From positions 1,488,001 to 1,552,000 of the forward strand of contig NC_015474.1 in assembly GCF_000211475.1 (NCBI RefSeq): DNA of 64,000 bases, read 5' to 3'. A program made the position numbers and the translations under genes. Origin of the DNA: Pyrococcus sp. NA2 (GTDB taxonomy: Archaea > Methanobacteriota_B > Thermococci > Thermococcales > Thermococcaceae). The notes under the pieces were generated by a model. It worked only from the letters and a program-made list of their open reading frames with translations. It did not search any database and was not told the DNA's origin. This document shows positions 1 to 64,000 of the stretch, in pieces. Position 1 is the first letter of the stretch. The number at the start of each line of letters is the position of its first letter.

Positions 1-1
1 T

Positions 2-304
2 CCCTCCATAACTGAAATTCTCGAGGAAGTGAGGAGAGATTTTCCAACGATAAGCTTCTCAACTCTCTATTCCAATTTACTCATCTTACATGACCTTGGC
101 CTAATAGAGCTGTTTCCTCTAAAAGGTGAGACTAGAGTTGAGGTCAATATGGAGCCTCATATCAACATAATAGAGGGAGAGGAAGTAGTGGATCTCAAAG
201 ATCCTGAGATAATTGAACTCATAACTAGGAAAACCGGGAAAAAGGTCAAGCTTGTTAACGTGCTTGTGGATAGTTCTCAGTCTACCTCAAGGCTGAAGTC
301 CTGA
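2..304 (+). CDS. Fur/PerR-family metal-dependent regulator, C-terminal part
   Basis: The gene enters from outside the window; the reading frame is open from base 2, so the start is missing. The visible part begins in the winged helix (EILEEVRRDFPTISFSTLY, the recognition-helix pattern typical of Fur proteins) and continues through the wing (LGLIELFPLKGETRVEV) into a short dimerisation domain. None of the CxxC zinc motifs of many Fur/PerR proteins is visible, and the last residues (VDSSQSTSRLKS) look non-canonical. It sits next to ferritin-like, rubrerythrin and superoxide reductase genes, so a peroxide or iron response regulator is the natural inference. Its 3' end overlaps the convergent ferritin-like gene by 28 bp. 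Confidence 0.8.
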   Translation, partial: PSITEILEEVRRDFPTISFSTLYSNLLILHDLGLIELFPLKGETRVEVNMEPHINIIEGEEVVDLKDPEIIELITRKTGKKVKLVNVLVDSSQSTSRLKS

Positions 305-759
305 TAGTCCATCCATATCCCCGTCTTCATTATCGAATCATATTGAGCCTTCATTAATTCATAGTGAGCCTTTTCTATCCTTGCCAAATTCTTGAAGACC
401 TTCCTTAGTTCTTCACTTTTAGCTTCTTTTGCAGCCCTCTCATAGAACTCCCATGTTAATTTCTCCTGTTCCATTCCAATTTTAACGGCGTCAATTTCAC
501 TAAGTTCTCCTTCCCTTATTTCTTTGAATATCAATCTTTCAACTAGCTCATTGTTAATTCTAGGCATCTCACACTCATTTACAAGTTTCTCCAGGAATTC
601 TTTCTCAAATATCTCCCAGTGGTTTGCTTCCTCATTGGCGAGGAAAAGAAACATCTTCCTTGCTCTTTCATCGCTAACTTTTCTTGCAAGATTCAGGTAG
701 AACTTGAGTTCGGCTTTCTCTATCTCCAAAGCCAATCTGAGGATATCTATCTCCTTCAT
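277..759 (-). CDS. Ferritin-like (rubrerythrin-fold) diiron protein, 160 aa
   Basis: A four-helix-bundle ferritin-like protein. Two helix pairs carry the diiron ligand pattern: E-I-E-K-A-E-L-K-F-Y with EEANHWEIF (ExxH), then GMEQEKLTWEFYERA with RIEKAHYELM (ExxH). There is no rubredoxin domain, unlike classical rubrerythrin. It probably stores iron or reduces peroxide in the cytoplasm. It lies 10 bp downstream of a second ferritin-like gene (770-1294), so the two form an operon, and its end overlaps the convergent Fur-type regulator. The exact substrate cannot be told from sequence. Confidence 0.8.
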   Translation of the reverse strand: MKEIDILRLALEIEKAELKFYLNLARKVSDERARKMFLFLANEEANHWEIFEKEFLEKLVNECEMPRINNELVERLIFKEIREGELSEIDAVKIGMEQEKLTWEFYERAAKEAKSEELRKVFKNLARIEKAHYELMKAQYDSIMKTGIWMDYQDFSLEVD

Positions 760-769
760 CGCGAGCCCC

Positions 770-1294
770 TCAGAAGTTGAAGTTTATGTCCTTCATTAGC
801 TGGTCATAGAACTCCTCCTTGTATATGTCTGGATATCGGGTTATATACTCGTATTGCTTCTTTATTATATTGTAGTGGTTTCTCTCCATGTCCGCGAGCA
901 TTTCAAGAAGTAATTTCGTCTTTTCAGTTGCGGCATACTTTGCAAGCTCCCTATAGAGTTTCTCACTAACAAGCTCAGCTTCCATGGAGATCTCATAAAT
1001 GTCGTCAATAGTCACCTCAACATCCTCTATTATCTCTCCCATTTTCTCCGCAATGACTTTGAATTCCGCAATGACATCTAGTTCTATCTTCTTTGGTTCA
1101 GCGTTCTCTCCTAAAACCTTCTCTGCAATGTTCTTGACGATCTGCCTATGTTTTTCCTCTTCACTGGCTAGGAAGAGAAGCTCATCTCTTATGACGTCAC
1201 TCTTAACCATCGAAGCAAGCTTCTCATAGGCTTCCTTTGCTCTTATCTCGGAGTTCATCGCTATCTCAAAAACTTCCTTATCCGTAATCTCCAC
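770..1294 (-). CDS. Ferritin-like (rubrerythrin-fold) diiron protein, 174 aa
   Basis: Paralogue-like neighbour of the 160-aa protein. Diiron motifs are visible: EIAMNSEIRAKEAYEKLAS with EEEKHRQIV (ExxH), then SMEAELVSEKLYRELA with ADMERNHYNII (ExxH). No rubredoxin domain. The start is GTG at 1294; the next in-frame ATG (1258) would remove the helix preceding the first ligand Glu. First gene of a two-gene operon with a TATA-like box (GGTTATTATAATT on the minus strand, about 1324-1338). Probable role in iron or peroxide handling with the adjacent rubrerythrin and superoxide reductase genes. Confidence 0.8.
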   Translation of the reverse strand: MEITDKEVFEIAMNSEIRAKEAYEKLASMVKSDVIRDELLFLASEEEKHRQIVKNIAEKVLGENAEPKKIELDVIAEFKVIAEKMGEIIEDVEVTIDDIYEISMEAELVSEKLYRELAKYAATEKTKLLLEMLADMERNHYNIIKKQYEYITRYPDIYKEEFYDQLMKDINFNF

Positions 1295-1434
1295 CTAGAA
1301 CACCTCAATTATTTTACCCTCTTTAATTATAATAACCTTTCGGGTCAAATTTATGCACAAAAGATTTCAAATAATAGACATTACTGGATTTAAATTCGAA
1401 CAGAATGCCAGGTGAATCATCGGTAAACCTTATT

Positions 1435-1473
1435 AACTTGTAGGGGTACAAGTAACTTGTGGGGGTGCAAGTT
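1435..1473 (+). promoter_or_regulatory. Tandem palindromic boxes at the ATPase start
   Basis: Two inverted repeats stand head to tail with a 19-bp period directly in front of the ATG at 1475: ACTTGTA-GGGG-TACAAGT (1436-1453) and AACTTG-TGGGGGTG-CAAGTT (1454-1473). Both centres carry GGGGTR. The second core, GGGGTG, ends 7 nt before the ATG and could also serve as ribosome site. A related 19-bp-spaced pair precedes the second STAND ATPase at 43862. Probably an operator or promoter element; its binder is unknown. Confidence 0.6.
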
Positions 1474-1474
1474 A

Positions 1475-2557
1475 ATGTTATTTTCTCCATATCCAAAAAG
1501 AGTAAGAGAAGAACTCTTCAACAGAGAGAAGGAACTTGAAGAACTTAAAGAGGCAATAGAAAGAGGAGAAAGGCTGATACTTCTTCTTGGGCTCAGAAGA
1601 CTTGGTAAAAGTTCACTCTTAAATGTTGCCCTAAATGAAATTCCAGACCCATCAATTAAGATAGACGTAAGAAAAACATATTCAGAGTTTTCCTCAGTGA
1701 ATAGGTACATAATTGGAAGGATGCTCCTCTCAGCCATGAAAGGAAAGCGAAGAATAATAGAGGAAGCAAAGATTTTCCTTGAGAGGGTTAGGGGAATAAG
1801 CATCTCTGGTGTTAAAGCTGAGATAACATCACGGGAATTTTCAATAGTTGAGTTACTTGAGGCCCTGAACGAGTATGGTGAAAAAACTGGAAGAGTTGTG
1901 ATAGCATTCGACGAAGCACAGTACCTCCGCTTTGGAGGAGCAACTAGGTACGATGGAATCTTAGCTTATGCTATTGATAACCTAGAGAATATAACATTCA
2001 TTTTAACTGGTTCTGAAGTTGGTCTTCTCTTTGATTTCCTCAAATTTGACAATCCAGAAAGTCCACTTTTCGGTAGATATCATCACGATATAATTTTAGA
2101 GAAGTTCAGCCCTGAATTAAGTGCGGAATTTTTAAGGAAGGGCTTTGAAGAAGTTGGAGCAAATATAAATGAGAGAGAAATAGAGGACGCTATAAGAGAG
2201 CTTGACGGAATAGTTGGTTGGCTAGCACTCTACGGTTATGTGAGAGTTACAAAGAAACTTGGACACAAAGAAGCAATTGGAGAGGTTCTCAAGGAAGCGA
2301 AATCTTTAGTAAAAAGTGAACTTGCAAAACTCTTCGCTTATAGTCCAAGGTACAAGGTTATATTAAAGGCAATAAGTCTGGGTTACTCTAGGTGGAGGGA
2401 TATTAAGGATTACCTAACCCTTAAGCTTGGCTACATTAACGACTCAAACTTCTCCTCCCTGCTTGAAAATCTTGTAAAGTCTGGTTATGTGGAAAAAAGG
2501 AATGGTAGGTACAGAATCTCAGACCCAGTCCTCGAGAAAATTTTCAGAGAATTATAG
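1475..2557 (+). CDS. STAND/MNS-class archaeal ATPase with C-terminal winged helix
   Basis: Arch_ATPase family P-loop NTPase (about 360 aa). Visible order: N-terminal FNREKELEEL motif, Walker A LLGLRRLGKSSL (around residue 35), Walker B VVIAFDEAQYL (around 145), sensor LTGSEVGLL (around 175), SPLFGRYHHD, then a C-terminal winged-helix region (SRWRDIKDYL...LLENLVKSGYVEKRNGRYRISDP). I chose ATG 1475 because it lies just behind the tandem boxes and matches the N-terminus of the paralogue at 42756-43862; an upstream in-frame TTG (1457) would start inside the boxes. Such proteins occur in many lineage-specific copies in Thermococcales; cellular function is not established. It stands alone between oxygen-defence genes. 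Confidence 0.8.
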   Translation: MLFSPYPKRVREELFNREKELEELKEAIERGERLILLLGLRRLGKSSLLNVALNEIPDPSIKIDVRKTYSEFSSVNRYIIGRMLLSAMKGKRRIIEEAKIFLERVRGISISGVKAEITSREFSIVELLEALNEYGEKTGRVVIAFDEAQYLRFGGATRYDGILAYAIDNLENITFILTGSEVGLLFDFLKFDNPESPLFGRYHHDIILEKFSPELSAEFLRKGFEEVGANINEREIEDAIRELDGIVGWLALYGYVRVTKKLGHKEAIGEVLKEAKSLVKSELAKLFAYSPRYKVILKAISLGYSRWRDIKDYLTLKLGYINDSNFSSLLENLVKSGYVEKRNGRYRISDPVLEKIFREL

Positions 2558-2630
2558 GCTATTAGATAACTATCCAAGTTTATCTATCGAATAATATAGT
2601 TCAAAGGTTTGACATTAAAAGCTCGAAATT

Positions 2631-2641
2631 GTTATATATTT
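2631..2641 (+). promoter_or_regulatory. TATA promoter of rubrerythrin
   Basis: GTTATATATTT lies about 30 bp before the expected transcription start near 2662 and 27 bp upstream of the rubrerythrin ATG, which would give a leaderless or nearly leaderless mRNA. Confidence 0.6.
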
Positions 2642-2667
2642 CTCTCTCTTAGATATTTTGATGCCCC

Positions 2668-3183
2668 ATGGTCGTTAAGAGAATAATGACAAGGAAGTTT
2701 TTGGAGGAGGCATTCGCTGGAGAGAGCATGGCTCACATGAGATACCTAATCTTCGCTGAACAGGCAGAAAAAGAAGGATTCAAAAATATAGCCAAGCTCT
2801 TCAAGGCTATAGCTTATGCAGAATTCGTTCACGCCAAAAATCACTTTATAGCCTTGGGAAAACTCGGCAAAACACCAGAGAATCTCCAGGTCGGAATAGA
2901 AGGGGAAACTTATGAGGTTGAAGAAATGTATCCTGTTTTCAACAAAACCGCCGAATTCCAGGGAGAAAAAGATGCCGTTAGAACTACACACTATGCTTTA
3001 GAAGCTGAAAAGATACACGCAGAGCTCTACAAGAAAGCAAAGGAAATGGCAGAACAGGGGAAGGACATTGAGATAAAGCGCATCTACATCTGCCCAGTCT
3101 GTGGATATACCGCCGTTGACGAGGCTCCAGAGTACTGTCCAGTTTGCGGAGCACCAAGGGATAAGTTCGTCGTGTTTGAGTAA
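2668..3183 (+). CDS. rbr: Rubrerythrin
   Basis: NADH-peroxidase component that reduces H2O2 in the cytoplasm with electrons from rubredoxin. The ferritin-like domain (residues 1-135) has EAFAGESMAHMRY and two ExxH helices (EFVHAKNH; EAEKIHAEL). The C-terminal rubredoxin domain (about 138-171) has CPVCGYTAVDEAPEYCPVCG. The length (171 aa) equals that of the well-studied Pyrococcus furiosus protein, which it closely resembles. It heads the classical anaerobe oxygen-defence cluster with rubredoxin (3264) and superoxide reductase (3447), in the same direction but with a separate promoter before rubredoxin. Confidence 0.97.
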   Translation: MVVKRIMTRKFLEEAFAGESMAHMRYLIFAEQAEKEGFKNIAKLFKAIAYAEFVHAKNHFIALGKLGKTPENLQVGIEGETYEVEEMYPVFNKTAEFQGEKDAVRTTHYALEAEKIHAELYKKAKEMAEQGKDIEIKRIYICPVCGYTAVDEAPEYCPVCGAPRDKFVVFE

Positions 3184-3222
3184 CTTGTTTGTTATTTAAA
3201 TTTTAATGGTTCATGCCACAAA

Positions 3223-3231
3223 CTTTATAAG
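3223..3231 (+). promoter_or_regulatory. TATA promoter of rubredoxin-superoxide reductase
   Basis: CTTTATAAG in the gap after rubrerythrin, about 41 bp before the rubredoxin ATG. It fits transcription starting near 3255 and separates expression of rubredoxin/superoxide reductase from rubrerythrin. Confidence 0.55.
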
Positions 3232-3263
3232 ATTGAATTGACAACATATTGGTGGGAAATGAA

Positions 3264-3425
3264 ATGGCCAAATGGAAGTGCACAATCTGTGGATACATAT
3301 ACGATGAGGATGAGGGGGATCCTGACAGCGGAATCCCTCCAGGAACGAAGTTTGAAGATTTGCCTGAAGATTGGGTTTGTCCCCTCTGTGGAGCCCCAAA
3401 GGACATGTTCGAGAAAATAGAATAG
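3264..3425 (+). CDS. rub: Rubredoxin, 53 aa
   Basis: Small electron carrier with one Fe(SCys)4 site, cytoplasmic. The translation starts [16 protein letters not shown] and ends [15 protein letters not shown]; both CxxC knuckles (CTIC and CPLC) are present and the 53-residue length is that of Pyrococcus rubredoxins. A ribosome site GGTGGG lies 7 nt before the ATG. It is the electron donor to both neighbours, superoxide reductase (22 nt downstream) and rubrerythrin (upstream). Confidence 0.97.
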
Positions 3426-3446
3426 ATTTGAGCTGAGGTGGTGGAG

Positions 3447-3794
3447 ATGTTGAAGGACACGATAAGGAGTGGAGATTGGAAAGGAGAAAAGCACGTGCCT
3501 GTTATAGAGTACGAGAAGGAGGGAGATTTAGTCAAGGTTGAGGTAAGCGTTGGAAAAGAAATTCCTCACCCAAACACACCTGAGCATCACATAGCATGGA
3601 TCGAGCTATACTTTTATCCAGAGGATGGTCAGTTCCCAATATTAGTTGGTAGGGTGGAATTTACGAACCATACAGATCCCTTAACTGAACCCAAAGCGAT
3701 ATTCTTCTTCAAGACCAGCAAGAAGGGTAAGCTTCAGGCCTTAAGTTACTGTAACATCCATGGTTTATGGGAGAACGAGGTTTCACTGGAGTAA
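3447..3794 (+). CDS. sorA: Superoxide reductase (neelaredoxin type)
   Basis: Reduces superoxide to H2O2 without making O2, using rubredoxin as donor. The 115-aa protein has the one-iron-centre type: GEKHVPVIEY (active-site Glu and His), PHPNTPEHHI (His ligands) and SYCNIHGLWENE (Cys and His ligands near the C-terminus). I start at ATG 3447, behind a GAGGTGGTG ribosome site; this gives MLKDTIRSGDW, colinear with the P. furiosus N-terminus, rather than the GTG at 3438. The loop before LTEPKAIFF is shorter than in P. furiosus. Last gene of the oxygen-defence cluster. Confidence 0.95.
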   Translation: MLKDTIRSGDWKGEKHVPVIEYEKEGDLVKVEVSVGKEIPHPNTPEHHIAWIELYFYPEDGQFPILVGRVEFTNHTDPLTEPKAIFFFKTSKKGKLQALSYCNIHGLWENEVSLE

Positions 3795-3810
3795 ATTTTT
3801 CTCTTTTTAA
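3795..3810 (+). terminator. Oligo-T terminator after superoxide reductase
   Basis: A T-rich run (ATTTTTCTCTTTTT) follows the stop codon directly, as usual for archaeal factor-independent termination. It separates the operon from the distal end of the CRISPR array. Confidence 0.5.
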
Positions 3811-3887
3811 AACTTATGTTGGTCTCAATAGAGAAATTTAGTTTTCAGCCTGCTGAATTTGCTTTTGATGTAGACCCCTGCTAATGT

Positions 3888-6800
3888 CTTTCAATTCTCT
3901 TTTAGTCTTATTGGAACGGGGTTCCTCGTCCTCAGGGAGGCCCCAGCTGAGGCCGCTTTCAATTCTATTTTAGTCTTATTGGAACTGGAGGGTAGGGGGG
4001 TGATTGCCCCCCTACCGCCAACTTTCAATTCTCTTTTAGTCTTATTGGAACCCTATTGTGCTCCAGAATGATGTTATAACAGTTTCAGCTTTCAATTCTA
4101 TTTTAGTCTTATTGGAACTTTACGCGCTGAGGCTCGCGACGGGCCAGCTCGACAGCGCGCTCACTTTCAATTCTCTTTTAGTCTTATTGGAACCAACCCT
4201 CCCGCACCCGCCGCCTCCCCCGCCCAAATTCTTTCAATTCTCTTTTAGTCTTATTGGGACAGGGAAAATGTTAGTGGGACGGTTACTTTTTTGCCTGCTT
4301 TCAATTCTCTTTTAGTCTTATTGGAACCCACTACAAAACCCCTGTTCTTGTCCATTGCCGTTATCTTTCAATTCTCTTTTAGTCTTATTGGAACGCTGAA
4401 CATAGTCCCGTGGACGGCGTTCCAGGGGTACCTTTCAATTCTCTTTTAGTCTTATTGGAACTCTTGGCTAATTCAATGCCGGCCGGGAGTATATCCCCAC
4501 TTTCAATTCTCTTTTAGTCTTATTGGAACATGACGAGCAAGACAAAAGAATCAATAGACTGTATACTTTCAATTCTCTTTTAGTCTTATTGGAACCGGGC
4601 GTTCGGCGGGTTGGGCAGGCTCCAGATCTTGCACTTTCAATTCTCTTTTAGTCTTATTGGAACCTCGGAGGCGTCGGACGTTGTAGTGGCGGTCACCGTG
4701 CTTTCAATTCTCTTTTAGTCTTATTGGAACGTGGACTGGTGGATGCTCGTCGTGAGGGAGCCGGTCAGCTTTCAATTCTCTTTTAGTCTTATTGGAACCC
4801 AATCGGCCCCTTCAAGGAGGGGAAGGTCGTGGTCTCTTTCAATTCTCTTTTAGTCTTATTGGAACGACGTGGCTGGCCTTTGCCAAGACCGCCGTGAAGT
4901 ACCTTTCAATTCTCTTTTAGTCTTATTGGAACGGGCATGAGCCCGATCCTCCTGCTCGGGCTACTCCTCTTTCAATTCTCTTTTAGTCTTATTGGAACAC
5001 TGGGAGGAGAGGATGTTCGTCGATGACCCCGTGCCTTTCAATTCTCTTTTAGTCTTATTGGAACGAGGAGTTTGAAAGGTTTGTCGAGTGGGTGATGGGA
5101 GCTTTCAATTCTCTTTTAGTCTTATTGGAACGTATTCGCTGTTGAAAAACATGTACGGTGATCCAAACTTTCAATTCTCTTTTAGTCTTATTGGAACGAG
5201 ATTTATCCAGCGGCAAGATCGTTCCTTGACTCTCTTTCAATTCTCTTTTAGTCTTATTGGAACCAGGTGGACTACCTCCATCTCCTCCCCGATGACGAGG
5301 CTTTCAATTCTCTTTTAGTCTTATTGGAACAGGTTGGGAAAATCTATGTGAACTTTGTAGTGAAAGCTTTCAATTCTCTTTTAGTCTTATTGGAACGGGA
5401 GCCCTCGGCCAAGGTCTCCCAGTTGCTGTTGACTTTCAATTCTCTTTTAGTCTTATTGGAACGTCCCTGGGTTGCTGGCGTTTTTCTTCACGCCCTCAAC
5501 TTTCAATTCTCTTTTAGTCTTATTGGAACTGGACCCCAAAACTAAAATCTTGAAAATCAAAACCTCTTTCAATTCTCTTTTAGTCTTATTGGAACCGGCG
5601 GTGAAGTTCCTAGAGTGGCTGAGGAGCCCGGACTTTCAATTCTCTTTTAGTCTTATTGGAACGGTAATTGTCCCCAGGGACGCAATTATACTGACCTCCC
5701 CTTTCAATTCTCTTTTAGTCTTATTGGAACGGGCCAGCTCGTGATCCCGGACACGGACGTGCAATCTTTCAATTCTCTTTTAGTCTTATTGGAACAGTTG
5801 CTAAGCAAGGGCTGGAGAGAAAAAGACGTTGCTTTCAATTCTCTTTTAGTCTTATTGGAACACGTGAAGAGCATGCCGTTACCACCGAACACCACCGACT
5901 TTCAATTCTCTTTTAGTCTTATTGGAACAAGCTTTTATAAGATCCTCGAGAATACCATCTACCCCTTTCAATTCTCTTTTAGTCTTATTGGAACCGTTCC
6001 CTTGTTGAATGATGCACTTCCCAAGACGATCTTTCAATTCTCTTTTAGTCTTATTGGAACAAGACTTCTGAATCTGAAGCTCAACAAGTCATCGGTATTC
6101 CTTTCAATTCTCTTTTAGTCTTATTGGAACCTAGGCCGGGGCAAAGGCCCGGCCTAGCCCCAATGACCCTTTCAATTCTCTTTTAGTCTTATTGGAACGT
6201 GGGCGACAAGAGGAACTTTGAGTTTGACGATTTGACTTTCAATTCTCTTTTAGTCTTATTGGAACCGAAGCTGATGGCCGGCGTCTACACCCTGCTGGTG
6301 CCTTTCAATTCTCTTTTAGTCTTATTGGAACGAGATTTGGGGAGGTCTAGAGCTATTTAAGAACGATTACTTTCAATTCTCTTTTAGTCTTATTGGAACT
6401 TCGAGCTCTACCTGAAGTTCCCGCCACAGATAAGCCTTTCAATTCTCTTTTAGTCTTATTGGAACGAGCTCGGCGTAGTACTTCAGCGTTATCTGGTGCC
6501 TTTCAATTCTCTTTTAGTCTTATTGGAACTCGGTCGTCGACGCCGTCTACATACCTGTCGTCGTCAGCGCTTTCAATTCTCTTTTAGTCTTATTGGAACA
6601 GGGCCTTCAGGGGCTCCCACCAGGCAGGGTCGTCCACTTTCAATTCTCTTTTAGTCTTATTGGAACAGAAAAGCATACGTCGACTCCTTGAGCTTTTCGT
6701 TGCCTTTCAATTCTCTTTTAGTCTTATTGGAACATCGAATTCATGTGGAACGGGATACAGGCAGGGAGCACTTTCAATTCTCTTTTAGTCTTATTGGAAC

Positions 6801-9158
6801 TGAGGTTTTATGACGTTAATGGGAATAAGTTACCGTACCTTTCAATTCTCTTTTAGTCTTATTGGAACCGTTGTAGAAGGCGTCGAACTCGGGGAACTCG
6901 GTGCTCTTTCAATTCTCTTTTAGTCTTATTGGAACCTTTTTTGTAGATTGTAAACTCTGTTTCGTTGCCTTTCTTTCAATTCTCTTTTAGTCTTATTGGA
7001 ACTATGAGAGCTTCGAACTTTGTCTCTAAACGGATTAAGCTTTCAATTCTCTTTTAGTCTTATTGGAACTCCTTCTTTGCTCCATATGTAGCTTATTTCC
7101 TTGTAGCTTTCAATTCTCTTTTAGTCTTATTGGAACTAGACACGATAGTCTTTATCGAGTTTATCTATGAGGCTTTCAATTCTCTTTTAGTCTTATTGGA
7201 ACTGGTTAGGAAATGGAGAGTGAGGAGGTAGAAAAAGTTCTTTCAATTCTCTTTTAGTCTTATTGGAACTATAACTCTGCTTACATCCTCCACAACAACC
7301 TCTATTCCTTCTTTCAATTCTCTTTTAGTCTTATTGGAACCAACGCGATCACCAAGGATAAGGCACTATGCTCTACCTTCTTTCAATTCTCTTTTAGTCT
7401 TATTGGAACGGATGGTGGTAGTATGAAGGCGGTGTTCCTGAACCTCACTTTCAATTCTCTTTTAGTCTTATTGGAACGTGCCGTATGCGGGGGACGAGAA
7501 CATCGCTTTGCTCATCTTTCAATTCTCTTTTAGTCTTATTGGAACCACGCTGTCCGCATACTTGACGCCAACGCGGAACGCTTTCAATTCTCTTTTAGTC
7601 TTATTGGAACCTGCCCTCCTGTCGGCGTAGTTCAGAACCTCCCTAACTTTCAATTCTCTTTTAGTCTTATTGGAACTCGGCGGAAAAGTGCTCCCGTGCC
7701 TGTTTTGGCTGAGAAAAGCCTTTCAATTCTCTTTTAGTCTTATTGGAACCTCGGCGATCTCGTATATCCCCCTTGAAACCCTCTTCCTTTCAATTCTCTT
7801 TTAGTCTTATTGGAACGGAGGGCAACCATATACGTGAACTTTGTTGTATGTGACTTTCAATTCTCTTTTAGTCTTATTGGAACTCCTTCCACATAGCCAA
7901 GTACACCTATGAAATTGTACTTTCAATTCTCTTTTAGTCTTATTGGAACATAGTGCTCGACGCAAACAACTTCGACGGCTGGGACACTTTCAATTCTCTT
8001 TTAGTCTTATTGGAACCCACTCGTGGCCGCCTTCTGGTATCTTGAAACCCAGCTTTCAATTCTCTTTTAGTCTTATTGGAACGTTGAAGTAGCCACGCGC
8101 TATTGGCTCTGACCAGTGCCGCTTTCAATTCTCTTTTAGTCTTATTGGAACAAAAGGGCCACCTCCACGGTGTACTCTGCCAGAAACCTTTCAATTCTCT
8201 TTTAGTCTTATTGGAACTATTAAGTTGCTAAACCTAAAAGAGAAGGTAAAACTGCTTTCAATTCTCTTTTAGTCTTATTGGAACACGTCCGCAGGCGTGA
8301 AGTCGTCGAGGGCCTTTCCCCTTTCAATTCTCTTTTAGTCTTATTGGAACGAAACTACAAATGATACAGACAATACTACCCTTATACACTTTCAATTCTC
8401 TTTTAGTCTTATTGGAACAGATAAATGAGGAAGAACAAGAAACTGGGGCACTACTCTTTCAATTCTCTTTTAGTCTTATTGGAACCCAGAGAAGGTCGCA
8501 ATGGGTCTAGGAGGCACATGGCTCTTTCAATTCTCTTTTAGTCTTATTGGAACATGACGCTATACATGTTGTCCAACGCCCATTTGACCCCTTTCAATTC
8601 TCTTTTAGTCTTATTGGAACCGTAGACAACATAGACAACGTTTCTCGGTAACTCCTCTTTCAATTCTCTTTTAGTCTTATTGGAACTGTAGCCGATGAAC
8701 TCTTGCAATACCTTAGCATCCTCCTTTCAATTCTCTTTTAGTCTTATTGGAACCTACAACAATTCCTCGCAGAAGTTTACAAGATATCAACTTTCAATTC
8801 TCTTTTAGTCTTATTGGAACACGATGCGACAGAAGAAGAGTTTGAAAAATTCGTAGAGCTTTCAATTCTCTTTTAGTCTTATTGGAACCTGCTCTTGATA
8901 GTAAGCACTCCATTAGCGATGCACATTCTTTCAATTCTCTTTTAGTCTTATTGGAACTAGAGCTCCGTTCAACGTACACAGTGATGTACCAGCCCTTTCA
9001 ATTCTCTTTTAGTCTTATTGGAACTGATGTAAGCCTTCGCTAGAACTGGCAATTCGTCCCACTTTCAATTCTCTTTTAGTCTTATTGGAACCTCATCCAT
9101 CTCCGCTATGTATTTCTCCTTGCGTTCCCTTTCAATTCTCTTTTAGTCTTATTGGAAC
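3888..9158 (-). CRISPR. CRISPR array, 79 repeats of 30 bp and 78 spacers
   Basis: On the plus strand each repeat starts CTTTCAATTC and ends CTTATTGGAAC; on the transcribed minus strand it starts GTTCCAATAAGAC and ends GAATTGAAAG, so crRNAs would carry the 8-nt tag ATTGAAAG known for Pyrococcus. I counted 79 repeat starts from 3888 to 9129, a mean unit of 67 bp. Spacers are mostly 36-39 nt; spacer 4 (4119-4163) is 45 nt. Repeats 2 (3956) and 4 (4089) have A for C in the middle, giving the P. furiosus version, and repeat 6 (4231) ends TTGGGAC. These drifted copies lie at the low-coordinate end, which is therefore leader-distal. No cas genes are in the window, so interference proteins must be encoded elsewhere. 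Confidence 0.98.
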
Positions 9159-9640
9159 AGGCGCGATTTTTGCTCTATTTCTCCTATAGAGGAATTACAT
9201 TACTCTAATTTTATAAGCTTTTCTGGTATTGGAGCCCTCTGCTTAAGGAAAAATATCTTAACTCGGAAAGTTTCTATGAACACTTTGTTTGTTGAATAGG
9301 GCATTCAAATCTTAAATTTAGGAACCCTTAAATTCAAGCTCTATGGTTTTTGATAATTTAAATCCTGAAATTTAGATTCCTTAAGTTTAAATTTAAAGGA
9401 TGGCATGCTGGCTACATTTAAAAGCTAAAATGGCGGCTCAAAATCAAAATTTTAAAGATTTTGAAAATAATTCGTTACATTTTCGTGGGATAATTGTGGT
9501 GACATGTAATTTATTAACAATTGATTACTAAACGAACCATAATCAGCGTGGGGGGATATTTTGAATGTTGGGGGCATGAGGAGGGTTAATACTCGGAATA
9601 ATGGATTTTAATTAGGTTTCTAAAAATTTTCGAAAGAAGT
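9159..9640 (-). promoter_or_regulatory. CRISPR leader with promoter
   Basis: About 480 bp of AT-rich DNA without a gene, between the first (newest) repeat and tRNA-Gly. On the minus strand CTTATAAAATT (about 9208-9218) is a TATA box placed some 50-60 bp before the first repeat, so transcription would start near 9185 and run into the array. The rest has several TTAAATTT-type motifs (9310-9410) but no open frame. Position, length and composition match Thermococcales CRISPR leaders, which also guide spacer integration. Confidence 0.8.
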
Positions 9641-9642
9641 TA

Positions 9643-9720
9643 TGGTGCGGTGGCCGGGATTTGAACCCGGGTCGCCGGCTTGGGAGGCCGGCGTCCTAGA
9701 CCAGGCTAGACTACCACCGC
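9643..9720 (-). tRNA. tRNA-Gly (CCC)
   Basis: Reads GCGGTGG...CCACCGC (7-bp acceptor stem) with discriminator A and an encoded CCA. The anticodon arm is GCCGG-CCTCCCAA-GCCGG with anticodon CCC, and the T arm has GGGTTCAAATCCC. No intron. A TATA box AATTTATAAGTT on the minus strand (about 9747-9758) lies about 30-35 bp upstream. Confidence 0.96.
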
Positions 9721-9763
9721 ACCATATTAATTTCCTTTGGGGCCAACTTATAAATTTAACTCC

Positions 9764-12232
9764 TCAAATTTTAGATAAAGCGTACCTTAAGATGCCTCCA
9801 TGCCTTATATATTCCACTTCAATGTTTGTTTCAAGCCTTGCAACTACTTCAAATTCAATCCTTTCACCATTTTCTTTTTTAGCTACAACCCTGAGAGTCT
9901 TACCCGGATACAGATTCTTTACTCCAATTATGTCAAATATCTCGTTGCCCTCAATCATCTTTCTAACCCTTGGATCCTTGAATTGAAGTGGGAGTATTCC
10001 CATTGCAACGAGATTGCTTCTATGTATCCTTTCGAAGCTTTCCGCTATTACAGCTTTAACGCCCAGAAGGGCGGGACCTTTTGCGGCCCAATCTCTACTG
10101 CTTCCAACTCCATATTGTTTTCCAGCTATTATTATCAGGGGAATTCCTTCAGCTTTGTACCTCATTGCAGCATCATACACGCTCATTTCCTCTCCAGTTG
10201 GCCAGTATCTTGTTTTATACCTTGCAAACGTCCCCCTCATCATGACCTCATGGTTGCCTCTCCTCGCTCCATACGTGTGGAGGTTTTTAACCCCTAGAGA
10301 GAGAAGGTACTTCCCTGCTGGACTATCTGGATCTATTCTACCCGCCGGACTTATATCGTCAGTGCTAACCCTGTCACCTAGCATTATTAGAACTCTCGCT
10401 CCTTTTATGTCATCCTTCAAGGGTTCGATTTCAAAGAAGGGTGGCCTTCTTATGTACGTGGACTTCTCATCCCATTGATAGAGAATTCCTTCGGGTGAAT
10501 TCATTCTTTCAAAGACCTCACTGAGGAATAAGTCTGAGTAAACTTCCCTAAACATTTCCTCATTAATCACGCTCTCTAATCTCTTGATTTCTTCTTTCCT
10601 TGGAAGTATTTCCCTTAAATAAACAGGCCTTCCATTGGGATCTTTTCCGAGAGGTTCCTTTTCAAAGTTCATTATCTTCCCGGCTATCGCAAAGGCCACT
10701 ACGAGCAAAGGACTTGCCAGGTATGTGTGGTCTATTAGTGGGTGAACCCTTCCTCTGAAGTTTCTGTTTCCACTTATCACTGCCACAGCTTTTACCCCGT
10801 TTCTTATTGCCTCTTCAACTTCCTTCTTTAGAGGTCCACTGTTGCCTATGCAACTCGCGCATGCGAAGCCATTCACATGGAAGCCGAGGGCCTCTAAGTA
10901 GCTCATGAGGCCGAGCTTTTCTAAGTACTTTACGACGACTCTACTCCCTGGGGTGAAGCTTGTTTTAACCCATGGTTTTACCCTTAGTCCTCTTTCGACG
11001 GCATTCTTTGCTAACAGGGCTGCTGAAATTATGTTGTAGGGATTTGAGGTGTTGGTGCAACTTGCTATTGCTGCCAGGCCTACTATCCCATCCTCAATCT
11101 CGTATTCTCCCTCGTCAATTCTAATTCTAACCCTCCTTTCTGCCTTGAACCTCTCGAGATTCTTTAGGGGTATCCTATCCTCCGGATGGAAAGGGCCAGA
11201 GACGGAAGGTTCAACTTTGGATAGATCAATCTTGACTTTATCATCGAATTTTGGTTCTCCCTCCTCCCTGAATATCATGTTCATTCTCGCGTATTTCTCA
11301 ACGAACTTTGCCTTTTCTCTTCCTCTAGTCAGCTCAACGAACCTTATCGTTTCCTCATCTATTGGGAAATACCCAACGGTTGCTCCATTTTCCGGAGTCA
11401 TGTTGGCTATTACGGCCCTATCGAATGCTGACAATGCTTCAAGATTCCCTGTGTATTCCAGGAATTTGCCAACAACGCCCTTCTTTCTTAGCTTCTCCGT
11501 TATGGTTAGAACTATATCAGTTGGAGTGACCTCTGGGGAGGGTTCTCCCTCTAGGATTACACCGACAACCTCGGGGACGTTCATGAAGTAGGGCTGTCCA
11601 AGCATTGCAACTTCCGCTTCTATCCCCCCAACCCCCCATCCAAGGACACCTATTCCATTTACCATCGGCGTATGGCTGTCAGTCCCTAGCACGGTATCTG
11701 GATATGCTATCCCATTCTCGTAGAAAACTATTCTGGCAAGTCTCTCTATGTTCACCTGGTGGATTATTCCCTTTCCTGGGGGTATAACCCTTAGGTTCTT
11801 GAAGGCCTTTGAGGCCCACTTCAAGAAGGAGTATCTCTCCCTGTTAGCCTCGATTTCAGCCTTCATATTTTCCTCCAGTGAGTATCTTGTTCCATGGTAG
11901 AGAACTATCAGGGAGTGATCAATTACAAGTTCAACGGGTATCTTCGGATTAACCTTCTCCGGATCTTTTCCTATCTTAGCTGCATAATCTCTCATCGCTG
12001 CAAGATCAACGATTGCTGGTATTCCCGTGTAGTCTTGCATTATTATCCTTGCTGGATAAAATGGTATCTCCCCTCTTCTCTCAAACACGTTGTCCACGTA
12101 TTCGGGGGAGTTCCTAAGAACGTTCTCGAGAATTATTCTAAGGGAATATGGAAGTGACGAGACATCATAACCTTCCCTTTCAAGTTTTCTTAGACTGTAG
12201 AATTTAATTCCTTCTCTTTCATCCAAGTACAT
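9764..12232 (-). CDS. acnA: Aconitate hydratase (AcnA/IRP type)
   Basis: Isomerises citrate to isocitrate. 822 aa, slightly shorter than bacterial AcnA. Seen: DSHTPMVNGIGVLGWGVGG, CTNTSNP (first cluster Cys), CASCIGNSGP (the two other [4Fe-4S] Cys), and in the swivel domain ARRGNHEVMMRGTFA and YGVGSSRDWAAKG (substrate-binding Arg/Ser). It begins at ATG directly after the stop of isocitrate dehydrogenase and is the last gene of a three-gene operon citrate synthase - isocitrate dehydrogenase - aconitase, which supplies 2-oxoglutarate for glutamate synthesis rather than a full TCA cycle. Confidence 0.95.
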   Translation of the reverse strand: MYLDEREGIKFYSLRKLEREGYDVSSLPYSLRIILENVLRNSPEYVDNVFERRGEIPFYPARIIMQDYTGIPAIVDLAAMRDYAAKIGKDPEKVNPKIPVELVIDHSLIVLYHGTRYSLEENMKAEIEANRERYSFLKWASKAFKNLRVIPPGKGIIHQVNIERLARIVFYENGIAYPDTVLGTDSHTPMVNGIGVLGWGVGGIEAEVAMLGQPYFMNVPEVVGVILEGEPSPEVTPTDIVLTITEKLRKKGVVGKFLEYTGNLEALSAFDRAVIANMTPENGATVGYFPIDEETIRFVELTRGREKAKFVEKYARMNMIFREEGEPKFDDKVKIDLSKVEPSVSGPFHPEDRIPLKNLERFKAERRVRIRIDEGEYEIEDGIVGLAAIASCTNTSNPYNIISAALLAKNAVERGLRVKPWVKTSFTPGSRVVVKYLEKLGLMSYLEALGFHVNGFACASCIGNSGPLKKEVEEAIRNGVKAVAVISGNRNFRGRVHPLIDHTYLASPLLVVAFAIAGKIMNFEKEPLGKDPNGRPVYLREILPRKEEIKRLESVINEEMFREVYSDLFLSEVFERMNSPEGILYQWDEKSTYIRRPPFFEIEPLKDDIKGARVLIMLGDRVSTDDISPAGRIDPDSPAGKYLLSLGVKNLHTYGARRGNHEVMMRGTFARYKTRYWPTGEEMSVYDAAMRYKAEGIPLIIIAGKQYGVGSSRDWAAKGPALLGVKAVIAESFERIHRSNLVAMGILPLQFKDPRVRKMIEGNEIFDIIGVKNLYPGKTLRVVAKKENGERIEFEVVARLETNIEVEYIRHGGILRYALSKI

Positions 12233-13429
12233 CTAAAGACCCTCCATTTCCTTAATTACTTCCTCAACGAATTCCTCAGTTCTAAGTCCATTTTCACCCG
12301 CTAGATCCGGGGTTGCTTTTCCCTTCTCTATGGTTCTTCTCAGAGCTTCCCTTATAATTGAGCTAGCCTCCTCCCACCCCATATATTCCAGAAGGAGTGA
12401 GGCACTTAGGATTGCGGCTGATGGATTTGCAATTCTTTTTCCAGCTATGTCTGGAGCTGTCCCATGAACTGGTTCTGCCAATGCAATGTAATCTCCGAGG
12501 TTTAGTCCAGCGACCATTCCAACTCCCCCTACCAGGGCTGCTGCGGCATCGCTCAGGTAGTCACCATTTAGGTTTGGCGTGACTATGATGTCATATTCCC
12601 AGGGCTTCAGAATTATCTGTTGGAACATGTTGTCGGCTATTCTGTCGTTTACCAGGATCTTTCCTGGTTTCCTTTCCCCTATGCTAACGTATTCTCCAAA
12701 CTCCTTCTCCGCAACCTCATAGCACCAGTCCCTGAATGCCCCTTCAGTGTGCTTCATTATGTTGCCCTTGTGCATTATTGTGATGACCTTCCTTCCCTTG
12801 TCCAGGGCCCACTGGATTGCCTTCCTCATGATTCTCTTTGTTGCAAACTCTGAGATTGGTTTGAGACTTATTCCAGAATCCTCTCTTATTCTAACTCCAA
12901 ATTCTTTCTCAACGAATTCTATAATTTTCTTTGCTTCTTCGCTAAATGCCTTCCACTCTATTCCAGCGTAAACGTCTTCTGTATTCTCCCTAAATATTAT
13001 CAGGTCGACTTTATCTGCATGAGCAAAGGGTGTTGGTGCTCCATAGTATCTTACGGGTCTAACGTTTGCGTATAAATCGAGGCTCTTCCTTAGTGCAACA
13101 TTTAAACTTCTATATCCCTTTCCAACTGGAGTTTCCAGGGGCCCTTTTATTGCCAGCTTAACTAGTGCAATTCCCTCCAGGGTTTCTCTTGGCAATAGTT
13201 CTCCTCTAAGTTTTAGCGCCTTCTTTCCAGCTAAGAGTTCCCACCAGATTATCCTCCTCCTTCCACCATATGCAATTTCAACTGCCCTATCAACCACCTT
13301 TATGGCAGAGGGGATGACCTCCCTTCCTATTCCATCCCCCTCTATGTAGGCAACTATTACCTCATCGGGAACTTTGAGTTTTCCCTTTTTCACCTCAGCT
13401 ATTTTACCTTCCTCTGGAAGCTTAACCAT
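12233..13429 (-). CDS. icd: Isocitrate dehydrogenase (NADP type)
   Basis: Oxidative decarboxylation of isocitrate to 2-oxoglutarate. 398 aa. Visible: YIEGDGIGREV at the N-terminus, substrate loop SLDLYANVRPV, IFRENTEDVYAGIEW, and the metal-binding NLNGDYLSDAAAALVGG; then EPVHGTAPDIAGK. The stop (TAG) abuts the aconitase ATG, and it starts 4 bp after the citrate synthase stop, so the three genes are tightly coupled. Cofactor choice (NADP) is inferred from family resemblance. Confidence 0.93.
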   Translation of the reverse strand: MVKLPEEGKIAEVKKGKLKVPDEVIVAYIEGDGIGREVIPSAIKVVDRAVEIAYGGRRRIIWWELLAGKKALKLRGELLPRETLEGIALVKLAIKGPLETPVGKGYRSLNVALRKSLDLYANVRPVRYYGAPTPFAHADKVDLIIFRENTEDVYAGIEWKAFSEEAKKIIEFVEKEFGVRIREDSGISLKPISEFATKRIMRKAIQWALDKGRKVITIMHKGNIMKHTEGAFRDWCYEVAEKEFGEYVSIGERKPGKILVNDRIADNMFQQIILKPWEYDIIVTPNLNGDYLSDAAAALVGGVGMVAGLNLGDYIALAEPVHGTAPDIAGKRIANPSAAILSASLLLEYMGWEEASSIIREALRRTIEKGKATPDLAGENGLRTEEFVEEVIKEMEGL

Positions 13430-13433
13430 CTAT

Positions 13434-14519
13434 TCACCTCCTCTCAATTGGAATATATCTCTTTCCAATTTCTCCAATGTATTGCAATCTTGGTCTTATC
13501 AGCTTGTTATTTGATATGTATTCAGCCAAATGGGCCGTCCAGCCGGAGATTCTACCCATAAGGAATATCGTCGTATAGAATTCAATCGGTATTCCCATTG
13601 CGTAGAAGATTATTCCTGACCAATAATCCACATTTATGTTCACACCCTTCTTGCTGAGGTGCTTCTGGACGAGGGTCTCTAGCCTTTCCGCTATCTCGTA
13701 CATTCTCTTATCTCCAATCATCCTAGCGTACTTCTTGAATATCTTTGCCCTTGGATCATATGTCTTATACACCCTATGACCGGCACCCATGATCCTTCTT
13801 TTATTCTTGAGTGCATTGAAGAACCACTCTTCAACCCTCTCTGGATCCCCGATTTCCAGGAACTGCCTTACCGCCTCCTCAACAGCACCACCGTGTAGTA
13901 TTCCTTTTAGAGCCCCAATTCCTGCAACAACTGCCGAGTAATAATCACTGAGTGTCGATCCAACTTCCATTACTGCGAAAGTTGAAGCGTTGAGCTCATG
14001 CTCCGCGTACAGTATTAAGGCAACGTCCATCGCTCTCTCCCAGGATTTTGGTGGCTCTTTTCCAAACATCATGTAGAGGAAGTTTCCAGCGTGACTCAGA
14101 TCTTCTCTTGGCTTTACAAGCTCTAATCCCATTCTTAGTCTGTATAAACTTGCGACTATTCCTGGAATCTTTGCGACAAGGCTTATTCCCTTCTCATAAA
14201 CATCTTCAGGGGTTTTTACTGGCTCGTCGTCGAAATTTCCTAAGAAGGAAACCGCCGTTCTCAATACACCCATAGGATGAGCATGTTTTGGCATCATCTC
14301 AAGTACATCTAAAAGTTCCTTAGGCAACTCCCTATTTTTTGCAAGTTTCCTTGAGAATTCCCTAAGCTCGCCCTTGGAGGGTAGCTCACCGTACCATAGA
14401 AGGTAAGTTACCTCTTCAAATGTGCTAAACTCGGCTAGTTCCTCTATACTGTATCCCCTATAGTAAAGCTTCCCCCCTTTTCCATCCACATAGCAGATGC
14501 TTGACTCTCCTACATACAC
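13434..14519 (-). CDS. gltA: Citrate synthase
   Basis: Condenses acetyl-CoA and oxaloacetate. Seen: [49 protein letters not shown] (catalytic His region) and [12 protein letters not shown] (catalytic Asp). First gene of the partial TCA operon. The start is uncertain: GTG 14519 gives [10 protein letters not shown], but the codons upstream (VIRGLEN before the GTG) match the conserved GLED(V) found in Pyrococcus citrate synthases, and no ATG, GTG or TTG occurs between the in-frame TGA 13 codons upstream and this GTG. Either the protein is shortened, or a rare start codon such as ATT is used. Confidence 0.93.
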
Positions 14520-14716
14520 GTTTTCTAATCCTCTAATTACCTGGCTCGTCTCACATCACCCGAAGAGCTCGGAGATTGAAGAAGATATAAACTTTATTGG
14601 CAAATTTTCATCCCATTGTTCAAGAGTTTTTACAAATGTAAAATTGAATTTTAGATAGTTGATAGAATTGGACTCAAAGTATTTGCATCTTTTTCAGAAA
14701 ACCAAACCCTGTGAGA
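14520..14716 (-). promoter_or_regulatory. Promoter region of the citrate synthase operon
   Basis: On the minus strand AGTTTATATC (14584-14593) is the best TATA box; transcription would start about 25 bp later near 14560, just ahead of a GGTGATG ribosome-like site at about 14557. The remaining DNA to the end of nurA holds no gene that I can see. Confidence 0.5.
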
Positions 14717-16069
14717 TCACTCGAGAGGTGACCTTCCGTACTTAACGAACACTTTGAGCGTAGGTTCTTTAGACCTTAGTAGATTTATTAGAACGTCTAT
14801 TGCTCCTCTTGCTTCTCTGTAACTTATCTTTGTTCCCTCATGGGCAAGCTGGAGGGGTCTAATGTAACCACCCGCCTTATGATACAGCACCAGTGGTAAT
14901 ATTCTCTCAATTCTCTTCGTGGACTGGAGGAGATATATCACATCTCCCCTTTCGAATCTAACGTAAGCCGAGTAAACACCACTTTCGGCGAACCTTTTAA
15001 CGTTCTTGAAGTGCTCCACCAAATATTCCGGAAATTGGTGTTCCACCTTAATTGGATTCTCAAATTCTAGATATCCTTCCTTCTCTCCCCAAATGCTCCT
15101 CCTAAGTGCTATGTCAAGTAGGGCGGTATCAACAACTGGTATCCCGAGTTCGTTTGCTATTCTCTTCGTGTAGAAGCTCTTTGCAACGTATGCTAAATTC
15201 TCCATCTCAAGCAACTTGTCCAGGGAGTGTAAGTATTCTAAGTAGGTGAGAAGAACGTGAAATGCATCGTTTATTGTGTCCCTATCTACAAGAATCTCCA
15301 CTCTGCCCTCTCTAACTTCCCTAAGAACGTCATCTAGGGTTTTTCCCTCCTCCCTAAATTTCTCCAAAACTGATATTGGAACCCCTTCGATTCTAATGAC
15401 GCTCGCTGGGACTTTGACCTTGACCTTGTTTCTAAGGTGACCTATTATCTTACCTGCCAAGTATCTCTTCTGAAAGCTTTCAACCATTCTATCTGAGAGA
15501 ATTGGAGTAGTTGAGAATCCCTTCTCCTTGAGCTCTCTGCTGACTTCCTTATAATGCTTGTCGAGTTCCCTCTTGTATTCCCTTATTAAGGAGTGGAACT
15601 CTTCCTCGCCTATCAGGAACTTAAGTACGCTTATGTTCTTGACGTCTTCAGGATATACTGGAGGTCTAATTAGAGAGCCGGTGAGAGTTCCATCCATTAG
15701 TACTAGCTTTTCATTTCCCTTGAGCATCCTACCTGCAAGATAGCCCATCATATTCTCCATAGTCTCCATTTGCATCCTTATCATCTGATCTGAAACGCCG
15801 TAATTGTACTGCATTGCATTTGCATAGAAGAACCGATAGGGCTTCCCACTTCCAAAGGCGGATGCAGTTAGGAAATATATTATCGTCCCACTTAACCTTG
15901 TAACGCTCCTACTTCCATCGACGGCATACACTGAGGATTTTCTGGCCTCAGGTAGTTCCTTCCATCTGCTCCTTAACATCTCTGGATCTATTCTTTTAAG
16001 CGTCTCAGTTAGCTGTGCTGTGAGGATATCGACTATTTTCTCTATGCTGTCCTTGCTGAGTAGCCTCAA
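14717..16069 (-). CDS. nurA: NurA 5'-3' nuclease
   Basis: Nuclease that works with the HerA translocase to resect DNA ends. 450 aa. The N-terminal catalytic region has SSVYAVDGSRSV (the first acidic metal ligand of NurA) and KLVLMDGTLTGS; the C-terminal part has VVDTALLDIALR and YGRSP. It overlaps the end of rad50 by 4 bp (ATG shared with the stop), and is the last gene of the herA-mre11-rad50-nurA operon. Confidence 0.93.
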   Translation of the reverse strand: MRLLSKDSIEKIVDILTAQLTETLKRIDPEMLRSRWKELPEARKSSVYAVDGSRSVTRLSGTIIYFLTASAFGSGKPYRFFYANAMQYNYGVSDQMIRMQMETMENMMGYLAGRMLKGNEKLVLMDGTLTGSLIRPPVYPEDVKNISVLKFLIGEEEFHSLIREYKRELDKHYKEVSRELKEKGFSTTPILSDRMVESFQKRYLAGKIIGHLRNKVKVKVPASVIRIEGVPISVLEKFREEGKTLDDVLREVREGRVEILVDRDTINDAFHVLLTYLEYLHSLDKLLEMENLAYVAKSFYTKRIANELGIPVVDTALLDIALRRSIWGEKEGYLEFENPIKVEHQFPEYLVEHFKNVKRFAESGVYSAYVRFERGDVIYLLQSTKRIERILPLVLYHKAGGYIRPLQLAHEGTKISYREARGAIDVLINLLRSKEPTLKVFVKYGRSPLE

Positions 16070-18705
16070 GCTATCACCTCCACCCTGGATATTCCATCTT
16101 CCAGTCTTATCCTTATCACGTGATCTGCGGCATCTTTGAGTTCTTCATCGTGTGAAACTATTATCACCTGAGATATCTTCTTAAGATGCCTCTCCATGAT
16201 TTCTATGAGCTTTCTTCTTCTCTCCTCATCCAGGAAAGGCGTTGGCTCGTCCAATATTAGGAGGTTTATCCTGCCAATGAGGTACATTGAGAGTGCCAAT
16301 CTGAAGGCGAGGCCAAGGGCGATCCTTTCACCTCCACTCAAGAAGGATAGCGGTCTTTCAACTCCATCGTACACAACGAAGAGTTTTATCTTATTATCCT
16401 CAGCCCTAATGGCTATTCCTGAATACTTCCCGTCCGTGAACTCGGAGAATATTTCACTTGCTATCTCCCCAATCCTGTTGAGGGCATCTTCTTTGGCCAA
16501 CGTCTTGTATTCTTTTATCTTATTTCTCAACTCTTTTATTCTTTTGAGAGCTTTGTCAAGCCTCTCTATTTCCTTTTTGGCCTCTTCTCTCTCTTTCTTA
16601 TTCTTTTTTAGGTCATCTATAAGTCTTTTAATTTCATCTCTCCTCTTCTCAAGCTCCACCTTTCTGGCTTCCATTCCGCTTATTTCCTCTCTGAGCTTGA
16701 GGAGTTCATTCCTCTTCTTGTTGTACTCTTCCTCGCTGTACTTATCCTTTATTTTCTCCAATTCTTCACTTATCTCCTCAATTTCCACTTCAACACTTGC
16801 CAACTCCTCGAATAATTTATCGAGCTCTTTCTTATCATCTTCCAGCTTTTTCTTCAACTCTTCAAGTTCTTTCTTTGCATTGCTGACCTCTATGAACCTA
16901 TTATGAAATTCTTCTAGCTCTTTAAGCTTACTTGAGAGCTCTTCTATCGTTGAGAAACCAAGTTTCCTCATCTCTTCTCTTAGCTCTTTAAGCCTCTCCT
17001 CGTAACCCTTTATCTCTTCCTCAATTTCCCTTATCCTGTTCTCATAGGAAGGCACCTTCCTGGCATCTGCACTTAGGGCCTTTAGCTCTCCCTTGAGTTT
17101 CGAGTATCTATCTCTGAGCTTCTCATACTCATTCTTCTTACTTCCAAGCTCCTCGAGGTCTACCCCTTCGAGCTCCTTCTCGAGTTCCATAACTTGCTCG
17201 GCTACCTTGCTTAAGGAGGACAACTTGGCTATATCATTTTCAAGCTCTCTAAGTTTCTTCTCAAGCTCCTCCTTATTTGTCTTTGCAATCTCGAGTTCTT
17301 CCTCAAGTCTCTTAATCTCCTTCGAATACTTTGTTATCAGCTTGGCCTTATGTTCCTCCGTTAGTTCTCTACCACAGACGGGACATTTTCCTTTTGCTCT
17401 TCTCAGTTCATCTATGGCTTTTTTTCTTTCCCTTATTCCCTGGGAGACTTCTCCTATCTTTGTGTTTATTTCATTGATCTTTACCTTAATTTCTTCCCTC
17501 TCAATTCTTTTTGAATTCAACAGCTCCTTAACCTCTTCAGGTCTCAATCCGCCAAGATATTGCTTGAGTCTTGTTAATTGCCTTCTCATCTGCTCTACTT
17601 CCTCAAATTTACTTGCGAACTGTTCAAGTTCTTTCATAGATTCTTCAATTCCCTCGAGTTGTCTCTGGATGTATCTGATCCTCTCGGCCTTCTCCTTTGC
17701 ATTTTTCAATTTGTCTTCGAGCTCTTCCTTTATGCCCTTCAGCCTGTTTATGATCTTCTCTAGCCGTGATTCTTCACTTGTGTATCTTTCCTTGAACTTT
17801 AAAAGTCTCTGATATTCTCTTTCCTTTTCTTCTAAATCTGGAAGGATCTTAACGATCTCTTCAAGTTCCTTAATTTTTTCCTTTCTCTCCTCAATTCCCT
17901 TTTCGAGTTGAGTTATTTTTCCATAAATTCCATTCTTCTTTGAGTTCAACTTTTCAATTTTCAGCTCCAACTCCGTTATTCTCTTTCTAAGATTATCTAG
18001 CCCGTTCACTTCTTCCTCAATTTCTCTTGCCTTACTCTTGAGCTCTGGTAGCCTCGAGAGTATCTCATTTATCTCTCTCAAGGTCTCGGTGAGCTTGTCC
18101 TCGTTTAATTTTATGAGTTCTTCAATGTTTTCCGTCTTCTTGAGGAAATCTTCTTTACTTTTCTTCCTTTCTTCTATTGTCCTAACTACATCTTTTAGAT
18201 TCTCATATGCAGCCTCCAGTTTATCTAAGCTTAGAATCTCCTTGACTACCTTATCCCTGGTTTCGTCGCTCTCTAGAATTGCCTCTATCTGGCCCTGTCT
18301 GATGTAGATGGCATTTAAGAAGACGTTATAGGGAATTATTCTCTCTATGAATGCTGAGACACTTTCCATGTTTGTCTCTGTAACATGTCTCCACTCGCCT
18401 CCATCGAATCTCTTCAGGTAAGATATATTCCTGCTGAAGTCCCTAAGCAGTTTATATTTGGTTCCGTCCTCCTCAAATGTTATCTCTATCTTCGCCCCTC
18501 TAGTTCCAATTCTGGTAAACTCATCCTTCTTTAGCCCTCTTATTCTGAGCCTTTTAGACCAATACAAACCTACGAGAATTGCATCCAAAAGAGAACTTTT
18601 TCCAGCACCATTTTGTCCTATTATAAGGTTTATACCAGGTTTAAACTCAATCTCGCTGATTTTGTGTGACCTAAAATTTTCAACCCTCACCCTCTCTATT
18701 CTCAT
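16066..18705 (-). CDS. rad50: Rad50 DNA double-strand break repair ATPase
   Basis: SMC-like ATPase that pairs with Mre11. Order: Walker A IIGQNGAGKSSLLD near residue 30, Q-loop IYIRQGQIEAIL, a long coiled coil rich in Glu/Lys, the zinc hook KCPVCGREL in the middle, second coiled coil, ABC signature FLSGGERIALG and Walker B LLILDEPTPFLDEE, then VSHDEELKDAAD. 879 aa from ATG 18705, close to the P. furiosus length (882). I prefer ATG 18705, behind the GAGGTGAG ribosome site, to a start at 18723 inside mre11. Confidence 0.96.
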   Translation of the reverse strand: MRIERVRVENFRSHKISEIEFKPGINLIIGQNGAGKSSLLDAILVGLYWSKRLRIRGLKKDEFTRIGTRGAKIEITFEEDGTKYKLLRDFSRNISYLKRFDGGEWRHVTETNMESVSAFIERIIPYNVFLNAIYIRQGQIEAILESDETRDKVVKEILSLDKLEAAYENLKDVVRTIEERKKSKEDFLKKTENIEELIKLNEDKLTETLREINEILSRLPELKSKAREIEEEVNGLDNLRKRITELELKIEKLNSKKNGIYGKITQLEKGIEERKEKIKELEEIVKILPDLEEKEREYQRLLKFKERYTSEESRLEKIINRLKGIKEELEDKLKNAKEKAERIRYIQRQLEGIEESMKELEQFASKFEEVEQMRRQLTRLKQYLGGLRPEEVKELLNSKRIEREEIKVKINEINTKIGEVSQGIRERKKAIDELRRAKGKCPVCGRELTEEHKAKLITKYSKEIKRLEEELEIAKTNKEELEKKLRELENDIAKLSSLSKVAEQVMELEKELEGVDLEELGSKKNEYEKLRDRYSKLKGELKALSADARKVPSYENRIREIEEEIKGYEERLKELREEMRKLGFSTIEELSSKLKELEEFHNRFIEVSNAKKELEELKKKLEDDKKELDKLFEELASVEVEIEEISEELEKIKDKYSEEEYNKKRNELLKLREEISGMEARKVELEKRRDEIKRLIDDLKKNKKEREEAKKEIERLDKALKRIKELRNKIKEYKTLAKEDALNRIGEIASEIFSEFTDGKYSGIAIRAEDNKIKLFVVYDGVERPLSFLSGGERIALGLAFRLALSMYLIGRINLLILDEPTPFLDEERRRKLIEIMERHLKKISQVIIVSHDEELKDAADHVIRIRLEDGISRVEVIA

Positions 18706-18710
18706 TACTC

Positions 18711-19946
18711 TCACCTCAACCAAGCCATTAGGTCTCCCGGCTTCTTAGGTCTCTCAAACTTCTTTTTCTCCTCCAATTTAGCTTTAGGTTCCTCACTAAC
18801 TTTAACCCCAGTCAATATCTCGATTATCCTATCTAAGTACAACCTGTATTCCTTCTCGCTAGCCAACTCAATGACTTCCCACTCTTCCTTGGTAAAGAAC
18901 TCTTTTATGTTCAAATTAATGTTCCTCTCTTCATAATCCTCCTTAATTACGGTGGTATTTATCCTCACGTACTCCGCGTTCACCCTTTCCTTTATCCACT
19001 CAACGTCAAAGGGTCTTCTCCATTTTATGTTGAACCTCACGTAAGAATTTCGTGGAATGCGAGGTAGAGCAACACCAACGGCCTTCTTAACTTCACTTTC
19101 AGAGTTAGCCTTTATCATAATATCTATGAAGGGCCTAACGTTTAGTCTAATGAACCTTGGCTCATAATCTTCAACTATGTAGAATCCCTTGTCGGTTCCA
19201 ATCTCCTCTCTAAAGGTCACTCCGTTCCAAATGAGCCTTTTCTCATAGTCACCGAAGTCCCATCTCTCCAGGGATCCTGGATAAACAACTGGAGCCTCGC
19301 CATAGTTCGTCTCGAACCTCTTATGTATGTGACCGAGTGCATAATAGAGGTATCCTTGAGGTAGGTCAGAAAGTCTCAGTTCGCTTCCATAATTTGGGAA
19401 CATCTTCTCAACTATTTCGCCAATTCCCTGGTGAAGAATTAGTATTGCATCACCTTTGGGTTTGAAAATTCTCTTAAAGTTGTTCAGATTAGCCTCGAAC
19501 CATGCGTGACTCATGTACTTCATTCCATGTATCTCGACTCCATCATATACCCCCTTGACCAGCCACTGATTGCCCACTCTCTCACTTGTTAAGAACTCAG
19601 TCTCAACTTTCTCCTGCCTGAATCCAACAACGTTGAGCAAGCCCAGGTCTTCAAGGAGGTTTAGTGCGGAGGGCCCTCTCTGGGTTCTATCGTGGTTGCC
19701 CTCTATCGCGAATACGGGAATACCTTTATCTTTTGGTATCTTTAGGAGTTCAATGGCCTTTTTTAGAGTCCCTGGAGATGGCTTACTCGAATTGAATAGA
19801 TCTCCAGCTATGATTATGAAATCCACTTTCTCCTGGACGCTTATCTCGAGAGCTCTTCTAAATGCCTCGGCAAATTCTTCCGCCCTCTGGGGTTTGTTAA
19901 ATTGCTCATAACCCAAATGAATATCAGCCATGTGAGCGAACTTCAT
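18711..19946 (-). CDS. mre11: Mre11 nuclease
   Basis: Mn2+-dependent exo/endonuclease of the Mre11-Rad50 complex. Phosphoesterase motifs in order: [50 protein letters not shown]. The C-terminal 100 residues form the capping and Rad50-binding region, ending [15 protein letters not shown]. 411 aa, normal for Thermococcales. It ends 5 bp before rad50 and begins 9 bp after herA. Confidence 0.96.
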
Positions 19947-19955
19947 AGGGACACC

Positions 19956-21596
19956 TCAGAAGTCAATATCTTCTATTCCGCTTATCTCGGAGTTCATCTC
20001 TCTCCACCTGTCAACTATTCCAATATCCTCCCCACCGTATCTTCCACCAAGTTCCTTGAAGTTGTATATCTTCACCAGAGCTGGAACTTTGATTGCCTGC
20101 CCGACTATCACTGCTTCTCCCTTACCAAGACCAGCTATGTCCTCCATTAGATCTCTGCTCAACTGCTCACTTGAGTTAAGAACGTGATCTTGATCCCTGG
20201 GATTAACTATCCTCAGGATTATCTTTGTGTTCATCTGGCTAAGAACGTCCTCGTTCAATCTACTAGGTCTCTGCGATACTATCCCCAAGCCAACGCCAAA
20301 CTTTCTTCCTTCTCTTGCTATTCTACTCATTATCTTTGAGGCTTCACTCTCCTCACCTTTTGGTGCAAATATATGGGCCTCCTCGACGATAATTAGAATC
20401 GGATATGCGAGAGCTGGATACTTGTCTTTAACTTCTTTCATTACGCTCTCATATTCCTTAACTTTCCTTCCTGATGCCCATCTTATGCTCTTCCTTGCCT
20501 TCTCAAATTCAACCCTCGTTGTGAATATCTTCTCAAGGAGCTTCCCAACGATGAGTCTCATCTGCTCTTCATCAAGTGGGCCTAAGTCTATCACATTAAC
20601 CATACCTGGTCTTATGGCGGCAACTAGATCTTCACCCGTCACGAATTCTCCATAGTTTCTGAGGAATCTACTTATCCTGTAGATAAGCCCCCTTATTGAC
20701 TCTATCCTCTCGCTTTTGATCTCCTCAGTAAGGTAACTTTCCTTCTTTGGGTTCCAATATCTTATTATCCTTTTGCTCATCCACTCCCTCAGAAGAGCTT
20801 CGACATCCTCTAGCAGTTTCCTCCCACCGTGTTCCTTGTTCTCATGTTTAACAGTTTCCCACGCCTTCGCCAAGTAATCCCTCTGAATCGGAGCGTTCTT
20901 TGACACCTCGAGAAGATCGGCCAACTCCTCTGGCTCTAGGTCATCTACTTTTATCTTTCCTTCTATAATGTTAACGAGATCTTCACCCGTCTTGGGAAGG
21001 CTGAGATTTACGTAGTCGCCGTGAGGATCCAAAACCAGTACTGTACCTCCTATCTTCTCAACAATCTCACTTACCATGACGGCAACGGCATTGCTTTTAC
21101 CCGCTCCCGTAACCGCCAGAACAGCAAAGTGTCTTGAAACGAGTTCTTCAACGTCAAGGTGTATCTTAACGTTTGGTCTTAGAAGGAGAGTCCCTATCTC
21201 TATCCCTGCTCTATCTGGTTTGTATATCTCTTCAAGCATCTCATCAGGAGCCCTATAAACGAACTCTCCATTCTTGACTGGAACTCTGTTTGGAACAAGC
21301 TCCCCATCGTCAACCTTTCCCAGGATCTTGACCGTTGCAACTATCTCTTCGTTCTCCACTATACTATCTCCATACTCGTACACATCAAGCTTGAGTGAGT
21401 TGAAGTTGCTCTTAGCAGAGGACAAAAGCCAATTGATGTTTTTAACACTTCTAACTATTCCCAAAACTGTCTCCCCATTCCTATTCTTTGTTACGACGAA
21501 CTCTCCAAAGGAGATGTCTTCCTCCGGATTAACGGAGAATTCGTAACTAACGAATGTGGCCTCACCCCTGACTATGCCAATGTACTTATCATCCAT
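19956..21596 (-). CDS. herA: HerA bipolar DNA helicase/translocase
   Basis: Hexameric HerA/FtsK-superfamily ATPase acting with NurA at DNA ends. N-terminal HAS-barrel region (GEATFVSYEFSVNPEEDISF), Walker A AVTGAGKSNAVAVM near residue 155, Walker B YPILIIVEEAHIFAP, then SQRPSRLNEDVLSQMNTKIILR with the arginine-finger segment. I start at ATG 21596, preceded by GGGTGAGTG and right after the antiporter stop; GTG 21602 would overlap that stop. First repair gene of the resection operon. Confidence 0.95.
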   Translation of the reverse strand: MDDKYIGIVRGEATFVSYEFSVNPEEDISFGEFVVTKNRNGETVLGIVRSVKNINWLLSSAKSNFNSLKLDVYEYGDSIVENEEIVATVKILGKVDDGELVPNRVPVKNGEFVYRAPDEMLEEIYKPDRAGIEIGTLLLRPNVKIHLDVEELVSRHFAVLAVTGAGKSNAVAVMVSEIVEKIGGTVLVLDPHGDYVNLSLPKTGEDLVNIIEGKIKVDDLEPEELADLLEVSKNAPIQRDYLAKAWETVKHENKEHGGRKLLEDVEALLREWMSKRIIRYWNPKKESYLTEEIKSERIESIRGLIYRISRFLRNYGEFVTGEDLVAAIRPGMVNVIDLGPLDEEQMRLIVGKLLEKIFTTRVEFEKARKSIRWASGRKVKEYESVMKEVKDKYPALAYPILIIVEEAHIFAPKGEESEASKIMSRIAREGRKFGVGLGIVSQRPSRLNEDVLSQMNTKIILRIVNPRDQDHVLNSSEQLSRDLMEDIAGLGKGEAVIVGQAIKVPALVKIYNFKELGGRYGGEDIGIVDRWREMNSEISGIEDIDF

Positions 21597-21598
21597 GG

Positions 21599-22780
21599 TC
21601 ACTCACCCTTGGTGAACTTTCTCAGGGCCTGCCTAAATAATATGGGAGTTGAAAGTGCAGTCATCATTGAAACAACTACCACGGTAGCAAATATGTCTTC
21701 ACCAATTAAACCCTTTTCGAGACCCAACTTTAGTATTGCCAATTCAAGGCTTCCCCTCCCGCCCATTCCTATACCAACAAGTACTGAATCACTCAGAGGA
21801 GCTCCGAACAGCTTCATTCCAAGTCCACATCCAATTAACTTTCCAAGTATTGCTGCAGCGTAGAGGGCAAGTATTAAGCCTATACTTATCTCCTCCACGT
21901 TAGGATTAAACATGAGGCCCACGTAGATAAAGAACAGTGGAATAAAGAACTCAAGGAGAACAACCTCGAGCTCACTTATGAGCTCGTTCAACTTGATCCT
22001 CGTTATGACCATCGGGTCTTTTCTCTCTCTGAGCCTTCCTATCGTGAGTCCGGCTAGATATGCTCCTATAATCTGATTAAGTCCAACGTCTTCAGCTATG
22101 AAGGCAAGCATGAAGGTTAGGATTATCGTGAACGTGAAGAAGACATGTAGATCTTTAACAACATTGTAAAATGCTACGGATTTCTTGAATATGAACTCCG
22201 AGACGAGTAAAACAGCCAACATGAATACCACTATCTTTATAGTTAAAACAACCATTGGTTCCAGGGATACTTCACCCTTCGTTATTCCGGTGAGTAAACC
22301 TATAAGGTAAACGGCGATTATGTCATCTGCAAAGGCCGCACCCATCAATACTGAGGATACCTCCTTCTTGACCCTCTCCCTGACGAGAACCCCACTTGTA
22401 ACTTCAATGGCAGTATTTCCTATCGTTATCCCAACGAAAATCGCCGGTATTAACTCTTTTTCAAAAAAATATACGGTTAGGAATCCAAGTATGAATGAGA
22501 ACATCACGCCAAAGATGGCAACGACCGTGGCCTTTACTTTATTCTTAGAGATTGCTGAGAAATTGCTCGTTAGCCCCATGTAGAGCATCATCATTATCAA
22601 TCCGAACTCTCCGAGAACCTTCAGCTCCTTACTTGGCATGATTATCTTTAGGGCAAAGGGGCCGAGGATTATTCCCGTTAGTATGTGAGCTATTATTGGA
22701 TGGATGTTCCTCTTCTTTAGTATCCATTCTAGGGACTTAGCTACCACGAGCAAAATTGAGAGGTCAAAGATGTAGTTCAT
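21599..22780 (-). CDS. Cation/proton antiporter, CPA2-like (Na_H_Exchanger family)
   Basis: Integral membrane protein of 393 aa with about 12 predicted hydrophobic helices. Typical of the family: HPIIAHILTGIILGPFAL near the start, GITIGNTAIEVTSGVLVRERV, FADDIIAVYLIGLLTG (the Asp-Asp ion site) and LVGIGMGGRGSLELAI. It has no TrkA-N domain. It probably exchanges Na+ or K+ for H+. It lies between the DUF131 gene and herA with 1-2 bp gaps, so it is cotranscribed with the resection genes, although no functional link is known. Confidence 0.85.
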   Translation of the reverse strand: MNYIFDLSILLVVAKSLEWILKKRNIHPIIAHILTGIILGPFALKIIMPSKELKVLGEFGLIMMMLYMGLTSNFSAISKNKVKATVVAIFGVMFSFILGFLTVYFFEKELIPAIFVGITIGNTAIEVTSGVLVRERVKKEVSSVLMGAAFADDIIAVYLIGLLTGITKGEVSLEPMVVLTIKIVVFMLAVLLVSEFIFKKSVAFYNVVKDLHVFFTFTIILTFMLAFIAEDVGLNQIIGAYLAGLTIGRLRERKDPMVITRIKLNELISELEVVLLEFFIPLFFIYVGLMFNPNVEEISIGLILALYAAAILGKLIGCGLGMKLFGAPLSDSVLVGIGMGGRGSLELAILKLGLEKGLIGEDIFATVVVVSMMTALSTPILFRQALRKFTKGE

Positions 22781-22781
22781 C

Positions 22782-23033
22782 TCACAACCTCCTTGAGAGG
22801 AAGACGAAGAGGAACCACATGATCATTAGAACAATCGCAAGTATCATTGCAAGGGTAACTCCCCTCTTCGTTCCAAAGGCTATTGGAATTGGGCCGATCA
22901 TTATCACACCGCCAGCTTCAACATTTGACTCGTGAGGCTGGCCAAATGCAGAGATTAGCGTTCCAAGGAATACGAGCATGAAACCTATTATTATCATAAC
23001 TATTCCCGCCATTATTAGAACCTCACCTTTCAT
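22782..23033 (-). CDS. DUF131-like (TIGR00304) small membrane protein
   Basis: 83 aa with two transmembrane helices (VLIMAGIVMIIIGFMLVFLG and GVTLAMILAIVLMIMWFLFV) separated by a loop with the conserved GGVIMIGPIPIAFGT. This pattern defines a small archaeal family of unknown function. It is the first gene of the operon that leads into the antiporter and the herA-mre11-rad50-nurA set. Confidence 0.8.
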   Translation of the reverse strand: MKGEVLIMAGIVMIIIGFMLVFLGTLISAFGQPHESNVEAGGVIMIGPIPIAFGTKRGVTLAMILAIVLMIMWFLFVFLSRRL

Positions 23034-23050
23034 GTTAGAAAGTTTGGGGA

Positions 23051-23061
23051 GGGTTTATAAT
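23051..23061 (+). promoter_or_regulatory. TATA promoter of HAD operon
   Basis: GGGTTTATAAT lies about 28 bp before the ATG at 23084, pointing to a leaderless transcript for the HAD hydrolase and the overlapping genes that follow. Confidence 0.5.
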
Positions 23062-23083
23062 AGTTTATCCATCTTTCCATTTG

Positions 23084-23776
23084 ATGCTCGTGATACTTGA
23101 CCTCGACGACACGTTATGCAACACATGGGAAGCGATAAGGATTGCCCTCTTGAAATTGGTTCCAACAATAATCAGGATGAGGAAGTTTAGGTTAATCCTA
23201 TACTTCATCACAAAGAGGTACGAAAGGTTAGAAACCATAAGGGATCTTCATCTCCTTGACTTTGAAGGGATATTCAATCGGGTAATTGAGGAAATTTACA
23301 GGGATATAGATAGAGAAGAAGTTAGGGAAATGCTCGAACTATTTGATAGGGAATTCTTCAAGAACCTAAAACTATATGACGATGTCCTCCCCTTCCTCAA
23401 GGAGTTAAAAAGAATGGGAGCTAAGATAGTTCTAATCACGGATTCTTCATCAGCCTGGCAAATGAGAAAAGTTGAGGTTCTGGGAATAAGGGAATTCTTT
23501 GATGAGATAATAGTTAGTGGCGATACAGGGCATACGAAACTTGAGCCATACAACTTCATCCTTGCTAGAAAGCTGTTTCCCAGGGAGAAGGACATCTTCG
23601 TGATTGGAGACAGGGATGATACCGACATGAAGGGTGGTAAGACAATAGGGGCAACGACCATTCTAGTTAGAAGAGGATATTTCAAAGGTAGAAGAGCTAG
23701 ACATGCAGATTTTGTAGTTAATGATCTTAAGGAAGCCTTAGAGGTGATAAAAAGTGAGCTTAAAGTTGGAGCTTAA
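23084..23776 (+). CDS. HAD-superfamily hydrolase
   Basis: Phosphatase fold of about 230 aa. Motif I LDLDDTLCNTW at the N-terminus, a helical cap, motif II VLITDSS, motif III Lys in HTKLEP, motif IV VIGDRDDTDMKGG. The substrate cannot be told. ATG 23084 gives MLVILDLDDT directly; TTG 23081 adds one residue. Its 3' end overlaps the next gene by 23 bp, and three more genes follow with overlapping starts and stops, so it heads an operon ending in RuBisCO or just before it. Confidence 0.85.
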   Translation: MLVILDLDDTLCNTWEAIRIALLKLVPTIIRMRKFRLILYFITKRYERLETIRDLHLLDFEGIFNRVIEEIYRDIDREEVREMLELFDREFFKNLKLYDDVLPFLKELKRMGAKIVLITDSSSAWQMRKVEVLGIREFFDEIIVSGDTGHTKLEPYNFILARKLFPREKDIFVIGDRDDTDMKGGKTIGATTILVRRGYFKGRRARHADFVVNDLKEALEVIKSELKVGA

Positions 23777-24365
23777 AAGGAAGGCCCTTCACATGACGGG
23801 CCTTTCAGTTCCCCTTATGTATTTGCTCTTTGGGAGGGAAGTTACGATAGCATTTGTAGCGACCTTCCTTATAATATTCATAATCCTGGAACCATTCAGA
23901 CTTGTTGAGGATTTTAGAGATAGGGTAAAGAGAAAATTGGGGTTACCACACGAAGTCATTGCCAAAATAGAAAGGGAGATAAATGGAATTGCAAGAGAGC
24001 ATGAGAAAAAGGGACTTGGAGCCCACATTTATTTCACAATAGCCGCCCTGATAATTGTGGTTGCATTTCCCAGGGAAGTCGCAATAGGTAGTATAGCCGT
24101 TGCAACGTTGGGTGATGCCATGGCAGCCATAATTGGAAAGCCATATGGGAGGCATAGGTTTAAGAATGGAAAGAGCGTTGAGGGTAGCTTAGCGTACCTT
24201 GTGACAGGCTTGGTAATACTCCTCCCTCTAGTTGGGATTAAACCAGCGATTTTTGCCTCTATAGTTGGAATGCTCGTTGAATTCCATGGCTTGCCTCCAG
24301 ATGACAATTTCTCCAATCAGTTGGCGATAGCAATTACACTCTATCTCCTGGGGGTGAGGGGATGA
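23754..24365 (+). CDS. Dolichol kinase/CTP-dependent polyprenol kinase-like membrane protein
   Basis: 203 aa with several transmembrane segments. It begins LKRKALHMTGLSVPL and contains GDAMAAIIGKPYGRHRF and SVEGSLAYLVTGL, the conserved signatures of the SEC59/diacylglycerol kinase-type CTP-dependent lipid kinases (COG0170). Probably phosphorylates a polyprenol or other lipid alcohol at the membrane. GTG start inside the HAD gene; its stop overlaps the next ATG by 4 bp. Confidence 0.75.
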   Translation: MSLKLELKRKALHMTGLSVPLMYLLFGREVTIAFVATFLIIFIILEPFRLVEDFRDRVKRKLGLPHEVIAKIEREINGIAREHEKKGLGAHIYFTIAALIIVVAFPREVAIGSIAVATLGDAMAAIIGKPYGRHRFKNGKSVEGSLAYLVTGLVILLPLVGIKPAIFASIVGMLVEFHGLPPDDNFSNQLAIAITLYLLGVRG

Positions 24366-25510
24366 AGTTCCCAAAGGAGGGACTTCCAAGGGAGGAAGTT
24401 TTGAGGCTTCTTGAGAAGAAGACTAAGGATGATCTAACCTTTAGTTCCGGTAAAATACTTGGATCGATGTGTACAATGCCACATGAGCTTGCAATAGAGG
24501 TCTATTCTAGGTACATTGATAGAAACCTAGGAGACCCTGGACTTCATCCTGGAACAAGGAAGATCGAGGAAGAAGTCATCTCAATGTTATCAGATCTCTT
24601 AAGTTTGGAGAGGGGTTACGGTCATATAGTCTCGGGTGGAACGGAGGCCAACATATTGGCGGTGAGAGCTTTTAGAAACATCTCAGACGTTGAAAATCCG
24701 GAGTTGATATTACCAAGGAGTGCCCATTTCTCCTTCATAAAAGCTGGAGAGATGCTTGGCGTTAAATTAGTCTGGGCCGAGCTTAAGGATGACTACACGG
24801 TTGATGTTAGGGACGTTGAGGCCAAGATAAGCGATAACACGATTGGGATAGTTGGGATAGCTGGGAGCACTGGGCTAGGAGTCGTAGATGATATACCAGC
24901 TTTAAGCGACCTTGCAAAGGAATACGGAGTACCTCTACACGTTGATGCAGCATTCGGAGGCTTTGTGATACCTTTTGCTAAGGCCTTGGGTTATGAGATA
25001 CCTGACTTCGACTTCAGGCTAAGGGGAGTTCAAAGCATAACCATAGATCCACACAAGATGGGAATGGCACCAATACCTGCTGGGGGAATAATCTTTAGAA
25101 GGAAAAAGTACCTCAAGGCGATAAGCGTTCTAGCTCCTTACCTTGCCGGAGGAAAAGTGTGGCAGGCCACGATAACCGGCACAAGACCTGGAGCAAGTGT
25201 TATTGCTGTATGGGCCCTAATAAAGCACCTCGGCTTTGAGGGCTACAAAAAGATCGTTGACAGGGCAATGAAACTTTCAAGGTGGTTCGCTGAAGAGATA
25301 AAGAGGACTCCAAATGCGTGGTTGGTTAGAGAGCCAATGCTGAACATAGTCTCATTCCAGACGAAGAACCTTAGGAAAGTTGAAAGGGAACTTAAGAGGA
25401 GAGGGTGGGGAATAAGTGCCCACAGAGGTTACATAAGGATAGTTTTCATGCCACACGTAACTAAGGAGATGGTTGAAGAATTCCTTAAAGACTTGAGGGA
25501 TGTCCTATGA
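24362..25510 (+). CDS. mfnA: PLP-dependent L-aspartate/L-tyrosine decarboxylase (MfnA family)
   Basis: Group II decarboxylase, 382 aa. Seen: SGGTEANILAVRAF, PLHVDAAFGGFVIP (PLP-pyridine Asp), and TIDPHKMGMAPIPAG (Schiff-base Lys). In methanogens the family makes tyramine; in Thermococcales, which lack methanofuran, the relevant activity is reported to be aspartate decarboxylation to beta-alanine for coenzyme A. PanB, also of the CoA pathway, is at 35162. ATGA overlaps on both sides place it in an operon with the polyprenol-kinase-like and radical SAM genes. Confidence 0.85.
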   Translation: MKFPKEGLPREEVLRLLEKKTKDDLTFSSGKILGSMCTMPHELAIEVYSRYIDRNLGDPGLHPGTRKIEEEVISMLSDLLSLERGYGHIVSGGTEANILAVRAFRNISDVENPELILPRSAHFSFIKAGEMLGVKLVWAELKDDYTVDVRDVEAKISDNTIGIVGIAGSTGLGVVDDIPALSDLAKEYGVPLHVDAAFGGFVIPFAKALGYEIPDFDFRLRGVQSITIDPHKMGMAPIPAGGIIFRRKKYLKAISVLAPYLAGGKVWQATITGTRPGASVIAVWALIKHLGFEGYKKIVDRAMKLSRWFAEEIKRTPNAWLVREPMLNIVSFQTKNLRKVERELKRRGWGISAHRGYIRIVFMPHVTKEMVEEFLKDLRDVL

Positions 25511-26334
25511 AAAAGCTCAAAATTTACATCCCAGGGATAAAGTTTCCCTCAATATCTGTAACAGGAAATTATTGCTATCTGAACTGTGCTCACTGTGGAA
25601 GGCACTATCTCGATGGAATGCTCAAGGTAACAAGGAAGAGTCTCGTGGAGAAATGCCTTGAGATGGAGAGAGAAGGCTACACAGGCTGTCTCCTCAGCGG
25701 TGGAATGGATTCCAGACTTAAGGTTCCATTGGACAAGTTCAAGGAAGAGATAAGGGAGATAAAGAAGAAGACGAGGTTGAAGATAAATGCCCACGTTGGG
25801 TTCATAGATGAAGGGGACTTGGAATGGGTGAAGTATGTGGATGTTGTCTCCCTGGACTTCGTTGCTGATAATGACGTTATAAGGAGGGTTTACAAGATAG
25901 ACAAGACGGTTGACGATTATGTAAGGGTTCTCGAGCTTTTAACGAAGAACGGGATTAGAGTAGCCCCCCATATAACGATAGGTCTTGACTTCGGTAGGAT
26001 TCACTGGGAATTCAAGGCTATAGACATACTTGTAGAGTACCCAATCGACGTTCTAGTTCTCGACGTTCTGATCCCAACTCCAGGGACTGAAATGGCCGGC
26101 GTTCCAAGGATCCCCGTTGATGAGGCTATAAAGGTCGTTGAATACGCAAGGAAAAAATTCGAGGGAGAGATAAGCATAGGTTGCATGAGGCCATTCGGAA
26201 AATGGAGAGAGGAATTTGACAGGAAGGCAATACTTGCCGGAGTTGACAGAATAACAAATCCGCCAAGGAAGGTAATCGAGTGGGCCAAGGAGATAAGGGA
26301 TATCGAAATAATTTATGAATGTTGTGTCATGTAG
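25507..26334 (+). CDS. Radical SAM protein
   Basis: 275 aa. The [4Fe-4S]/SAM motif CYLNCAHC lies at residues 19-26 (CxxxCxxC), followed by LLSGGMDSRLKVPL (SAM-binding Gly-rich loop) and a TIM-barrel core. The C-terminal region has GCMRPFGKWREEFDRKAI and ends with Cys-Cys. The reaction is unknown. Start ATG overlaps the stop of the PLP decarboxylase by 4 bp, and RuBisCO starts 19 bp after its end. Confidence 0.85.
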   Translation: MKKLKIYIPGIKFPSISVTGNYCYLNCAHCGRHYLDGMLKVTRKSLVEKCLEMEREGYTGCLLSGGMDSRLKVPLDKFKEEIREIKKKTRLKINAHVGFIDEGDLEWVKYVDVVSLDFVADNDVIRRVYKIDKTVDDYVRVLELLTKNGIRVAPHITIGLDFGRIHWEFKAIDILVEYPIDVLVLDVLIPTPGTEMAGVPRIPVDEAIKVVEYARKKFEGEISIGCMRPFGKWREEFDRKAILAGVDRITNPPRKVIEWAKEIRDIEIIYECCVM

Positions 26335-26352
26335 TAATTATAGGTGTCCACG

Positions 26353-27615
26353 TTGAAGGTGGAGTGGTATCTGGACTTCGTTGACTTGGATTACACTCCA
26401 GGTAGAGATGAGCTCATAGTTGAGTACTACTTCGAACCGAACGGAGTTTCTCCAGAGGAAGCCGCTGGAAGGATAGCGAGTGAAAGCTCCATAGGAACCT
26501 GGACCACGCTATGGAAGTTGCCCGAAATGGCTAAGAGAAGCATAGCCAAGGTCTTTTACTTAGAAAAGCATGGAGAAGGTTATATAGCTAAGATAGCTTA
26601 TCCATTAACGCTGTTTGAGGAGGGAAGCCTGGTTCAGCTGTTTAGCGCAATAGCCGGAAACGTCTTTGGAATGAAGGCATTAAAGAACCTAAGGTTACTT
26701 GACTTCCATCCACCATATGAGTATCTAAGGCACTTCAAAGGACCTCAGTTCGGCGTTCACGGAATCAGAGAGTTCATGGGAGTTAAGGACAGGCCATTGA
26801 CGGCTACAGTCCCAAAGCCGAAGATGGGGTGGAGCGTTGAAGAATACGCTGAGATAGCCTACGAGCTATGGAGTGGTGGGATAGACCTCCTAAAGGACGA
26901 TGAGAACTTCACGAGCTTTCCATTCAACAGGTTCGAGGAGAGAGTGAGGAAGCTTTACAGGGTTAGGGACAAGGTTGAAGAGGAGACCGGAGAGACTAAG
27001 GAGTACCTGATAAACATAACGGGTCCAGTTCACGTCATGGAGAAGAGAGCTGAGCTTGTCGCGTGTGAAGGTGGAAGGTACGTCATGATAGACATAGTGG
27101 TTGTCGGTTGGAGCGCTCTACAATACATGAGGGAGATAACTGAAGATCTTGGATTGGCCATACATGCCCACAGGGCAATGCATGCCGCGTTCACGAGGAA
27201 TCCAAGGCACGGAATAACCATGCTTGCATTGGCTAAAGCGGCTAGAATGATTGGGGTTGATCAAATTCACACTGGAACGGCAGTTGGTAAGATGGCTGGA
27301 GACTATGAGGAGATAAAGAGGATAAACGACTTCCTGCTGAGTAAGTGGGAACACATAAGACCTGTATTTCCAGTTGCAAGCGGTGGATTACACCCAGGGT
27401 TAATGCCAGAATTGATAAGACTCTTCGGAAAGGATCTAGTCATTCAGGCAGGAGGAGGTGTCATGGGCCATCCAGATGGGCCAAGAGCTGGAGCGAAAGC
27501 ACTTAGGGATGCAATTGAAGCTGCTGTTGAAGGAGTTGATCTCGAGGAGAAGGCCAAGTCAAGTCCAGAGCTTAAGAAGGCCTTGGAGAAGTGGGGATAT
27601 TTGAAGCCAAAATAA
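26353..27615 (+). CDS. rbcL: Type III ribulose-bisphosphate carboxylase (archaeal RuBisCO)
   Basis: Large-subunit RuBisCO of the archaeal AMP pathway (AMP phosphorylase, ribose-1,5-bisphosphate isomerase, RuBisCO), making 3-phosphoglycerate from nucleotide ribose. Seen: TVPKPKMGWS, GGIDLLKDDENF (carbamylated Lys and metal ligands), AIHAHRAMHAAF, HTGTAVGKMAGD (loop 6 Lys) and QAGGGVMGHPDGPRAG. The first residues, MKVEWYLDFVDL, equal those of the P. furiosus enzyme if translation starts at TTG 26353 behind GGTG (26343-26346); GTG 26344 would add three residues. No neighbouring gene of the AMP pathway is in the window. Confidence 0.97.
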   Translation: MKVEWYLDFVDLDYTPGRDELIVEYYFEPNGVSPEEAAGRIASESSIGTWTTLWKLPEMAKRSIAKVFYLEKHGEGYIAKIAYPLTLFEEGSLVQLFSAIAGNVFGMKALKNLRLLDFHPPYEYLRHFKGPQFGVHGIREFMGVKDRPLTATVPKPKMGWSVEEYAEIAYELWSGGIDLLKDDENFTSFPFNRFEERVRKLYRVRDKVEEETGETKEYLINITGPVHVMEKRAELVACEGGRYVMIDIVVVGWSALQYMREITEDLGLAIHAHRAMHAAFTRNPRHGITMLALAKAARMIGVDQIHTGTAVGKMAGDYEEIKRINDFLLSKWEHIRPVFPVASGGLHPGLMPELIRLFGKDLVIQAGGGVMGHPDGPRAGAKALRDAIEAAVEGVDLEEKAKSSPELKKALEKWGYLKPK

Positions 27616-28003
27616 ATATATAAAATGGGTTTTGTTTTGTTGTTTGTTTTGAGTTGGTTCTTGATTTTTATTTTGGGTTTTATTCTAAAGTTGTTTTTTG
27701 AGTTAGAAGTATTAATTTGAAATGATGAGTTTAGTGAAGATTGTTATTGGGTCAAAGTGCTATTGGTGATTTAATGTTGTAATTTACGCTTATTCCTGAG
27801 GATAAGTTTGTTTTGTGATTTTTAATTTGATTTGTTTTATTTGGAATGCAATTGTTCAAATTGAATCTTGTAACAGTTTGACGAGGGTTCATAAATAGCG
27901 GGGCATGCTACCGACTCTCGAGGGGATAGACCAATATAAAGCCACCCAGAACCTAGAACTAACCGAACAAAACCAAAATCCCCAAACTTTCCGTAGAATT
28001 AAG
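27616..28003 (+). other. Gene-free stretch: GT-rich block followed by CA-rich block
   Basis: From 27616 to about 27880 the plus strand is made almost only of T, G and some A (for example GGGTTTTGTTTTGTTGTTTG). From 27929 to 27990 it turns CA-rich (GAACTAACCGAACAAAACC). The two are imperfectly complementary, so transcript pairing is possible. Between them lies TTCATAAATAG (27889-27899), which could be a promoter. No open frame with coding character. Confidence 0.6.
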
Positions 28004-28136
28004 TAGTGTAGAAAGGTGAGTAGTGTGTTCCTGCCACCAGAGAACCGCCGGATTGATGAAAGGGGCAGAGGCTAGAGTAGGAGGCTTTCTAAGCTTTTCT
28101 CTTTAGTGTAGAAAGATAAACTAAGAGGGAGTTACG
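28004..28136 (+). ncRNA. Candidate structured RNA between 12-bp direct repeats
   Basis: A locally GC-richer segment (about 28025-28090) holds CTGCC...GGCAG and an internal TTGATGA, and ends before a T-rich stretch (GCTTTTCTCTTT). It is flanked by two copies of TAGTGTAGAAAG (28004-28015 and 28104-28115), exactly 100 bp apart. GC-rich islands in AT-rich hyperthermophile intergenic DNA often mark small RNAs, but I could not fit a C/D or H/ACA model with certainty. Confidence 0.25.
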
Positions 28137-28147
28137 TTTATATAAAA
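28137..28147 (+). promoter_or_regulatory. TATA promoter of the 63-aa gene
   Basis: GTTTATATAAAAGG lies about 25-30 bp before the ATG at 28168, which suggests a leaderless mRNA and supports the small gene as real. Confidence 0.55.
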
Positions 28148-28167
28148 GGAGAGTCTAAAATGAGTCC

Positions 28168-28359
28168 ATGAACAGAAAACTTGATGAATTCCTGGGCTCA
28201 GGCTCACAATCTTCAATCCAAAGGCCACAAAGAAAAAATAAGAAAAGGTTAAAAGAGACAAATCTTGACAATTTCCTCCCTGAGGAACATATACAGTTCT
28301 TTAAAAACCTGAGAATAGGTTCAAAGAAAATAGCTAGGAAGAAAATCGAAGAACTCTAA
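28168..28359 (+). CDS. Small basic protein, 63 aa, with two LDxFL motifs
   Basis: Not recognised with certainty. The protein is rich in Lys and Arg, starts [16 protein letters not shown] and repeats the motif as [17 protein letters not shown]; the tail is IARKKIEEL. The aromatic/leucine motifs resemble PCNA-binding sequences, and its size resembles the small Thermococcales PCNA inhibitor TIP, but this is only a resemblance. It has its own TATA box and converges with the antiporter operon, whose last stop overlaps its 3' end by 4 bp. Confidence 0.55.
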
Positions 28360-29810
28360 ATCACTAGAAAGGTTGCAAGGAGAAGGGAAAAGAGGGCGAT
28401 CCCTTCATTAACATCCAATATAACGGCATATTCTCTCTCTTTTAATAATTTCCTTGAGCCATAAAATAGGAACGCTGCTCCAGGGATAAGTAAATCAAAG
28501 ATTGACGCTTTCCCACCTAACATGATCCCTGATAGGATAACTATTGTCATGAGAATCAATGATGGGAATATCCTCTTAAAGCTGGGATTGTTTCCGTATC
28601 CGGTCCATAGGTAGTAGTTGAGCTTAGAAAATGAGAAGGCTGTTCCAAAGGATACCGCATATACTATTAATTTGTCCTCTTTTAGGAATGATTTTGCAAC
28701 ACCTCCAATTGTCGGCCCAAACCCAGCTATTGCAAGACTCAAGATGGCAACTGAGATTAGGAGAGCTAGGTTATCCCTGGCACCCAAATATTTTAGATCC
28801 CTCTTCTTTCTAGCATCAACAAGGGAACCTATTGCAAGAAAGAGACCAGATTTGAACGTTGCATGAGCAAAGGAGTAAAGTGCAGCAGCTAAGAGATTTG
28901 AATTTGCAATGCCAAGAAGAACGTATCCCATCTGGCTGACTGTGTGATAGGCCAACAATCTCTTTGCATCCACCTGTAAAATTGCCATGACAACGCCAAA
29001 TATCATGGAAGAGATTGCCAATAACTTAAGGAATGATAGATCTCCGAACTTTGATAATAAAATTAACCCATAAATCGGAGCCTTCACAGCTATTCCAGAG
29101 AGTATCGAGCTCACGTGTGTCTTGGCCTTAGAGTGGGCATCCGGGAGCCATATGTGCAATGGGAATATGCCGGCCTTAAGTGTTAATGCCAAAGCGGCAA
29201 GTCTGAGTGGAGTTTCGCTTTTTAATCCTGCTTTTGATGCAAGCTCAACATTAAGGTATCCAGTTTGGAAATATATCATCCCCAAGGAAAGTATGAAGAT
29301 ATAAGAAGCCGTCATTGAAAGGATCAAGTATTTGAATGCAGCTTCTTTACTTCCTTCTTCCCTTGATGAGGCTATTAACGCGTAAGATGAAACGGAGGAG
29401 AGTTCCATGAAAACATAAAAATTGAAAAGATCTTTTGAAATGAACGCTCCGATTAGACCGGAGTGAACTAGCAAGAGTAACGTGAGCTCCCTCCACTCTT
29501 TCGCCTTATCGAGAAAATACAGGGATGAAGTTCCGAAAACTGCGAACTCGGCTATTAGAAAGATTAGACTTATTCGATCAACTCCGACCTCAATTCCAAG
29601 AGTTTTGGGATAACCTCCCACAACTCCTCCTTTAACTACGGGAAGTAGCATCATGGGCAAGAAGACCCCCAGGGAATAGAGTATCTTTGCCTCAATTATC
29701 AAGGGTAATCTGAACTTGGCCCTCACGCTCCCCTCTATTTTGAGTGTTCCAAGTAGATATATGAGAACTGAGAATATTGCGGGGATCAGGGAGAGTATAC
29801 TCGCGTTCAT
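28356..29810 (-). CDS. mrpD: Mrp-type Na+/H+ antiporter subunit D (NuoN/MrpD-like)
   Basis: 484 aa polytopic proton-translocating subunit with about 14 helices. Seen: [17 protein letters not shown] (conserved Glu in helix 5), [24 protein letters not shown] (helix 7 Lys and the PLHxWLPDAH motif), and [20 protein letters not shown]. Last gene of the Mrp operon E-F-G-A'-B-C-D; its start overlaps the C gene by 4 bp. It is the only antiporter-like large subunit here. Confidence 0.9.
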
Positions 29811-30091
29811 TTTTCCTCACCCATGAGAAAGCTTAGGGCCAATGCGGTAACTGCAACGTCCACAACCAAGGTAGTTAGCATTAAGACTGCAGGTAGTGGA
29901 TCGACTGGAGCTTTAAACCCCTTGAGTGGAGGTCCCATTCCAACGTTGGATGCCCTGCCGATTAAGTATATAACAACTCCTAACGCCAATAGATTCAGCG
30001 AGAGAACCTGCTTGATTCTAGCCCTATTAATTACAATTCCAATGAGACCTATGCCAAAGAGTGCAATCCCAATAACTTCAAACATTCTCAA
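29807..30091 (-). CDS. mrpC: Mrp-type antiporter subunit C (NuoK/MrpC-like)
   Basis: 94 aa with three transmembrane helices, the NuoK-like fold. Seen: GIGLIGIVINRARIKQVLSLNLLALGVVIYLIG and DPLPAVLMLTTLVVDVAVTALAL, the latter with the family DPLPQALVLTAIVI pattern. Overlaps mrpD and mrpB by 4 bp on each side. Confidence 0.9.
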   Translation of the reverse strand: MRMFEVIGIALFGIGLIGIVINRARIKQVLSLNLLALGVVIYLIGRASNVGMGPPLKGFKAPVDPLPAVLMLTTLVVDVAVTALALSFLMGEEK

Positions 30092-30471
30092 TCCCTCTCC
30101 AGGAATGCTATTAAGGTATAAAAGATTAGGACAAATGCAGCTCCAACTTTGAGTCCAACCGCAACGTTGAATAGAGTTGCAGTCTCATTCCTTGGCTTTA
30201 ATGATAGCAGGGTTATCACCATCAATAAGCTCAATATCAGCACTCCGGAGGTGCTCTCAATGGCGCTTACCGTCTTCTTCTTGAACCTCTTTCTGACCTT
30301 CTTATAGCCGTGGGAGGTTATGAGAAGCATCACGGCAATCGCCAATATGACTCCAGATTGGAATCCTCCACCTGGAGATTTCGTTCCGTAGAGTATCAGA
30401 TAAGTTGCGTATGTAACTAAGAATGGACTTATTAGCTTACTTGTCGTCCTTGCTATTATGCTCATCTTCAT
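30088..30471 (-). CDS. mrpB: Mrp-type antiporter subunit B (MnhB domain)
   Basis: 127 aa membrane protein. The MnhB signature is clear: SPFLVTYATYLILYGTKSPGGGFQSGVILA; the rest has three more helices. It is the MrpB C-terminal domain type. Overlaps its neighbours by 4 bp at both ends. Confidence 0.88.
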   Translation of the reverse strand: MKMSIIARTTSKLISPFLVTYATYLILYGTKSPGGGFQSGVILAIAVMLLITSHGYKKVRKRFKKKTVSAIESTSGVLILSLLMVITLLSLKPRNETATLFNVAVGLKVGAAFVLIFYTLIAFLERD

Positions 30472-30926
30472 TTCTTACCCTCCCTAAGCATTAATGCGAA
30501 GCCAATTGCAGCAGAGAATAGGATCAATGCTTCTCCAACGCTATCATAGAGTCTCCATCCAGCAAGAATTTCAGTAACAAGGTTACCCATGCTCCACTTC
30601 TCAATATAGGCAGAGTAAGTTGAGAGGTTGTACGTTTTCTCTGACATCAATAGGAGAAGTAAGAGCGGTATCACGGCTAAACTCAACGAAGGCCTGAGTT
30701 CAGGCTTGCACCCAACTCTCTCATAGACAAATATGAAGAGGCCTATGATGATTCCCCCAACGACGATCCCCGAAAGAGCAACGTCAGGTGCATAGGATAG
30801 TAGCATGATTAGAGTAGCAAGCAAACTGAGTAAGGCATATAACACTAAGGAAGCCTTGAAGTCCTTGTGTAGTATGAGGAGTATTGCGATTCCTATTATC
30901 GTGACCTCAAGGATTATCCCAAGCAT
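30468..30926 (-). CDS. MrpA C-terminal/MbhD-MbhE-like subunit (DUF4040)
   Basis: 152 aa. The first 80 residues match the DUF4040 module (LVLYALLSLLATLIMLLSYAPDVALSG), which equals the C-terminal part of MrpA and subunit MbhD of the membrane hydrogenases. The second half, ending LYDSVGEALILFSAAIGFALMLR, resembles MbhE. Here the two modules are fused in one chain. Overlaps mrpG by 20 bp and mrpB by 4 bp. Confidence 0.8.
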   Translation of the reverse strand: MLGIILEVTIIGIAILLILHKDFKASLVLYALLSLLATLIMLLSYAPDVALSGIVVGGIIIGLFIFVYERVGCKPELRPSLSLAVIPLLLLLLMSEKTYNLSTYSAYIEKWSMGNLVTEILAGWRLYDSVGEALILFSAAIGFALMLREGKK

Positions 30927-31218
30927 ACATATCCACCTTAACCTTCGGCTTTACTCCCATTTTATATGCTCCTCTCGCTATCGAGTGACTTATCATTGGG
31001 TTTATCATTGCTATTAGGAGAAGTAGAAAGAGAAGCTTTATTCTGATTGTCCAACTGGGAACGATAAGGGCTAAGCCTAGAACTATTCCCATGATTCCTC
31101 CGGTATCACACTTGGTAGCTGCGTGTAACCTTGTATAAACATCTGGAAATCTTATGACTCCAAGGGCTCCAAAGAACATTATTGAGTACCCAAAGAGAAG
31201 GAATATCACCTCAAGCAC
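30907..31218 (-). CDS. mrpG: Mrp-type antiporter subunit G
   Basis: 103 aa with three helices. MrpG signature: GALGVIRFPDVYTRLHAATKCDTGG near residues 18-42, followed by the conserved NPMISHSIARGAY. Overlaps mrpF by 8 bp. Confidence 0.9.
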   Translation of the reverse strand: MLEVIFLLFGYSIMFFGALGVIRFPDVYTRLHAATKCDTGGIMGIVLGLALIVPSWTIRIKLLFLLLLIAMINPMISHSIARGAYKMGVKPKVKVDMYAWDNP

Positions 31219-31483
31219 CTTTTCCCCTCCTCTCCATATACTTAGCGAGCATCAATCCTCCGATGGAGTTCACCATCAGTAATACTATGGCCACGTCTAT
31301 CAAGTAAAACTCCCTCCACAAGACGGCAAGTATGGCGATGACTCCCACTATTTTCGTTGTTATTGTGTTCAATCCAACTATCCTATCTGCGAAGGTAGGA
31401 CCAACAATTACCCTGTAGAGGGCCATCAATCCGGTGATTATTAACACCCATATTCCCGCTACCAGAAGACCCTCTTCAACCAT
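31211..31483 (-). CDS. mrpF: Mrp-type antiporter subunit F
   Basis: 90 aa with three helices. MrpF signature: YRVIVGPTFADRIVGLNTI and FYLIDVAIVLLMVNSIGGL. I start at ATG 31483 ([12 protein letters not shown]); the frame is open further upstream, but that part lies inside mrpE in another frame and has no membrane character. Overlaps the end of mrpE by 25 bp. Confidence 0.88.
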   Translation of the reverse strand: MVEEGLLVAGIWVLIITGLMALYRVIVGPTFADRIVGLNTITTKIVGVIAILAVLWREFYLIDVAIVLLMVNSIGGLMLAKYMERRGKGA

Positions 31484-32064
31484 TCCTCTATATCCCCCTT
31501 TATTATCTCTCCGGCCTTTTCGGAGTTTAAGGTTTCCACATTGATCCAATGGACATATAAATACGTTCCATCTAATTTTCTCACGACATCGAGAGTTAGT
31601 GTCCCAGGGGTTAGGGTTATTGAATTTGCTAATATTGTGATCCCTGTATCTGAATGTAGATCGGTCTTTATCTTTACTATCCCTGGATTTATATCCAGGA
31701 ATATTGCGTGCTTGGCCACCTTTATGTTGCTCTCGAATAGTCTGAAGGCCATTATCATGAGATATTGGGGCATATAGATTAATGCGAAATAGAGAATTTT
31801 CCAAATTAGATGCCTCGAGTGTCTTATGTCATCTGTCAAGAAATCTCTAAGGTAGAAGGATATTAATCCCGTTGTTGGGAGACCCATCAATATCCCATAC
31901 AAAGTTAAGTCTCCCGTTATTCCGAGCCAGAAAGCAAAGAGGGCAATCCATGTTATTACAAATCTCTCCCATGGAGGGAGTTTCTGCATCTCATAGATCT
32001 CATATGTATATCTCTTTCTTACCTCCTCAATTCTCTTCCTTAGGTAGAGGGGCATTCGCGTCAT
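31459..32064 (-). CDS. mrpE: Mrp-type antiporter subunit E
   Basis: 201 aa. N-terminal cytoplasmic stretch, three to four hydrophobic helices, then the MrpE signature [32 protein letters not shown] with LYVHWI and a cytosolic C-terminus. The ATG overlaps the sir2 stop (ATGA), so sir2 and the antiporter genes are one transcription unit. Confidence 0.9.
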
Positions 32065-32813
32065 TTAGAGAGCCTCCTGATTTCCTGGGCGATCTTTGGA
32101 AGCACTTCTCCTGCTTTACCTTTTAGGAAGAAATCTGCTATTGGGGTTATTGCGGAGTTCTCGATATTCACCTCTACCACGGTTCCTCCAGATTCCTTGA
32201 CTATGTAGGGAACATAAGCTGCTGGATAAACCAAGCCACTTGTCCCAATCACGATAATGACATCAGACTTTTCAGCCAGCCTGAAGGCTTCATTGAGCTC
32301 TTTCTCTGGTAAGGGTTCGCCGAACCACACAACATCAGGCCTCAAGAGGGAACCACAGTTTGGACACTTTGGGAGATCCTCCTCAAGTATCTCCTCTAGT
32401 AATCGTTTACCCTTTACGTATTCCTTGAAATCACACTTCGTGCACCTAACTCTAAATATGTTTCCATGAAGTTCTATCAGGTTTTCAGTTCCTGCCTCCC
32501 TGTGCAGGTCATCAACATTCTGGGTTATAACGGCCTTTATTATTCCAAGCTTTTCCAACTCGGCCAACGCCATATGGGCGGGATTTGGCCTTGCCTCTAA
32601 TATCTTTTTGATTCTCCACTTATAGAACTCCCAGACGAGTTTCGGATTCCTCTTAAAGGCTTCAGGCGTTGCCAACTCCTCTGGCCTATACCTGTTCCAA
32701 AGTCCATTCTTACCTCTAAACGTTGGAATTCCACTTTCGGCGCTTATACCTGCCCCGGTAAAGGCTATGGCAAATTTAGCTGAGACGAGTAACCTCGCAA
32801 CTTCCTTGATCAT
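32061..32813 (-). CDS. cobB: NAD-dependent protein deacylase, Sir2 family
   Basis: 250 aa sirtuin, class III/U type. NAD-binding: [17 protein letters not shown]; catalytic: [12 protein letters not shown] with HGN; zinc ribbon CTKCDFKEY...[17 protein letters not shown]; then [16 protein letters not shown]. It removes acetyl or other acyl groups from proteins (Alba in archaea). First gene of the unit that continues into the Mrp antiporter. Confidence 0.95.
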
Positions 32814-32886
32814 CGCTAATTATTTCCGAAAATATCCTTAAAATAATTCCCGAAGGTTTTTTATATTCATCTAGGAAGCATGAACC

Positions 32887-33414
32887 ATGCAACATGTTAT
32901 AGCTCTTCATCAAGTTTACGGTGAGTTAATATTCAGGGGATTGAAGTGGCATGAGATTAGGAGGAGTAGGGTCTTTGATGAGGGGGATATAGTATTCCTT
33001 TACATAGCGAGGGGAGATTTGTACACCCTAAAGAAAACCCTTAGAAGACTGGGTTTAACGGAGGAACAGACGATAACGAAGAGAGGAACAATAGCAGGAG
33101 GATTTGAAGTAGGAGAGGTAATTAAGGCCGACTTTGAAACGCTTTGGGAGTTAACAAAGGATACAAGTGGACTAACATTTGTCCATGGTGAGAACGCTGG
33201 AAAGGAATGGCTTAGGAGGTACATAAATGATTACGGCTATGCCTTCGTTATTGAGCGGCCATTTCTCTTTAAGAAACCTGTAACAAAGGAGGAGCTCAAG
33301 GAGAAGTATGGGGTTCACGTTGAGGGGATAGTTCATCTCTCCCTGAAGACGAGGAGGCCTTGGGTTAGGGAGCTCCTTGAGGATTTGATGAGCAGGGAGC
33401 TTGAATACATTTAA
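32887..33414 (+). CDS. DUF365 / ASCH-like protein
   Basis: 175 aa. The N-terminus (HQVYGELIFRGLKWHEIRRSRVFDEGDIVFLYIARG) has the ASCH/PUA-like pattern of a small RNA-binding beta-barrel, and the whole protein matches the archaeal DUF365 type. No enzymatic residues are obvious. It has its own promoter region (TTTTTTATATTC at about 32857-32868) and is divergent from sir2. Function unknown. Confidence 0.6.
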   Translation: MQHVIALHQVYGELIFRGLKWHEIRRSRVFDEGDIVFLYIARGDLYTLKKTLRRLGLTEEQTITKRGTIAGGFEVGEVIKADFETLWELTKDTSGLTFVHGENAGKEWLRRYINDYGYAFVIERPFLFKKPVTKEELKEKYGVHVEGIVHLSLKTRRPWVRELLEDLMSRELEYI

Positions 33415-33497
33415 CTACCCAAATTTGTTCCAAAAGCATCAAAAAAGCGCAAAGATTTTAAACGTGCCTAACGACTAAAATCTCGGGTGGAGTTGAA

Positions 33498-34385
33498 ATG
33501 ACGATAAAGGCCCCAAACTTAAATCTGCCTGGTCTTGGCGTTGATCCTTTAACTCAAAGAATTAAGGAGAAAGAAAAGAAGTGGAAGTATAAGGTCGCCG
33601 TCTTAAGCGGAAAGGGAGGAGTTGGAAAGAGCACAGTTGCCGTGAATCTAACTGCGGCCCTTGCCAAGATGGGATACTTCGTCGGAATACTTGATGCAGA
33701 CATTCACGGTCCAAACGTTGCGAAGATGCTTGGTGTTGATAAGGAAGAGGTTTTTGCGGAAAAGTTTGAGGATGGACACTTCGAAATGATACCTCCAATG
33801 ACTGACTTCATGGGGCAGGTGACTCCAATAAAGGTAATGAGCATGGGGATGATGGTTCCTGAAGATCAACCGATAATTTGGAGAGGAGCCTTAGTTACAA
33901 AGGCAATAAAGCAATTGCTTGGAGACGTGAAGTGGGGTTCCCTGGACTTCATGATAATAGACTTTCCTCCAGGAACTGGTGACGAGATATTGACGGTAGT
34001 TCAGAGCATACAGCTTGATGCCGCCATAATAGTGACGACACCTCAAGAGGTAGCACTTTTAGATACTGGAAAAGCCGTTAACATGATGAAGAAGATGGAA
34101 GTTCCGTACATAGCGGTGATAGAAAACATGAGCTACCTCATCTGTCCACACTGCGGTAATAAGATAGACATATTCGGAGAAGGAGGAGGAGAAAAGCTCG
34201 CTGAAAAGGAGGGAGTCGATTTCCTTGGAAAAGTGCCAATTGATCTCAAAGCTAGAGAGGCGAGTGACCTTGGGATACCTATAGTTTTATACGAAGATAC
34301 ACCGGCGGCAAAGGCCTTCATGGAAATAGCCGAAAAGTTAGTTAACAAGCTCAAGGAAATGAAGGGTGATGAAGAGAAGAAGTGA
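33498..34385 (+). CDS. apbC: Mrp/NBP35-family Fe-S cluster carrier ATPase
   Basis: 295 aa P-loop ATPase that assembles and delivers Fe-S clusters. Deviant Walker A VLSGKGGVGKSTVAVN near residue 35, DADIHGPNVAKMLG, DFMIIDFPPGTGDE, and the cluster-binding CPHCGNKIDIFGEGGGE (CxxC). The start ATG follows a GGGTGGAG ribosome site. The next transporter gene starts inside its 3' end. Confidence 0.93.
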   Translation: MTIKAPNLNLPGLGVDPLTQRIKEKEKKWKYKVAVLSGKGGVGKSTVAVNLTAALAKMGYFVGILDADIHGPNVAKMLGVDKEEVFAEKFEDGHFEMIPPMTDFMGQVTPIKVMSMGMMVPEDQPIIWRGALVTKAIKQLLGDVKWGSLDFMIIDFPPGTGDEILTVVQSIQLDAAIIVTTPQEVALLDTGKAVNMMKKMEVPYIAVIENMSYLICPHCGNKIDIFGEGGGEKLAEKEGVDFLGKVPIDLKAREASDLGIPIVLYEDTPAAKAFMEIAEKLVNKLKEMKGDEEKK

Positions 34386-35175
34386 AGGAGTGATATTGGC
34401 TTCAGTCGGCATGATACTTTACGGACTTGAGCCGGTTGTTATAAGTTACAACCCATCCAATCCGTTCAGCTTTGCATTTTTCTCGGCTCTAATAGCCTCT
34501 CTAATCCTCTTACCCTTTTCCAATATTGAGGAAAGTAAGCTGAACTGGAAGAGAGGGTTTCTTATAGGGACATTTGGAACGTTCTTAGCCTACATCTCTT
34601 ATTCTCTTGGTGCTAAGATGTCAACAGCTGTGAATGCTGCTCTGCTGACGAGGGCTGAAGTATTATTCTCATTTGTACTTTCTTACCTGATATTGAAGGA
34701 AAGAATAACCTCCAAAAGGATTATCTACTCTTTGCTAGTTGTGCTTGGAGTCTCCATTGTCATAACCCAGGGAAAAAGCGTGAAGTTAAACCCTGGTGAC
34801 ATATTGCTCCTCTTGGTTCCTCTCTTTTGGCAACTAGGACATGTAATCGCCAAGAGAACTCAGGCAAGTCCTCAAACAATAGCATTCTTAAGAAATTCCT
34901 TTGGTTCTCTGCTCCTATTTCCACTTGCTCTCTTTGCAGGCATTGAATTCACAAGTTATTCAATAGCCGAAGGATTAATAATAGCCCTAGGCCAACTAAT
35001 TTGGTATTCAGCAATAAAGAGAATTGATCTGTCTCTTGCAACGGCAATAATAACTCCTGCACCAGCCATTGCAATTGGAGTTGCTCTTCTAACTGGAGCA
35101 TCAGTAACCTCTTGGCATATCATTGGTTTTGCATTGATAACCTTGGGCACAATTGCATTAACTAGATCTTCCTGA
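34369..35175 (+). CDS. EamA/DMT-superfamily transporter
   Basis: About 268 aa with ten hydrophobic helices in two EamA repeats ([17 protein letters not shown]... and [21 protein letters not shown]). The repeat-end signatures [22 protein letters not shown] and [15 protein letters not shown] are typical. A metabolite or amino-acid exporter; substrate unknown. ATG 34369 lies within the end of the NBP35 gene. The stop overlaps the convergent panB gene by 14 bp. Confidence 0.85.
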
Positions 35176-36007
35176 GAACTCTCTCCTTAATTTCTTCAAA
35201 TTTATCTTTGTCTTGGAACTCCCAATAGTGTTCCCTTCCAGGAAATGCTCCCTCTTTTACTTCCTTTTTGAATTTAGATATTGCTTCGAATATTACTTCC
35301 TTTAAATTCACATATCTCTTTGCGAATGGTGGAGAAAATTCACTTAGGCCAAGAACGTCATGCCAAACGAGAACTTGACCATCTACGTAAGGCCCCGAAC
35401 CTATTCCTATCGTAGGAATTGATATTTCCTCCGTAACGAGCTTTGCAACATCTGCCAAGACGAACTCCAATACAACGGCAAATGCTCCCGACTTTTCAAG
35501 GGCCTTTGCATCCCTAAGTATCTCTTCTATCTCTTCCTCGTTTTCTCCCATTATCCTGTAACCACCGAGTCTAAGATATCTCTGGGGGGTTAGGCCAGTG
35601 TGCCCCATAACTGGAATTCCCATTCTAACTAATCTCTTAACGAGCTTTTTATGGTCATAACCTCCTTCGATTTTAACAGCATCAGCTCCTGCTTGAATTA
35701 GCTTTATCGCATTCTTAATTCCTTCCTCAACACTTACCTCGTAACTCCCGAAGGGCATGTCAGCTAGAACAAGAGCTCTCCTAACTGCCTTAGCAACGGC
35801 TCTCGTGTGAAAGATCATTTGATCCATGCTCACGTTTAGCGTGTTCTTGTCACCATAAACAACCATTCCGAGGGAATCTCCAACAAAGATTATATCAAAT
35901 CCCGCTTTGTCAGCTAGAAGAGCAGAGGGATAATCATAAGCGGTTATCATTGCTATCTTTTCTTTGCCTTTCATCTCGATTATTCTCTTTGGGGTTATCT
36001 CTCTCAA
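35162..36007 (-). CDS. panB: 3-methyl-2-oxobutanoate hydroxymethyltransferase
   Basis: Makes ketopantoate from 2-oxoisovalerate and methylene-tetrahydrofolate/pterin in CoA synthesis. Seen: [66 protein letters not shown], and [17 protein letters not shown]. The start is TTG 36007, supported by GGTGAT 5 nt before it and by [17 protein letters not shown]. 281 aa as usual. Confidence 0.96.
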
Positions 36008-36049
36008 TTAAATCACCCTAAAAATAAATTGAAGGGAAAGTTAAAAATT

Positions 36050-37192
36050 TCACCAGTTTGCCTCGTGGATCAGTTTTCCTTCACCAAAAACATGAGTTGG
36101 ATAGCTCTCCAAGTTGAAAGGATCCCCATTCCAAACAACAAAGGACGCCCATTTGCCTCTCTCAATGCTTCCAAGTTTATCTTCAATTCCAAGGATCTTG
36201 GCGTTGTTGTAAGTGATTATCTTTATTGCCTCTGCTTTGCTCATTCCAAGCCTTATGAGGTGCCTCAACTGGAGGTATAGGTTAGCCTGAATTGAGAAGG
36301 GATGATCACTCATTAAGCCGAAGAATGGCCTGACCTCAAGTAGGTATCTAGCGTTTTTCCAATCTTCATGCTTAAGCTCCACTTTGTATGGATGGGCATC
36401 GAAGGGGCCATAAACGAGGGGTATTCCTTCTCTCTTAATCTTCTCAAATGTTTCCCTGCTGTGAACGTCGGCAGCATGTTCCACGGTCACCTTTAGGTTG
36501 AATTTCCTCTTTATCATGATAAGTGCCGCTATATCATCTTCTTTGTGGGCATGAACTCTCAGTGGAACTTCTCCCTTTAGAACTGGAATTAAGGCCTCTA
36601 TTGTTGGTTCAATTTCCTCTGGATCCCTCTTTCCTTTCTCTAAAAGCGAGATTGTCTTTTGAGTCTTTATAAGCCAGTTTAATAGGATCCCCATTGCTCC
36701 CATTCTGGTGCTCGGCCTTATTCCCTTCCAGTTTGTAGTGGAACGTGGGTTGTAACCAAAGGCAGCCTTGACGCCGGCATATTTTATGAACGCATCCTCT
36801 ATATCCCTTCCATAGTTCCTAATTAACACGGCTTTGCCCCCAATTATGTTGCCACTTCCTGGAAGGACACAGGAATACAATACTCCAAACTCTATTGAAT
36901 GTTCAAAGGCCTTGTCGTCCATGTAGATAGAATATAACGCATCGACAAGGGGAAGAACTGAGTCCATCTGCTCGTTGAGCTCACTTTCTTGATAGGGTTC
37001 TCCATAGCGATCCATTCCTATGTGACTATGAGGATCTATGAATGCAGGTGTGACGACTCCTTCGGCAATCACCTCGACATCTTTTGGCCTTTCCTTTGTA
37101 ACCTCAACTATCTCCTTATCGAAAACTATGTAGACATCCCTTTCTATGTTACCAAGTCCATCATATAGAAGCGTGGCCTTCACTGCTTTCAT
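36050..37192 (-). CDS. Amidohydrolase family protein (imidazolonepropionase-like)
   Basis: 380 aa metal-dependent hydrolase. Seen: TPAFIDPHSHIGM (HxH metal ligands), LRVHAHKEDDI, VEHAADVH, MSDHPFSIQ (Asp ligand region), and the C-terminal composite-domain signature NNAKILGIEDKLGSIERGKWASFVVWNGDPF. Substrate is unknown; family members hydrolyse cyclic amides or dipeptides. Single gene; its ATG is 46 bp from the decayed frame that follows. Confidence 0.85.
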   Translation of the reverse strand: MKAVKATLLYDGLGNIERDVYIVFDKEIVEVTKERPKDVEVIAEGVVTPAFIDPHSHIGMDRYGEPYQESELNEQMDSVLPLVDALYSIYMDDKAFEHSIEFGVLYSCVLPGSGNIIGGKAVLIRNYGRDIEDAFIKYAGVKAAFGYNPRSTTNWKGIRPSTRMGAMGILLNWLIKTQKTISLLEKGKRDPEEIEPTIEALIPVLKGEVPLRVHAHKEDDIAALIMIKRKFNLKVTVEHAADVHSRETFEKIKREGIPLVYGPFDAHPYKVELKHEDWKNARYLLEVRPFFGLMSDHPFSIQANLYLQLRHLIRLGMSKAEAIKIITYNNAKILGIEDKLGSIERGKWASFVVWNGDPFNLESYPTHVFGEGKLIHEANW

Positions 37193-37237
37193 TGAAGTTC
37201 ACCATTTAAAATTTGAAGTAAACGCTTAAATCATTAT

Positions 37238-37620
37238 CTACTTAAACACAGATACGTCAAACACCTTGCTCAGTTCCTCAATCACGGCATCGTAAAGCCA
37301 TGGATATTTCTTCAAGTGAGACACCCCAATCTTGTAATCCTCCTCCCAGTCCTCTCCTCTGAGGAATTTTATCACAGCCAAAAATATGTATTCAGCCCAA
37401 GCTAGAGGATAATTTGTGGCTTCTGCTATTTTTATCTTTTCCTTGAACAGCTGAAAACGGCCTTTGTAAGCTTCAATATACTATCTAGGGAACTTTATTT
37501 TCAATCTTTAAGGTTCTGTTGTAGTTTTCCCCAGTTCGACATGAATATCTCCAGTGAAGGAGTCTCTGTATATTACCTATCTCCTCCAACTAGCTCAATC
37601 TTTGTATACACCCTTAAACT
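37238..37620 (-). pseudogene. Decayed coding remnant, family not recognised
   Basis: The minus strand carries a coding-like frame ending at TAG 37238-37240, about 80 codons including NYPLAWAEYIFLAVIKFL and HLKKYPWLYDAVIEELSKVF, with no start codon behind an in-frame TAG near 37482. Further upstream, coding-like pieces (VYTKIELVGGDR, then VIYRDSFTGDIHVEL one frame over) suggest one gene broken by small indels and stops. I do not recognise the family. Confidence 0.45.
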
Positions 37621-37715
37621 CTTCCCTAAGCTCACTAATCACATGTATCCCCAATAGAATTAGAAGGAAGAAGAACTTATGATGTAGGTTTGAAGGAAAT
37701 AATCAAACCCAAGGA

Positions 37716-38519
37716 TCAGAGGTAGCCTCTGTCTTCCTCCTCATGAGTAGGTCTTGGGATTTGTTGTTCCATCATGGCTCTCTGCATTTCCTCAACCTTC
37801 TTAAGGATCTCTTCGGTCTCTTTAGCTCTCTCCTCTAGTGCCGTCATGTCTATCTCTAAATTGAGTATCTTTGCTACAGCGCTTAGAACAGCTTTAGCAG
37901 CTTTTGCATCAACTATGTAGCCTAGGCTCTCTCCAAGCAAACTTATGCCAAACATCCCCCTTAGCTTTCCTATTCCGAGGAGTAGCCCCGCAGCGCCAAC
38001 TATTGCTCCGCCTTCATCCTCTCTCCATATGACATTAACTTGACATCCTTTGAGCTTCTCCTGGTAATAGGGTATTAAGTCAGGATGCGTAACTGCCGCC
38101 AGAACCCTTGGTTCTCCCTGGAGTTCTGGGACTTGATAACCTCCCATCGTTATTATTTCCCTGGTTCCAAATTCTTGAACAAAGTCAAGCATCTTACTTG
38201 CAACCTCGAAGTGACCGTAACTGTCGGTTGGTGGCACTTGAGTGTCCCCAGTAACTATTATCAGATCCCTATGGTCATCATCAGGACTCTTCCAATAGTA
38301 GAATTCATTCTTCATGAGCTCCACTATTGAACCCTTCCTAATCAACACTTGATGCATGAAATGAGGTGAATAAAGCTCGGCGAACTTCTTGGCCTTAAGC
38401 TCCTGAATTAGGTGCTCTGCAGCAAGTTTTCCAACTAATCCTATTCCAGGAAGACCCTCAATAAATACTGGATCATATATTTCGGGCCTTTCATGGACTA
38501 TAATGATTGTTTCTTTCAT
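37716..38519 (-). CDS. PAC2-family proteasome-assembly-chaperone-like protein
   Basis: 267 aa. PAC2 fold signatures: PVFIEGLPGIGLVGKLAAEHLI at the start, SDSYGHFEVASKMLDF-like segment (TDSYGHFEVASKML), EIITMGGYQVPE, and GGAIVGAAGLLLGIGKLRGMFGISLLGE; the end is a charged coiled coil (residues 215-250). Archaeal members act as chaperones, some linked to proteasome assembly. It overlaps nop10 by 4 bp; the order aIF2 alpha - Nop10 - PAC2 is widespread in archaea. Confidence 0.85.
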   Translation of the reverse strand: MKETIIIVHERPEIYDPVFIEGLPGIGLVGKLAAEHLIQELKAKKFAELYSPHFMHQVLIRKGSIVELMKNEFYYWKSPDDDHRDLIIVTGDTQVPPTDSYGHFEVASKMLDFVQEFGTREIITMGGYQVPELQGEPRVLAAVTHPDLIPYYQEKLKGCQVNVIWREDEGGAIVGAAGLLLGIGKLRGMFGISLLGESLGYIVDAKAAKAVLSAVAKILNLEIDMTALEERAKETEEILKKVEEMQRAMMEQQIPRPTHEEEDRGYL

Positions 38520-38698
38520 TTTTCCTTCCTCCCAATCCCAAGCAACTCTCTCTTTAGCCTCCTCCTATATTCACCATATGGATCTTCAGGGGAGAATCTA
38601 GGTGGGTGAGCTACTTTAGTCTTTTCCCCACATATTGGGCATACCTCTTTTAATGTGTACCTTCCACATTTCGGACATTTCCTGATCCTAAACCTCAT
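38516..38698 (-). CDS. nop10: Ribosome biogenesis protein Nop10
   Basis: 60 aa component of the H/ACA RNP. Zinc ribbon CPKCGRYTLKEVCPICG, then the conserved HPPRFSPEDPYGEYRR linker that packs on Cbf5. I start at ATG 38698, which gives MRFRIRKCPK as in P. furiosus and follows a TGAGGAAG ribosome site; GTG 38707 would overlap the aIF2 alpha stop. Confidence 0.96.
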   Translation of the reverse strand: MRFRIRKCPKCGRYTLKEVCPICGEKTKVAHPPRFSPEDPYGEYRRRLKRELLGIGRKEK

Positions 38699-38703
38699 CT
38701 TCC

Positions 38704-39531
38704 TCACTTCTTCCTCTTCTTAACCTTCTTTATCCTCTTCTCCTTTCTCAATAGTGTTGCCTCTCCTCCTGCCTGCTTTATAACTCTAAATATTTCCTCT
38801 GCTATATCCTCGAGAACTTCCTCCGCCTTATAGTAGTCTGGAGCAGTTATGTCTATTCTGTACCTTGGAGCACCCAGATAGGTAAACTTAACTTGAATGT
38901 CCTTCTCCCTGTTTGCCCTGTCCCTAGCCTTTATGAGGGCCTCCTTTATTATATCAACGCCATTTGGTTTTGGAACGGTGATCTCAAATTCTGCATCTAT
39001 CGTTACCGTGGGAACCTCAACGTAATTCTCGATGATTTCCTTAAGCACAGGTAACCATTCGTCCGGAACGTGGCCTTTCAAGACGTCAATGCCTTCTTTA
39101 GCCGCATCTTCAAATGCAGCATAAACCTCTCCCCACTCTTCTTCAAGGGGCACCCAAACTTCCCTCCAAGCTGTTTCAAAATCTTTGCCAAGCTTTTCAG
39201 CAGCCATCTTTAATAAGTTCTCGGCCTTTTGAGCCCTCTTAAACTCCTGTAACTTGGCCTTTCTCTGTTGCTGAGTCACCCTTCTAAGGCTAAGGTCTAT
39301 ATGGCCCTTCTTGGGATCAACCCTTATCACCTTGGCAACTACCTTTTGTCCTTCCTTAAGGTAATCCCTTATGTTCCTTACCCATGTGGAGGCAACCTCG
39401 CTGATGTGCATGAAAGCTTCTTTCCCAGGATACTCGTCAAGCTCAAAGAATGCACCATAATTGTGAATCCTCTTAACCGTGGCAACGACAAATTCTCCCT
39501 CTTCTGGATATTCTCTTGCCCTCCTTGGCAT
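38704..39531 (-). CDS. eif2a: Translation initiation factor aIF2 subunit alpha
   Basis: 275 aa. N-terminal S1 domain (EGEFVVATVKRIHNYGAFFELDEYPGKEAFMHISEVA), central helical domain (residues 85-175), C-terminal alpha-beta domain that contacts aIF2 gamma, and a basic tail KRIKKVKKRKK. The ribosome site GGAGGTGA precedes the ATG. First gene of the operon with nop10 and PAC2. Confidence 0.97.
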   Translation of the reverse strand: MPRRAREYPEEGEFVVATVKRIHNYGAFFELDEYPGKEAFMHISEVASTWVRNIRDYLKEGQKVVAKVIRVDPKKGHIDLSLRRVTQQQRKAKLQEFKRAQKAENLLKMAAEKLGKDFETAWREVWVPLEEEWGEVYAAFEDAAKEGIDVLKGHVPDEWLPVLKEIIENYVEVPTVTIDAEFEITVPKPNGVDIIKEALIKARDRANREKDIQVKFTYLGAPRYRIDITAPDYYKAEEVLEDIAEEIFRVIKQAGGEATLLRKEKRIKKVKKRKK

Positions 39532-39596
39532 TATCTCACCTCCAAGAAGTCCATCGAATCATCACCCTTTTAAAGTTGCCCCTCAAAATCACGTTG

Positions 39597-40772
39597 ATGA
39601 TCTTGGAGAAAGCCAGCAAAATCCTTGAAAAGCACCAACTTTGCAACAGATGCCTCGGTAGAATGTTTGCCAAGCTTGGAAAAGGTAGTAATGAAGAGAG
39701 AGGAAAGGCGATAAGGCTTGTTTTAAGCATGGAAACCGGAAAGATATTCGAAGAGCCCAGGGAGTGTGAATTGTGCAAAGGCGTGTTCAAGAATTTAGAC
39801 GAATTTTTGAGATTAGCTATTGAAGCTGTTAAAGATTACGAGTTCAACACATTCCTGATAGGTTCTAAATTCCCTGAAGAGATAGTTGAAAAAGAGCGAG
39901 AAATCTGGGAGGAATTTGAAATCAGAACTGGAGAACCCATAAATAGGGAGTTCAACAGGGAACTTGGAAAACTCTTCGCGAAAGAAACTGGAAAAGAGCC
40001 GAATAAAGAGAGGCCAGACGTGGTGATAATAGTGGAACCTTTCTCTGGAAGGGTTAGACTACAGGTGAATCCAATATACATAGCTGGAAGATATAGGAAA
40101 CTCGTAAGGGGAATTCCTCAAACTCCTGCCCCAGGTTTTAAGGAGAGCATAGCATCGATAATCTGCAGATCCTTTAAGAGACACTTCCAGGGAAAGTGTG
40201 TATTTAAGGGAGCCGGAAGAGAGGATGTTGATGTCAGGATGCTTGGGAGGGGAAGACCTTTCGTTGTGGAGATAAAATCGCCAAGAAGAAGGAACGTCAA
40301 CCTTAAGCTCCTCGAGGATGAAATAAATTCCTCTGGCAAAATCGAGGTTCTAAATTTAAGATTTATAGGACCAGATGAGGCTGAGAAGATACTTACAACA
40401 AGGCATAAAAAGATATACGAGGCACTAGTCTATGTCAAGGATGGAATAACGAGAGAAGAAGTTGAGAAAGTTGTTAAGGCCCTTAAAAACGCTGAGATAA
40501 GACAAAGAACGCCAAGGAGAGTTTTAAATAGCAGGGCCGATATCGTAAGGATTAGAAAGGTCTATGAGGTAAGCGGAGAACTTGTTGATGAAAATCATTT
40601 CAAGCTGAGACTACTCACGGATGGTGGTCTGTACATAAAAGAGTTAATCTCTGGGGACAATGGAAGAACAAAGCCATCTGTATCAGAGATATTGGGAAAA
40701 GAAGCTTGGTGTGAGTTACTTGACGTTTTAGATGTTCTGGAGGAGGAGGAAGATGCTGAGGGAAATACTTAA
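39597..40772 (+). CDS. pus10: tRNA pseudouridine synthase Pus10
   Basis: Makes pseudouridine 54 and 55 in the T loop of archaeal tRNAs. 391 aa. N-terminal Zn-binding/THUMP part with [10 protein letters not shown] and CELCKGVF (two CxxC pairs); catalytic domain with [22 protein letters not shown] (catalytic Asp). ATG 39597 ([21 protein letters not shown]) fits the Thermococcales N-terminus; a longer frame from 39516 would overlap the promoter and start of the divergent aIF2 alpha gene. The next gene starts inside its 3' end. Confidence 0.93.
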
Positions 40773-42021
40773 CGGGTTTGGGGATCTCATCATCATAGAG
40801 GAGCCCGTGAAAAAGGAGCTCGAGATAACCAAGTTTCTCCTGAAGTATAAGGATAGACCAATATTGTTCAAAGACGTTGAGGGATGGGAGGTTGCGGGGA
40901 ACATATGGTCAAGGAGGGAGAGGATAGCTAAGTTCCTCAACACAGATAATAGGGGACTACTTGAAATGCTTGTCAAGGCAATGGATAAGCCGGAGAAATA
41001 CGAGTTCGTTGAGAGAGCCGAGTTTCTAAAGAACAAGAGCGATGTGAACTTGAAGGAATTGCCAATCCCCAAGTTCTACCCCAAGGATGGGGGAAGGTAC
41101 TTCACATCCGCAATGGTCATAGCCAGAAAGGGAAGCTTCGTTAACGTCTCGTTCCACAGGATAATGGTTCTTGATGAGAAAAGAGGAGTTATCAGATTGG
41201 TGCCCAGACACCTCTATTCGATGTGGAAGGATAGCATAGAGCACGGTGAGGAGCTTGACGTTAGGGTTGTCGTTGGAAATCCCGTTCATATTCTCCTCGC
41301 TGGAGCGACGAGTGTTGCTTATGGAATAAGTGAACTAGAGATAGCATCGGCAATAAGTAAAAGGGCATTTGGCAGGCCTCTAGAGGTTGTTGATCTGAAG
41401 GGAATTCCAGTGCCTGTTGAAAGCGAGTTTGTGTTCGAGGCAAAGATAACTGAAGAGCTCGCGGAAGAGGGACCTTTCGTTGACATAACCGGAACATATG
41501 ATATAGTTAGGAGGCAACCCGTGATAGTCTTCGAGAGGCTTTATCACGTTGATAACCCAATATTCCATGCACTCTTACCTGGAGGTTACGAGCACTACAT
41601 GCTAATGGGCCTACCGAAGGAGCCTCAGATATATAGAGCAGTCAAGAGCGTCGTTCCAAAGGTTCATGGAGTAAGATTAACTGAGGGAGGATGCATGTGG
41701 CTTCATGCGGTTGTCTCAATAACGAAGCAGCATGAGGGGGATGGAAAGAACGCTATTCTGGCAGCTTTCGCTGGACATCCCAGCCTCAAGAGGGTAATAG
41801 TTGTGGATGAGGACATAAACATATACGATGACAGGGAAGTTGAGTGGGCCGTGGCAACGAGGTTCCAGCCAGACAGGGATTTGGTGATAATAGCTAACGC
41901 AAGAGGATCATCACTAGATCCCTCAGGAAAGGATGGCCTGACGGCTAAGTGGGGAATAGATGCAACAAAGCCAATGGAAAGAAGGGAAGAATTTGAGAGA
42001 GCTAAGCTCACTCCTCCTTAA
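40753..42021 (+). CDS. UbiD-family decarboxylase, probable anhydromevalonate phosphate decarboxylase
   Basis: 422 aa prenylated-FMN-dependent UbiD-type decarboxylase. Seen: [25 protein letters not shown] (metal/prFMN site), [39 protein letters not shown], and the catalytic acidic cluster in [21 protein letters not shown]. Archaea of this type use a UbiD homologue to make isopentenyl phosphate precursors in the modified mevalonate pathway, so that role is likely, though inferred. ATG 40753 follows GGAGGAGG. Confidence 0.85.
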
Positions 42022-42061
42022 AGACTTATAACACAAAAACTGAGACACTAAAGAGTCTTAG

Positions 42062-42790
42062 AAAAGGCTGAAAAAGACAGATTTGTTACATCTATTGGCC
42101 GAGAGAATGATATCAGCTTTGAGGACTTCTCCTTAAGGTAGCCTTCGCTTGCTTGGTCAAGAGAAGCTCCAAAAGGCTTGTTGCAATTATTGGCTTCAGT
42201 ACTTACTCAGAGCTGATAAAGTATTCTTTGGCACACTTCAGAAGTATTGGGATCTTTATTTGGTTAATACTGCTTATCCTTTGCGGCTCCCTCGTTTCCT
42301 TGAGGAATCCTCTCTGCAAAGTTCCAGATCTATGGTTAGGAGAGGTAGAGCTCGAATTTCATCTTCTCGACATCGAAACCGGAATTAAGATATGCTCTGT
42401 CTCCGATGGAGTTCCTCAATACTTAGCGGACTACAATCCAAGAGGGAGAGTTAAGGAGACATCTCAAGATATTTTCCAATTCTTCGTAGCACGGCGAGGT
42501 TTTCAGAGAAAAAGATAAAGGAATAACCAGGATAAATGTTTAACTTCTGGTTCCGCTTCGTTATCGAGGAAATAGAACGAAGGAATTAATTTAGTTGCAT
42601 TCAACAAAAACCCTGTTTGTCGAAGTTAAGTGGAAAGAGCTTGGCGGAAAGAAGTTAGAAGGAGTTTTTAGAGAGAAAATCAAGGCTTTTGAAACTGAAT
42701 AACTGGGAGCGATCGCAAATAGAGTGAAGGAAAAAGAGGAGTTTGGAGTGAAAGATCAGTTTGTGTGGGATCTGGACTGTTTAAGGGCGA
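42062..42790 (+). pseudogene. Decayed STAND/Arch_ATPase gene with DUF234 C-terminus
   Basis: Fragments of one ATPase appear in order in different frames: FVTSIGRENDISFEDFSLR (42080-42136); KSS/KRLVAII where the Walker B DEFQ is disrupted, continuing in the next frame as YLLRADKVFFGTLQKYWDLYLVNT; then LILCGSLVSL...LGEVELEFHLLD and DGVPQYLADYNPRGRVKET; NFWFRFVIEEIERRN*; and VEVKWKELGG...ETE*LGAIANRVKEKEEF...FVWDLD, the DUF234 end. At least two frameshifts and two stops. It converges onto the intact ATPase at 42756. Confidence 0.7.
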
Positions 42791-43862
42791 ACTCAAGTAT
42801 GGGGTCGGTTATGTGATACGTTACATTCCTCCTATTAATCTTCTTTTCAATGAAGGATGCCTTTAAGAGCGAGTTAAGGAGCCTCGCAAGGATAGCATCT
42901 TCAACTTCCCTCTTCTCCCTTTTCTCAAGCTCCCTTTTTAGTTCACTCCAAGTGTTCTTACCAGAGGCTATGGCCTTGAGTATCGTAAGATAGCGCTTTT
43001 TAGCAAGGGGTCTCTTCTCAAGGAAGTGCTCGAGCTCACTTAAAGCAAGCTTGGAGGCTTCTTCAAGGACTCTCTCAATGACATTTTCCCTAACTCCCTC
43101 CTTAAGCGAGATGGCTCCGAACTTTACGAGCCAGCCAACTATCCCATCAAGACTCTCAACAGCCTTTTCAAGAACATGCTCCGGAGCATCAATGTTAGCC
43201 TGTTCAAATCCTTTTCTAAGGAAGTCCAAGCTTTGCTCCCTGGAAAACCTGGAAAGCTCTATCTCATGGAAGATTCTACCGTAAAGAGGCGCATCTGGAT
43301 CCTCAACACCGAGGAAGTCATGGAGAAGGCCGATTTCAGAGCCCGTAAGAATGAACGTCACATCACCATAGTCATAAAAGTGGGCTATAAGCGAGGCAAG
43401 CTCTCTTCCTGCTGGTCCACGAATTTCCTGGACTTCATCAAAGGCTATTACGAATCCCTCCCCCTCAAGTGCCGAGATTAATGAATACAACGTCTCTCTC
43501 TTCTTCCACGATAGTGAGACTCTTACTCCGGAAATACTAACACCATCTATGAGCTTCACCTTGTCCTTCAGCCTCGCAAAGAGTGTTGCGTTCCTTGATA
43601 GATACTCATTGAGTGCCTCTTGAAAGCGGAGATAAAGGTCACGCCTTGAATTTGGATTTACTCCTCGGAGATCAACTATGACGTGAGGAACATTAGCCTC
43701 GTTAAGAGCAACTCTAAGAAGGGACGTTTTCCCAAGTCTGCGGATTCCCTTGAGAACTATTAACGGCTTTCGTGAGTTAATTAAATTCAACAACTCTTTG
43801 AGTTCCCTCTCCCTATCATACAGATCCTCCCTCCTGCTCTTCGGCTTCTCATCGAAGTACAA
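42756..43862 (-). CDS. STAND/MNS-class archaeal ATPase with C-terminal winged helix
   Basis: 368 aa, paralogue of the protein at 1475-2557. Seen: LYDRERELKELLNL, Walker A VLKGIRRLGKTSLLRVAL, Walker B FVIAFDEVQEIRG, LTGSEIGLLHDFLG, APLYGRIFHEIELSRFS, and a C-terminal winged helix (TWSELKRELEKREKREVEDAILARLLNS) ending YHITDPILEFALKQS. I choose TTG 43862 (MYFDEKPKSRREDLYDREREL), which aligns with the paralogue's start and follows a GGGGTG box by 5 nt; the open frame reaches 44159 but would run through the regulatory boxes and the transposon relic. Role unknown; defence or element maintenance is possible. Confidence 0.75.
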   Translation of the reverse strand: MYFDEKPKSRREDLYDRERELKELLNLINSRKPLIVLKGIRRLGKTSLLRVALNEANVPHVIVDLRGVNPNSRRDLYLRFQEALNEYLSRNATLFARLKDKVKLIDGVSISGVRVSLSWKKRETLYSLISALEGEGFVIAFDEVQEIRGPAGRELASLIAHFYDYGDVTFILTGSEIGLLHDFLGVEDPDAPLYGRIFHEIELSRFSREQSLDFLRKGFEQANIDAPEHVLEKAVESLDGIVGWLVKFGAISLKEGVRENVIERVLEEASKLALSELEHFLEKRPLAKKRYLTILKAIASGKNTWSELKRELEKREKREVEDAILARLLNSLLKASFIEKKINRRNVTYHITDPILEFALKQSRSHTN

Positions 43863-43900
43863 ACTAACACCCCAACAGCATACTAACACCCCGATAGTTA
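43863..43900 (-). promoter_or_regulatory. Paired GGGGTG boxes before the second ATPase
   Basis: On the minus strand two GGGGTGTTAGT copies (cores at 43887-43892 and 43868-43873) have a 19-bp period, with weak dyads (ACTA...TAGT). The second ends 5 nt before the TTG start. The same period and core occur in front of the paralogue at 1475. Confidence 0.55.
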
Positions 43901-43964
43901 AAAGGATTTTGACTAAGGTGCTACAAAAAGATTGTAAGAATTTGATTGTGATAAAAGCGTCCAT

Positions 43965-44116
43965 TATCCCCGCCGTGGTCTTAGACGATAACCCCGAGCC
44001 GCCGGTAGGGGTAATGGGCCCAAGACCGGGCCCTCGGGCCGAGCCGAAATCGACGACGGGAGTAGTGAATGTTAACCCGTTGAAACCCTCGCCCTTCACG
44101 ACGGGGAGGAGGTCAG
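43965..44116 (+). mobile_element. Relic of an IS200/IS605-type element right end (omega-RNA-like)
   Basis: A block much richer in GC than its surroundings, running from CCATTATCCCCGCCGTGG to GGGGAGGAGGTCAG. The end, GTTGAAACCCTCGCCC followed by ACGGGGAGGAGGTCAG, resembles the conserved right-end hairpin of archaeal IS200/IS605 elements, where the tnpB 3' end overlaps the omega RNA scaffold. Here the stem is imperfect (TTCACGACGGGG). No tnpA or tnpB open frame remains. This is pattern recognition from memory, not an alignment. Confidence 0.5.
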
Positions 44117-44159
44117 TCACCAACCAACGAAATATAATTATGAAATGAGAGGGATACAA

Positions 44160-44406
44160 CTATTCCTGGGCCACAGACGTGAGAATATCAATATAAGCCT
44201 CTTTCCCTACCTCCCTCTTTATTTTGATAACTCCATCTTGATAACTAAAGTTCTTGAAAACTACATCTTTTTTTGACCTTCCACTAATTTTAGTTGTGGA
44301 ACGAAAGTAGTACCACTCGTTAGGTATCCGTTGGTTATCTACTACAAGTAGTGCAAATACTAGAGGCTATTGGGGTCGTTAGAAGGATAACAAAAACGAG
44401 AATCAT
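44160..44406 (-). pseudogene. Frameshifted small secreted or membrane-anchored protein
   Basis: From ATG 44406 the frame gives a signal-peptide-like MILVFVILLTTPIASS, then stops after a few codons. In the next frame the coding character goes on (VVDNQRIPNEWYYFRSTT, then a Lys-rich stretch and YIDILTSVAQE*) to the TAG at 44160-44162. A single-base change would join them. No family recognised. It lies downstream of the toxin-like remnant in the same direction. Confidence 0.45.
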
Positions 44407-44575
44407 GACAATATTTTTGGCATGTCTTTTCCTCCAGTTGATAGTACTTATTAGTGCCTAGTCCCCTAAATTCTGTGTAGTACTCTTCCTTCTGAAGTGC
44501 TCTCTTTAGTACTTCATCGGGGAATTCTCTGAGCTTTTTCCTCGTTCTTGAAGACTTTTAACTTCCAGTTTTAGG
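44407..44575 (-). pseudogene. Broken duplicate of the toxin C-terminal domain
   Basis: Encodes KVFKNEEK, then one base out of frame KLREFPDEVLKRALQKEEYY, matching VFRDERELREFLDEVVEKAL in the intact gene at 45211-46524. The DNA is also similar (AAGCTCAGAGAATTCC against GAGCTCAGAGAGTTCC). No start, no stop in frame, so a partial, decayed copy. Such scraps are typical of polymorphic toxin loci. Confidence 0.6.
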
Positions 44576-44576
44576 C

Positions 44577-45200
44577 TCAACGATTTTCTGAGTCGGGTCT
44601 CTTCCTGTATAATTCTATCACTTCATAATAGGACTCCCACAGGTAATCATAACCCTCAGGTTCTCCCGTATGTTTGATTATTATCCTCTCAATAACCGGA
44701 GCGTACTTTTCCAAGAATTCCCTGCTGATTTTCAGAACGTCCTCAATGAAATCTTTAAGAGGAAGCTCAACAACACCCTTATGCTTACCCTTATATTCTG
44801 GGCAGTCGGTGTAAGATAAAAGGTCATTACGATAATAAATCCTCGCAATCCTCCCGGTGGAACAAGCATAGTAAATGGCATTCCTCTCAACCGCTTGGTA
44901 TACAACAACCTCATCCCCCCTCAACTGAAACCCCTCTTTCTCAATATTCCTTTTATCAATCTTGGTTATTTTTTGAACATGCGGACTGTCCGGCTGTAGG
45001 AAATAATAACAAGCAGTTAACAAGTTCTCAAAAAATCCGTAAACATTCGATTCATCCCCTTCAAGTTCTCCCTTCCAGCAGCCTCCTATGATTAAGTGGT
45101 CATTAACAGTAAAAATTAAAAAGAAGGGATCAGGGGATGGAATATACCGCCCAAGGTCTATTTTCACCGTCAAGTGCTTCCCCTTTATTGTGATCCACAT
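44577..45200 (-). CDS. Candidate immunity protein of the adjacent toxin
   Basis: About 207 aa, cytoplasmic, no signal peptide; not recognised as a named family. It begins MWITIKGKHLTVKIDLGRYI and is mixed alpha/beta with several Cys and Tyr (YYFLQPDSPHVQKI, YYACSTGRIARIYYRND). It starts 10 bp after the toxin stop; of two ATGs (45206 and 45200) the second has better spacing from the GGTGATG ribosome site. Position directly behind a secreted toxin-like gene is the main reason to propose immunity. Confidence 0.55.
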   Translation of the reverse strand: MWITIKGKHLTVKIDLGRYIPSPDPFFLIFTVNDHLIIGGCWKGELEGDESNVYGFFENLLTACYYFLQPDSPHVQKITKIDKRNIEKEGFQLRGDEVVVYQAVERNAIYYACSTGRIARIYYRNDLLSYTDCPEYKGKHKGVVELPLKDFIEDVLKISREFLEKYAPVIERIIIKHTGEPEGYDYLWESYYEVIELYRKRPDSENR

Positions 45201-45210
45201 TCCCATCACC

Positions 45211-46524
45211 TTACTGCCAACCACCTTTCCCAGGAATAAACGTCTCAACAGCCCAACCCTTCTCTGGATACGCAGTCTTAAGCACAAACTTCCCATCCTC
45301 AAACTTGAACTCCAACCTAACAACATCAATCCCATCAACATTAACCCCAACCTTCTTAAGATCCACTGAAATCCTAAAGTTTGGTTTTGGCACTCCCTTC
45401 TTAAAGAATTTTTCTTGGTAATCCGGATCCTTGAGCGCCTTCTCTACCACCTCATCAAGGAACTCTCTGAGCTCACGCTCATCTCTGAATACTCTTGGCA
45501 ATTGTTTGGCCTCACCGTTCACTATTATCTTCTGCCCCATCGGCCAGAATGTCGTTATTCCCTCTTGTTCCATCTTATATCCCCACACGTGCCTGAGGAA
45601 TGCGTGGAGCAGTCCACTTTTCTCGTTCCCTTTCTCAAGGACAACTTTGTACTTTCTGCCGCCGTTCTCGACGATGAAGTATGATGATTTCTCTGCAAAC
45701 TTCTCAATCCCTTCCTTCACTGCCTTTATCGTTGCTCCATGCTTAACTGTCTCTTCAATTGCTTCTTTTGAGACGCCTGCTTTAACTAGATCGTCGAGAG
45801 CTTTCGCGGCTTCATCGCCGTGCTTGACGATATCGTCAAAGATGTGTGTGAATTTTTCAATTACCTCATCAGCATAATTTATAATTCCTGTCCTTTTGAG
45901 GATTCTGTAAATGTCATCCGTGACGCCAAACTTCTTGCCGAGCTTTGTGACGAACTTTATTCCCTCGTCACCGGGAATTGCGAGGCCGACAATGAAGAAT
46001 GTGCCCTGGCCAATACACTGAATTGAATCCACTCCGTATTCCTTACATGTCTTATAGGTATCATAAGCATCCCAGAGTGTTAATCCAACAACGACTATAG
46101 CCACTCCAATCTGAATAAATTGTGGTCTGACTTCTCCCTTAATTGATGCATAAGAGGATCTTGGTGTTAACCTTACCCATGAACTCATGAAAACGCCATT
46201 TCCGGAAATGATGCGTAGTTTAACGTAAATCGGTTCTCTGACGTTGAGAATTACCGCCACTTTCTTGCCCCAAGGCTTGAGCCTGCCGAGGTCAACTTCT
46301 TCCGCTACAACTTTCCTATCCTTGCTTATGAGGACTGTTCCATAACCACTTAGACAGTTTGGTGGAACATTCCAAGTTACGACTGCAATGTTGCCACTCT
46401 GCTCAATACTGTCGAGGTATATTGGATAGACACCGCTCTCCGACCAGGAGAGGGACAGGGCTGATGCTCCTGGTAGTGTTAATACTAGGAGGATAAGTAG
46501 GGCTCCAATCATTAGACGTCTCAA
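45211..46524 (-). CDS. Secreted polymorphic-toxin-like protein
   Basis: 437 aa. Signal peptide (LMIGALLILLVLTLPGASA), a beta-rich extracellular domain (residues 25-145), one membrane or hydrophobic segment (QFIQIGVAIVVVGLTLWDAY), a second hydrophobic pretoxin-like stretch with two Cys, an alpha-helical linker (residues 215-290), and a C-terminal domain with LLHAFLRHVWGYK, GITTFWPMGQKIIV, ELREFLDEVVEKAL and VVRLEFKFEDGKFVLKTAYPEKGW. The H...RH plus the TAYP ending resembles EndoU/BECR-type RNase toxins, but this is not proven. TTG 46524 follows GGAGGTG by 6 nt. It is followed by a candidate immunity gene. Confidence 0.55.
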   Translation of the reverse strand: MRRLMIGALLILLVLTLPGASALSLSWSESGVYPIYLDSIEQSGNIAVVTWNVPPNCLSGYGTVLISKDRKVVAEEVDLGRLKPWGKKVAVILNVREPIYVKLRIISGNGVFMSSWVRLTPRSSYASIKGEVRPQFIQIGVAIVVVGLTLWDAYDTYKTCKEYGVDSIQCIGQGTFFIVGLAIPGDEGIKFVTKLGKKFGVTDDIYRILKRTGIINYADEVIEKFTHIFDDIVKHGDEAAKALDDLVKAGVSKEAIEETVKHGATIKAVKEGIEKFAEKSSYFIVENGGRKYKVVLEKGNEKSGLLHAFLRHVWGYKMEQEGITTFWPMGQKIIVNGEAKQLPRVFRDERELREFLDEVVEKALKDPDYQEKFFKKGVPKPNFRISVDLKKVGVNVDGIDVVRLEFKFEDGKFVLKTAYPEKGWAVETFIPGKGGWQ

Positions 46525-46539
46525 TCTAACCACCTCCAA

Positions 46540-46868
46540 AAAGTTCAGCTATGGATAAATAATCCAAATTTAAAACAATTTCGCAAACAAAAAGTTAAAA
46601 ACAAAAAGTAACTTTAGGGATGCTTAAACTTTGGAGGGTCTTAGAATACAACCTCTTTTAGGCGGTTTGACGATAACTACGAGTTCGCTTGGCTGGATAT
46701 CCTAAAAATATGACTTCATGAGAGAGGGGGAGGTCAACAACTTGAAGAATTCTTGAGGGATAAAGAAAGCAATTCTAGGTCAAGCTCATCTTGATAAAAG
46801 TGTCATAGTTTTCCTATACCATCCCAGAATAGGGAATTTGACAAGAAAACAAAGAAGAAAAGAAAGAC
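46540..46868 (+). other. Gene-free stretch between toxin gene and hcp
   Basis: About 330 bp. AT-rich near 46550-46600, where the toxin promoter must lie (minus-strand TTTTAAATTTGG around 46555-46568). The rest has short coding-like scraps but no frame that I can support. It is the border between the accessory island and core genes. Confidence 0.5.
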
Positions 46869-48203
46869 TCATTCTATCTCCTCCGCGAGAGGTGAGCCGT
46901 CCTCTACCCTTATTCCCCTGTTCAGCATGTCTCTGAGGTCCTTTTCTGGATCGTTTATGAGCTTCAAGTCGAACTGCTTCCTCAAAATTTCAAACACTTT
47001 CGGGGTTAAGAACTCAGGTGGCCTCGGTCCAATGTATATTCCCCTTATTCCCAAGTATAAGAGGGTGTAGAGGATTCCTATGGCTTTTTGCTCCATCCAC
47101 GATAACACTATTGAGAGGGGTAGGGAGTTCACGTCAACTCCCAATTCATTTGCCAATGCTATGGCTATCTCAATTATGGAATATACATTGTTGCACTGAC
47201 CAAAATCCATAAACCTTGGTATCCCCTCTATGTCTCCATAGTTCCTCCCGTTGTACCTGAACTTTCCACATGCCGCACTCAGGATTATTGCATCCTTTGG
47301 AATGATCTCGGTTAGTCTCTCATAGTAGCTCATCTTTGGATTTGGAACGTCACATCCACCGACAATGAATATATGCTTTATCTTCCCTTCCTTGATGAGT
47401 TCAACGAGCTTATCCTTGATCTCTAGTGTGTGATGGAATCCAGTCACTATCTTACCTCCTTCTCTTCTCTCCATCCTAGGCGTTTCTAAGGCCTTCTTTA
47501 TGACTGGTTCAAAATCATAGTCCCTGATGTGTGGAACTCCCTCAAGTCCAGCAATGCCAACGGTGAACATCCTGTCAGCATATGCCTTAGTTGGTTGCTG
47601 AACACAATTGCTAGTCCCCACTATAACCCCAGGAAACTCTGCGAACTCCTTTCTCTGGTAAACCCACGAACCACCCCAGTTCCCATAAAGTGACTCGAAC
47701 TTCCTCAGCTCGGGATACGAATGAGCAGGGAGCATTTCCGAGTGTGTATAGACTTTTACCTCATTCTCGAGTCCCATCTCCCTTATCTGCTTAAGTAGTT
47801 CATAGAGGGCTTTGTAGCTGTGACCAGTAACTAGGATTCCATGCCCCTCAACTGTCCCAGTCGGAACTTCGACGGGCTCGGGCCTTCCAAATGTCTCAAC
47901 ATATGCCTTGTCTAACAGTCTCATTGCCTCAAGATGCACCCTTCCAGCTTCAAGTATCATCTCCACGAATCTGTTCTTGTCAAAGTTCACATTCGTCAGC
48001 GTTGAGTAAAGAGCCTCGGCTAGGAAGTGGCCTATCTCGGGGTTATCGTAACCGAGTTCGAGGGCGTGATAATAATAGGCAGCTGTCCCTTTTATTCCAT
48101 AAATGAGGGCTTCCTGTAAAGAATTTAGGTCTGGATCCTTTCCACAGACTCCCCTAATGGTGCATCCTCCGGCTAAGCTCATCGAACACTGATTGCAGAG
48201 CAT
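46869..48203 (-). CDS. hcp: Hybrid cluster protein (hydroxylamine reductase)
   Basis: 444 aa Fe-S/hybrid-cluster enzyme of nitrosative or oxidative stress; it reduces hydroxylamine or NO. N-terminal cluster Cys: MLCNQCSMSLAGGCTIRGVCG. Hybrid cluster ligands: VEGHGILVTGHS, GTSNCVQQP, IVGGCDVPNPKMSYY, LSAACGKFRYN and DFGQCNNVYS. ATG 48203 is preferred to GTG 48212 because GGAGGTGA lies 5 nt upstream. A perfect TATGAC-GCGT-GTCATA dyad sits just before the ribosome site, and a divergent HTH gene with matching operators follows. Confidence 0.95.
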   Translation of the reverse strand: MLCNQCSMSLAGGCTIRGVCGKDPDLNSLQEALIYGIKGTAAYYYHALELGYDNPEIGHFLAEALYSTLTNVNFDKNRFVEMILEAGRVHLEAMRLLDKAYVETFGRPEPVEVPTGTVEGHGILVTGHSYKALYELLKQIREMGLENEVKVYTHSEMLPAHSYPELRKFESLYGNWGGSWVYQRKEFAEFPGVIVGTSNCVQQPTKAYADRMFTVGIAGLEGVPHIRDYDFEPVIKKALETPRMERREGGKIVTGFHHTLEIKDKLVELIKEGKIKHIFIVGGCDVPNPKMSYYERLTEIIPKDAIILSAACGKFRYNGRNYGDIEGIPRFMDFGQCNNVYSIIEIAIALANELGVDVNSLPLSIVLSWMEQKAIGILYTLLYLGIRGIYIGPRPPEFLTPKVFEILRKQFDLKLINDPEKDLRDMLNRGIRVEDGSPLAEEIE

Positions 48204-48216
48204 CTCCTTCACCTCC

Positions 48217-48347
48217 TATGACGCGTGTCATATCCAGGAAATTGATGAAATTTTTTGCATAAAAATTTTGCGGTTTATTAACCTAAAGATGTTCAATGAC
48301 TTATGTCATATAAAGCCTAGAAACGCTTAAATATTCCGCGTGTCATA
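48217..48347. promoter_or_regulatory. GTCATA operators in the hcp-regulator divergent promoter
   Basis: Three GTCATA copies at 48227, 48305 and 48342. Two form dyads: ATGAC-GCGT-GTCAT (48218-48231, flanked by T/A to six-bp arms) and ATGAC-TTAT-GTCAT (48296-48309). The third, CGCGTGTCATA, lies between the TATA box CTTAAATATT (48326-48335) and the regulator start. The positions suit repression of both genes. Confidence 0.65.
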
Positions 48348-48356
48348 AACATTTAC

Positions 48357-48740
48357 ATGAAGGTTAGTGCCTTTGAAGTTGCCTCTCGCTACGTTTACCC
48401 CTCGATCAGGAGAAGGTTGGTTCAAGCTTTAAGCGAAAAAGGATTGAAGCAGAGGGAGATAGCCAAGTTGCTCCATATCAGCCAATCGGCCGTTTCCAGA
48501 TATCTGAGGATGAACAGGGGAAGCATCATAGACATCTCAAAGTTTCAAGATATAGATGAGGAAGTAAAAGAGCTCGCTGAAAGGGTAATTAGGGAGAGAC
48601 CCGATGAGTATAAGATACACAAAGAGCTCATGAGAATCACAATTGAGTTCTTAAAGAGAGGGTATGGGTGCTCGTTTCACGCTAAGATCGATCCTGAGAT
48701 AGACCCTCAGTCCTGCCGGATATGCATAGAGATCCTTTAA
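48357..48740 (+). CDS. HTH transcriptional regulator with Cys-rich sensor end
   Basis: 127 aa. Helix-turn-helix: LKQREIAKLLHISQSAVSRYLR at residues 30-51. The C-terminus has CSFHAKIDPEIDPQSCRIC, three Cys that could bind an Fe-S cluster or sense redox or nitrosative stress. It is divergent from hcp and shares its operator motif; one GTCATA lies between its own TATA box and ATG, so autoregulation is likely. ATG 48357 is about 25 bp from the TATA box: leaderless. Confidence 0.8.
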   Translation: MKVSAFEVASRYVYPSIRRRLVQALSEKGLKQREIAKLLHISQSAVSRYLRMNRGSIIDISKFQDIDEEVKELAERVIRERPDEYKIHKELMRITIEFLKRGYGCSFHAKIDPEIDPQSCRICIEIL

Positions 48741-48756
48741 TCCTATTTCGCTTCGT

Positions 48757-49686
48757 TCAGTACTCCCTGGACTTAAGCTTCCTCATGTAAAATTTCTTTC
48801 CATTGTATTCAAGCTCTATCAACTTTCCTTCTCTTATGAGCTTCTCGACAACGCTCCAGTCAGCGTTTGCTTTCCTTAGAAGCTCTCTAACCGCTTCCTC
48901 CCTCATGGGATGAACCGCGGTTATGCTGAGCAAGTCCTCCTCTACGTTGCCTGTGAAGGCGAAGGCGTTTCCCTCGTAACCTATTAAGTATTCGACATCT
49001 TTGACTACCTCCGAAAATAGGTTGTAAGCTTCGTTTATTATGGCTTCACTTGCAGGCTTGACCCATCTCTCAGCTGGAGGTCTCGTTGGTATCGCTATGT
49101 AGGCCTTATCTGGCTTTAGCTCTTTGAGAAACTCGGCTATCTTTCTCAATTCATCTCCGTAGTTTACGTTTATGAGCATCGTCTCAGTTACCAAGGTTCC
49201 TTTGAATTCCCTTCTGAATTCTAACATTCCCTCTAAGATGTCCCTCAACTTTAGAGACTTGTGAGGCCTGTCAACTTTCCTCCATATCTCTTCGCTCACG
49301 GCGTCCAGCTTTAGGGAAACGTAATCAAAGAGCGACAAATCCTCCCTAACGTCTTCCCTCCATATGAGGGATGAGTTTGTTAATATAGCCAATCTATAAC
49401 CGAGGTCTTTGAGCATATCAGCTTCAATTCCTAAGTTAACATCCAGCGTTGGCTCGCCATCCGGAACGAAGGTTATGTAATCAACATCACCAACCTTTTC
49501 AAGTCTCATCTCAACTTCCCTGAATATCTCCCTTGGATCGTAGAATTCTCTCCTTTCAACTTCCATCTTTAGGGTTCTTCCAATCTGACAGTAAACGCAG
49601 GAGTAGCTACATATCTTATCTGGGATGTTGTTGATGCCAAGACTCTTCCCAAGTCTTCTTGAGGGGACGGGACCGAAGGCTATCAT
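48757..49686 (-). CDS. Radical SAM protein (COG0731-like)
   Basis: 309 aa. It begins FGPVPSRRLGKSLGINNIP and has the cluster motif CSYSCVYCQIG (CxxxCxxC), then TFVPDGEPTLD, YRLAILTNSSLI, YVSLKLDAV and IPTRPPAERWVKP, the layout of the COG0731 family of Fe-S oxidoreductases. C-terminal winged-helix-like part (EEAVRELLRKANADWSVVEKLIREGKL). Substrate unknown. Its promoter carries the TTAGGTTAGCCTAA operator just downstream of the TATA box, so metal or iron control is likely. Confidence 0.85.
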   Translation of the reverse strand: MIAFGPVPSRRLGKSLGINNIPDKICSYSCVYCQIGRTLKMEVERREFYDPREIFREVEMRLEKVGDVDYITFVPDGEPTLDVNLGIEADMLKDLGYRLAILTNSSLIWREDVREDLSLFDYVSLKLDAVSEEIWRKVDRPHKSLKLRDILEGMLEFRREFKGTLVTETMLINVNYGDELRKIAEFLKELKPDKAYIAIPTRPPAERWVKPASEAIINEAYNLFSEVVKDVEYLIGYEGNAFAFTGNVEEDLLSITAVHPMREEAVRELLRKANADWSVVEKLIREGKLIELEYNGKKFYMRKLKSREY

Positions 49687-49699
49687 GCAACCACCATAG

Positions 49700-49724
49700 T
49701 TAGGTTAGCCTAATTCATTATAAG
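49700..49724 (-). promoter_or_regulatory. TATA box with DtxR/IdeR-like operator, radical SAM promoter
   Basis: On the minus strand CTTATAATG (49716-49724) is followed at once by TTAGGCTAACCTAA (49700-49713), a near-perfect dyad. The same 14 bases occur at 59031-59044 in front of the Fe-S MinD-type genes, with the same layout. The motif resembles bacterial IdeR/DtxR boxes. Confidence 0.6.
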
Positions 49725-49737
49725 CTTACCCTCTAAG

Positions 49738-49748
49738 GTTTTTAAATC
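49738..49748 (+). promoter_or_regulatory. TATA promoter of the MFS transporter
   Basis: GTTTTTAAATC about 25 bp before the ATG at 49768; leaderless transcript expected. It is back to back with the radical SAM promoter. Confidence 0.5.
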
Positions 49749-49767
49749 GGACAAAGTATTCCCAAAC

Positions 49768-50940
49768 ATGCATTGGAGTGAAATACCAAGAGAGGCCAAG
49801 ATGTACATGCTGTACCACACCGTAATAGAACCTCAACTCATAGTCTGGCTACTCTTTCCCCTCTACCTCATGAAAACGGGCTATTCGATACTTGAGGTTG
49901 GCGCCTTTTTCACGGTTGTTAACATCGCTTCAATTCCCTTAACCTACCTGTTTGGTAGAATGTTTAACAATTGGGACATTAAGAAGGGTCTTATCGCCAT
50001 AGATTTCCTTGATGGAGTGGCGTACATTCTCTACGGTTTTGCGAAGGGCGCGATTGCTCCTCTTCTCCTCTTCATTGGTAGGTTAATTGAAAAGCTATCT
50101 GAGATGCTATACCCCCTCTACAGGGCCTATGAACAGATAATATACCCCAGGGATAGGTACGAGGAAATATTTGCATGGCATCTAAGACTACCAGAAATTT
50201 CTAGGCTGATCTCATTCCCCATTCTTGGCTACATATTCGGCTATATCTATCCCGAGCCTTCCCATTATCGAATGGCATTCCTGGTATTTGGTCTCCTCTC
50301 AGCTTTCACGATAACTTACCTCTGGCTGTTCTTGCCGAGCGTTGAGAGAAAGGAGAGGATAAGCCCCGAGGGATTTAAGTTTAAGGTTCATGAGTTCAAA
50401 TTGCTCTTGGCGTTTGAGGGGCTCTTAACGATAGCCTGGTCTTTAGCTCCGACTATAGTCCTCCTAAATTACGTTGTGTTCACATTAAAGAAGACCATAT
50501 TTGAGGTAACCTTGATTTCTTGCGCAAGTAGCTTAGCCACGATAGCTGGAACGTACGTCAGCGAGAAGATTCCAAAGGAGAAAGGATTTCAGGCAATAAC
50601 GATTGGCATGCTAATTAATGCATTCTATGCCCTTGTAATGTCCCTATCCCCACCCTTCTGGATGGTTTTAATCGCTTATTCCCTGGGAGACTTTGGATTG
50701 GCAGTGTGGTTTCCCTTCTATAGGGCATGGATGTTCAGGCTCATACCTAATGAGAGGGTGAGCGAATTCCATGCAGCTATCTCAAGCTATAGAAGGGTGA
50801 TCGAACTCGTGGCGCCGGTCTTAGCTGGTGCATTAGCGACTCTACACCCGACGTTACCTTACGCGGTTAGCCTAGTGGGATTCCTTCTCGCAGGTTTGTT
50901 ATTCATAATAATAAGGAGAAGAAGGGAAGTCACTCAATGA
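49768..50940 (+). CDS. MFS-type transporter
   Basis: 390 aa, about 12 transmembrane helices in two halves with a central cytosolic loop ([21 protein letters not shown]). Seen: [30 protein letters not shown] and [25 protein letters not shown]. No substrate can be inferred. It is divergent from the radical SAM gene; its end overlaps leuS by 11 bp (convergent). Confidence 0.8.
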
Positions 50941-53833
50941 ATATAGCAGGCTTTAGAGGCATTGCCTGCTTCTTCTTCCCGCCCTTGTCTTCTTCGGGGT
51001 TAATTATTATCTCCAATCCAAGCTCCTTCTCGATGAAATCCCTGGCCTCCCTAAGAACCCTTTCCTCATCTATCCTCTTAACTTCAAAGGCCCTATCCTT
51101 GATTATTGTCTGAACCAACTTGCTTACCTCCTTCCCGCGCTTCCTCATCTCTGGATCCTTCATGAGCTCGGCCATCGCACTCTTGAAGTCCCTCTTCTCG
51201 GCGACAACCTCGTAGACCTTCCACTTCCATTCTGGGGCCGTGTAGATGTAAGCTCTCTTTGCGTTCTCGATCTTTGCAACCTCTATTATCTCCTTTATGT
51301 CCTCTATTAGGGACTTTATGAACTCCTCCTCCTGTTCGACCTTCTCGTCCCACCACTCCTCTACTGGCTCGGGCCACTTTGCTAGACTTACAAAGCCCTC
51401 TCCTCCAAGTTTCTCCCAGAGCTCTTCGCATATGTGTGGTGTAAACGGTGCCATCAGCCTTACCCAGATATCAGCTAGCTTTCTTAACACGAAGCGTTTT
51501 GCTTCATCGTCTCTACCCTCAGTCCTCCTCATATACCATCTTAGGTCATTCATTATGCTGTAGAAGGCCCATTGAACGGCTGTTCTAGTCTTGAACTCTT
51601 CTAGTGCCTCTGTTGTTCCTTTTATCGCCTTGTTCAATCTATGCAACAACCATCTGTCTATCCTCTTTAGCTCTACCCCATTGCTAACCTCGTACTCTGC
51701 GAACTGCGTTATCAATTCGTAGAACCTTTCAAGCTGTCTTCTCAGCTTCCCTACCTCTTTCCTCCTCCAGTCGAAATCGCTATCGTGCTCTGCCAAGCTC
51801 ATTATGTATAGCCTAACAACATCTGCCCCGTTCTCCTCTATCGCATCTATGAAGTTCAAAACGTTGCCCTTGCTCTTACTCATCTTCTGCCCTTCCAGCG
51901 TTCCAAAGCCATTAACAGCTATTCCCCTCGGCCAGTGCTCCTCCCTGAATATGGCAACGTGGTTGAATATGAAGAACGTTAGATGATTCGGTATCAGATC
52001 TTTTCCTGAGCATCTCCAGTCCAGCGGATACCAGTACTCAAATTCCTCCTTCATCTCGTGAATTATCTTAGCTGGTATTCCTGTCTTCTTCTCCAGTTCC
52101 TTCTCCTTCTCTTCGCTAAACTCCTCCAGGAATATGTAGTCGAAGAACTCTGGAGTTAGCTTCTCGGGATCCAGCTTCCCTTCTTCTCTCAGCTTGTTTA
52201 TGTGCCTGCTTATCGTATAGTAGGCCATGTAAATTGTTGAATCGCTAAGACTCTCTATCACCCACTCTGGATCCCAGGGCAATGGGGTTCCAAGTCCTAC
52301 TTTCCTTGCACAGGCCTTCTTGTCTAGCCAGTCTATTATCGCCTCGAACTGGGCCCTCCTTGTTTCTGGATATATCTTCATTCTTGACAATGCCTTCTTG
52401 GCCTTCTCCTTCCACTCGGGATTTCCGTAGTCTATGAACCACTGGTCGTGGATTATCTTTATCACCGCCCTATTTCCGAACCTTGAGATAACGTTCTTCT
52501 CCGCGAACTCGTACATTACCTCCGCTATTCCCTTTTCAATCATATCCTTCGCTATGAGCTCCTTAACCTCTTGAACGGGCTTTCCGTCGTATGGGGGAAT
52601 CTTGAATATTCCCTTGTGGTATTCGGCTTTGTATATTGTCTTTGTTGCCTGCTCAAGCTTTTCCCTCTCCTTTTGGCTCTTTATGCCGAGCTTCTCAACT
52701 TCTTCAACAGCTGGGAAATCTCCATAACCCTCTAGCTTTATCAGGGAGATGTAACTTATCTCTTCAACAACCCTTGGATCTATATCGTACTTCTCTAGGA
52801 TCTCAGTTTCCCTCTTCAGGTCTTCCAGTGCTACATGATCGAATGGTGCATGAGCCGGAACGCTCATGACAACTCCAGTTGCATTGTCCGGATCGACGAA
52901 CTCTGCTGGAAGAATTATGACCTCATCTCCAGTGACGGGATTCCTGACGTACTTCCCTATGAGTTTCTCTCCTTTAAACTCCTCTAGAACCTTAATCTCC
53001 CTATCCTGGAAGGAGAGCTTGTAGGCGGCTTCCTTGCTGACTATCCACGTCTCTTCTTTTTCCCCTCTCTTCACCTTGGCCTTAACGTACGTTGCATTTG
53101 GGTTTACCCACATGTTTGTAACTCCATAAACTGTCTCTGGCCTTAGTGTTGCGGCAGGCAGGTATATCGTCTCCTCCCCTTCCTTAAGCTCAAATTTTAT
53201 TATAATGTAATCAAGGATTGGAACGTCTTCTCCTTCCATCAAGTCATGATCTCCAAGCGGAGTTCCAACCACGGGATCCCATCTAACCCTGTGAGCTCCC
53301 TTAACTATGTAACCCTTCTCCTTCAACTTCCAGAACTGCCACTCTATGAACTTGCTGAACGGTGGGAAGAGTGATGTAGTGTAGAATTCCCTGCTCCAGT
53401 CAACACTAAAGCCTGCCCTTATGAAAGTTTCCTTTGCAGCTTTCATGAAGTATTTCACTATGTTAACGGGATCTTCAAAGCTCCAGAGGATGTCTTCTGG
53501 AACCTTGTAAACCTCCTTGTATATCCAGATCGTGTGGGGGTCTCTGTTCTTTATTCTCTCGGCTATTCCGACTATTGGAGAACCTGTTATGTGCCATGCC
53601 ATTGGAAACAGAACATTGTATCCCTGCATTCTCTTGAATCTAGCGATTACATCAGGGATTGTGTAGGTTCTAGCGTGCCCCACATGGAGGTGTCCGGAGA
53701 GGTATGGAAAGGCAACGGTTATGTAGAATTTCTTCTCCTTCGGCTTGTCCTTTATGTTCGGCTCGAATATCTTTGCCTCAAGCCATTTCTTCTGCCACTT
53801 TTCCTCAATAGCCCTGAAGTTTACTTCAGGCAT
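50930..53833 (-). CDS. leuS: Leucyl-tRNA synthetase (archaeal type)
   Basis: 967 aa class I synthetase. HIGH motif as [10 protein letters not shown] near residue 50, large CP1 editing domain (residues 200-500, with [14 protein letters not shown] and [12 protein letters not shown]), KMSKS motif as [15 protein letters not shown] near 650, anticodon domain, and a C-terminal archaeal extension ending [20 protein letters not shown] box (CTTTAAATAC on the minus strand, about 53962-53971) leaves a leader of about 100 nt. Confidence 0.97.
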
Positions 53834-54014
53834 GGCCAGAACCTCCGTTCAAAGCTTTCGCAGAAGGAGATTACAAAATAGCTCGGAGATATCAAGAAGT
53901 CATGAGAAACTGAGAAGTCTATCCCTCCTCATTGGCATCGCTCTTCATAATGGTGTTGAGTATTTAAAGTTTTTGATGTTTGGAGTTCTAAAATAAGAAG
54001 GGAAAAAGCAAAGT

Positions 54015-55449
54015 TCATTCTGACTTTCCATATAGCTTGTCGTAATATTCGCCCAAGAGATTCCTTGCGACCGTCTCCTCTCCTAGTTGCTCCCATCTCT
54101 TTTTAGAGGCATAATAGAGAACCAATCCTAGGAGGATCCAGAAGATTAGAACACCATATTCGTGAGGCCATTCAAGACTCATTGATGTTCCAGGGATTAA
54201 TGGTATGATAACGACTATCGTCACGAGGATCAGCGCTATTGCCCCAGTTAATATCCCGCCAGGAGTCTTGAAAGGTCTCTCCAACTGAGGATACTTGAGC
54301 CTCATCAGTATCATTGATATAACCGAAATACCCCATGCAATTCCTATTGCTACACCCGTTATGTCCAGGAACCATACGAGGGCTCCAAGGCCTAGCATTC
54401 CAAAGAATATTGATACGAGAGTTGCAAGAATAAGGGCATTTGTCGGCGTTCCGTACTTCTCATGAAGCTTTGAAAAAGTCTCTGGGAGTAATCCCATCCT
54501 TGACATGCTAAATACTAATCTTGAACCTGCTAAGACAGCTGCATTCCAGCTGGTCACTAAGCCAATGAATCCAGCTAGCCACATTAATAATCCTAACGGC
54601 TTAGCTATGCTGGCCATTTCGTCAATTAATCCCCTTTCTAAGTGTATTGATTGAGTTACTGGCATCATTATCGCTCCTGCAAACATCTCTAGGATGTAGA
54701 AGATTCCAGCGAACGTTACGGAGAGAACCACAGCCAGGCCAAACTTTTTCTCAGAGACTGCTGCTTCCTCTCCTATCATTTGTTAGCATAGAGAACCCCG
54801 TGAGATATCCTATAGTTATTAGTGCAAACCTGAAGGAGGCCTTAATCGGAGATAGCTCCTTTGGGAACAGAGGATGCATATTTGAGAGCGACCCCTTTGC
54901 CAGGGCAACTATGAGGGCTATTGCACCAATTCCAAGTAGTATTATGAACATTACCTTCTGGAACCCTTCTGCAATCTTAACTCCCCTATAATTCAGGTAG
55001 AAGAAGAACAATGCTCCACCAATTCCAACGAGGAGCGAAGGTAAATAAACTGGAGTTCCAGCAACGCTGTATATTGGGATAGTGTTTAGCTGTGGGAAAA
55101 ACCAGCTGAGCAAGAGTGGGAGACCTATGACGTAGAAGCTCATCGCTCCAGTTATATAGCCAAGGAACAACATCCATGCAGCGAAGAATGAGCCTTTTAT
55201 GCCAAGCACCGGGTATGCAAACGCGACTTCGCCACCCTCCCTCTTTATGGTTGCACCAAGTTCTGCATAGGAGAGAGCTATCAAAGAAGCCATTATTGTC
55301 CCTATAATGAATCCTAGTATTACGCCTCCCGGGCCATAAAGCTTGTAGAACCTTGTATTCATGTATGTCCAACTTGTTCCTATTATGCCAGCCATTCCAA
55401 GGGCTATCAAACCAAAGAAGGTGACCTCCTTTTTAAGACCTCCAGCCAT
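54015..55449 (-). pseudogene. APC-family amino-acid permease, broken by a frameshift
   Basis: Two overlapping frames together make one permease of normal length (about 480 aa, 12 helices). The first, 55449 to 54751, has GLIALGMAGIIGTSW and six helices up to TIGYLTGFSMLTN, then runs into DRRGSSSL*. The second, 54779 to 54015, takes over as MIGEEAAVSEKKFGLAVVLS and completes the protein (LVFSMSRMGLLPETF, YPQLERPFKTPGG). At the junction, ACAAATGATAGG, the text LTN|MIGEEA would be continuous with one or two bases changed. Either a true mutation, a sequencing error, or less likely two coupled half-proteins. Upstream neighbour is a dipeptidase. Confidence 0.75.
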
Positions 55450-55453
55450 ATTA

Positions 55454-56467
55454 TCACCCTACAACTTTCTTAAATACCCTAAGGAAGTTCTCTCCAAGAA
55501 TAAGCCTTATCTCCTTCTCGCTGTATCCCCTTTCAACTAGTTTTGCCGTGAAGTTTGGCAAATCCTCATCCTTTGTAAGTCCCTTCGTGTAGATGTTCTC
55601 GAGTGGAAGATACCTTCTCTCCTCCTCGCTGAGATACTTCAGCGTGTAATCGAAGAAGTCAAGACCCAATCCAACATGCTTAATTCCTGCGATATCAACT
55701 ATGTGATCCAAGTGGTCAATCAATCTATCTAGAGTCGGATTCTTCTCATCAACGAACAATCCTGCCGAGTTTAGCCCTATAACGCCATCTCTCTCGGCTA
55801 TTGCCTTTATTTGTTCATCGGTTAAATTCCTGGGGTGATTAACGAGTGCCCTACAATTGGAATGGGATGCTATTATTGGTCCCTTTGAAAACTCGATCAC
55901 ATCCCAAAAGCCTGGATCATTTAGATGGGACACATCTATTATTATTCCGAGTTTTTCAGCCTGCTCAACGACTTCAACTCCAAAAGGCGTTAACCCACCA
56001 GGAGTTCCAGATTTTTGGGGCTTCAAAAAGGCTCCATCTCCAACGTAATTCCTCCTGCTGTGAGTTAATGTCAGAACCCTGAGTCCAAGCTCATAGAATA
56101 TCCTCAGCATCTCTATGTCATTTCCCAATGGTTCCGCTCCTTCCATGCCCAGAACAAATGCTATCTTTCCTTCTTTGTATGCTTTCATGATCTCATCATA
56201 CGTCCTACATAGGGCGATCTCGGGAGTTGTCTCAAGCTCCTCATACAAATAGGCCACATAATCCAAGGCATGCCTTAGGGCCATCTCTGGAAGAGAACTA
56301 GTGTCTAAATATATTGCAAGGACTCTGCCGTTTATTCCTCCCTTTTTCATGCCCGGAAGGAAGTCTTCCTTGATAACATCCTTTCTCCCAGCCTTATGAT
56401 CCCTGAAAACATTGTAAAGTATATCGGAGTGCATATCGAACACAAAGGCCTTCTCATGGATATCCAT
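55454..56467 (-). CDS. Membrane dipeptidase (peptidase family M19)
   Basis: 337 aa zinc dipeptidase. Metal ligands: FVFDMHSDIL (HxD), VLGMEGAEP (Glu bridging the metals), TLTHSRRNYVGDG, and IIDVSHLNDPGF with IASHSNCRALVNHPRNL. No signal peptide, so it is cytoplasmic here. ATG 56467 follows GGTGAT. The broken permease follows after 4 bp, which suggests joint uptake and cleavage of dipeptides or dipeptide-like amides. Confidence 0.9.
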   Translation of the reverse strand: MDIHEKAFVFDMHSDILYNVFRDHKAGRKDVIKEDFLPGMKKGGINGRVLAIYLDTSSLPEMALRHALDYVAYLYEELETTPEIALCRTYDEIMKAYKEGKIAFVLGMEGAEPLGNDIEMLRIFYELGLRVLTLTHSRRNYVGDGAFLKPQKSGTPGGLTPFGVEVVEQAEKLGIIIDVSHLNDPGFWDVIEFSKGPIIASHSNCRALVNHPRNLTDEQIKAIAERDGVIGLNSAGLFVDEKNPTLDRLIDHLDHIVDIAGIKHVGLGLDFFDYTLKYLSEEERRYLPLENIYTKGLTKDEDLPNFTAKLVERGYSEKEIRLILGENFLRVFKKVVG

Positions 56468-56501
56468 GTAAATCACCAATGTTTAACTTTGTTGGAAATG
56501 T

Positions 56502-56660
56502 AATTAGCTTTTTGCAAAGAAAATTAGCATTTTGGCAAACCTAACTAAAGGCTCACTAAGTTAGGTTCTCGAACCTCTAAATTGTAGCATCCAGATTATA
56601 ATCAATTCTACCGATTAATAATACTAAGAGGTTAACATTTTGCTAATTTGACAATTAATT
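56502..56660. promoter_or_regulatory. Repeat-rich divergent control region between dipeptidase and cyclase
   Basis: AATTAGCTTTTTGCAAA (from 56502) recurs as AATTAGCATTTTGGCAAA (from 56522), a 20-bp period, and inverted as CATTTTGCTAATT near 56636. Between them AACCTAAC (56538) and GTTAGGTT (56560) form an 8-bp inverted repeat, and AGGTTC-TC-GAACCT (56563-56576) a second dyad. Likely operators for the dipeptidase operon. Confidence 0.45.
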
Positions 56661-56666
56661 TAAAAA

Positions 56667-57239
56667 TCATTCCCTTAATATGGCAATAGCTCTTACAGGA
56701 CTTCCTGACCCTCTCCTTATCTTTAGCGGGAAGCCTATGAACGTGAACTCCTTCCCAAGGAGAACCTCAAGGTTTGTTAGATTTTCAAATATTGGGACTT
56801 CTGCCGAAAGCAATATCCTATGAACCTCAGAATTTCCTATGCTCATGGAATCTGTTCCAACTGCCTTCACACCTTTCTCCACGAGAAATCTTGCAAGTTC
56901 AGGGGAAAGTTCCCTTCCTTCTGTTAAGAATAGAACTATCTTTTCTCGATAATCCAAACCTGGAATTTCTGATGGCTTAACTTCTCCTTTTCCATCTCTG
57001 ACGTCCAGGACTAGTCCAGAGCCAATGAACTTCTCAAGTGGCATTACATCTATTGTCTTTCCGCCTGGAATGAAATGAGCAGGTGCATCGACATGCGTTC
57101 CCGAATGCTCTCCAATCTTTAGGATGTTCATATAGTATCCATCTTTCTCGACGGTTGCCAATGTTTTAACCTCTATCCTTGGGTCTCCTGGATAAACTGG
57201 GGTTTCCTCACCGAGAGAAATTGAGAGGTCTATTATCAT
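56667..57239 (-). CDS. Cyclase family / kynurenine-formamidase-like hydrolase
   Basis: About 190 aa metal-dependent hydrolase of the Cyclase fold. Signature HSGTHVDAPAHFIPGG (metal-binding His and Asp), preceded by SLGEETPVYPGDPRIE, and VGTDSMSIG in the C-terminal half. ATG 57239 (MIIDLSISLGEET) is the natural start. Substrate not clear; formamides or cyclic amides are handled by relatives. Confidence 0.85.
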   Translation of the reverse strand: MIIDLSISLGEETPVYPGDPRIEVKTLATVEKDGYYMNILKIGEHSGTHVDAPAHFIPGGKTIDVMPLEKFIGSGLVLDVRDGKGEVKPSEIPGLDYREKIVLFLTEGRELSPELARFLVEKGVKAVGTDSMSIGNSEVHRILLSAEVPIFENLTNLEVLLGKEFTFIGFPLKIRRGSGSPVRAIAILRE

Positions 57240-57272
57240 GGAACACACCAAATGCATATAGCATGCGTAACA

Positions 57273-57363
57273 CTTAAAAGTCAGCTACCCAACTTGTCCC
57301 GACTAAGCGGGGTTAACCCGCGGGATGTCCCCGAGCCGGGGGAACCACAAACTAGGGAGGGAG
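57273..57363 (+). promoter_or_regulatory. L15e promoter and GC-rich structured leader
   Basis: TATA-like CTTAAAAGT at 57273-57281. The expected 5' leader (about 57303-57367) is very GC-rich and holds two hairpins: GCGGG-GTTAA-CCCGC (57307-57321) and CCCCG-AGC-CGGGG (57329-57341), followed by ACCACA and the ribosome site GGGAGGGAG. Candidate autoregulatory leader or an embedded small RNA. Confidence 0.45.
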
Positions 57364-57367
57364 CAAG

Positions 57368-57952
57368 ATGGGGATGTATAAGTACATAAGGGAAGCGTGG
57401 AAGAGCCCGAAGAAGAGTTATGTCGGTCAGCTCCTTAAGCAGAGGATGATAAAGTGGAGAAGAGAGCCAGCTGTAGTAAGGATTGAGAGGCCAACTAGGC
57501 TTGATAGAGCTAGGGCCCTTGGCTACCAGGCGAAGCAGGGTTACATAATAGTCAGGGTTAGGGTGAGGAGAGGAGGAAGAAAGAGGCCAAGGTGGAAGGG
57601 TGGAAGGAAGCCAAGCAAGATGGGTCAGGTTAAGTACTCACCAAAGAAGTCCCTACAGTGGATCGCCGAGGAGAAGGCTGCGAGAAAGTTCCCCAACCTT
57701 GAGGTTCTCAACAGCTACTGGGTTGGAGAAGATGGTATGTACAAGTGGTTTGAAGTCATCATGGTCGATCCTCACCATCCAGTTATAAAGAGCGATCCGA
57801 AGATAGCCTGGATAGCACTCAAGCACCACAAGGGTAGAGTGTTCAGAGGTCTAACATCTGCAGGAAAGAAGAGTAGAGGATTAAGGAACAAGGGTAAGGG
57901 TGCAGAGAAAATAAGACCAAGTATAAGGGCCAACGAAGGTAAGGGTAAGTGA
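57368..57952 (+). CDS. rpl15e: Ribosomal protein L15e
   Basis: 194 aa, basic large-subunit protein shared by archaea and eukaryotes. Begins [16 protein letters not shown], contains [21 protein letters not shown] and [20 protein letters not shown], and ends with the [20 protein letters not shown] tail. A strong ribosome site and GC-rich leader precede it; an oligo-T/C stretch follows. Confidence 0.98.
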
Positions 57953-57970
57953 TTCTTTCCTCCCTTTTTC
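57953..57970 (+). terminator. Oligo-pyrimidine terminator after L15e
   Basis: TTCTTTCCTCCCTTTTTCTC directly behind the stop codon, typical of archaeal termination. Confidence 0.4.
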
Positions 57971-57985
57971 TCATTGGTGATCATC

Positions 57986-58420
57986 TTGAGGATTGTTATC
58001 TGTTGCATAGGAAATGAACTTCAGGGTGATGATGCATTTGGAATCTTGGTCTATAGGAAGCTCAAAGATGTCGTTAAGGAAGAAGCAGTAATTTTGAACT
58101 GTGGGACCGTTCCTGAGAATTACCTTGGAAAGATAGTCGATTTAAAGCCAGATCTAGTAATCTTTGTTGATGCGGTTGACTTTGGTGGCAAACCAGGAGA
58201 GATAATAATGGCTGATCCTGAGGAAACCATGGGAGAGGCGATGTCAACTCATAACTTGCCCCTGAAGGTTTTAACGAACTTCATAAAGAAGAATACCAAT
58301 GCAAAAGTAATACTAATAGGATGCCAGCCAAAAGATATTGGCCTGTTCATGGAGGTTAGCAAAGAGGTTAGGGAGGCAGTTGACAAGGCATTTAATTACA
58401 TAATTAAGTTATTATCTTGA
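57986..58420 (+). CDS. hycI: Hydrogenase maturation protease (HycI family)
   Basis: About 144 aa nickel-dependent endopeptidase that trims the C-terminus of a [NiFe] hydrogenase large subunit. Seen: [14 protein letters not shown] (conserved GNxxxGDD with the Ni-binding Asp), [11 protein letters not shown] (second Asp) and STHNLPL (His ligand), then [11 protein letters not shown] 57986 ([13 protein letters not shown]) fits the family start and has GGTGAT a few nt upstream; no hydrogenase is nearby. Confidence 0.88.
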
Positions 58421-58973
58421 GATCTTCCTTCCTGTTAACGTTGAAAAAGCTCACTCTCCACTCCACTGGGATATCCTCAATTCTAATATAGCAGGGATTT
58501 GAGACAATTATTGCATCTCCAAGCTTATAAAGTCCTCTCTTAATTCTCTCTTCAAGAATTTCTCGAAATTTCTTTGAGTATGCAGCGTGAAGAGGTTCTA
58601 AATAACCATTCTCCCATCTCGGAACGCACACAATTTTTCCATAATTATTGAATTCTTTAATTATGTAATCAATGAATTCTGGAATTAATGAAGGCATGTC
58701 CCCTCCAACAATAAACGAATCTCCCAAGGAAAGAGCCGTATATACCCCGGAAATTGGACCCAAGAGTAGATCATCAACCACAACCTCATAACCAAAACTT
58801 TTCATGGTTTCCTTGTTCCAGGGAGCGGCCACTATCACTATCTCATTTATTTCCCTGCTCATTTCAAGTCTCTCTATGGTATGTAAAATTAAGGGTTTCC
58901 CATTCACCTTGTAAAGTAGCTTGTCTATACCAAATCTCCTACTTTTTCCTCCAGCAAGGACTACCCCAAGCAT
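58404..58973 (-). CDS. mobA: Molybdenum cofactor guanylyltransferase-like protein
   Basis: 189 aa nucleotidyltransferase. N-terminal [21 protein letters not shown] (GTP-binding GGxSxRxGxDK pattern), [20 protein letters not shown] (metal Asp), PLHAAYSK. It probably attaches GMP to the tungsto- or molybdopterin cofactor. ATG 58973 ([11 protein letters not shown]) is chosen; the longer frame from 59018 overlaps promoter DNA. The stop overlaps the hycI end (convergent, 17 bp). Confidence 0.88.
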
Positions 58974-59020
58974 CAATATAACATCTCCCCATGGCTTTAA
59001 AAATGAGCATATGCACAAGA

Positions 59021-59044
59021 CTTAAAAGTGTTAGGCTAACCTAA
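59021..59044 (+). promoter_or_regulatory. TATA box with DtxR/IdeR-like operator, Fe-S MinD operon
   Basis: CTTAAAAG (59021-59028) is followed by TTAGGCTAACCTAA (59031-59044), then the ribosome site GGAGGTGATT and ATG 59061. The operator is identical to the one at 49700-49713 and holds the same place between TATA box and start, as expected for a repressor site. Confidence 0.6.
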
Positions 59045-59060
59045 TTCCGGAGGTGATTGA

Positions 59061-59921
59061 ATGCAAATAGCCGTCAGTGGCGGTAAAGGTGGAACGGGAA
59101 AGTCAACGGTTGCCGTTAACATAGCCGTTGAGTTAGCTAAGAAGTTTAAATTGGTTCTTGCGGATCTTGATGTTGAAGCTCCCAACGATCACATTCTCCT
59201 CGGCGTAAATCTAGGGAACGAGAGAGAAGTTCACCAATTCATGCCAAAGTTCGACTATTCTAAGTGCATAAAGTGCAGGAAATGTGCAGAGGTTTGTGAG
59301 GAACATGCCATAGTTACGCTCAAAGATGGAACACCATTCCTCATGCCAACCCTCTGCTCAGGTTGCAGGGCCTGCGAGATAGTCTGTCCAGTACCGGGAG
59401 CGATACAGGAGGGATCCAGATTAATAGGACATACTTACGTAACCGAGACACCATACAACTTCATCCTTGTCACCGGAAAGCTTAGGGAAGGAGAAGAAAG
59501 ATCGATGCCATTGGTTGTGGCCACTAAGAGGAGAGTGAAGGAACTTTCTTGGGATCTACTTATAGTTGACACAGCGGCTGGAACGGGAAATACTGTTTCA
59601 AAGGCAATAGAGGGATCAGAGTTACTTATAGCCGTTACGGAGCCAACACCACTCGGAATTCATGACACGGAACTCATACTTGAGCTAGGTAGGCTCATGG
59701 AAATCGAGACGTGGGTGGTGATAAACAGATCGGATCTTGGAGATGTTAATGAAGTCTACAGAAGGGCTGAGAGATATGGAGCCGAGGTGATAGCTGAGAT
59801 ACCTTACAGCGAGAACATAGTGAAAACCTACGTTTCTGGAACCCCAATAGTCACGACGAATTTCCCTGAGGCTGAGATCTTTAGAAAGATAGCCGATAAG
59901 ATTTACAACTTCCTGAGGTGA
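59061..59921 (+). CDS. MinD-family ATPase with ferredoxin domain (first copy)
   Basis: 286 aa. Deviant Walker A AVSGGKGGTGKSTVAVN at residues 3-19, LADLDVEAPND, then an inserted 2x[4Fe-4S] ferredoxin (residues 62-112: CIKCRKCAEVCEEHA and CSGCRACEIVCPVPG), then LLIVDTAAGTGN and VTEPTPLGIHD. Such proteins are linked to Fe-S or nitrogenase-related cluster handling; precise role unknown. It is 0 bp from its paralogue, so the pair are translated together. Confidence 0.88.
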   Translation: MQIAVSGGKGGTGKSTVAVNIAVELAKKFKLVLADLDVEAPNDHILLGVNLGNEREVHQFMPKFDYSKCIKCRKCAEVCEEHAIVTLKDGTPFLMPTLCSGCRACEIVCPVPGAIQEGSRLIGHTYVTETPYNFILVTGKLREGEERSMPLVVATKRRVKELSWDLLIVDTAAGTGNTVSKAIEGSELLIAVTEPTPLGIHDTELILELGRLMEIETWVVINRSDLGDVNEVYRRAERYGAEVIAEIPYSENIVKTYVSGTPIVTTNFPEAEIFRKIADKIYNFLR

Positions 59922-60821
59922 TTGAATATGCAGATCGTGATTGCTAGCGGAAAGGGAGGAGTTGGTAAGAGCTCGATAACCGCATCACTCTTGTATCTAC
60001 TCAAGGATGATTATAGGTTGATAGCCGTGGATGCGGATGCAGAGGCACCAAACTTAGGCCTACTCCTGGGAGTTACTAATTGGGAAGAAGAGAGAGAACA
60101 TGTAGGGGCAAAGATAGCCAGGATAAACCCTGAGACCTGCATAAGATGTGGAATCTGTCGAGAGAGGTGTCCCTATGAGTGCATCTACATGGATGAGTAT
60201 GGAAACTACGTTGTTAACGAACTAACCTGCGAAGGTTGCAATGTGTGTGGTTTGGTCTGTCCAGTCCCTGGAACTATAACACTGGAGCAGGTAAGATCAG
60301 GGGTCATCAGAAAGGCCACAACTAAGTACGGATTTCCAATAATCTCGGCCCAGCTTGACGTTGGGAGGCCCGAGAGTGGGAAATTGGTCACCGAGGAGAA
60401 GGAGTGGGCGAGCAGGATTATGAAGGAGCAGGGGCTTGAGCATATGATAGTGGATTCAGCGGCTGGAATAGGTTGCCAAGTCATAGCCAGCGTCGGTGGA
60501 GCTGACGTGGCAATACTAATAGCGGAACCAACACCTGCATCTTTAAGTGATGTTCAAAGGGTTTACAAGGTGGTTCAACACTTCCACGAGCCAGCTTACT
60601 TAATAGTTAACAAGGCTGATATAAATCCAGGATTTACAAAACTTAGAGAGTGGGCGGAAAGTGAGGGGATTCCAATTCTTGGAGAGATTCCGTATGATTC
60701 ATCAATTCCCAAGAGCATGTCAATGCTTAAACCATTCGTAGAGGCTTTTCCTGATTCGAAGGCTTCAAAAGCAATAAGGGAGGTTGCAGAAGTTATTAAA
60801 GAGGAGATAATAAGAGGATGA
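59922..60821 (+). CDS. MinD-family ATPase with ferredoxin domain (second copy)
   Basis: 299 aa paralogue of the gene directly upstream. Walker A IASGKGGVGKSSITAS, AVDADAEAPNLG, ferredoxin insert with CIRCGICRERCPYEC and CEGCNVCGLVCPVPG, then MIVDSAAGIGCQV and IAEPTPASLSD. Ribosome site GAGGTGATTG overlaps the previous stop. Two such proteins probably form a heterodimer. Confidence 0.88.
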   Translation: MNMQIVIASGKGGVGKSSITASLLYLLKDDYRLIAVDADAEAPNLGLLLGVTNWEEEREHVGAKIARINPETCIRCGICRERCPYECIYMDEYGNYVVNELTCEGCNVCGLVCPVPGTITLEQVRSGVIRKATTKYGFPIISAQLDVGRPESGKLVTEEKEWASRIMKEQGLEHMIVDSAAGIGCQVIASVGGADVAILIAEPTPASLSDVQRVYKVVQHFHEPAYLIVNKADINPGFTKLREWAESEGIPILGEIPYDSSIPKSMSMLKPFVEAFPDSKASKAIREVAEVIKEEIIRG

Positions 60822-60830
60822 GCTCGAAAC

Positions 60831-60840
60831 CTTTATAAAT
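60831..60840 (+). promoter_or_regulatory. TATA promoter of tRNA-Leu
   Basis: CTTTATAAAT centred about 30 bp before the tRNA 5' end. Confidence 0.6.
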
Positions 60841-60864
60841 TCCTTCTCTTGTATTGTTTCCTGA

Positions 60865-60952
60865 GCGGGGGTTGCCGAGCCTGGTCAAAGGCGCGGGATT
60901 CAGGGTCCCGTCCCGTAGGGGTTCCGGGGTTCAAATCCCCGCCCCCGCACCA
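60865..60952 (+). tRNA. tRNA-Leu (CAG)
   Basis: Class II tRNA of 88 nt with encoded CCA. Acceptor GCGGGGG...CCCCCGC, discriminator A; anticodon arm CGGGA-TTCAGGG-TCCCG with anticodon CAG; long variable arm; T arm GGGGTTCAAATCCCC. No intron. Confidence 0.96.
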
Positions 60953-61132
60953 GCAATATTTTCTTCCAAATAATTAGTAATTGATACCCAGATCCCTTTC
61001 TTGCTCTTTTTAGTTGTGGTTTTCTAGTCAGCCCGATAAATTTTTTCTTGTACATTAGAACTTGACATATTGTATGTTAGCCTGATTCAAGAGGGAATTC
61101 AATATAATAAATAAAACACTTGGAAGAAGTAA

Positions 61133-62127
61133 TTAAACAATTTTGTGCATTTTCCTCCCTCCCTGTATATAACTTCTAAATGTGCTCAGGTTTTCCAAGA
61201 ATATCTCTTTAGCCCTTTCATTGACAAATGGATTTTTCTCTGGCCTTTTAACAACTCCCTCATATGCTGAGAGTAATCCTATCGGGGTTATTTCTATCAC
61301 CCTCTTAAAGTCTTCGAAATCTCTTTTGTATGGATAGCAGAGCCAGACTTCATCAAATATGCTCCCTTCTATCTTCTCCCATTTGTACTTCATGTATGGA
61401 TTTAAAAGGTACATCATGGCCTCTCCTATGGCTTCATATATGTTTGCCTTTTGGATAATCCCCTTATTGGAGCGATATCCTTTCACTTCTATTCCTATTA
61501 TATGATTTTCCCTCTCATTTACGCTATTATATCGGCGTCTGGTGAAAAATAGATAAAAGGATCCCATTCATCTCCACTTAGAGCATTCAACTTCACATCC
61601 ATTAAAACATAGTCAAAATTTTTTGAGAGAGCTAAGATTAACGCGCGCTTTATTTCCTTCTCTCTTTCTCTAGGTTCGACAATAGTTTTTGGCTTTGTTT
61701 TTTCAAGCATGTTTAGTAAATTCCAGCCTTCCCTCAATAGAGCTTTTAGGAATTCAAATATCTCATCTTTATCAGCCAAAGCTAGCAACGTTACACCATT
61801 TTCAACGACAGCTATTGTTCCTGCTACATAAATATTTCCTGACCTGCTCTTAAATTTAGAAGAAACTGTATCACAATGTAAATCAAGACCCATTTGGAGT
61901 AGCTTGTTACAATTAAACAAAATTAAACTTGAATATGGTTTTAGATGGTTGTCATATACATAGGCTTCAGAAATTTTCGCTTCTCTAGAATACCACTCTG
62001 GGAACCAGTGTCCTATTGGTATTTCCTCATAATTTATGTTATGTAATCTCTTTATGTCTTCCAAATAGTTTAGTATTTTTTCATGAGTTTCTTTCTCATA
62101 ATACGGGGCATAATACCTTAAGTGCAT
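61133..62127 (-). pseudogene. PD-(D/E)XK nuclease-like gene with a frameshift
   Basis: Two overlapping frames make one protein. The first (62127 to 61519) starts MHLRYYAPYYEKETHEKIL and ends FIYFSPDADIIA*. The second continues as VNERENHIIGIEVKGYRSNKG and runs to 61133. Joined, SPDADIIAVN...GIEVKGY is the PD...(D/E)XK active site of restriction-endonuclease-fold enzymes, so the shift falls between the catalytic Asp and the Glu-x-Lys. One missing base near 61523 explains it. Either a dead gene or a sequence error. AT-rich, no recognised family name; divergent from the UDG-like gene. Confidence 0.65.
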
Positions 62128-62237
62128 TTAGTGATCCCCAAAGAATTCTACCTAAATCAAAAATTTAAAAATTGAAACTCAGGAATAATTAATAAAATAT
62201 TAAAAACTTTAATAAACATTTGTGCAAATCAGTTATC

Positions 62238-63077
62238 ATGATGCCTAAGGCATTTTTAGAGTTAGGTGCTGAGATAATCCTATGCTCAGAGGGATGTAAA
62301 GGTATAAAGAATTCCAAGGAGGAAGGTATCATTCCAAGAGTTCTAATCCTTTCTACACTTCAAGGCAAGCCTTCCAGAGAAAAAGCAAAAATTGGTATTT
62401 TTGGAATAAATCCAGGACCTCACTTACCATTTGAAAGGCTTTACTATAGAGACATTCTAAAGAAACATGGATTATTGACAGCAGAATATAACAAAAGTAA
62501 CGCCATCAAAGCTTTTAAAGAAATCCATGATATATGGGTCTCAGAATTTATTAGGAACTACCGTAACTATCCTTCCCACTATAGATACTTTGCAAACATA
62601 TTGGAACTTATAAAGAAGGCAAAAGATTGTTTTAATTTACGTGAGGAGGATACAATTCTGTTAGGAGAATTAGTGTACTGTGAGAGTAAGAATGTTAGGG
62701 TTCCACTACCTACAGAAACCTTACAAAAGTGTATAGAGAAGTTTTTGGGGCGTGTACTTGATTTTATAGAAGGGGACTTAATTTTATGTTTGGGGTGGGA
62801 ATCCTATGAGATCATGAAAAAGCTAACCAAAAAGAGGAAAATACATGAGAAAATTTTTCCCGACATAGCTGAAAAGCTGAAAAACAAAAAGATACTTGGA
62901 TTATACCATCCTACTGGAAGTCCTAAGTTTTATTCATACTTTAAGGATAATAAAAAGCCTGTAACTGAAAGATCTCTAAATCCTGAGCTTTGTGAAACAA
63001 TAAAGGACTTCCTAAAGAGTAGCAAAAGATATGGGTTTATAAAAAAAGAAAACAATGCTTTAAAAATAGTAGAATAG
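62238..63077 (+). CDS. Uracil-DNA-glycosylase-fold protein
   Basis: About 279 aa. KIGIFGINPGPHLPFERLYYRD resembles motif 1 of the UDG superfamily (GxxPGxxE region), ILCLGWESYEIM is the central strand, and LYHPTGSPKFYSYF the motif 2 (HPS/HPT loop). N-terminal LCSEGCKGI adds two Cys that could bind metal. It may process damaged DNA, but UDG-like proteins also serve in phage defence. Start: ATG 62238 or 62241; there is no ribosome site, so probably leaderless. Strongly AT-rich codons compared with core genes. Confidence 0.55.
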   Translation: MMPKAFLELGAEIILCSEGCKGIKNSKEEGIIPRVLILSTLQGKPSREKAKIGIFGINPGPHLPFERLYYRDILKKHGLLTAEYNKSNAIKAFKEIHDIWVSEFIRNYRNYPSHYRYFANILELIKKAKDCFNLREEDTILLGELVYCESKNVRVPLPTETLQKCIEKFLGRVLDFIEGDLILCLGWESYEIMKKLTKKRKIHEKIFPDIAEKLKNKKILGLYHPTGSPKFYSYFKDNKKPVTERSLNPELCETIKDFLKSSKRYGFIKKENNALKIVE

Positions 63078-63108
63078 AGGTTGCATTTTCAGAATTTACA
63101 AAAATTAC

Positions 63109-63249
63109 TTAATTTAATCTTTTAGTATTTTTGTTTCTCTTTCTCTTAGTGTGTTCTTCTATCAAATCTCCTTCCCCTGCAATATTAACAAAGGCCTTAA
63201 ATGAATCTTTGCCTAAGTGCGAGATTATTTCTTGTACTTTGGAGAGCAT
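63109..63249 (-). CDS. Small ORF of 46 aa behind the encapsulin-like gene
   Basis: Reads MLSKVQEIISHLGKDSFKAF, then VNIAGEGDLIEEHTKRKRNK and a basic tail ending KRLN. It lies 34 bp after the encapsulin-like stop, in the same direction; AAATATAAAC just upstream could also act as a TATA box. No family recognised. The amphipathic N-terminus and basic tail make it look like a real small protein. Confidence 0.4.
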   Translation of the reverse strand: MLSKVQEIISHLGKDSFKAFVNIAGEGDLIEEHTKRKRNKNTKRLN

Positions 63250-63283
63250 TAAGTGTATAGTTTATATTTTCCACACTCTGCTA

Positions 63284-63574
<291 letters not shown>

Positions 63575-63720
63575 CTAAGGGAACATAAACAAGAATAAAA
63601 ATGTTTCTAAAGTCGATCAAATTAGGAATAATTATTATATTTTAATAGCTTCTGTTATAGTGATATTCTCGAAAATTTTATAAAATTTATAGTAGCATAA
63701 TTTAAATGGTGATTATATAT

Positions 63721-63798
63721 GCATGAAAGAAAACAAAAGTATTATGGTGTAGGATTGTGGGTAATAGTTTTATTTGTAATAATGTATGCCAGATAATC
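63721..63798 (+). CDS. Very small transmembrane peptide, 25 aa
   Basis: MHERKQKYYGVGLWVIVLFV followed by IMYAR*: a basic head and one transmembrane helix. GATTATATATG lies directly at its ATG region. Its stop region overlaps the ATG (63786) of the next membrane ORF, which suggests translational coupling. May be real or fortuitous. Confidence 0.25.
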
Positions 63799-64000
63799 CT
63801 ACAGATCCAGCGCTTCCAACTACGATGAGAGGTGATTTCGCGTGGTAAGATCTAAAAAACTATTTTTTTGCTCTGGCCTTGGTTTCGGCAATACCCTTAG
63901 CTCTTTCATTTTCTATTTTAGTTAGTTATTTGTTGGCAATCTTCATTTTGACTACAAATAAAGTACCACCTGGGCAGGGCATTCTATTTAACGCAATAAA
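63786..64000 (+). pseudogene. Membrane protein ORF interrupted by TAA, runs off the window
   Basis: Starts MPDNPTDPALPTTMRGDFAW, meets TAA at 63846-63848, and then goes on in the same frame as DLKNYFFALALVSAIPLALS with hydrophobic helices and a loop NKVPPGQGILFNAI to the window end. One substitution would restore the frame. No family recognised. Confidence 0.4.

Follow-up and report, generated by a model that had tools for sequence, protein, structure and literature searches.

CRISPR arrays and cas genes

The window, a stretch of 64,000 nucleotides comprising bases 1488001-1552000 of the single-contig 1.86 Mb genome of Pyrococcus sp. NA2, contains a CRISPR array at 3888-9158. The array has 79 repeats and 78 spacers, and its crRNA strand is the minus strand (repeat in the crRNA sense, GTTCCAATAAGACTAAAAGAGAATTGAAAG). 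The repeats are regular and 30 nt in length, and the spacers are unique and range from 34 to 45 nt (about 37 nt). A leader-proximal block at 9159-9230 (minus strand) is almost identical to the block adjoining the other large array of the genome, which carries 85 spacers and is located at 1688.1-1693.9 kb. All three of the variant repeats of the window array are found at its left end. As the block from 9159 onwards is common to both arrays and the variant repeats lie on the left, the right end of the window array was taken to be the leader end, where the youngest spacers lie, and spacers of this array are numbered here from that end. Spacers of the other large array are designated L010_n.

The cas locus (1694.6-1709.6 kb) adjoins the second array. 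It includes cas1, the type I-A genes cas8a, cas5a and cas7a with parts of cas3, and the type I-B genes cas3, cas5b, cas7b and cas8b/Cst1. No matches to Cmr2 or Csm1 were found in this genome. The CRISPR-Cas systems of P. furiosus are of types I-A, I-B and III-B (PMC7192623). The present genome shares with P. furiosus an array of nearly the same repeat with neighbouring type I-A and I-B genes, as well as NGG on the crRNA-complementary strand, and differs from it in the lack of a Cmr2 or Csm1 match. In its repeats, shared leader, cas1 and effector genes, and NGG-flanked targets, the window array conforms to the type I-A/I-B CRISPR arrays of Pyrococcus and Thermococcus.

An isolated pair of repeats, 197 bases apart and with one of the two degenerate, is present at 603.2-603.5 kb of the genome (L009, 1241-1467) and could be the remnant or the seed of a third array. 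Strong G+C-rich hairpins (e.g., TAGGGGGGTGATTGCCCCCCTA) occur in spacers of both large arrays (3986-4021 and 6131-6168 of the window; 2519-2554 and 3592-3628 of L010); these spacers may perhaps have been captured from structured intergenic sites such as terminators.

Two spacers encoding nearly the same peptide

Spacers 61 (5065-5101) and 5 (8821-8858) both encode the motif EEFE[RK]FVE on the plus strand. Spacer 61 reads EEFERFVEWVMG in frame 1, with the motif at 5065-5088 (GAGGAGTTTGAAAGGTTTGTCGAG) followed by a tryptophan codon, TGG, at 5089-5091. Spacer 5 reads DATEEEFEKFVE in frame 3, with the motif at 8835-8858 (GAAGAGTTTGAAAAATTCGTAGAG). The preliminary description had drawn attention to this pair, and both spacers were confirmed at their coordinates and frames. 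The longer peptide in its title, EEFERFVEW, is correct for spacer 61 but not for spacer 5, which stops at FVE. In an all-against-all translated comparison, the pair ranked first within the window array (BLOSUM62 score of 38).

The shared 24 nt are identical at 19 positions, and the five mismatches fall at codon positions 3, 2, 3, 3 and 3. The differences are thus mostly synonymous, as had been proposed, with four of the five at third codon positions. Given a leader on the right, spacer 5 is young and was acquired recently, while spacer 61 is old. The two are separated by 56 array positions, and the proposal that their sources were met at different times is supported by this separation and by the right-end leader.

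A second pair and the level expected by chance

A second pair of the same kind is formed by spacers 57 (5331-5366, plus strand; VGKIYVNFVVK) and 20 (7817-7853, plus strand; RATIYVNFVVC), which share the motif IYVNFVV. The two are identical at 17 of 20 nt, all three differences lie at third codon positions, and the motif starts at nucleotide 12 in both spacers. When back-translated, EEFE[RK]FVE and IYVNFVV each gave exact matches in 94 Thermococcaceae genomes only at their own two spacers, and neither is therefore a common host motif.

The level expected by chance was estimated from 1,600 sets of 78 non-overlapping, length-matched fragments taken from elsewhere in the window. In 2.7% of these sets, some pair scored as high as pair 61/5 at the peptide level (P = 0.027), and in 1.3% a pair reached a peptide score of at least 38 together with a DNA score of at least 14 (P = 0.013). 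Two pairs with a peptide score of 35 and a DNA score of 14 occurred in 0.06% of the sets (P = 0.0006); the thresholds were fixed after both pairs were known, and these P values are somewhat favourable. Pair 61/5 alone is significantly but moderately above chance, and together with pair 57/20 the excess is strong. A further pair, L010_77 and window spacer 71 (peptide score of 39), was taken to be a chance match, as the two lie on opposite strands with a DNA score of only 7.

A chance origin of pair 61/5 would mean that two unrelated genes both encode a short charged helix, EEFE[RK]FVE, a sequence type common in hyperthermophiles. The shared block is just eight residues long, and with all pairs and frames allowed for, P values of 0.013-0.027 are not tiny. 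Chromosomal proteins can also look similar: searches of the family genomes with up to three mismatches and at the protein level returned nothing but resembling chromosomal sequences, for example EEYERFVEWFWG within a reading frame of 753 aa, and EEFERFLD is found in other proteins. Against chance stand the bias of the differences in pair 61/5 towards third codon positions, the existence of pair 57/20, and the absence of the exact motif elsewhere in the 94 genomes. A chance origin was considered rather unlikely.

Search for the targets of the pairs

No protospacer for spacers 61, 5, 57 or 20 was found in IMG/VR, INPHARED, PLSDB, the GTDB genomes or the Thermococcaceae genomes. Exact and relaxed back-translated patterns identified only unrelated contigs in IMG/VR. 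Matches to FVEWVMG in the same database were mostly in the context NPxFVEWVMGxPxGW, without EEFE, a context reminiscent of phage cytosine methyltransferases. DNA searches of INPHARED and PLSDB yielded no credible match for the spacers of either pair, and when these two collections were searched at the protein level, with the spacer-61 peptide or a composite peptide in doubled form as the query, the outcome was either weak matches to bacterial phages or no match at all. The sole matches in the GTDB genome collection, to one Parcubacteria and one Nitrospirales contig, were rejected.

In a dedicated survey, only 33% of Thermococcales spacers had a protospacer match (PMC12934983); the missing target of the pair is unsurprising at this rate.

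Targets of other spacers and the protospacer-adjacent motif

A protein-level scan of all 163 spacers of the genome found targets that were largely missed by DNA searches. Reversed spacers, which served as the control, reached a score of 44 once and otherwise no more than 38. Scores of 47-62 were thus taken as real, and matches scoring 42-44 were ranked as possible to probable.

L117 (G067:C108), a virus-like contig of 14,675 bases from the bin of a related Thermococcaceae genome, is matched by at least six spacers. Four of them (L010_8, L010_18, L010_19 and window spacer 7) match its helicase gene (Pfam D5_N, DUF5906), and the matches of window spacers 9 and 27 and of L010_2 lie in other genes of the contig. 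Spacer 7 (8687-8723, minus strand) encodes EDAKVLQEFIGY compared with DDAPVLQEFAGY in the D5-type helicase, and spacer 9 (8554-8590, minus strand) encodes VKWALDNMYSV compared with VKWAIDNMYSI in a 127-aa protein; both sites have an NGG PAM. The match of spacer 27 (7341-7379, plus strand), also with an NGG PAM, is probable, with NAITKDKALCST compared with YVITKDEALCAT in a 117-aa protein. The DNA identity between L117 and these spacers is only 51-78%. The same D5 helicase was considered as the source of pair 61/5 (EAGKDEYQKLVQ, score of 28) and was rejected as too weak and without a PAM; the motif was also absent from relatives of the helicase in two host genomes and IMG/VR.

The primase-polymerase gene (195-3341) of the Thermococcus indicus plasmid pTI1 (L116, NZ_CP040847.1) is matched by at least three spacers of the other array, L010_80, L010_68 and L010_40, and perhaps also by window spacer 50. 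Two of the matches from the other array have an NGG PAM, and the best (33/37) is without NGG. Taken together, the matches to L117 and pTI1 are mostly at the protein level, with DNA identities of 51-89%.

Across the sites with a score of at least 42, NGG was present directly 3' on the plus strand of the array at 8 of 12. The PAM of P. furiosus is likewise NGG (PMC7192623). These protein-level matches, with NGG at 8 of 12 sites, show that the arrays have indeed kept a record of meeting varied members of the same families of elements more than once, a record that can be read mainly at the protein level.

For pair 61/5 itself, spacer 5 ends just after the E codon of FVE, and at this point spacer 61 continues with TGG. 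Were the tryptophan conserved in the source of spacer 5, that spacer would have a perfect NGG PAM. The coincidence, expected by chance in about 1 in 16 cases, lends mild support.

Origin of the same-peptide pairs

Spacers 61 and 5 are likely to be ordinary CRISPR memories, acquired at different times, of a homologous gene carried by two mobile elements, either viruses or plasmids, that had diverged from each other. The mostly synonymous differences, the second pair, and the protein-level matches to L117 and pTI1 with NGG make related genes of divergent elements the best explanation. The preliminary description held that the spacers must come from related genes of divergent viruses or plasmids; that reading is retained as the best one, but as no protospacer was found, "must" is too strong.

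For the target gene of the pair, its PAM and the reason for the renewed acquisition, we infer the following. Two divergent elements would carry a conserved protein-coding segment, (DAT)EEFE[KR]FVEW, and the adaptation machinery would cut beside an NGG located on the crRNA-complementary strand. In the case of spacer 5, the tryptophan codon, TGG, probably supplied this NGG. Within 56 insertions, a relative with different codons would have been met and a new spacer added, presumably since the old spacer no longer matched well.

The re-acquisition could also have been directed, with the old, imperfect spacer priming capture from the same conserved site of a diverged relative. Pair 57/20, with its motif starting at the same nucleotide in both spacers, would exemplify such a process, and the array would then be updating its entries for conserved sites. 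This was regarded as unlikely.

Both spacers could instead stem from a single element with two paralogous copies of the gene, which would be compatible with everything seen in the sequence, or from relatives that co-infected the host in a single episode. However, the spacers are 56 positions apart in an array to which new spacers are added at one end, which makes a single source or episode very unlikely. That one spacer was copied within the array and later mutated can be practically dismissed, despite the location of both spacers on the same strand of one array: the common block sits 14 nt out of step between the two, and their remainders cannot be aligned. This strongly opposes a drifted duplicate, which would have kept its register, and neutral drift does not favour third positions.

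With homologous genes of divergent elements as the preferred source, same-peptide pairs would show, from the host genome alone, that a gene conserved across a varied family of viruses or plasmids was encountered more than once. For CRISPR biology, such pairs are expected behaviour, the usual trace of recurrent attack by invaders of one family. What is gained is a method: matching at the protein level with the PAM taken into account recovers targets missed by DNA searches, among them the L117 helicase with its four spacers, and a codon-aware comparison of spacers with one another exposes shared targets.

In CRISPR loci of the Sulfolobales, several spacers match families of viruses and plasmids in part of their length or imperfectly (reviewed in PMC4390879). 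The present case is similar in that one host array holds several, often imperfect, matches to the same element families, and differs in that the shared target of each pair is deduced from two spacers alone through a codon-aware comparison. The spacer-guided mobilome of the Thermococcales, a set of 3,074 contigs in which each was matched by 14 spacers on average (PMC12934983), concerns the same host order and the same kind of target. Its matches were made by DNA at an identity of at least 90%, whereas the pairs and helicase matches described here are visible mainly at the protein level.

CRISPR repeats were also seen on a mobile element. The virus-like plasmid pTN3 (L067, KF527230.1) carries a mini-CRISPR at 1887-1991, in which two Thermococcales-type repeats flank a single spacer. 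It occupies the gap that separates TNaP3-29 from TNaP3-28, near the major capsid gene.

Follow-up and report, generated by a model that had tools for sequence, protein, structure and literature searches.

A pair of adjacent genes in Pyrococcus sp. NA2, encoding a predicted secreted protein (gene A) and its putative cytosolic partner (gene B), probably constitutes a polymorphic toxin-immunity system, judged by all the available sequence criteria. Several features of this locus, which lies in a stretch of 64,000 nucleotides (the window), and of its homologues in other Thermococcales bear on this assignment: 1) A conserved export or carrier N-terminus is joined to an exchangeable C-terminal domain (CT). 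2) An immunity-like gene lies directly downstream and changes together with the toxin tip. 3) Orphan toxin-tip/immunity cassettes occur in arrays, with up to 10 immunity paralogs in a single array. 4) An export signal, in the form of a signal peptide, is predicted by hydropathy and sequence pattern. An earlier note, made from the letters of the window, had taken the succession of secreted gene, immunity gene and orphan module for the mark of a polymorphic toxin locus, and this proposal is supported by the arrays, by the co-variation of CT and immunity gene, and by the swaps described below.

Domain architecture of the predicted secreted protein and its partner

The two genes and the principal elements of gene A are:

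45211-46524, minus strand: gene A, secreted polymorphic-toxin-like protein of 437 aa with a TTG start, recognized from the open reading frame, its ribosome-binding site and full-length Thermococcales homologues
46456-46524, minus strand: predicted signal peptide of gene A (residues 1-23), from hydropathy and a basic n-region, kept in homologues
45976-46119, minus strand: two hydrophobic helices of gene A (residues 136-154 and 165-183), with hydropathy peaks of 1.77 and 1.42
45211-45648, minus strand: C-terminal toxin-like domain (CT) of gene A (residues 293-437 and stop), which recurs in orphan cassettes and as the C-terminus of unrelated haloarchaeal giants
45589-45606, minus strand: H307-x3-R311-H312 motif, predicted active-site residues, from their invariance across CTs
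45265-45276, minus strand: T417-A-Y-P420 motif, which would complete the predicted active site, from the conserved [ST]-x-x-P
44577-45200, minus strand: gene B, predicted cognate immunity protein (207 aa) that follows gene A at a distance of 10 bp, from co-variation with the CT tail, a structure model and a weak Foldseek match to CdiI

Gene A is open from 46524 to 45211, and a GGAGGTG ribosome-binding site (46531-46537) stands 6 nt ahead of its TTG codon (46524). The encoded protein is laid out as a signal peptide, a beta-rich region, two hydrophobic helices, a helical linker and the CT, the last of these bearing the motifs HAFLRH (307-312), TTFWPMGQ (324-331) and KTAYP (416-420). Residues 5-23 have a mean hydropathy of 2.27, and hydropathy and sequence pattern together predict an export signal that is conserved in the homologues. 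The hydrophobic helices are likely to serve as a pre-toxin or membrane-entry segment. Searches of Pfam, NCBIfam and PDB sequences returned no significant match for gene A. In some full-length proteins (L062 1975-3870, L069 5650-6798, L073 7119-8036 and L081 5405-6961) the helical linker ahead of the CT occurs several times over, so that its length varies with the number of repeats.

Gene B starts 10 bp past the stop of gene A and encodes an acidic protein (pI 5.6), devoid of any hydrophobic segment and predicted to be cytosolic, for which Pfam, NCBIfam and PDB sequences likewise hold no significant match. Its structure model (pLDDT 91.5, pTM 0.89) consists of two beta-sheet/helix halves. The best PDB matches of this model in Foldseek are all weak by TM-score. 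PUR-alpha is among them, and the CdiI immunity protein of Burkholderia dolosa stands fourth (E 0.007, probability 0.92), with a weak structural correspondence (TM 0.34-0.43, rmsd 9.1). The signal-peptide protein of modular layout and the unrecognised cytosolic protein 10 bp behind it, both pointed out from the letters of the window, are thus recovered as described.

Distribution and organization of the arrays

Gene A is matched in 23 of 94 Thermococcales genomes and gene B in 22 of the 94, in three genera, so that about 22 of these genomes have the system, and the distribution of the family in this order is patchy; none of the 8 other Pyrococcus genomes has a homologue of either gene. Searching 115 genomes of the phylum with a profile revealed no additional group that has arrays. 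Homologues of genes A and B adjoin in the same order in many genomes, and their pairing is therefore more than a matter of chance. When 20 loci were read for their organization, most of them proved to follow one plan: on one strand, a full-length secreted gene is followed by an immunity-like gene and then by repeated units, each made up of the 3' part of a CT and a gene B paralog. The immunity-like copies number up to about ten per array, and several orphan CTs may lie in one array, as in L062 and L063. Every homologue of the gene A N-terminus that was found ends in the same CT family.

The surroundings of the window locus hold further features. A prismane (hybrid-cluster-protein) gene (46869-48212, minus strand) flanks the locus, and in the genome set only three other Pyrococcus genomes have this gene (L106-L108), each with different downstream genes, which marks a variable spot. 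A match to the HgcC-type noncoding RNA at 44014-44129 on the plus strand (Rfam RF00062, E 6e-5; its 33.6 bits fall short of the gathering score, which is 50) is antisense to the N-terminal extension of an ATPase open reading frame (42756-44159), which therefore probably starts further in.

Linked exchange of CT tails and immunity-like genes

Over 40 adjacent pairs, the distances between CT tails follow those between the adjacent immunity proteins (Mantel r=0.84, whereas 10,000 permutations never exceeded 0.30). Under a stricter control, in which immunity genes were shuffled only within their locus and compared only between loci, the observed r=0.845 stands against a mean of 0.225 and a maximum of 0.730, with 0 of 10,000 permutations reaching the observed value. 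Among 14 full genes, the tail is correlated with the immunity protein (r=0.86, p=0.0005), and the N-terminus shows no such tracking (r=0.12, p=0.23).

Individual loci display the exchange directly, in that near-identical N-termini (96-97%) carry unrelated tails and immunity genes. L071 and L068 are 96% identical in the N-terminus, 29% in the tail and 18% in the immunity protein; compared with both L068 and L077, L071 has an N-terminus that is 96-97% identical and a tail that is 29% identical. Conversely, L071 and L075 are 100% identical in both tail and immunity protein, with a synonymous divergence (dS) of 0.13 in the N-terminus and 0 in the CT, from which it follows that the CT moved recently. 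The N-terminus itself is under purifying selection, with dN/dS of about 0.1-0.15, the value for gene A of the window against its Thermococcus homologue L077 being 0.15. Swapped C-termini with a matching change of the downstream gene had been anticipated among strains of Pyrococcus; no other Pyrococcus has the locus, but the expected linkage holds across Thermococcus at the correlations given above.

Cassette boundaries within the toxin-like domain

The boundary between the expressed gene and the stored units falls at a definite place in the CT:

45530-45549, minus strand: cassette junction site TTCTGGCCGATGGGGCAGAA (coding for FWPMGQK), an imperfect palindrome (16/20); orphan cassettes of related arrays start within it or at most about 10 nt before it

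In the full-gene profile the catalytic-looking residues are H34, R38 and H39, and most orphan cassettes start at profile positions 47-60, past these residues. With the junction inside the toxin domain, most orphans consequently lack the catalytic-looking histidines; three orphan cassettes retain the whole core. At the DNA level two boundaries recur: 1) Homology begins 12-18 nt ahead of the MGQ codon (ACNACNTTCTGGCC) in eight orphans. 2) It begins at GGNCAGAA in six orphans, immediately behind the 3' end of the coding part of the immunity gene that precedes the cassette; the cassette then supplies, in another frame, the last residues and the stop of that gene. The sequence at the boundary, TTCTGGCCNWTGGGNCAGAA, forms an imperfect palindrome that matches at 20/20 positions in one cassette and at 16/20 in the window. 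The junction in L078 3529-3870 (minus strand; G071:C1:1257359-1257378) is a perfect 20-bp palindrome, TTCTGGCCCATGGGCCAGAA. This palindrome may be a codon by-product or coincidence of encoding FWPMGQK, or it may be a real recombination site.

The cores of main genes and orphans form, at several loci, direct repeats of about 70-130 bp with 75-87% identity, which is long enough for homologous recombination. We infer that a crossover at the junction would join a stored tail to the catalytic half encoded by the expressed gene, and that the immunity gene belonging to this tail would be transferred with it.

Behind gene B, the window holds the remains of one such unit:

44461-44590, minus strand: decayed orphan CT cassette whose tail is of class VLGYVWDREKQSG and which lacks an immunity gene of its own, with 77-89% DNA identity to Thermococcus array cassettes

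This cassette overlaps the last codons and the stop of gene B. The segment 44461-44640 is 77% identical in DNA to L062 9348-9511, from a Thermococcus array, and the two are collinear through the point where immunity gene and cassette meet; its identity to other copies of the same cassette reaches 89%. The fragment KLREFPDEVLKRAL had been read in the earlier note as a broken copy of gene A's own C-terminal domain, which is right in so far as it is a genuine decayed CT cassette. Its tail class, VLGYVWDREKQSG, differs from that of the gene A CT, and descent from gene A itself is therefore rejected. A frameshifted secreted peptide had also been claimed at about 44160-44460, but its best match in the 94 Thermococcales genomes is 40 bp long at E about 0.001, which is chance level; the segment 44150-44460 has no credible homologue among these genomes.

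Relatives beyond the arrays

Stand-alone secreted relatives of about 180 aa adjoin hisS in several Thermococcus genomes (CT profile matches at E about 1e-10 to 1e-16) and keep the catalytic-looking motifs of the CT (L092-L101, e.g. L097 3685-4233), one copy (L100 3872-4342) being without a signal peptide. No recognisable immunity gene was found near these hisS-adjacent members, and the CT domain hence need not always be a toxin.

Through one of the stand-alone relatives, tblastn searches reached CTs in haloarchaea. There the domain ends large secreted proteins of Halorussus caseinilyticus (NZ_CP119811.1, 1340 aa with TSP3 repeats, and NZ_CP119812.1), and it occurs as short genes in Haloprofundus and Natronorubrum. 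In Halorussus the CT is followed within 5 bp by a gene for about 170 aa; a gene of similar size overlaps the CT gene by 4 bp in Haloprofundus and lies 48 bp downstream of it in Natronorubrum. Two plasmids of a single haloarchaeal strain (L102 1314-5336 and L105 4417-6339) have nearly identical carrier regions, comprising TSP3 repeats and a helical segment, and differ in their CTs and downstream genes; this is a second, independent example of tip swapping. Alignment of the haloarchaeal and Thermococcales immunity proteins in hhalign gave P=0.0026 over 112 columns with a score of 26.4, against a maximum of 18.0 in 30 column-shuffles and a reversed control that comes near at 23.1; a distant relationship between the two is possible.

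Predicted activity of the C-terminal domain

The H, R and H of H-x3-R-H are invariant in 22 full CTs. Among 13 sequences from two archaeal groups the R and the second H are invariant and the first H nearly so, and the invariant or near-invariant positions of this set comprise H-x3-R-H-x2-G, T-x-F-x-P-x-G-Q, P, G-I and [ST]-x-x-P-x-x-G. An early His and Arg-His combined with a late T/S that has an aromatic residue nearby resemble the arrangement in BECR and RNase A-like toxins, and the residue pattern on this account suggests an RNase of the metal-independent kind, be it BECR, EndoU or RNase A-like. For the RNase A-like CdiA-CT of Yersinia kristensenii the residues H175, R186, T276 and Y278 are listed (PMC9086364), and this domain and the bacterial EndoU toxins share with gene A an N-terminal catalytic His with an Arg and a late T-x-Y, for which gene A has TAYP. 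The Ntox41 signature '[RK]H, [KR], [ST]xxP' (PMC3482391) similarly resembles the RH...TAYP of gene A, and the BECR fold comprises an N-terminal helical segment and a meander sheet with S/T in strand 4 (PMC3482391). The spacing and the TxFxPxGQ motif, by contrast, are specific to the gene A family, which has no significant sequence or structural match to CdiA-CT or EndoU toxins, and the likeness is best described as resemblance short of membership.

The AlphaFold model of the CT, built from a five-row alignment, is poor (pLDDT 63); it shows a helix with H-x3-RH, a further helix and three strands with TAYP on the last, and Foldseek returned no meaningful fold match for it. The window CT does not match EndoU_bacteria (PF14436), and two haloarchaeal members touch this family only at E about 0.06 (14 bits versus a cut-off of 25.3). 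Neither single sequences nor profiles gave a significant match to any known toxin family in Pfam, NCBIfam, PHROGs or PDB sequences, and searches of viral contigs found no match. The relationship to EndoU/BECR toxins that had been put forward is plausible on the motif pattern.

Proposed mechanism and alternative explanations

Under the toxin-immunity reading, gene A would be exported by means of its signal peptide and would present or release the CT, which would then enter neighbouring archaeal cells and damage them, most likely acting as a metal-independent RNase through H307/H312, R311 and T417. Gene B would stay in the cytosol and block the toxin domain that it matches, so that producer and kin are spared. 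Of the CT, the presumed catalytic half is conserved, and the last 80-100 residues, as the presumed target of immunity recognition, vary and are exchanged together with the immunity gene. The downstream orphan cassettes would serve as spare units of 3' CT part and immunity gene, and recombination at the FWPMGQ site would join such a unit to the N-terminus and catalytic histidines, yielding a new toxin that comes with its own immunity. In the Pyrococcus of the window, what is left of the array would be a single working pair beside a decayed cassette.

Several points count against a toxin: no dedicated export or delivery partner was seen for gene A, the CT matches no known toxin family significantly and its poor model no known fold, the structural match of gene B to CdiI is weak, and the hisS-adjacent relatives keep the motifs with no immunity gene nearby. 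Gene A could instead act at the surface as a ligand whose tip varies, with gene B as its matching cytosolic partner or chaperone, in a non-toxic system of self/non-self recognition or adhesion; VARTIG, another hypervariable secreted module of Thermococcales, is without a recognisable toxin (PMC8416519). We regard this as quite improbable, because gene B, predicted to be acidic and cytosolic, could not read the surface tip of a partner, because the conserved half of the CT has the enzyme-like invariant residues H, R, H, T and P, and because the same domain tips the toxin-like haloarchaeal giants. The solitary secreted relatives conserved beside hisS would suit an extracellular digestive or scavenging enzyme, paired with a cytosolic inhibitor against mis-sorted enzyme and varying by ordinary divergence. 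Linked, horizontally swapped tails and inhibitors, and tandem orphan cassettes of the two, are not what an ordinary enzyme would lead one to expect, nor is the patchy distribution, and the probability of this explanation is very small.

A further view concerns the window locus only, which might be a dead, non-functional relic of a family that is a toxin system elsewhere. A single pair left beside a decayed cassette, in a genus whose other genomes lack the family, could be so understood, but both open reading frames are intact, with ribosome-binding sites in place and all the invariant residues present, and the dN/dS of the gene A N-terminus against L077 points the same way, making a relic unlikely.

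Relationship to known systems and implications

The toxin-immunity system proposed here shares with the bacterial polymorphic toxins, including CDI (CdiA/CdiI) and MafB/MafI, a conserved N-terminal carrier, a variable C-terminal toxin and an immunity gene directly downstream (PMC3482391, PMC9086364, PMC9970974), as well as orphan CT/immunity cassettes and the co-exchange of CT and immunity gene. It differs from them in several respects: 1) The gene A carrier is small (437 aa) and without filament repeats or a known secretion partner. 2) The Thermococcales N-terminal homologues found all bear one CT family. 3) The cassette junction lies within the toxin domain, leaving most orphans without the catalytic-looking histidines. 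4) The host is a hyperthermophilic archaeon.

Weapons between archaea have been predicted, and the kind of system is already known, including in archaea. Archaeal polymorphic toxin systems, in which modular secreted proteins end in a toxin and have an immunity gene beside them, were reportedly surveyed by Makarova et al. (mBio, 2019); the Thermococcales family has the same make-up of secreted modular protein, C-terminal toxin and immunity gene alongside, and may be listed there, and the haloarchaeal TSP3-repeat proteins presumably belong to that survey. Neither the CT nor the immunity protein of the Thermococcales family is covered by a model in Pfam or NCBIfam. As of 2021 there was no experimental characterisation of archaeal polymorphic toxin systems (PMC8416519). 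VARTIG loci resemble the present ones in having a secreted first gene with a recombining C-terminus, shorter homologues of that C-terminus downstream, and a patchy presence in Thermococcales (PMC8416519). They consist, however, of large Ig-domain proteins, mostly with membrane proteins downstream and without an enzyme-like domain (PMC8416519), whereas gene A has 437 aa, no Ig-domain match in Pfam, an enzyme-like CT, and soluble, cytosolic partners. The literature searched contains no description of the gene A/B family, of archaeal arrays whose junction cuts the toxin domain, or of linked exchange between hyperthermophiles.

It is possible, though on balance doubtful, that the arrays represent a dedicated cassette-switching weapon of hyperthermophilic archaea, in which tandem units of specificity half and immunity gene are bounded at both ends by one and the same short, imperfectly palindromic site, TTCTGGCCNWTGGGNCAGAA, within coding sequence; with the catalytic histidines confined to the expressed gene, the stored cassettes would be inert until recombination activates one of them along with its immunity gene. 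The gene A/B family offers a compact, testable pair, in which the domain measures about 145 aa and its partner 207 aa, with many natural variants for the mapping of specificity, and in view of the source organism the proteins should be heat-stable. With a catalytic half that stays fixed, a recognition half that can be exchanged and cassettes whose ends lie within the domain, this family would be a clean system for understanding how toxin specificity can change without loss of immunity.
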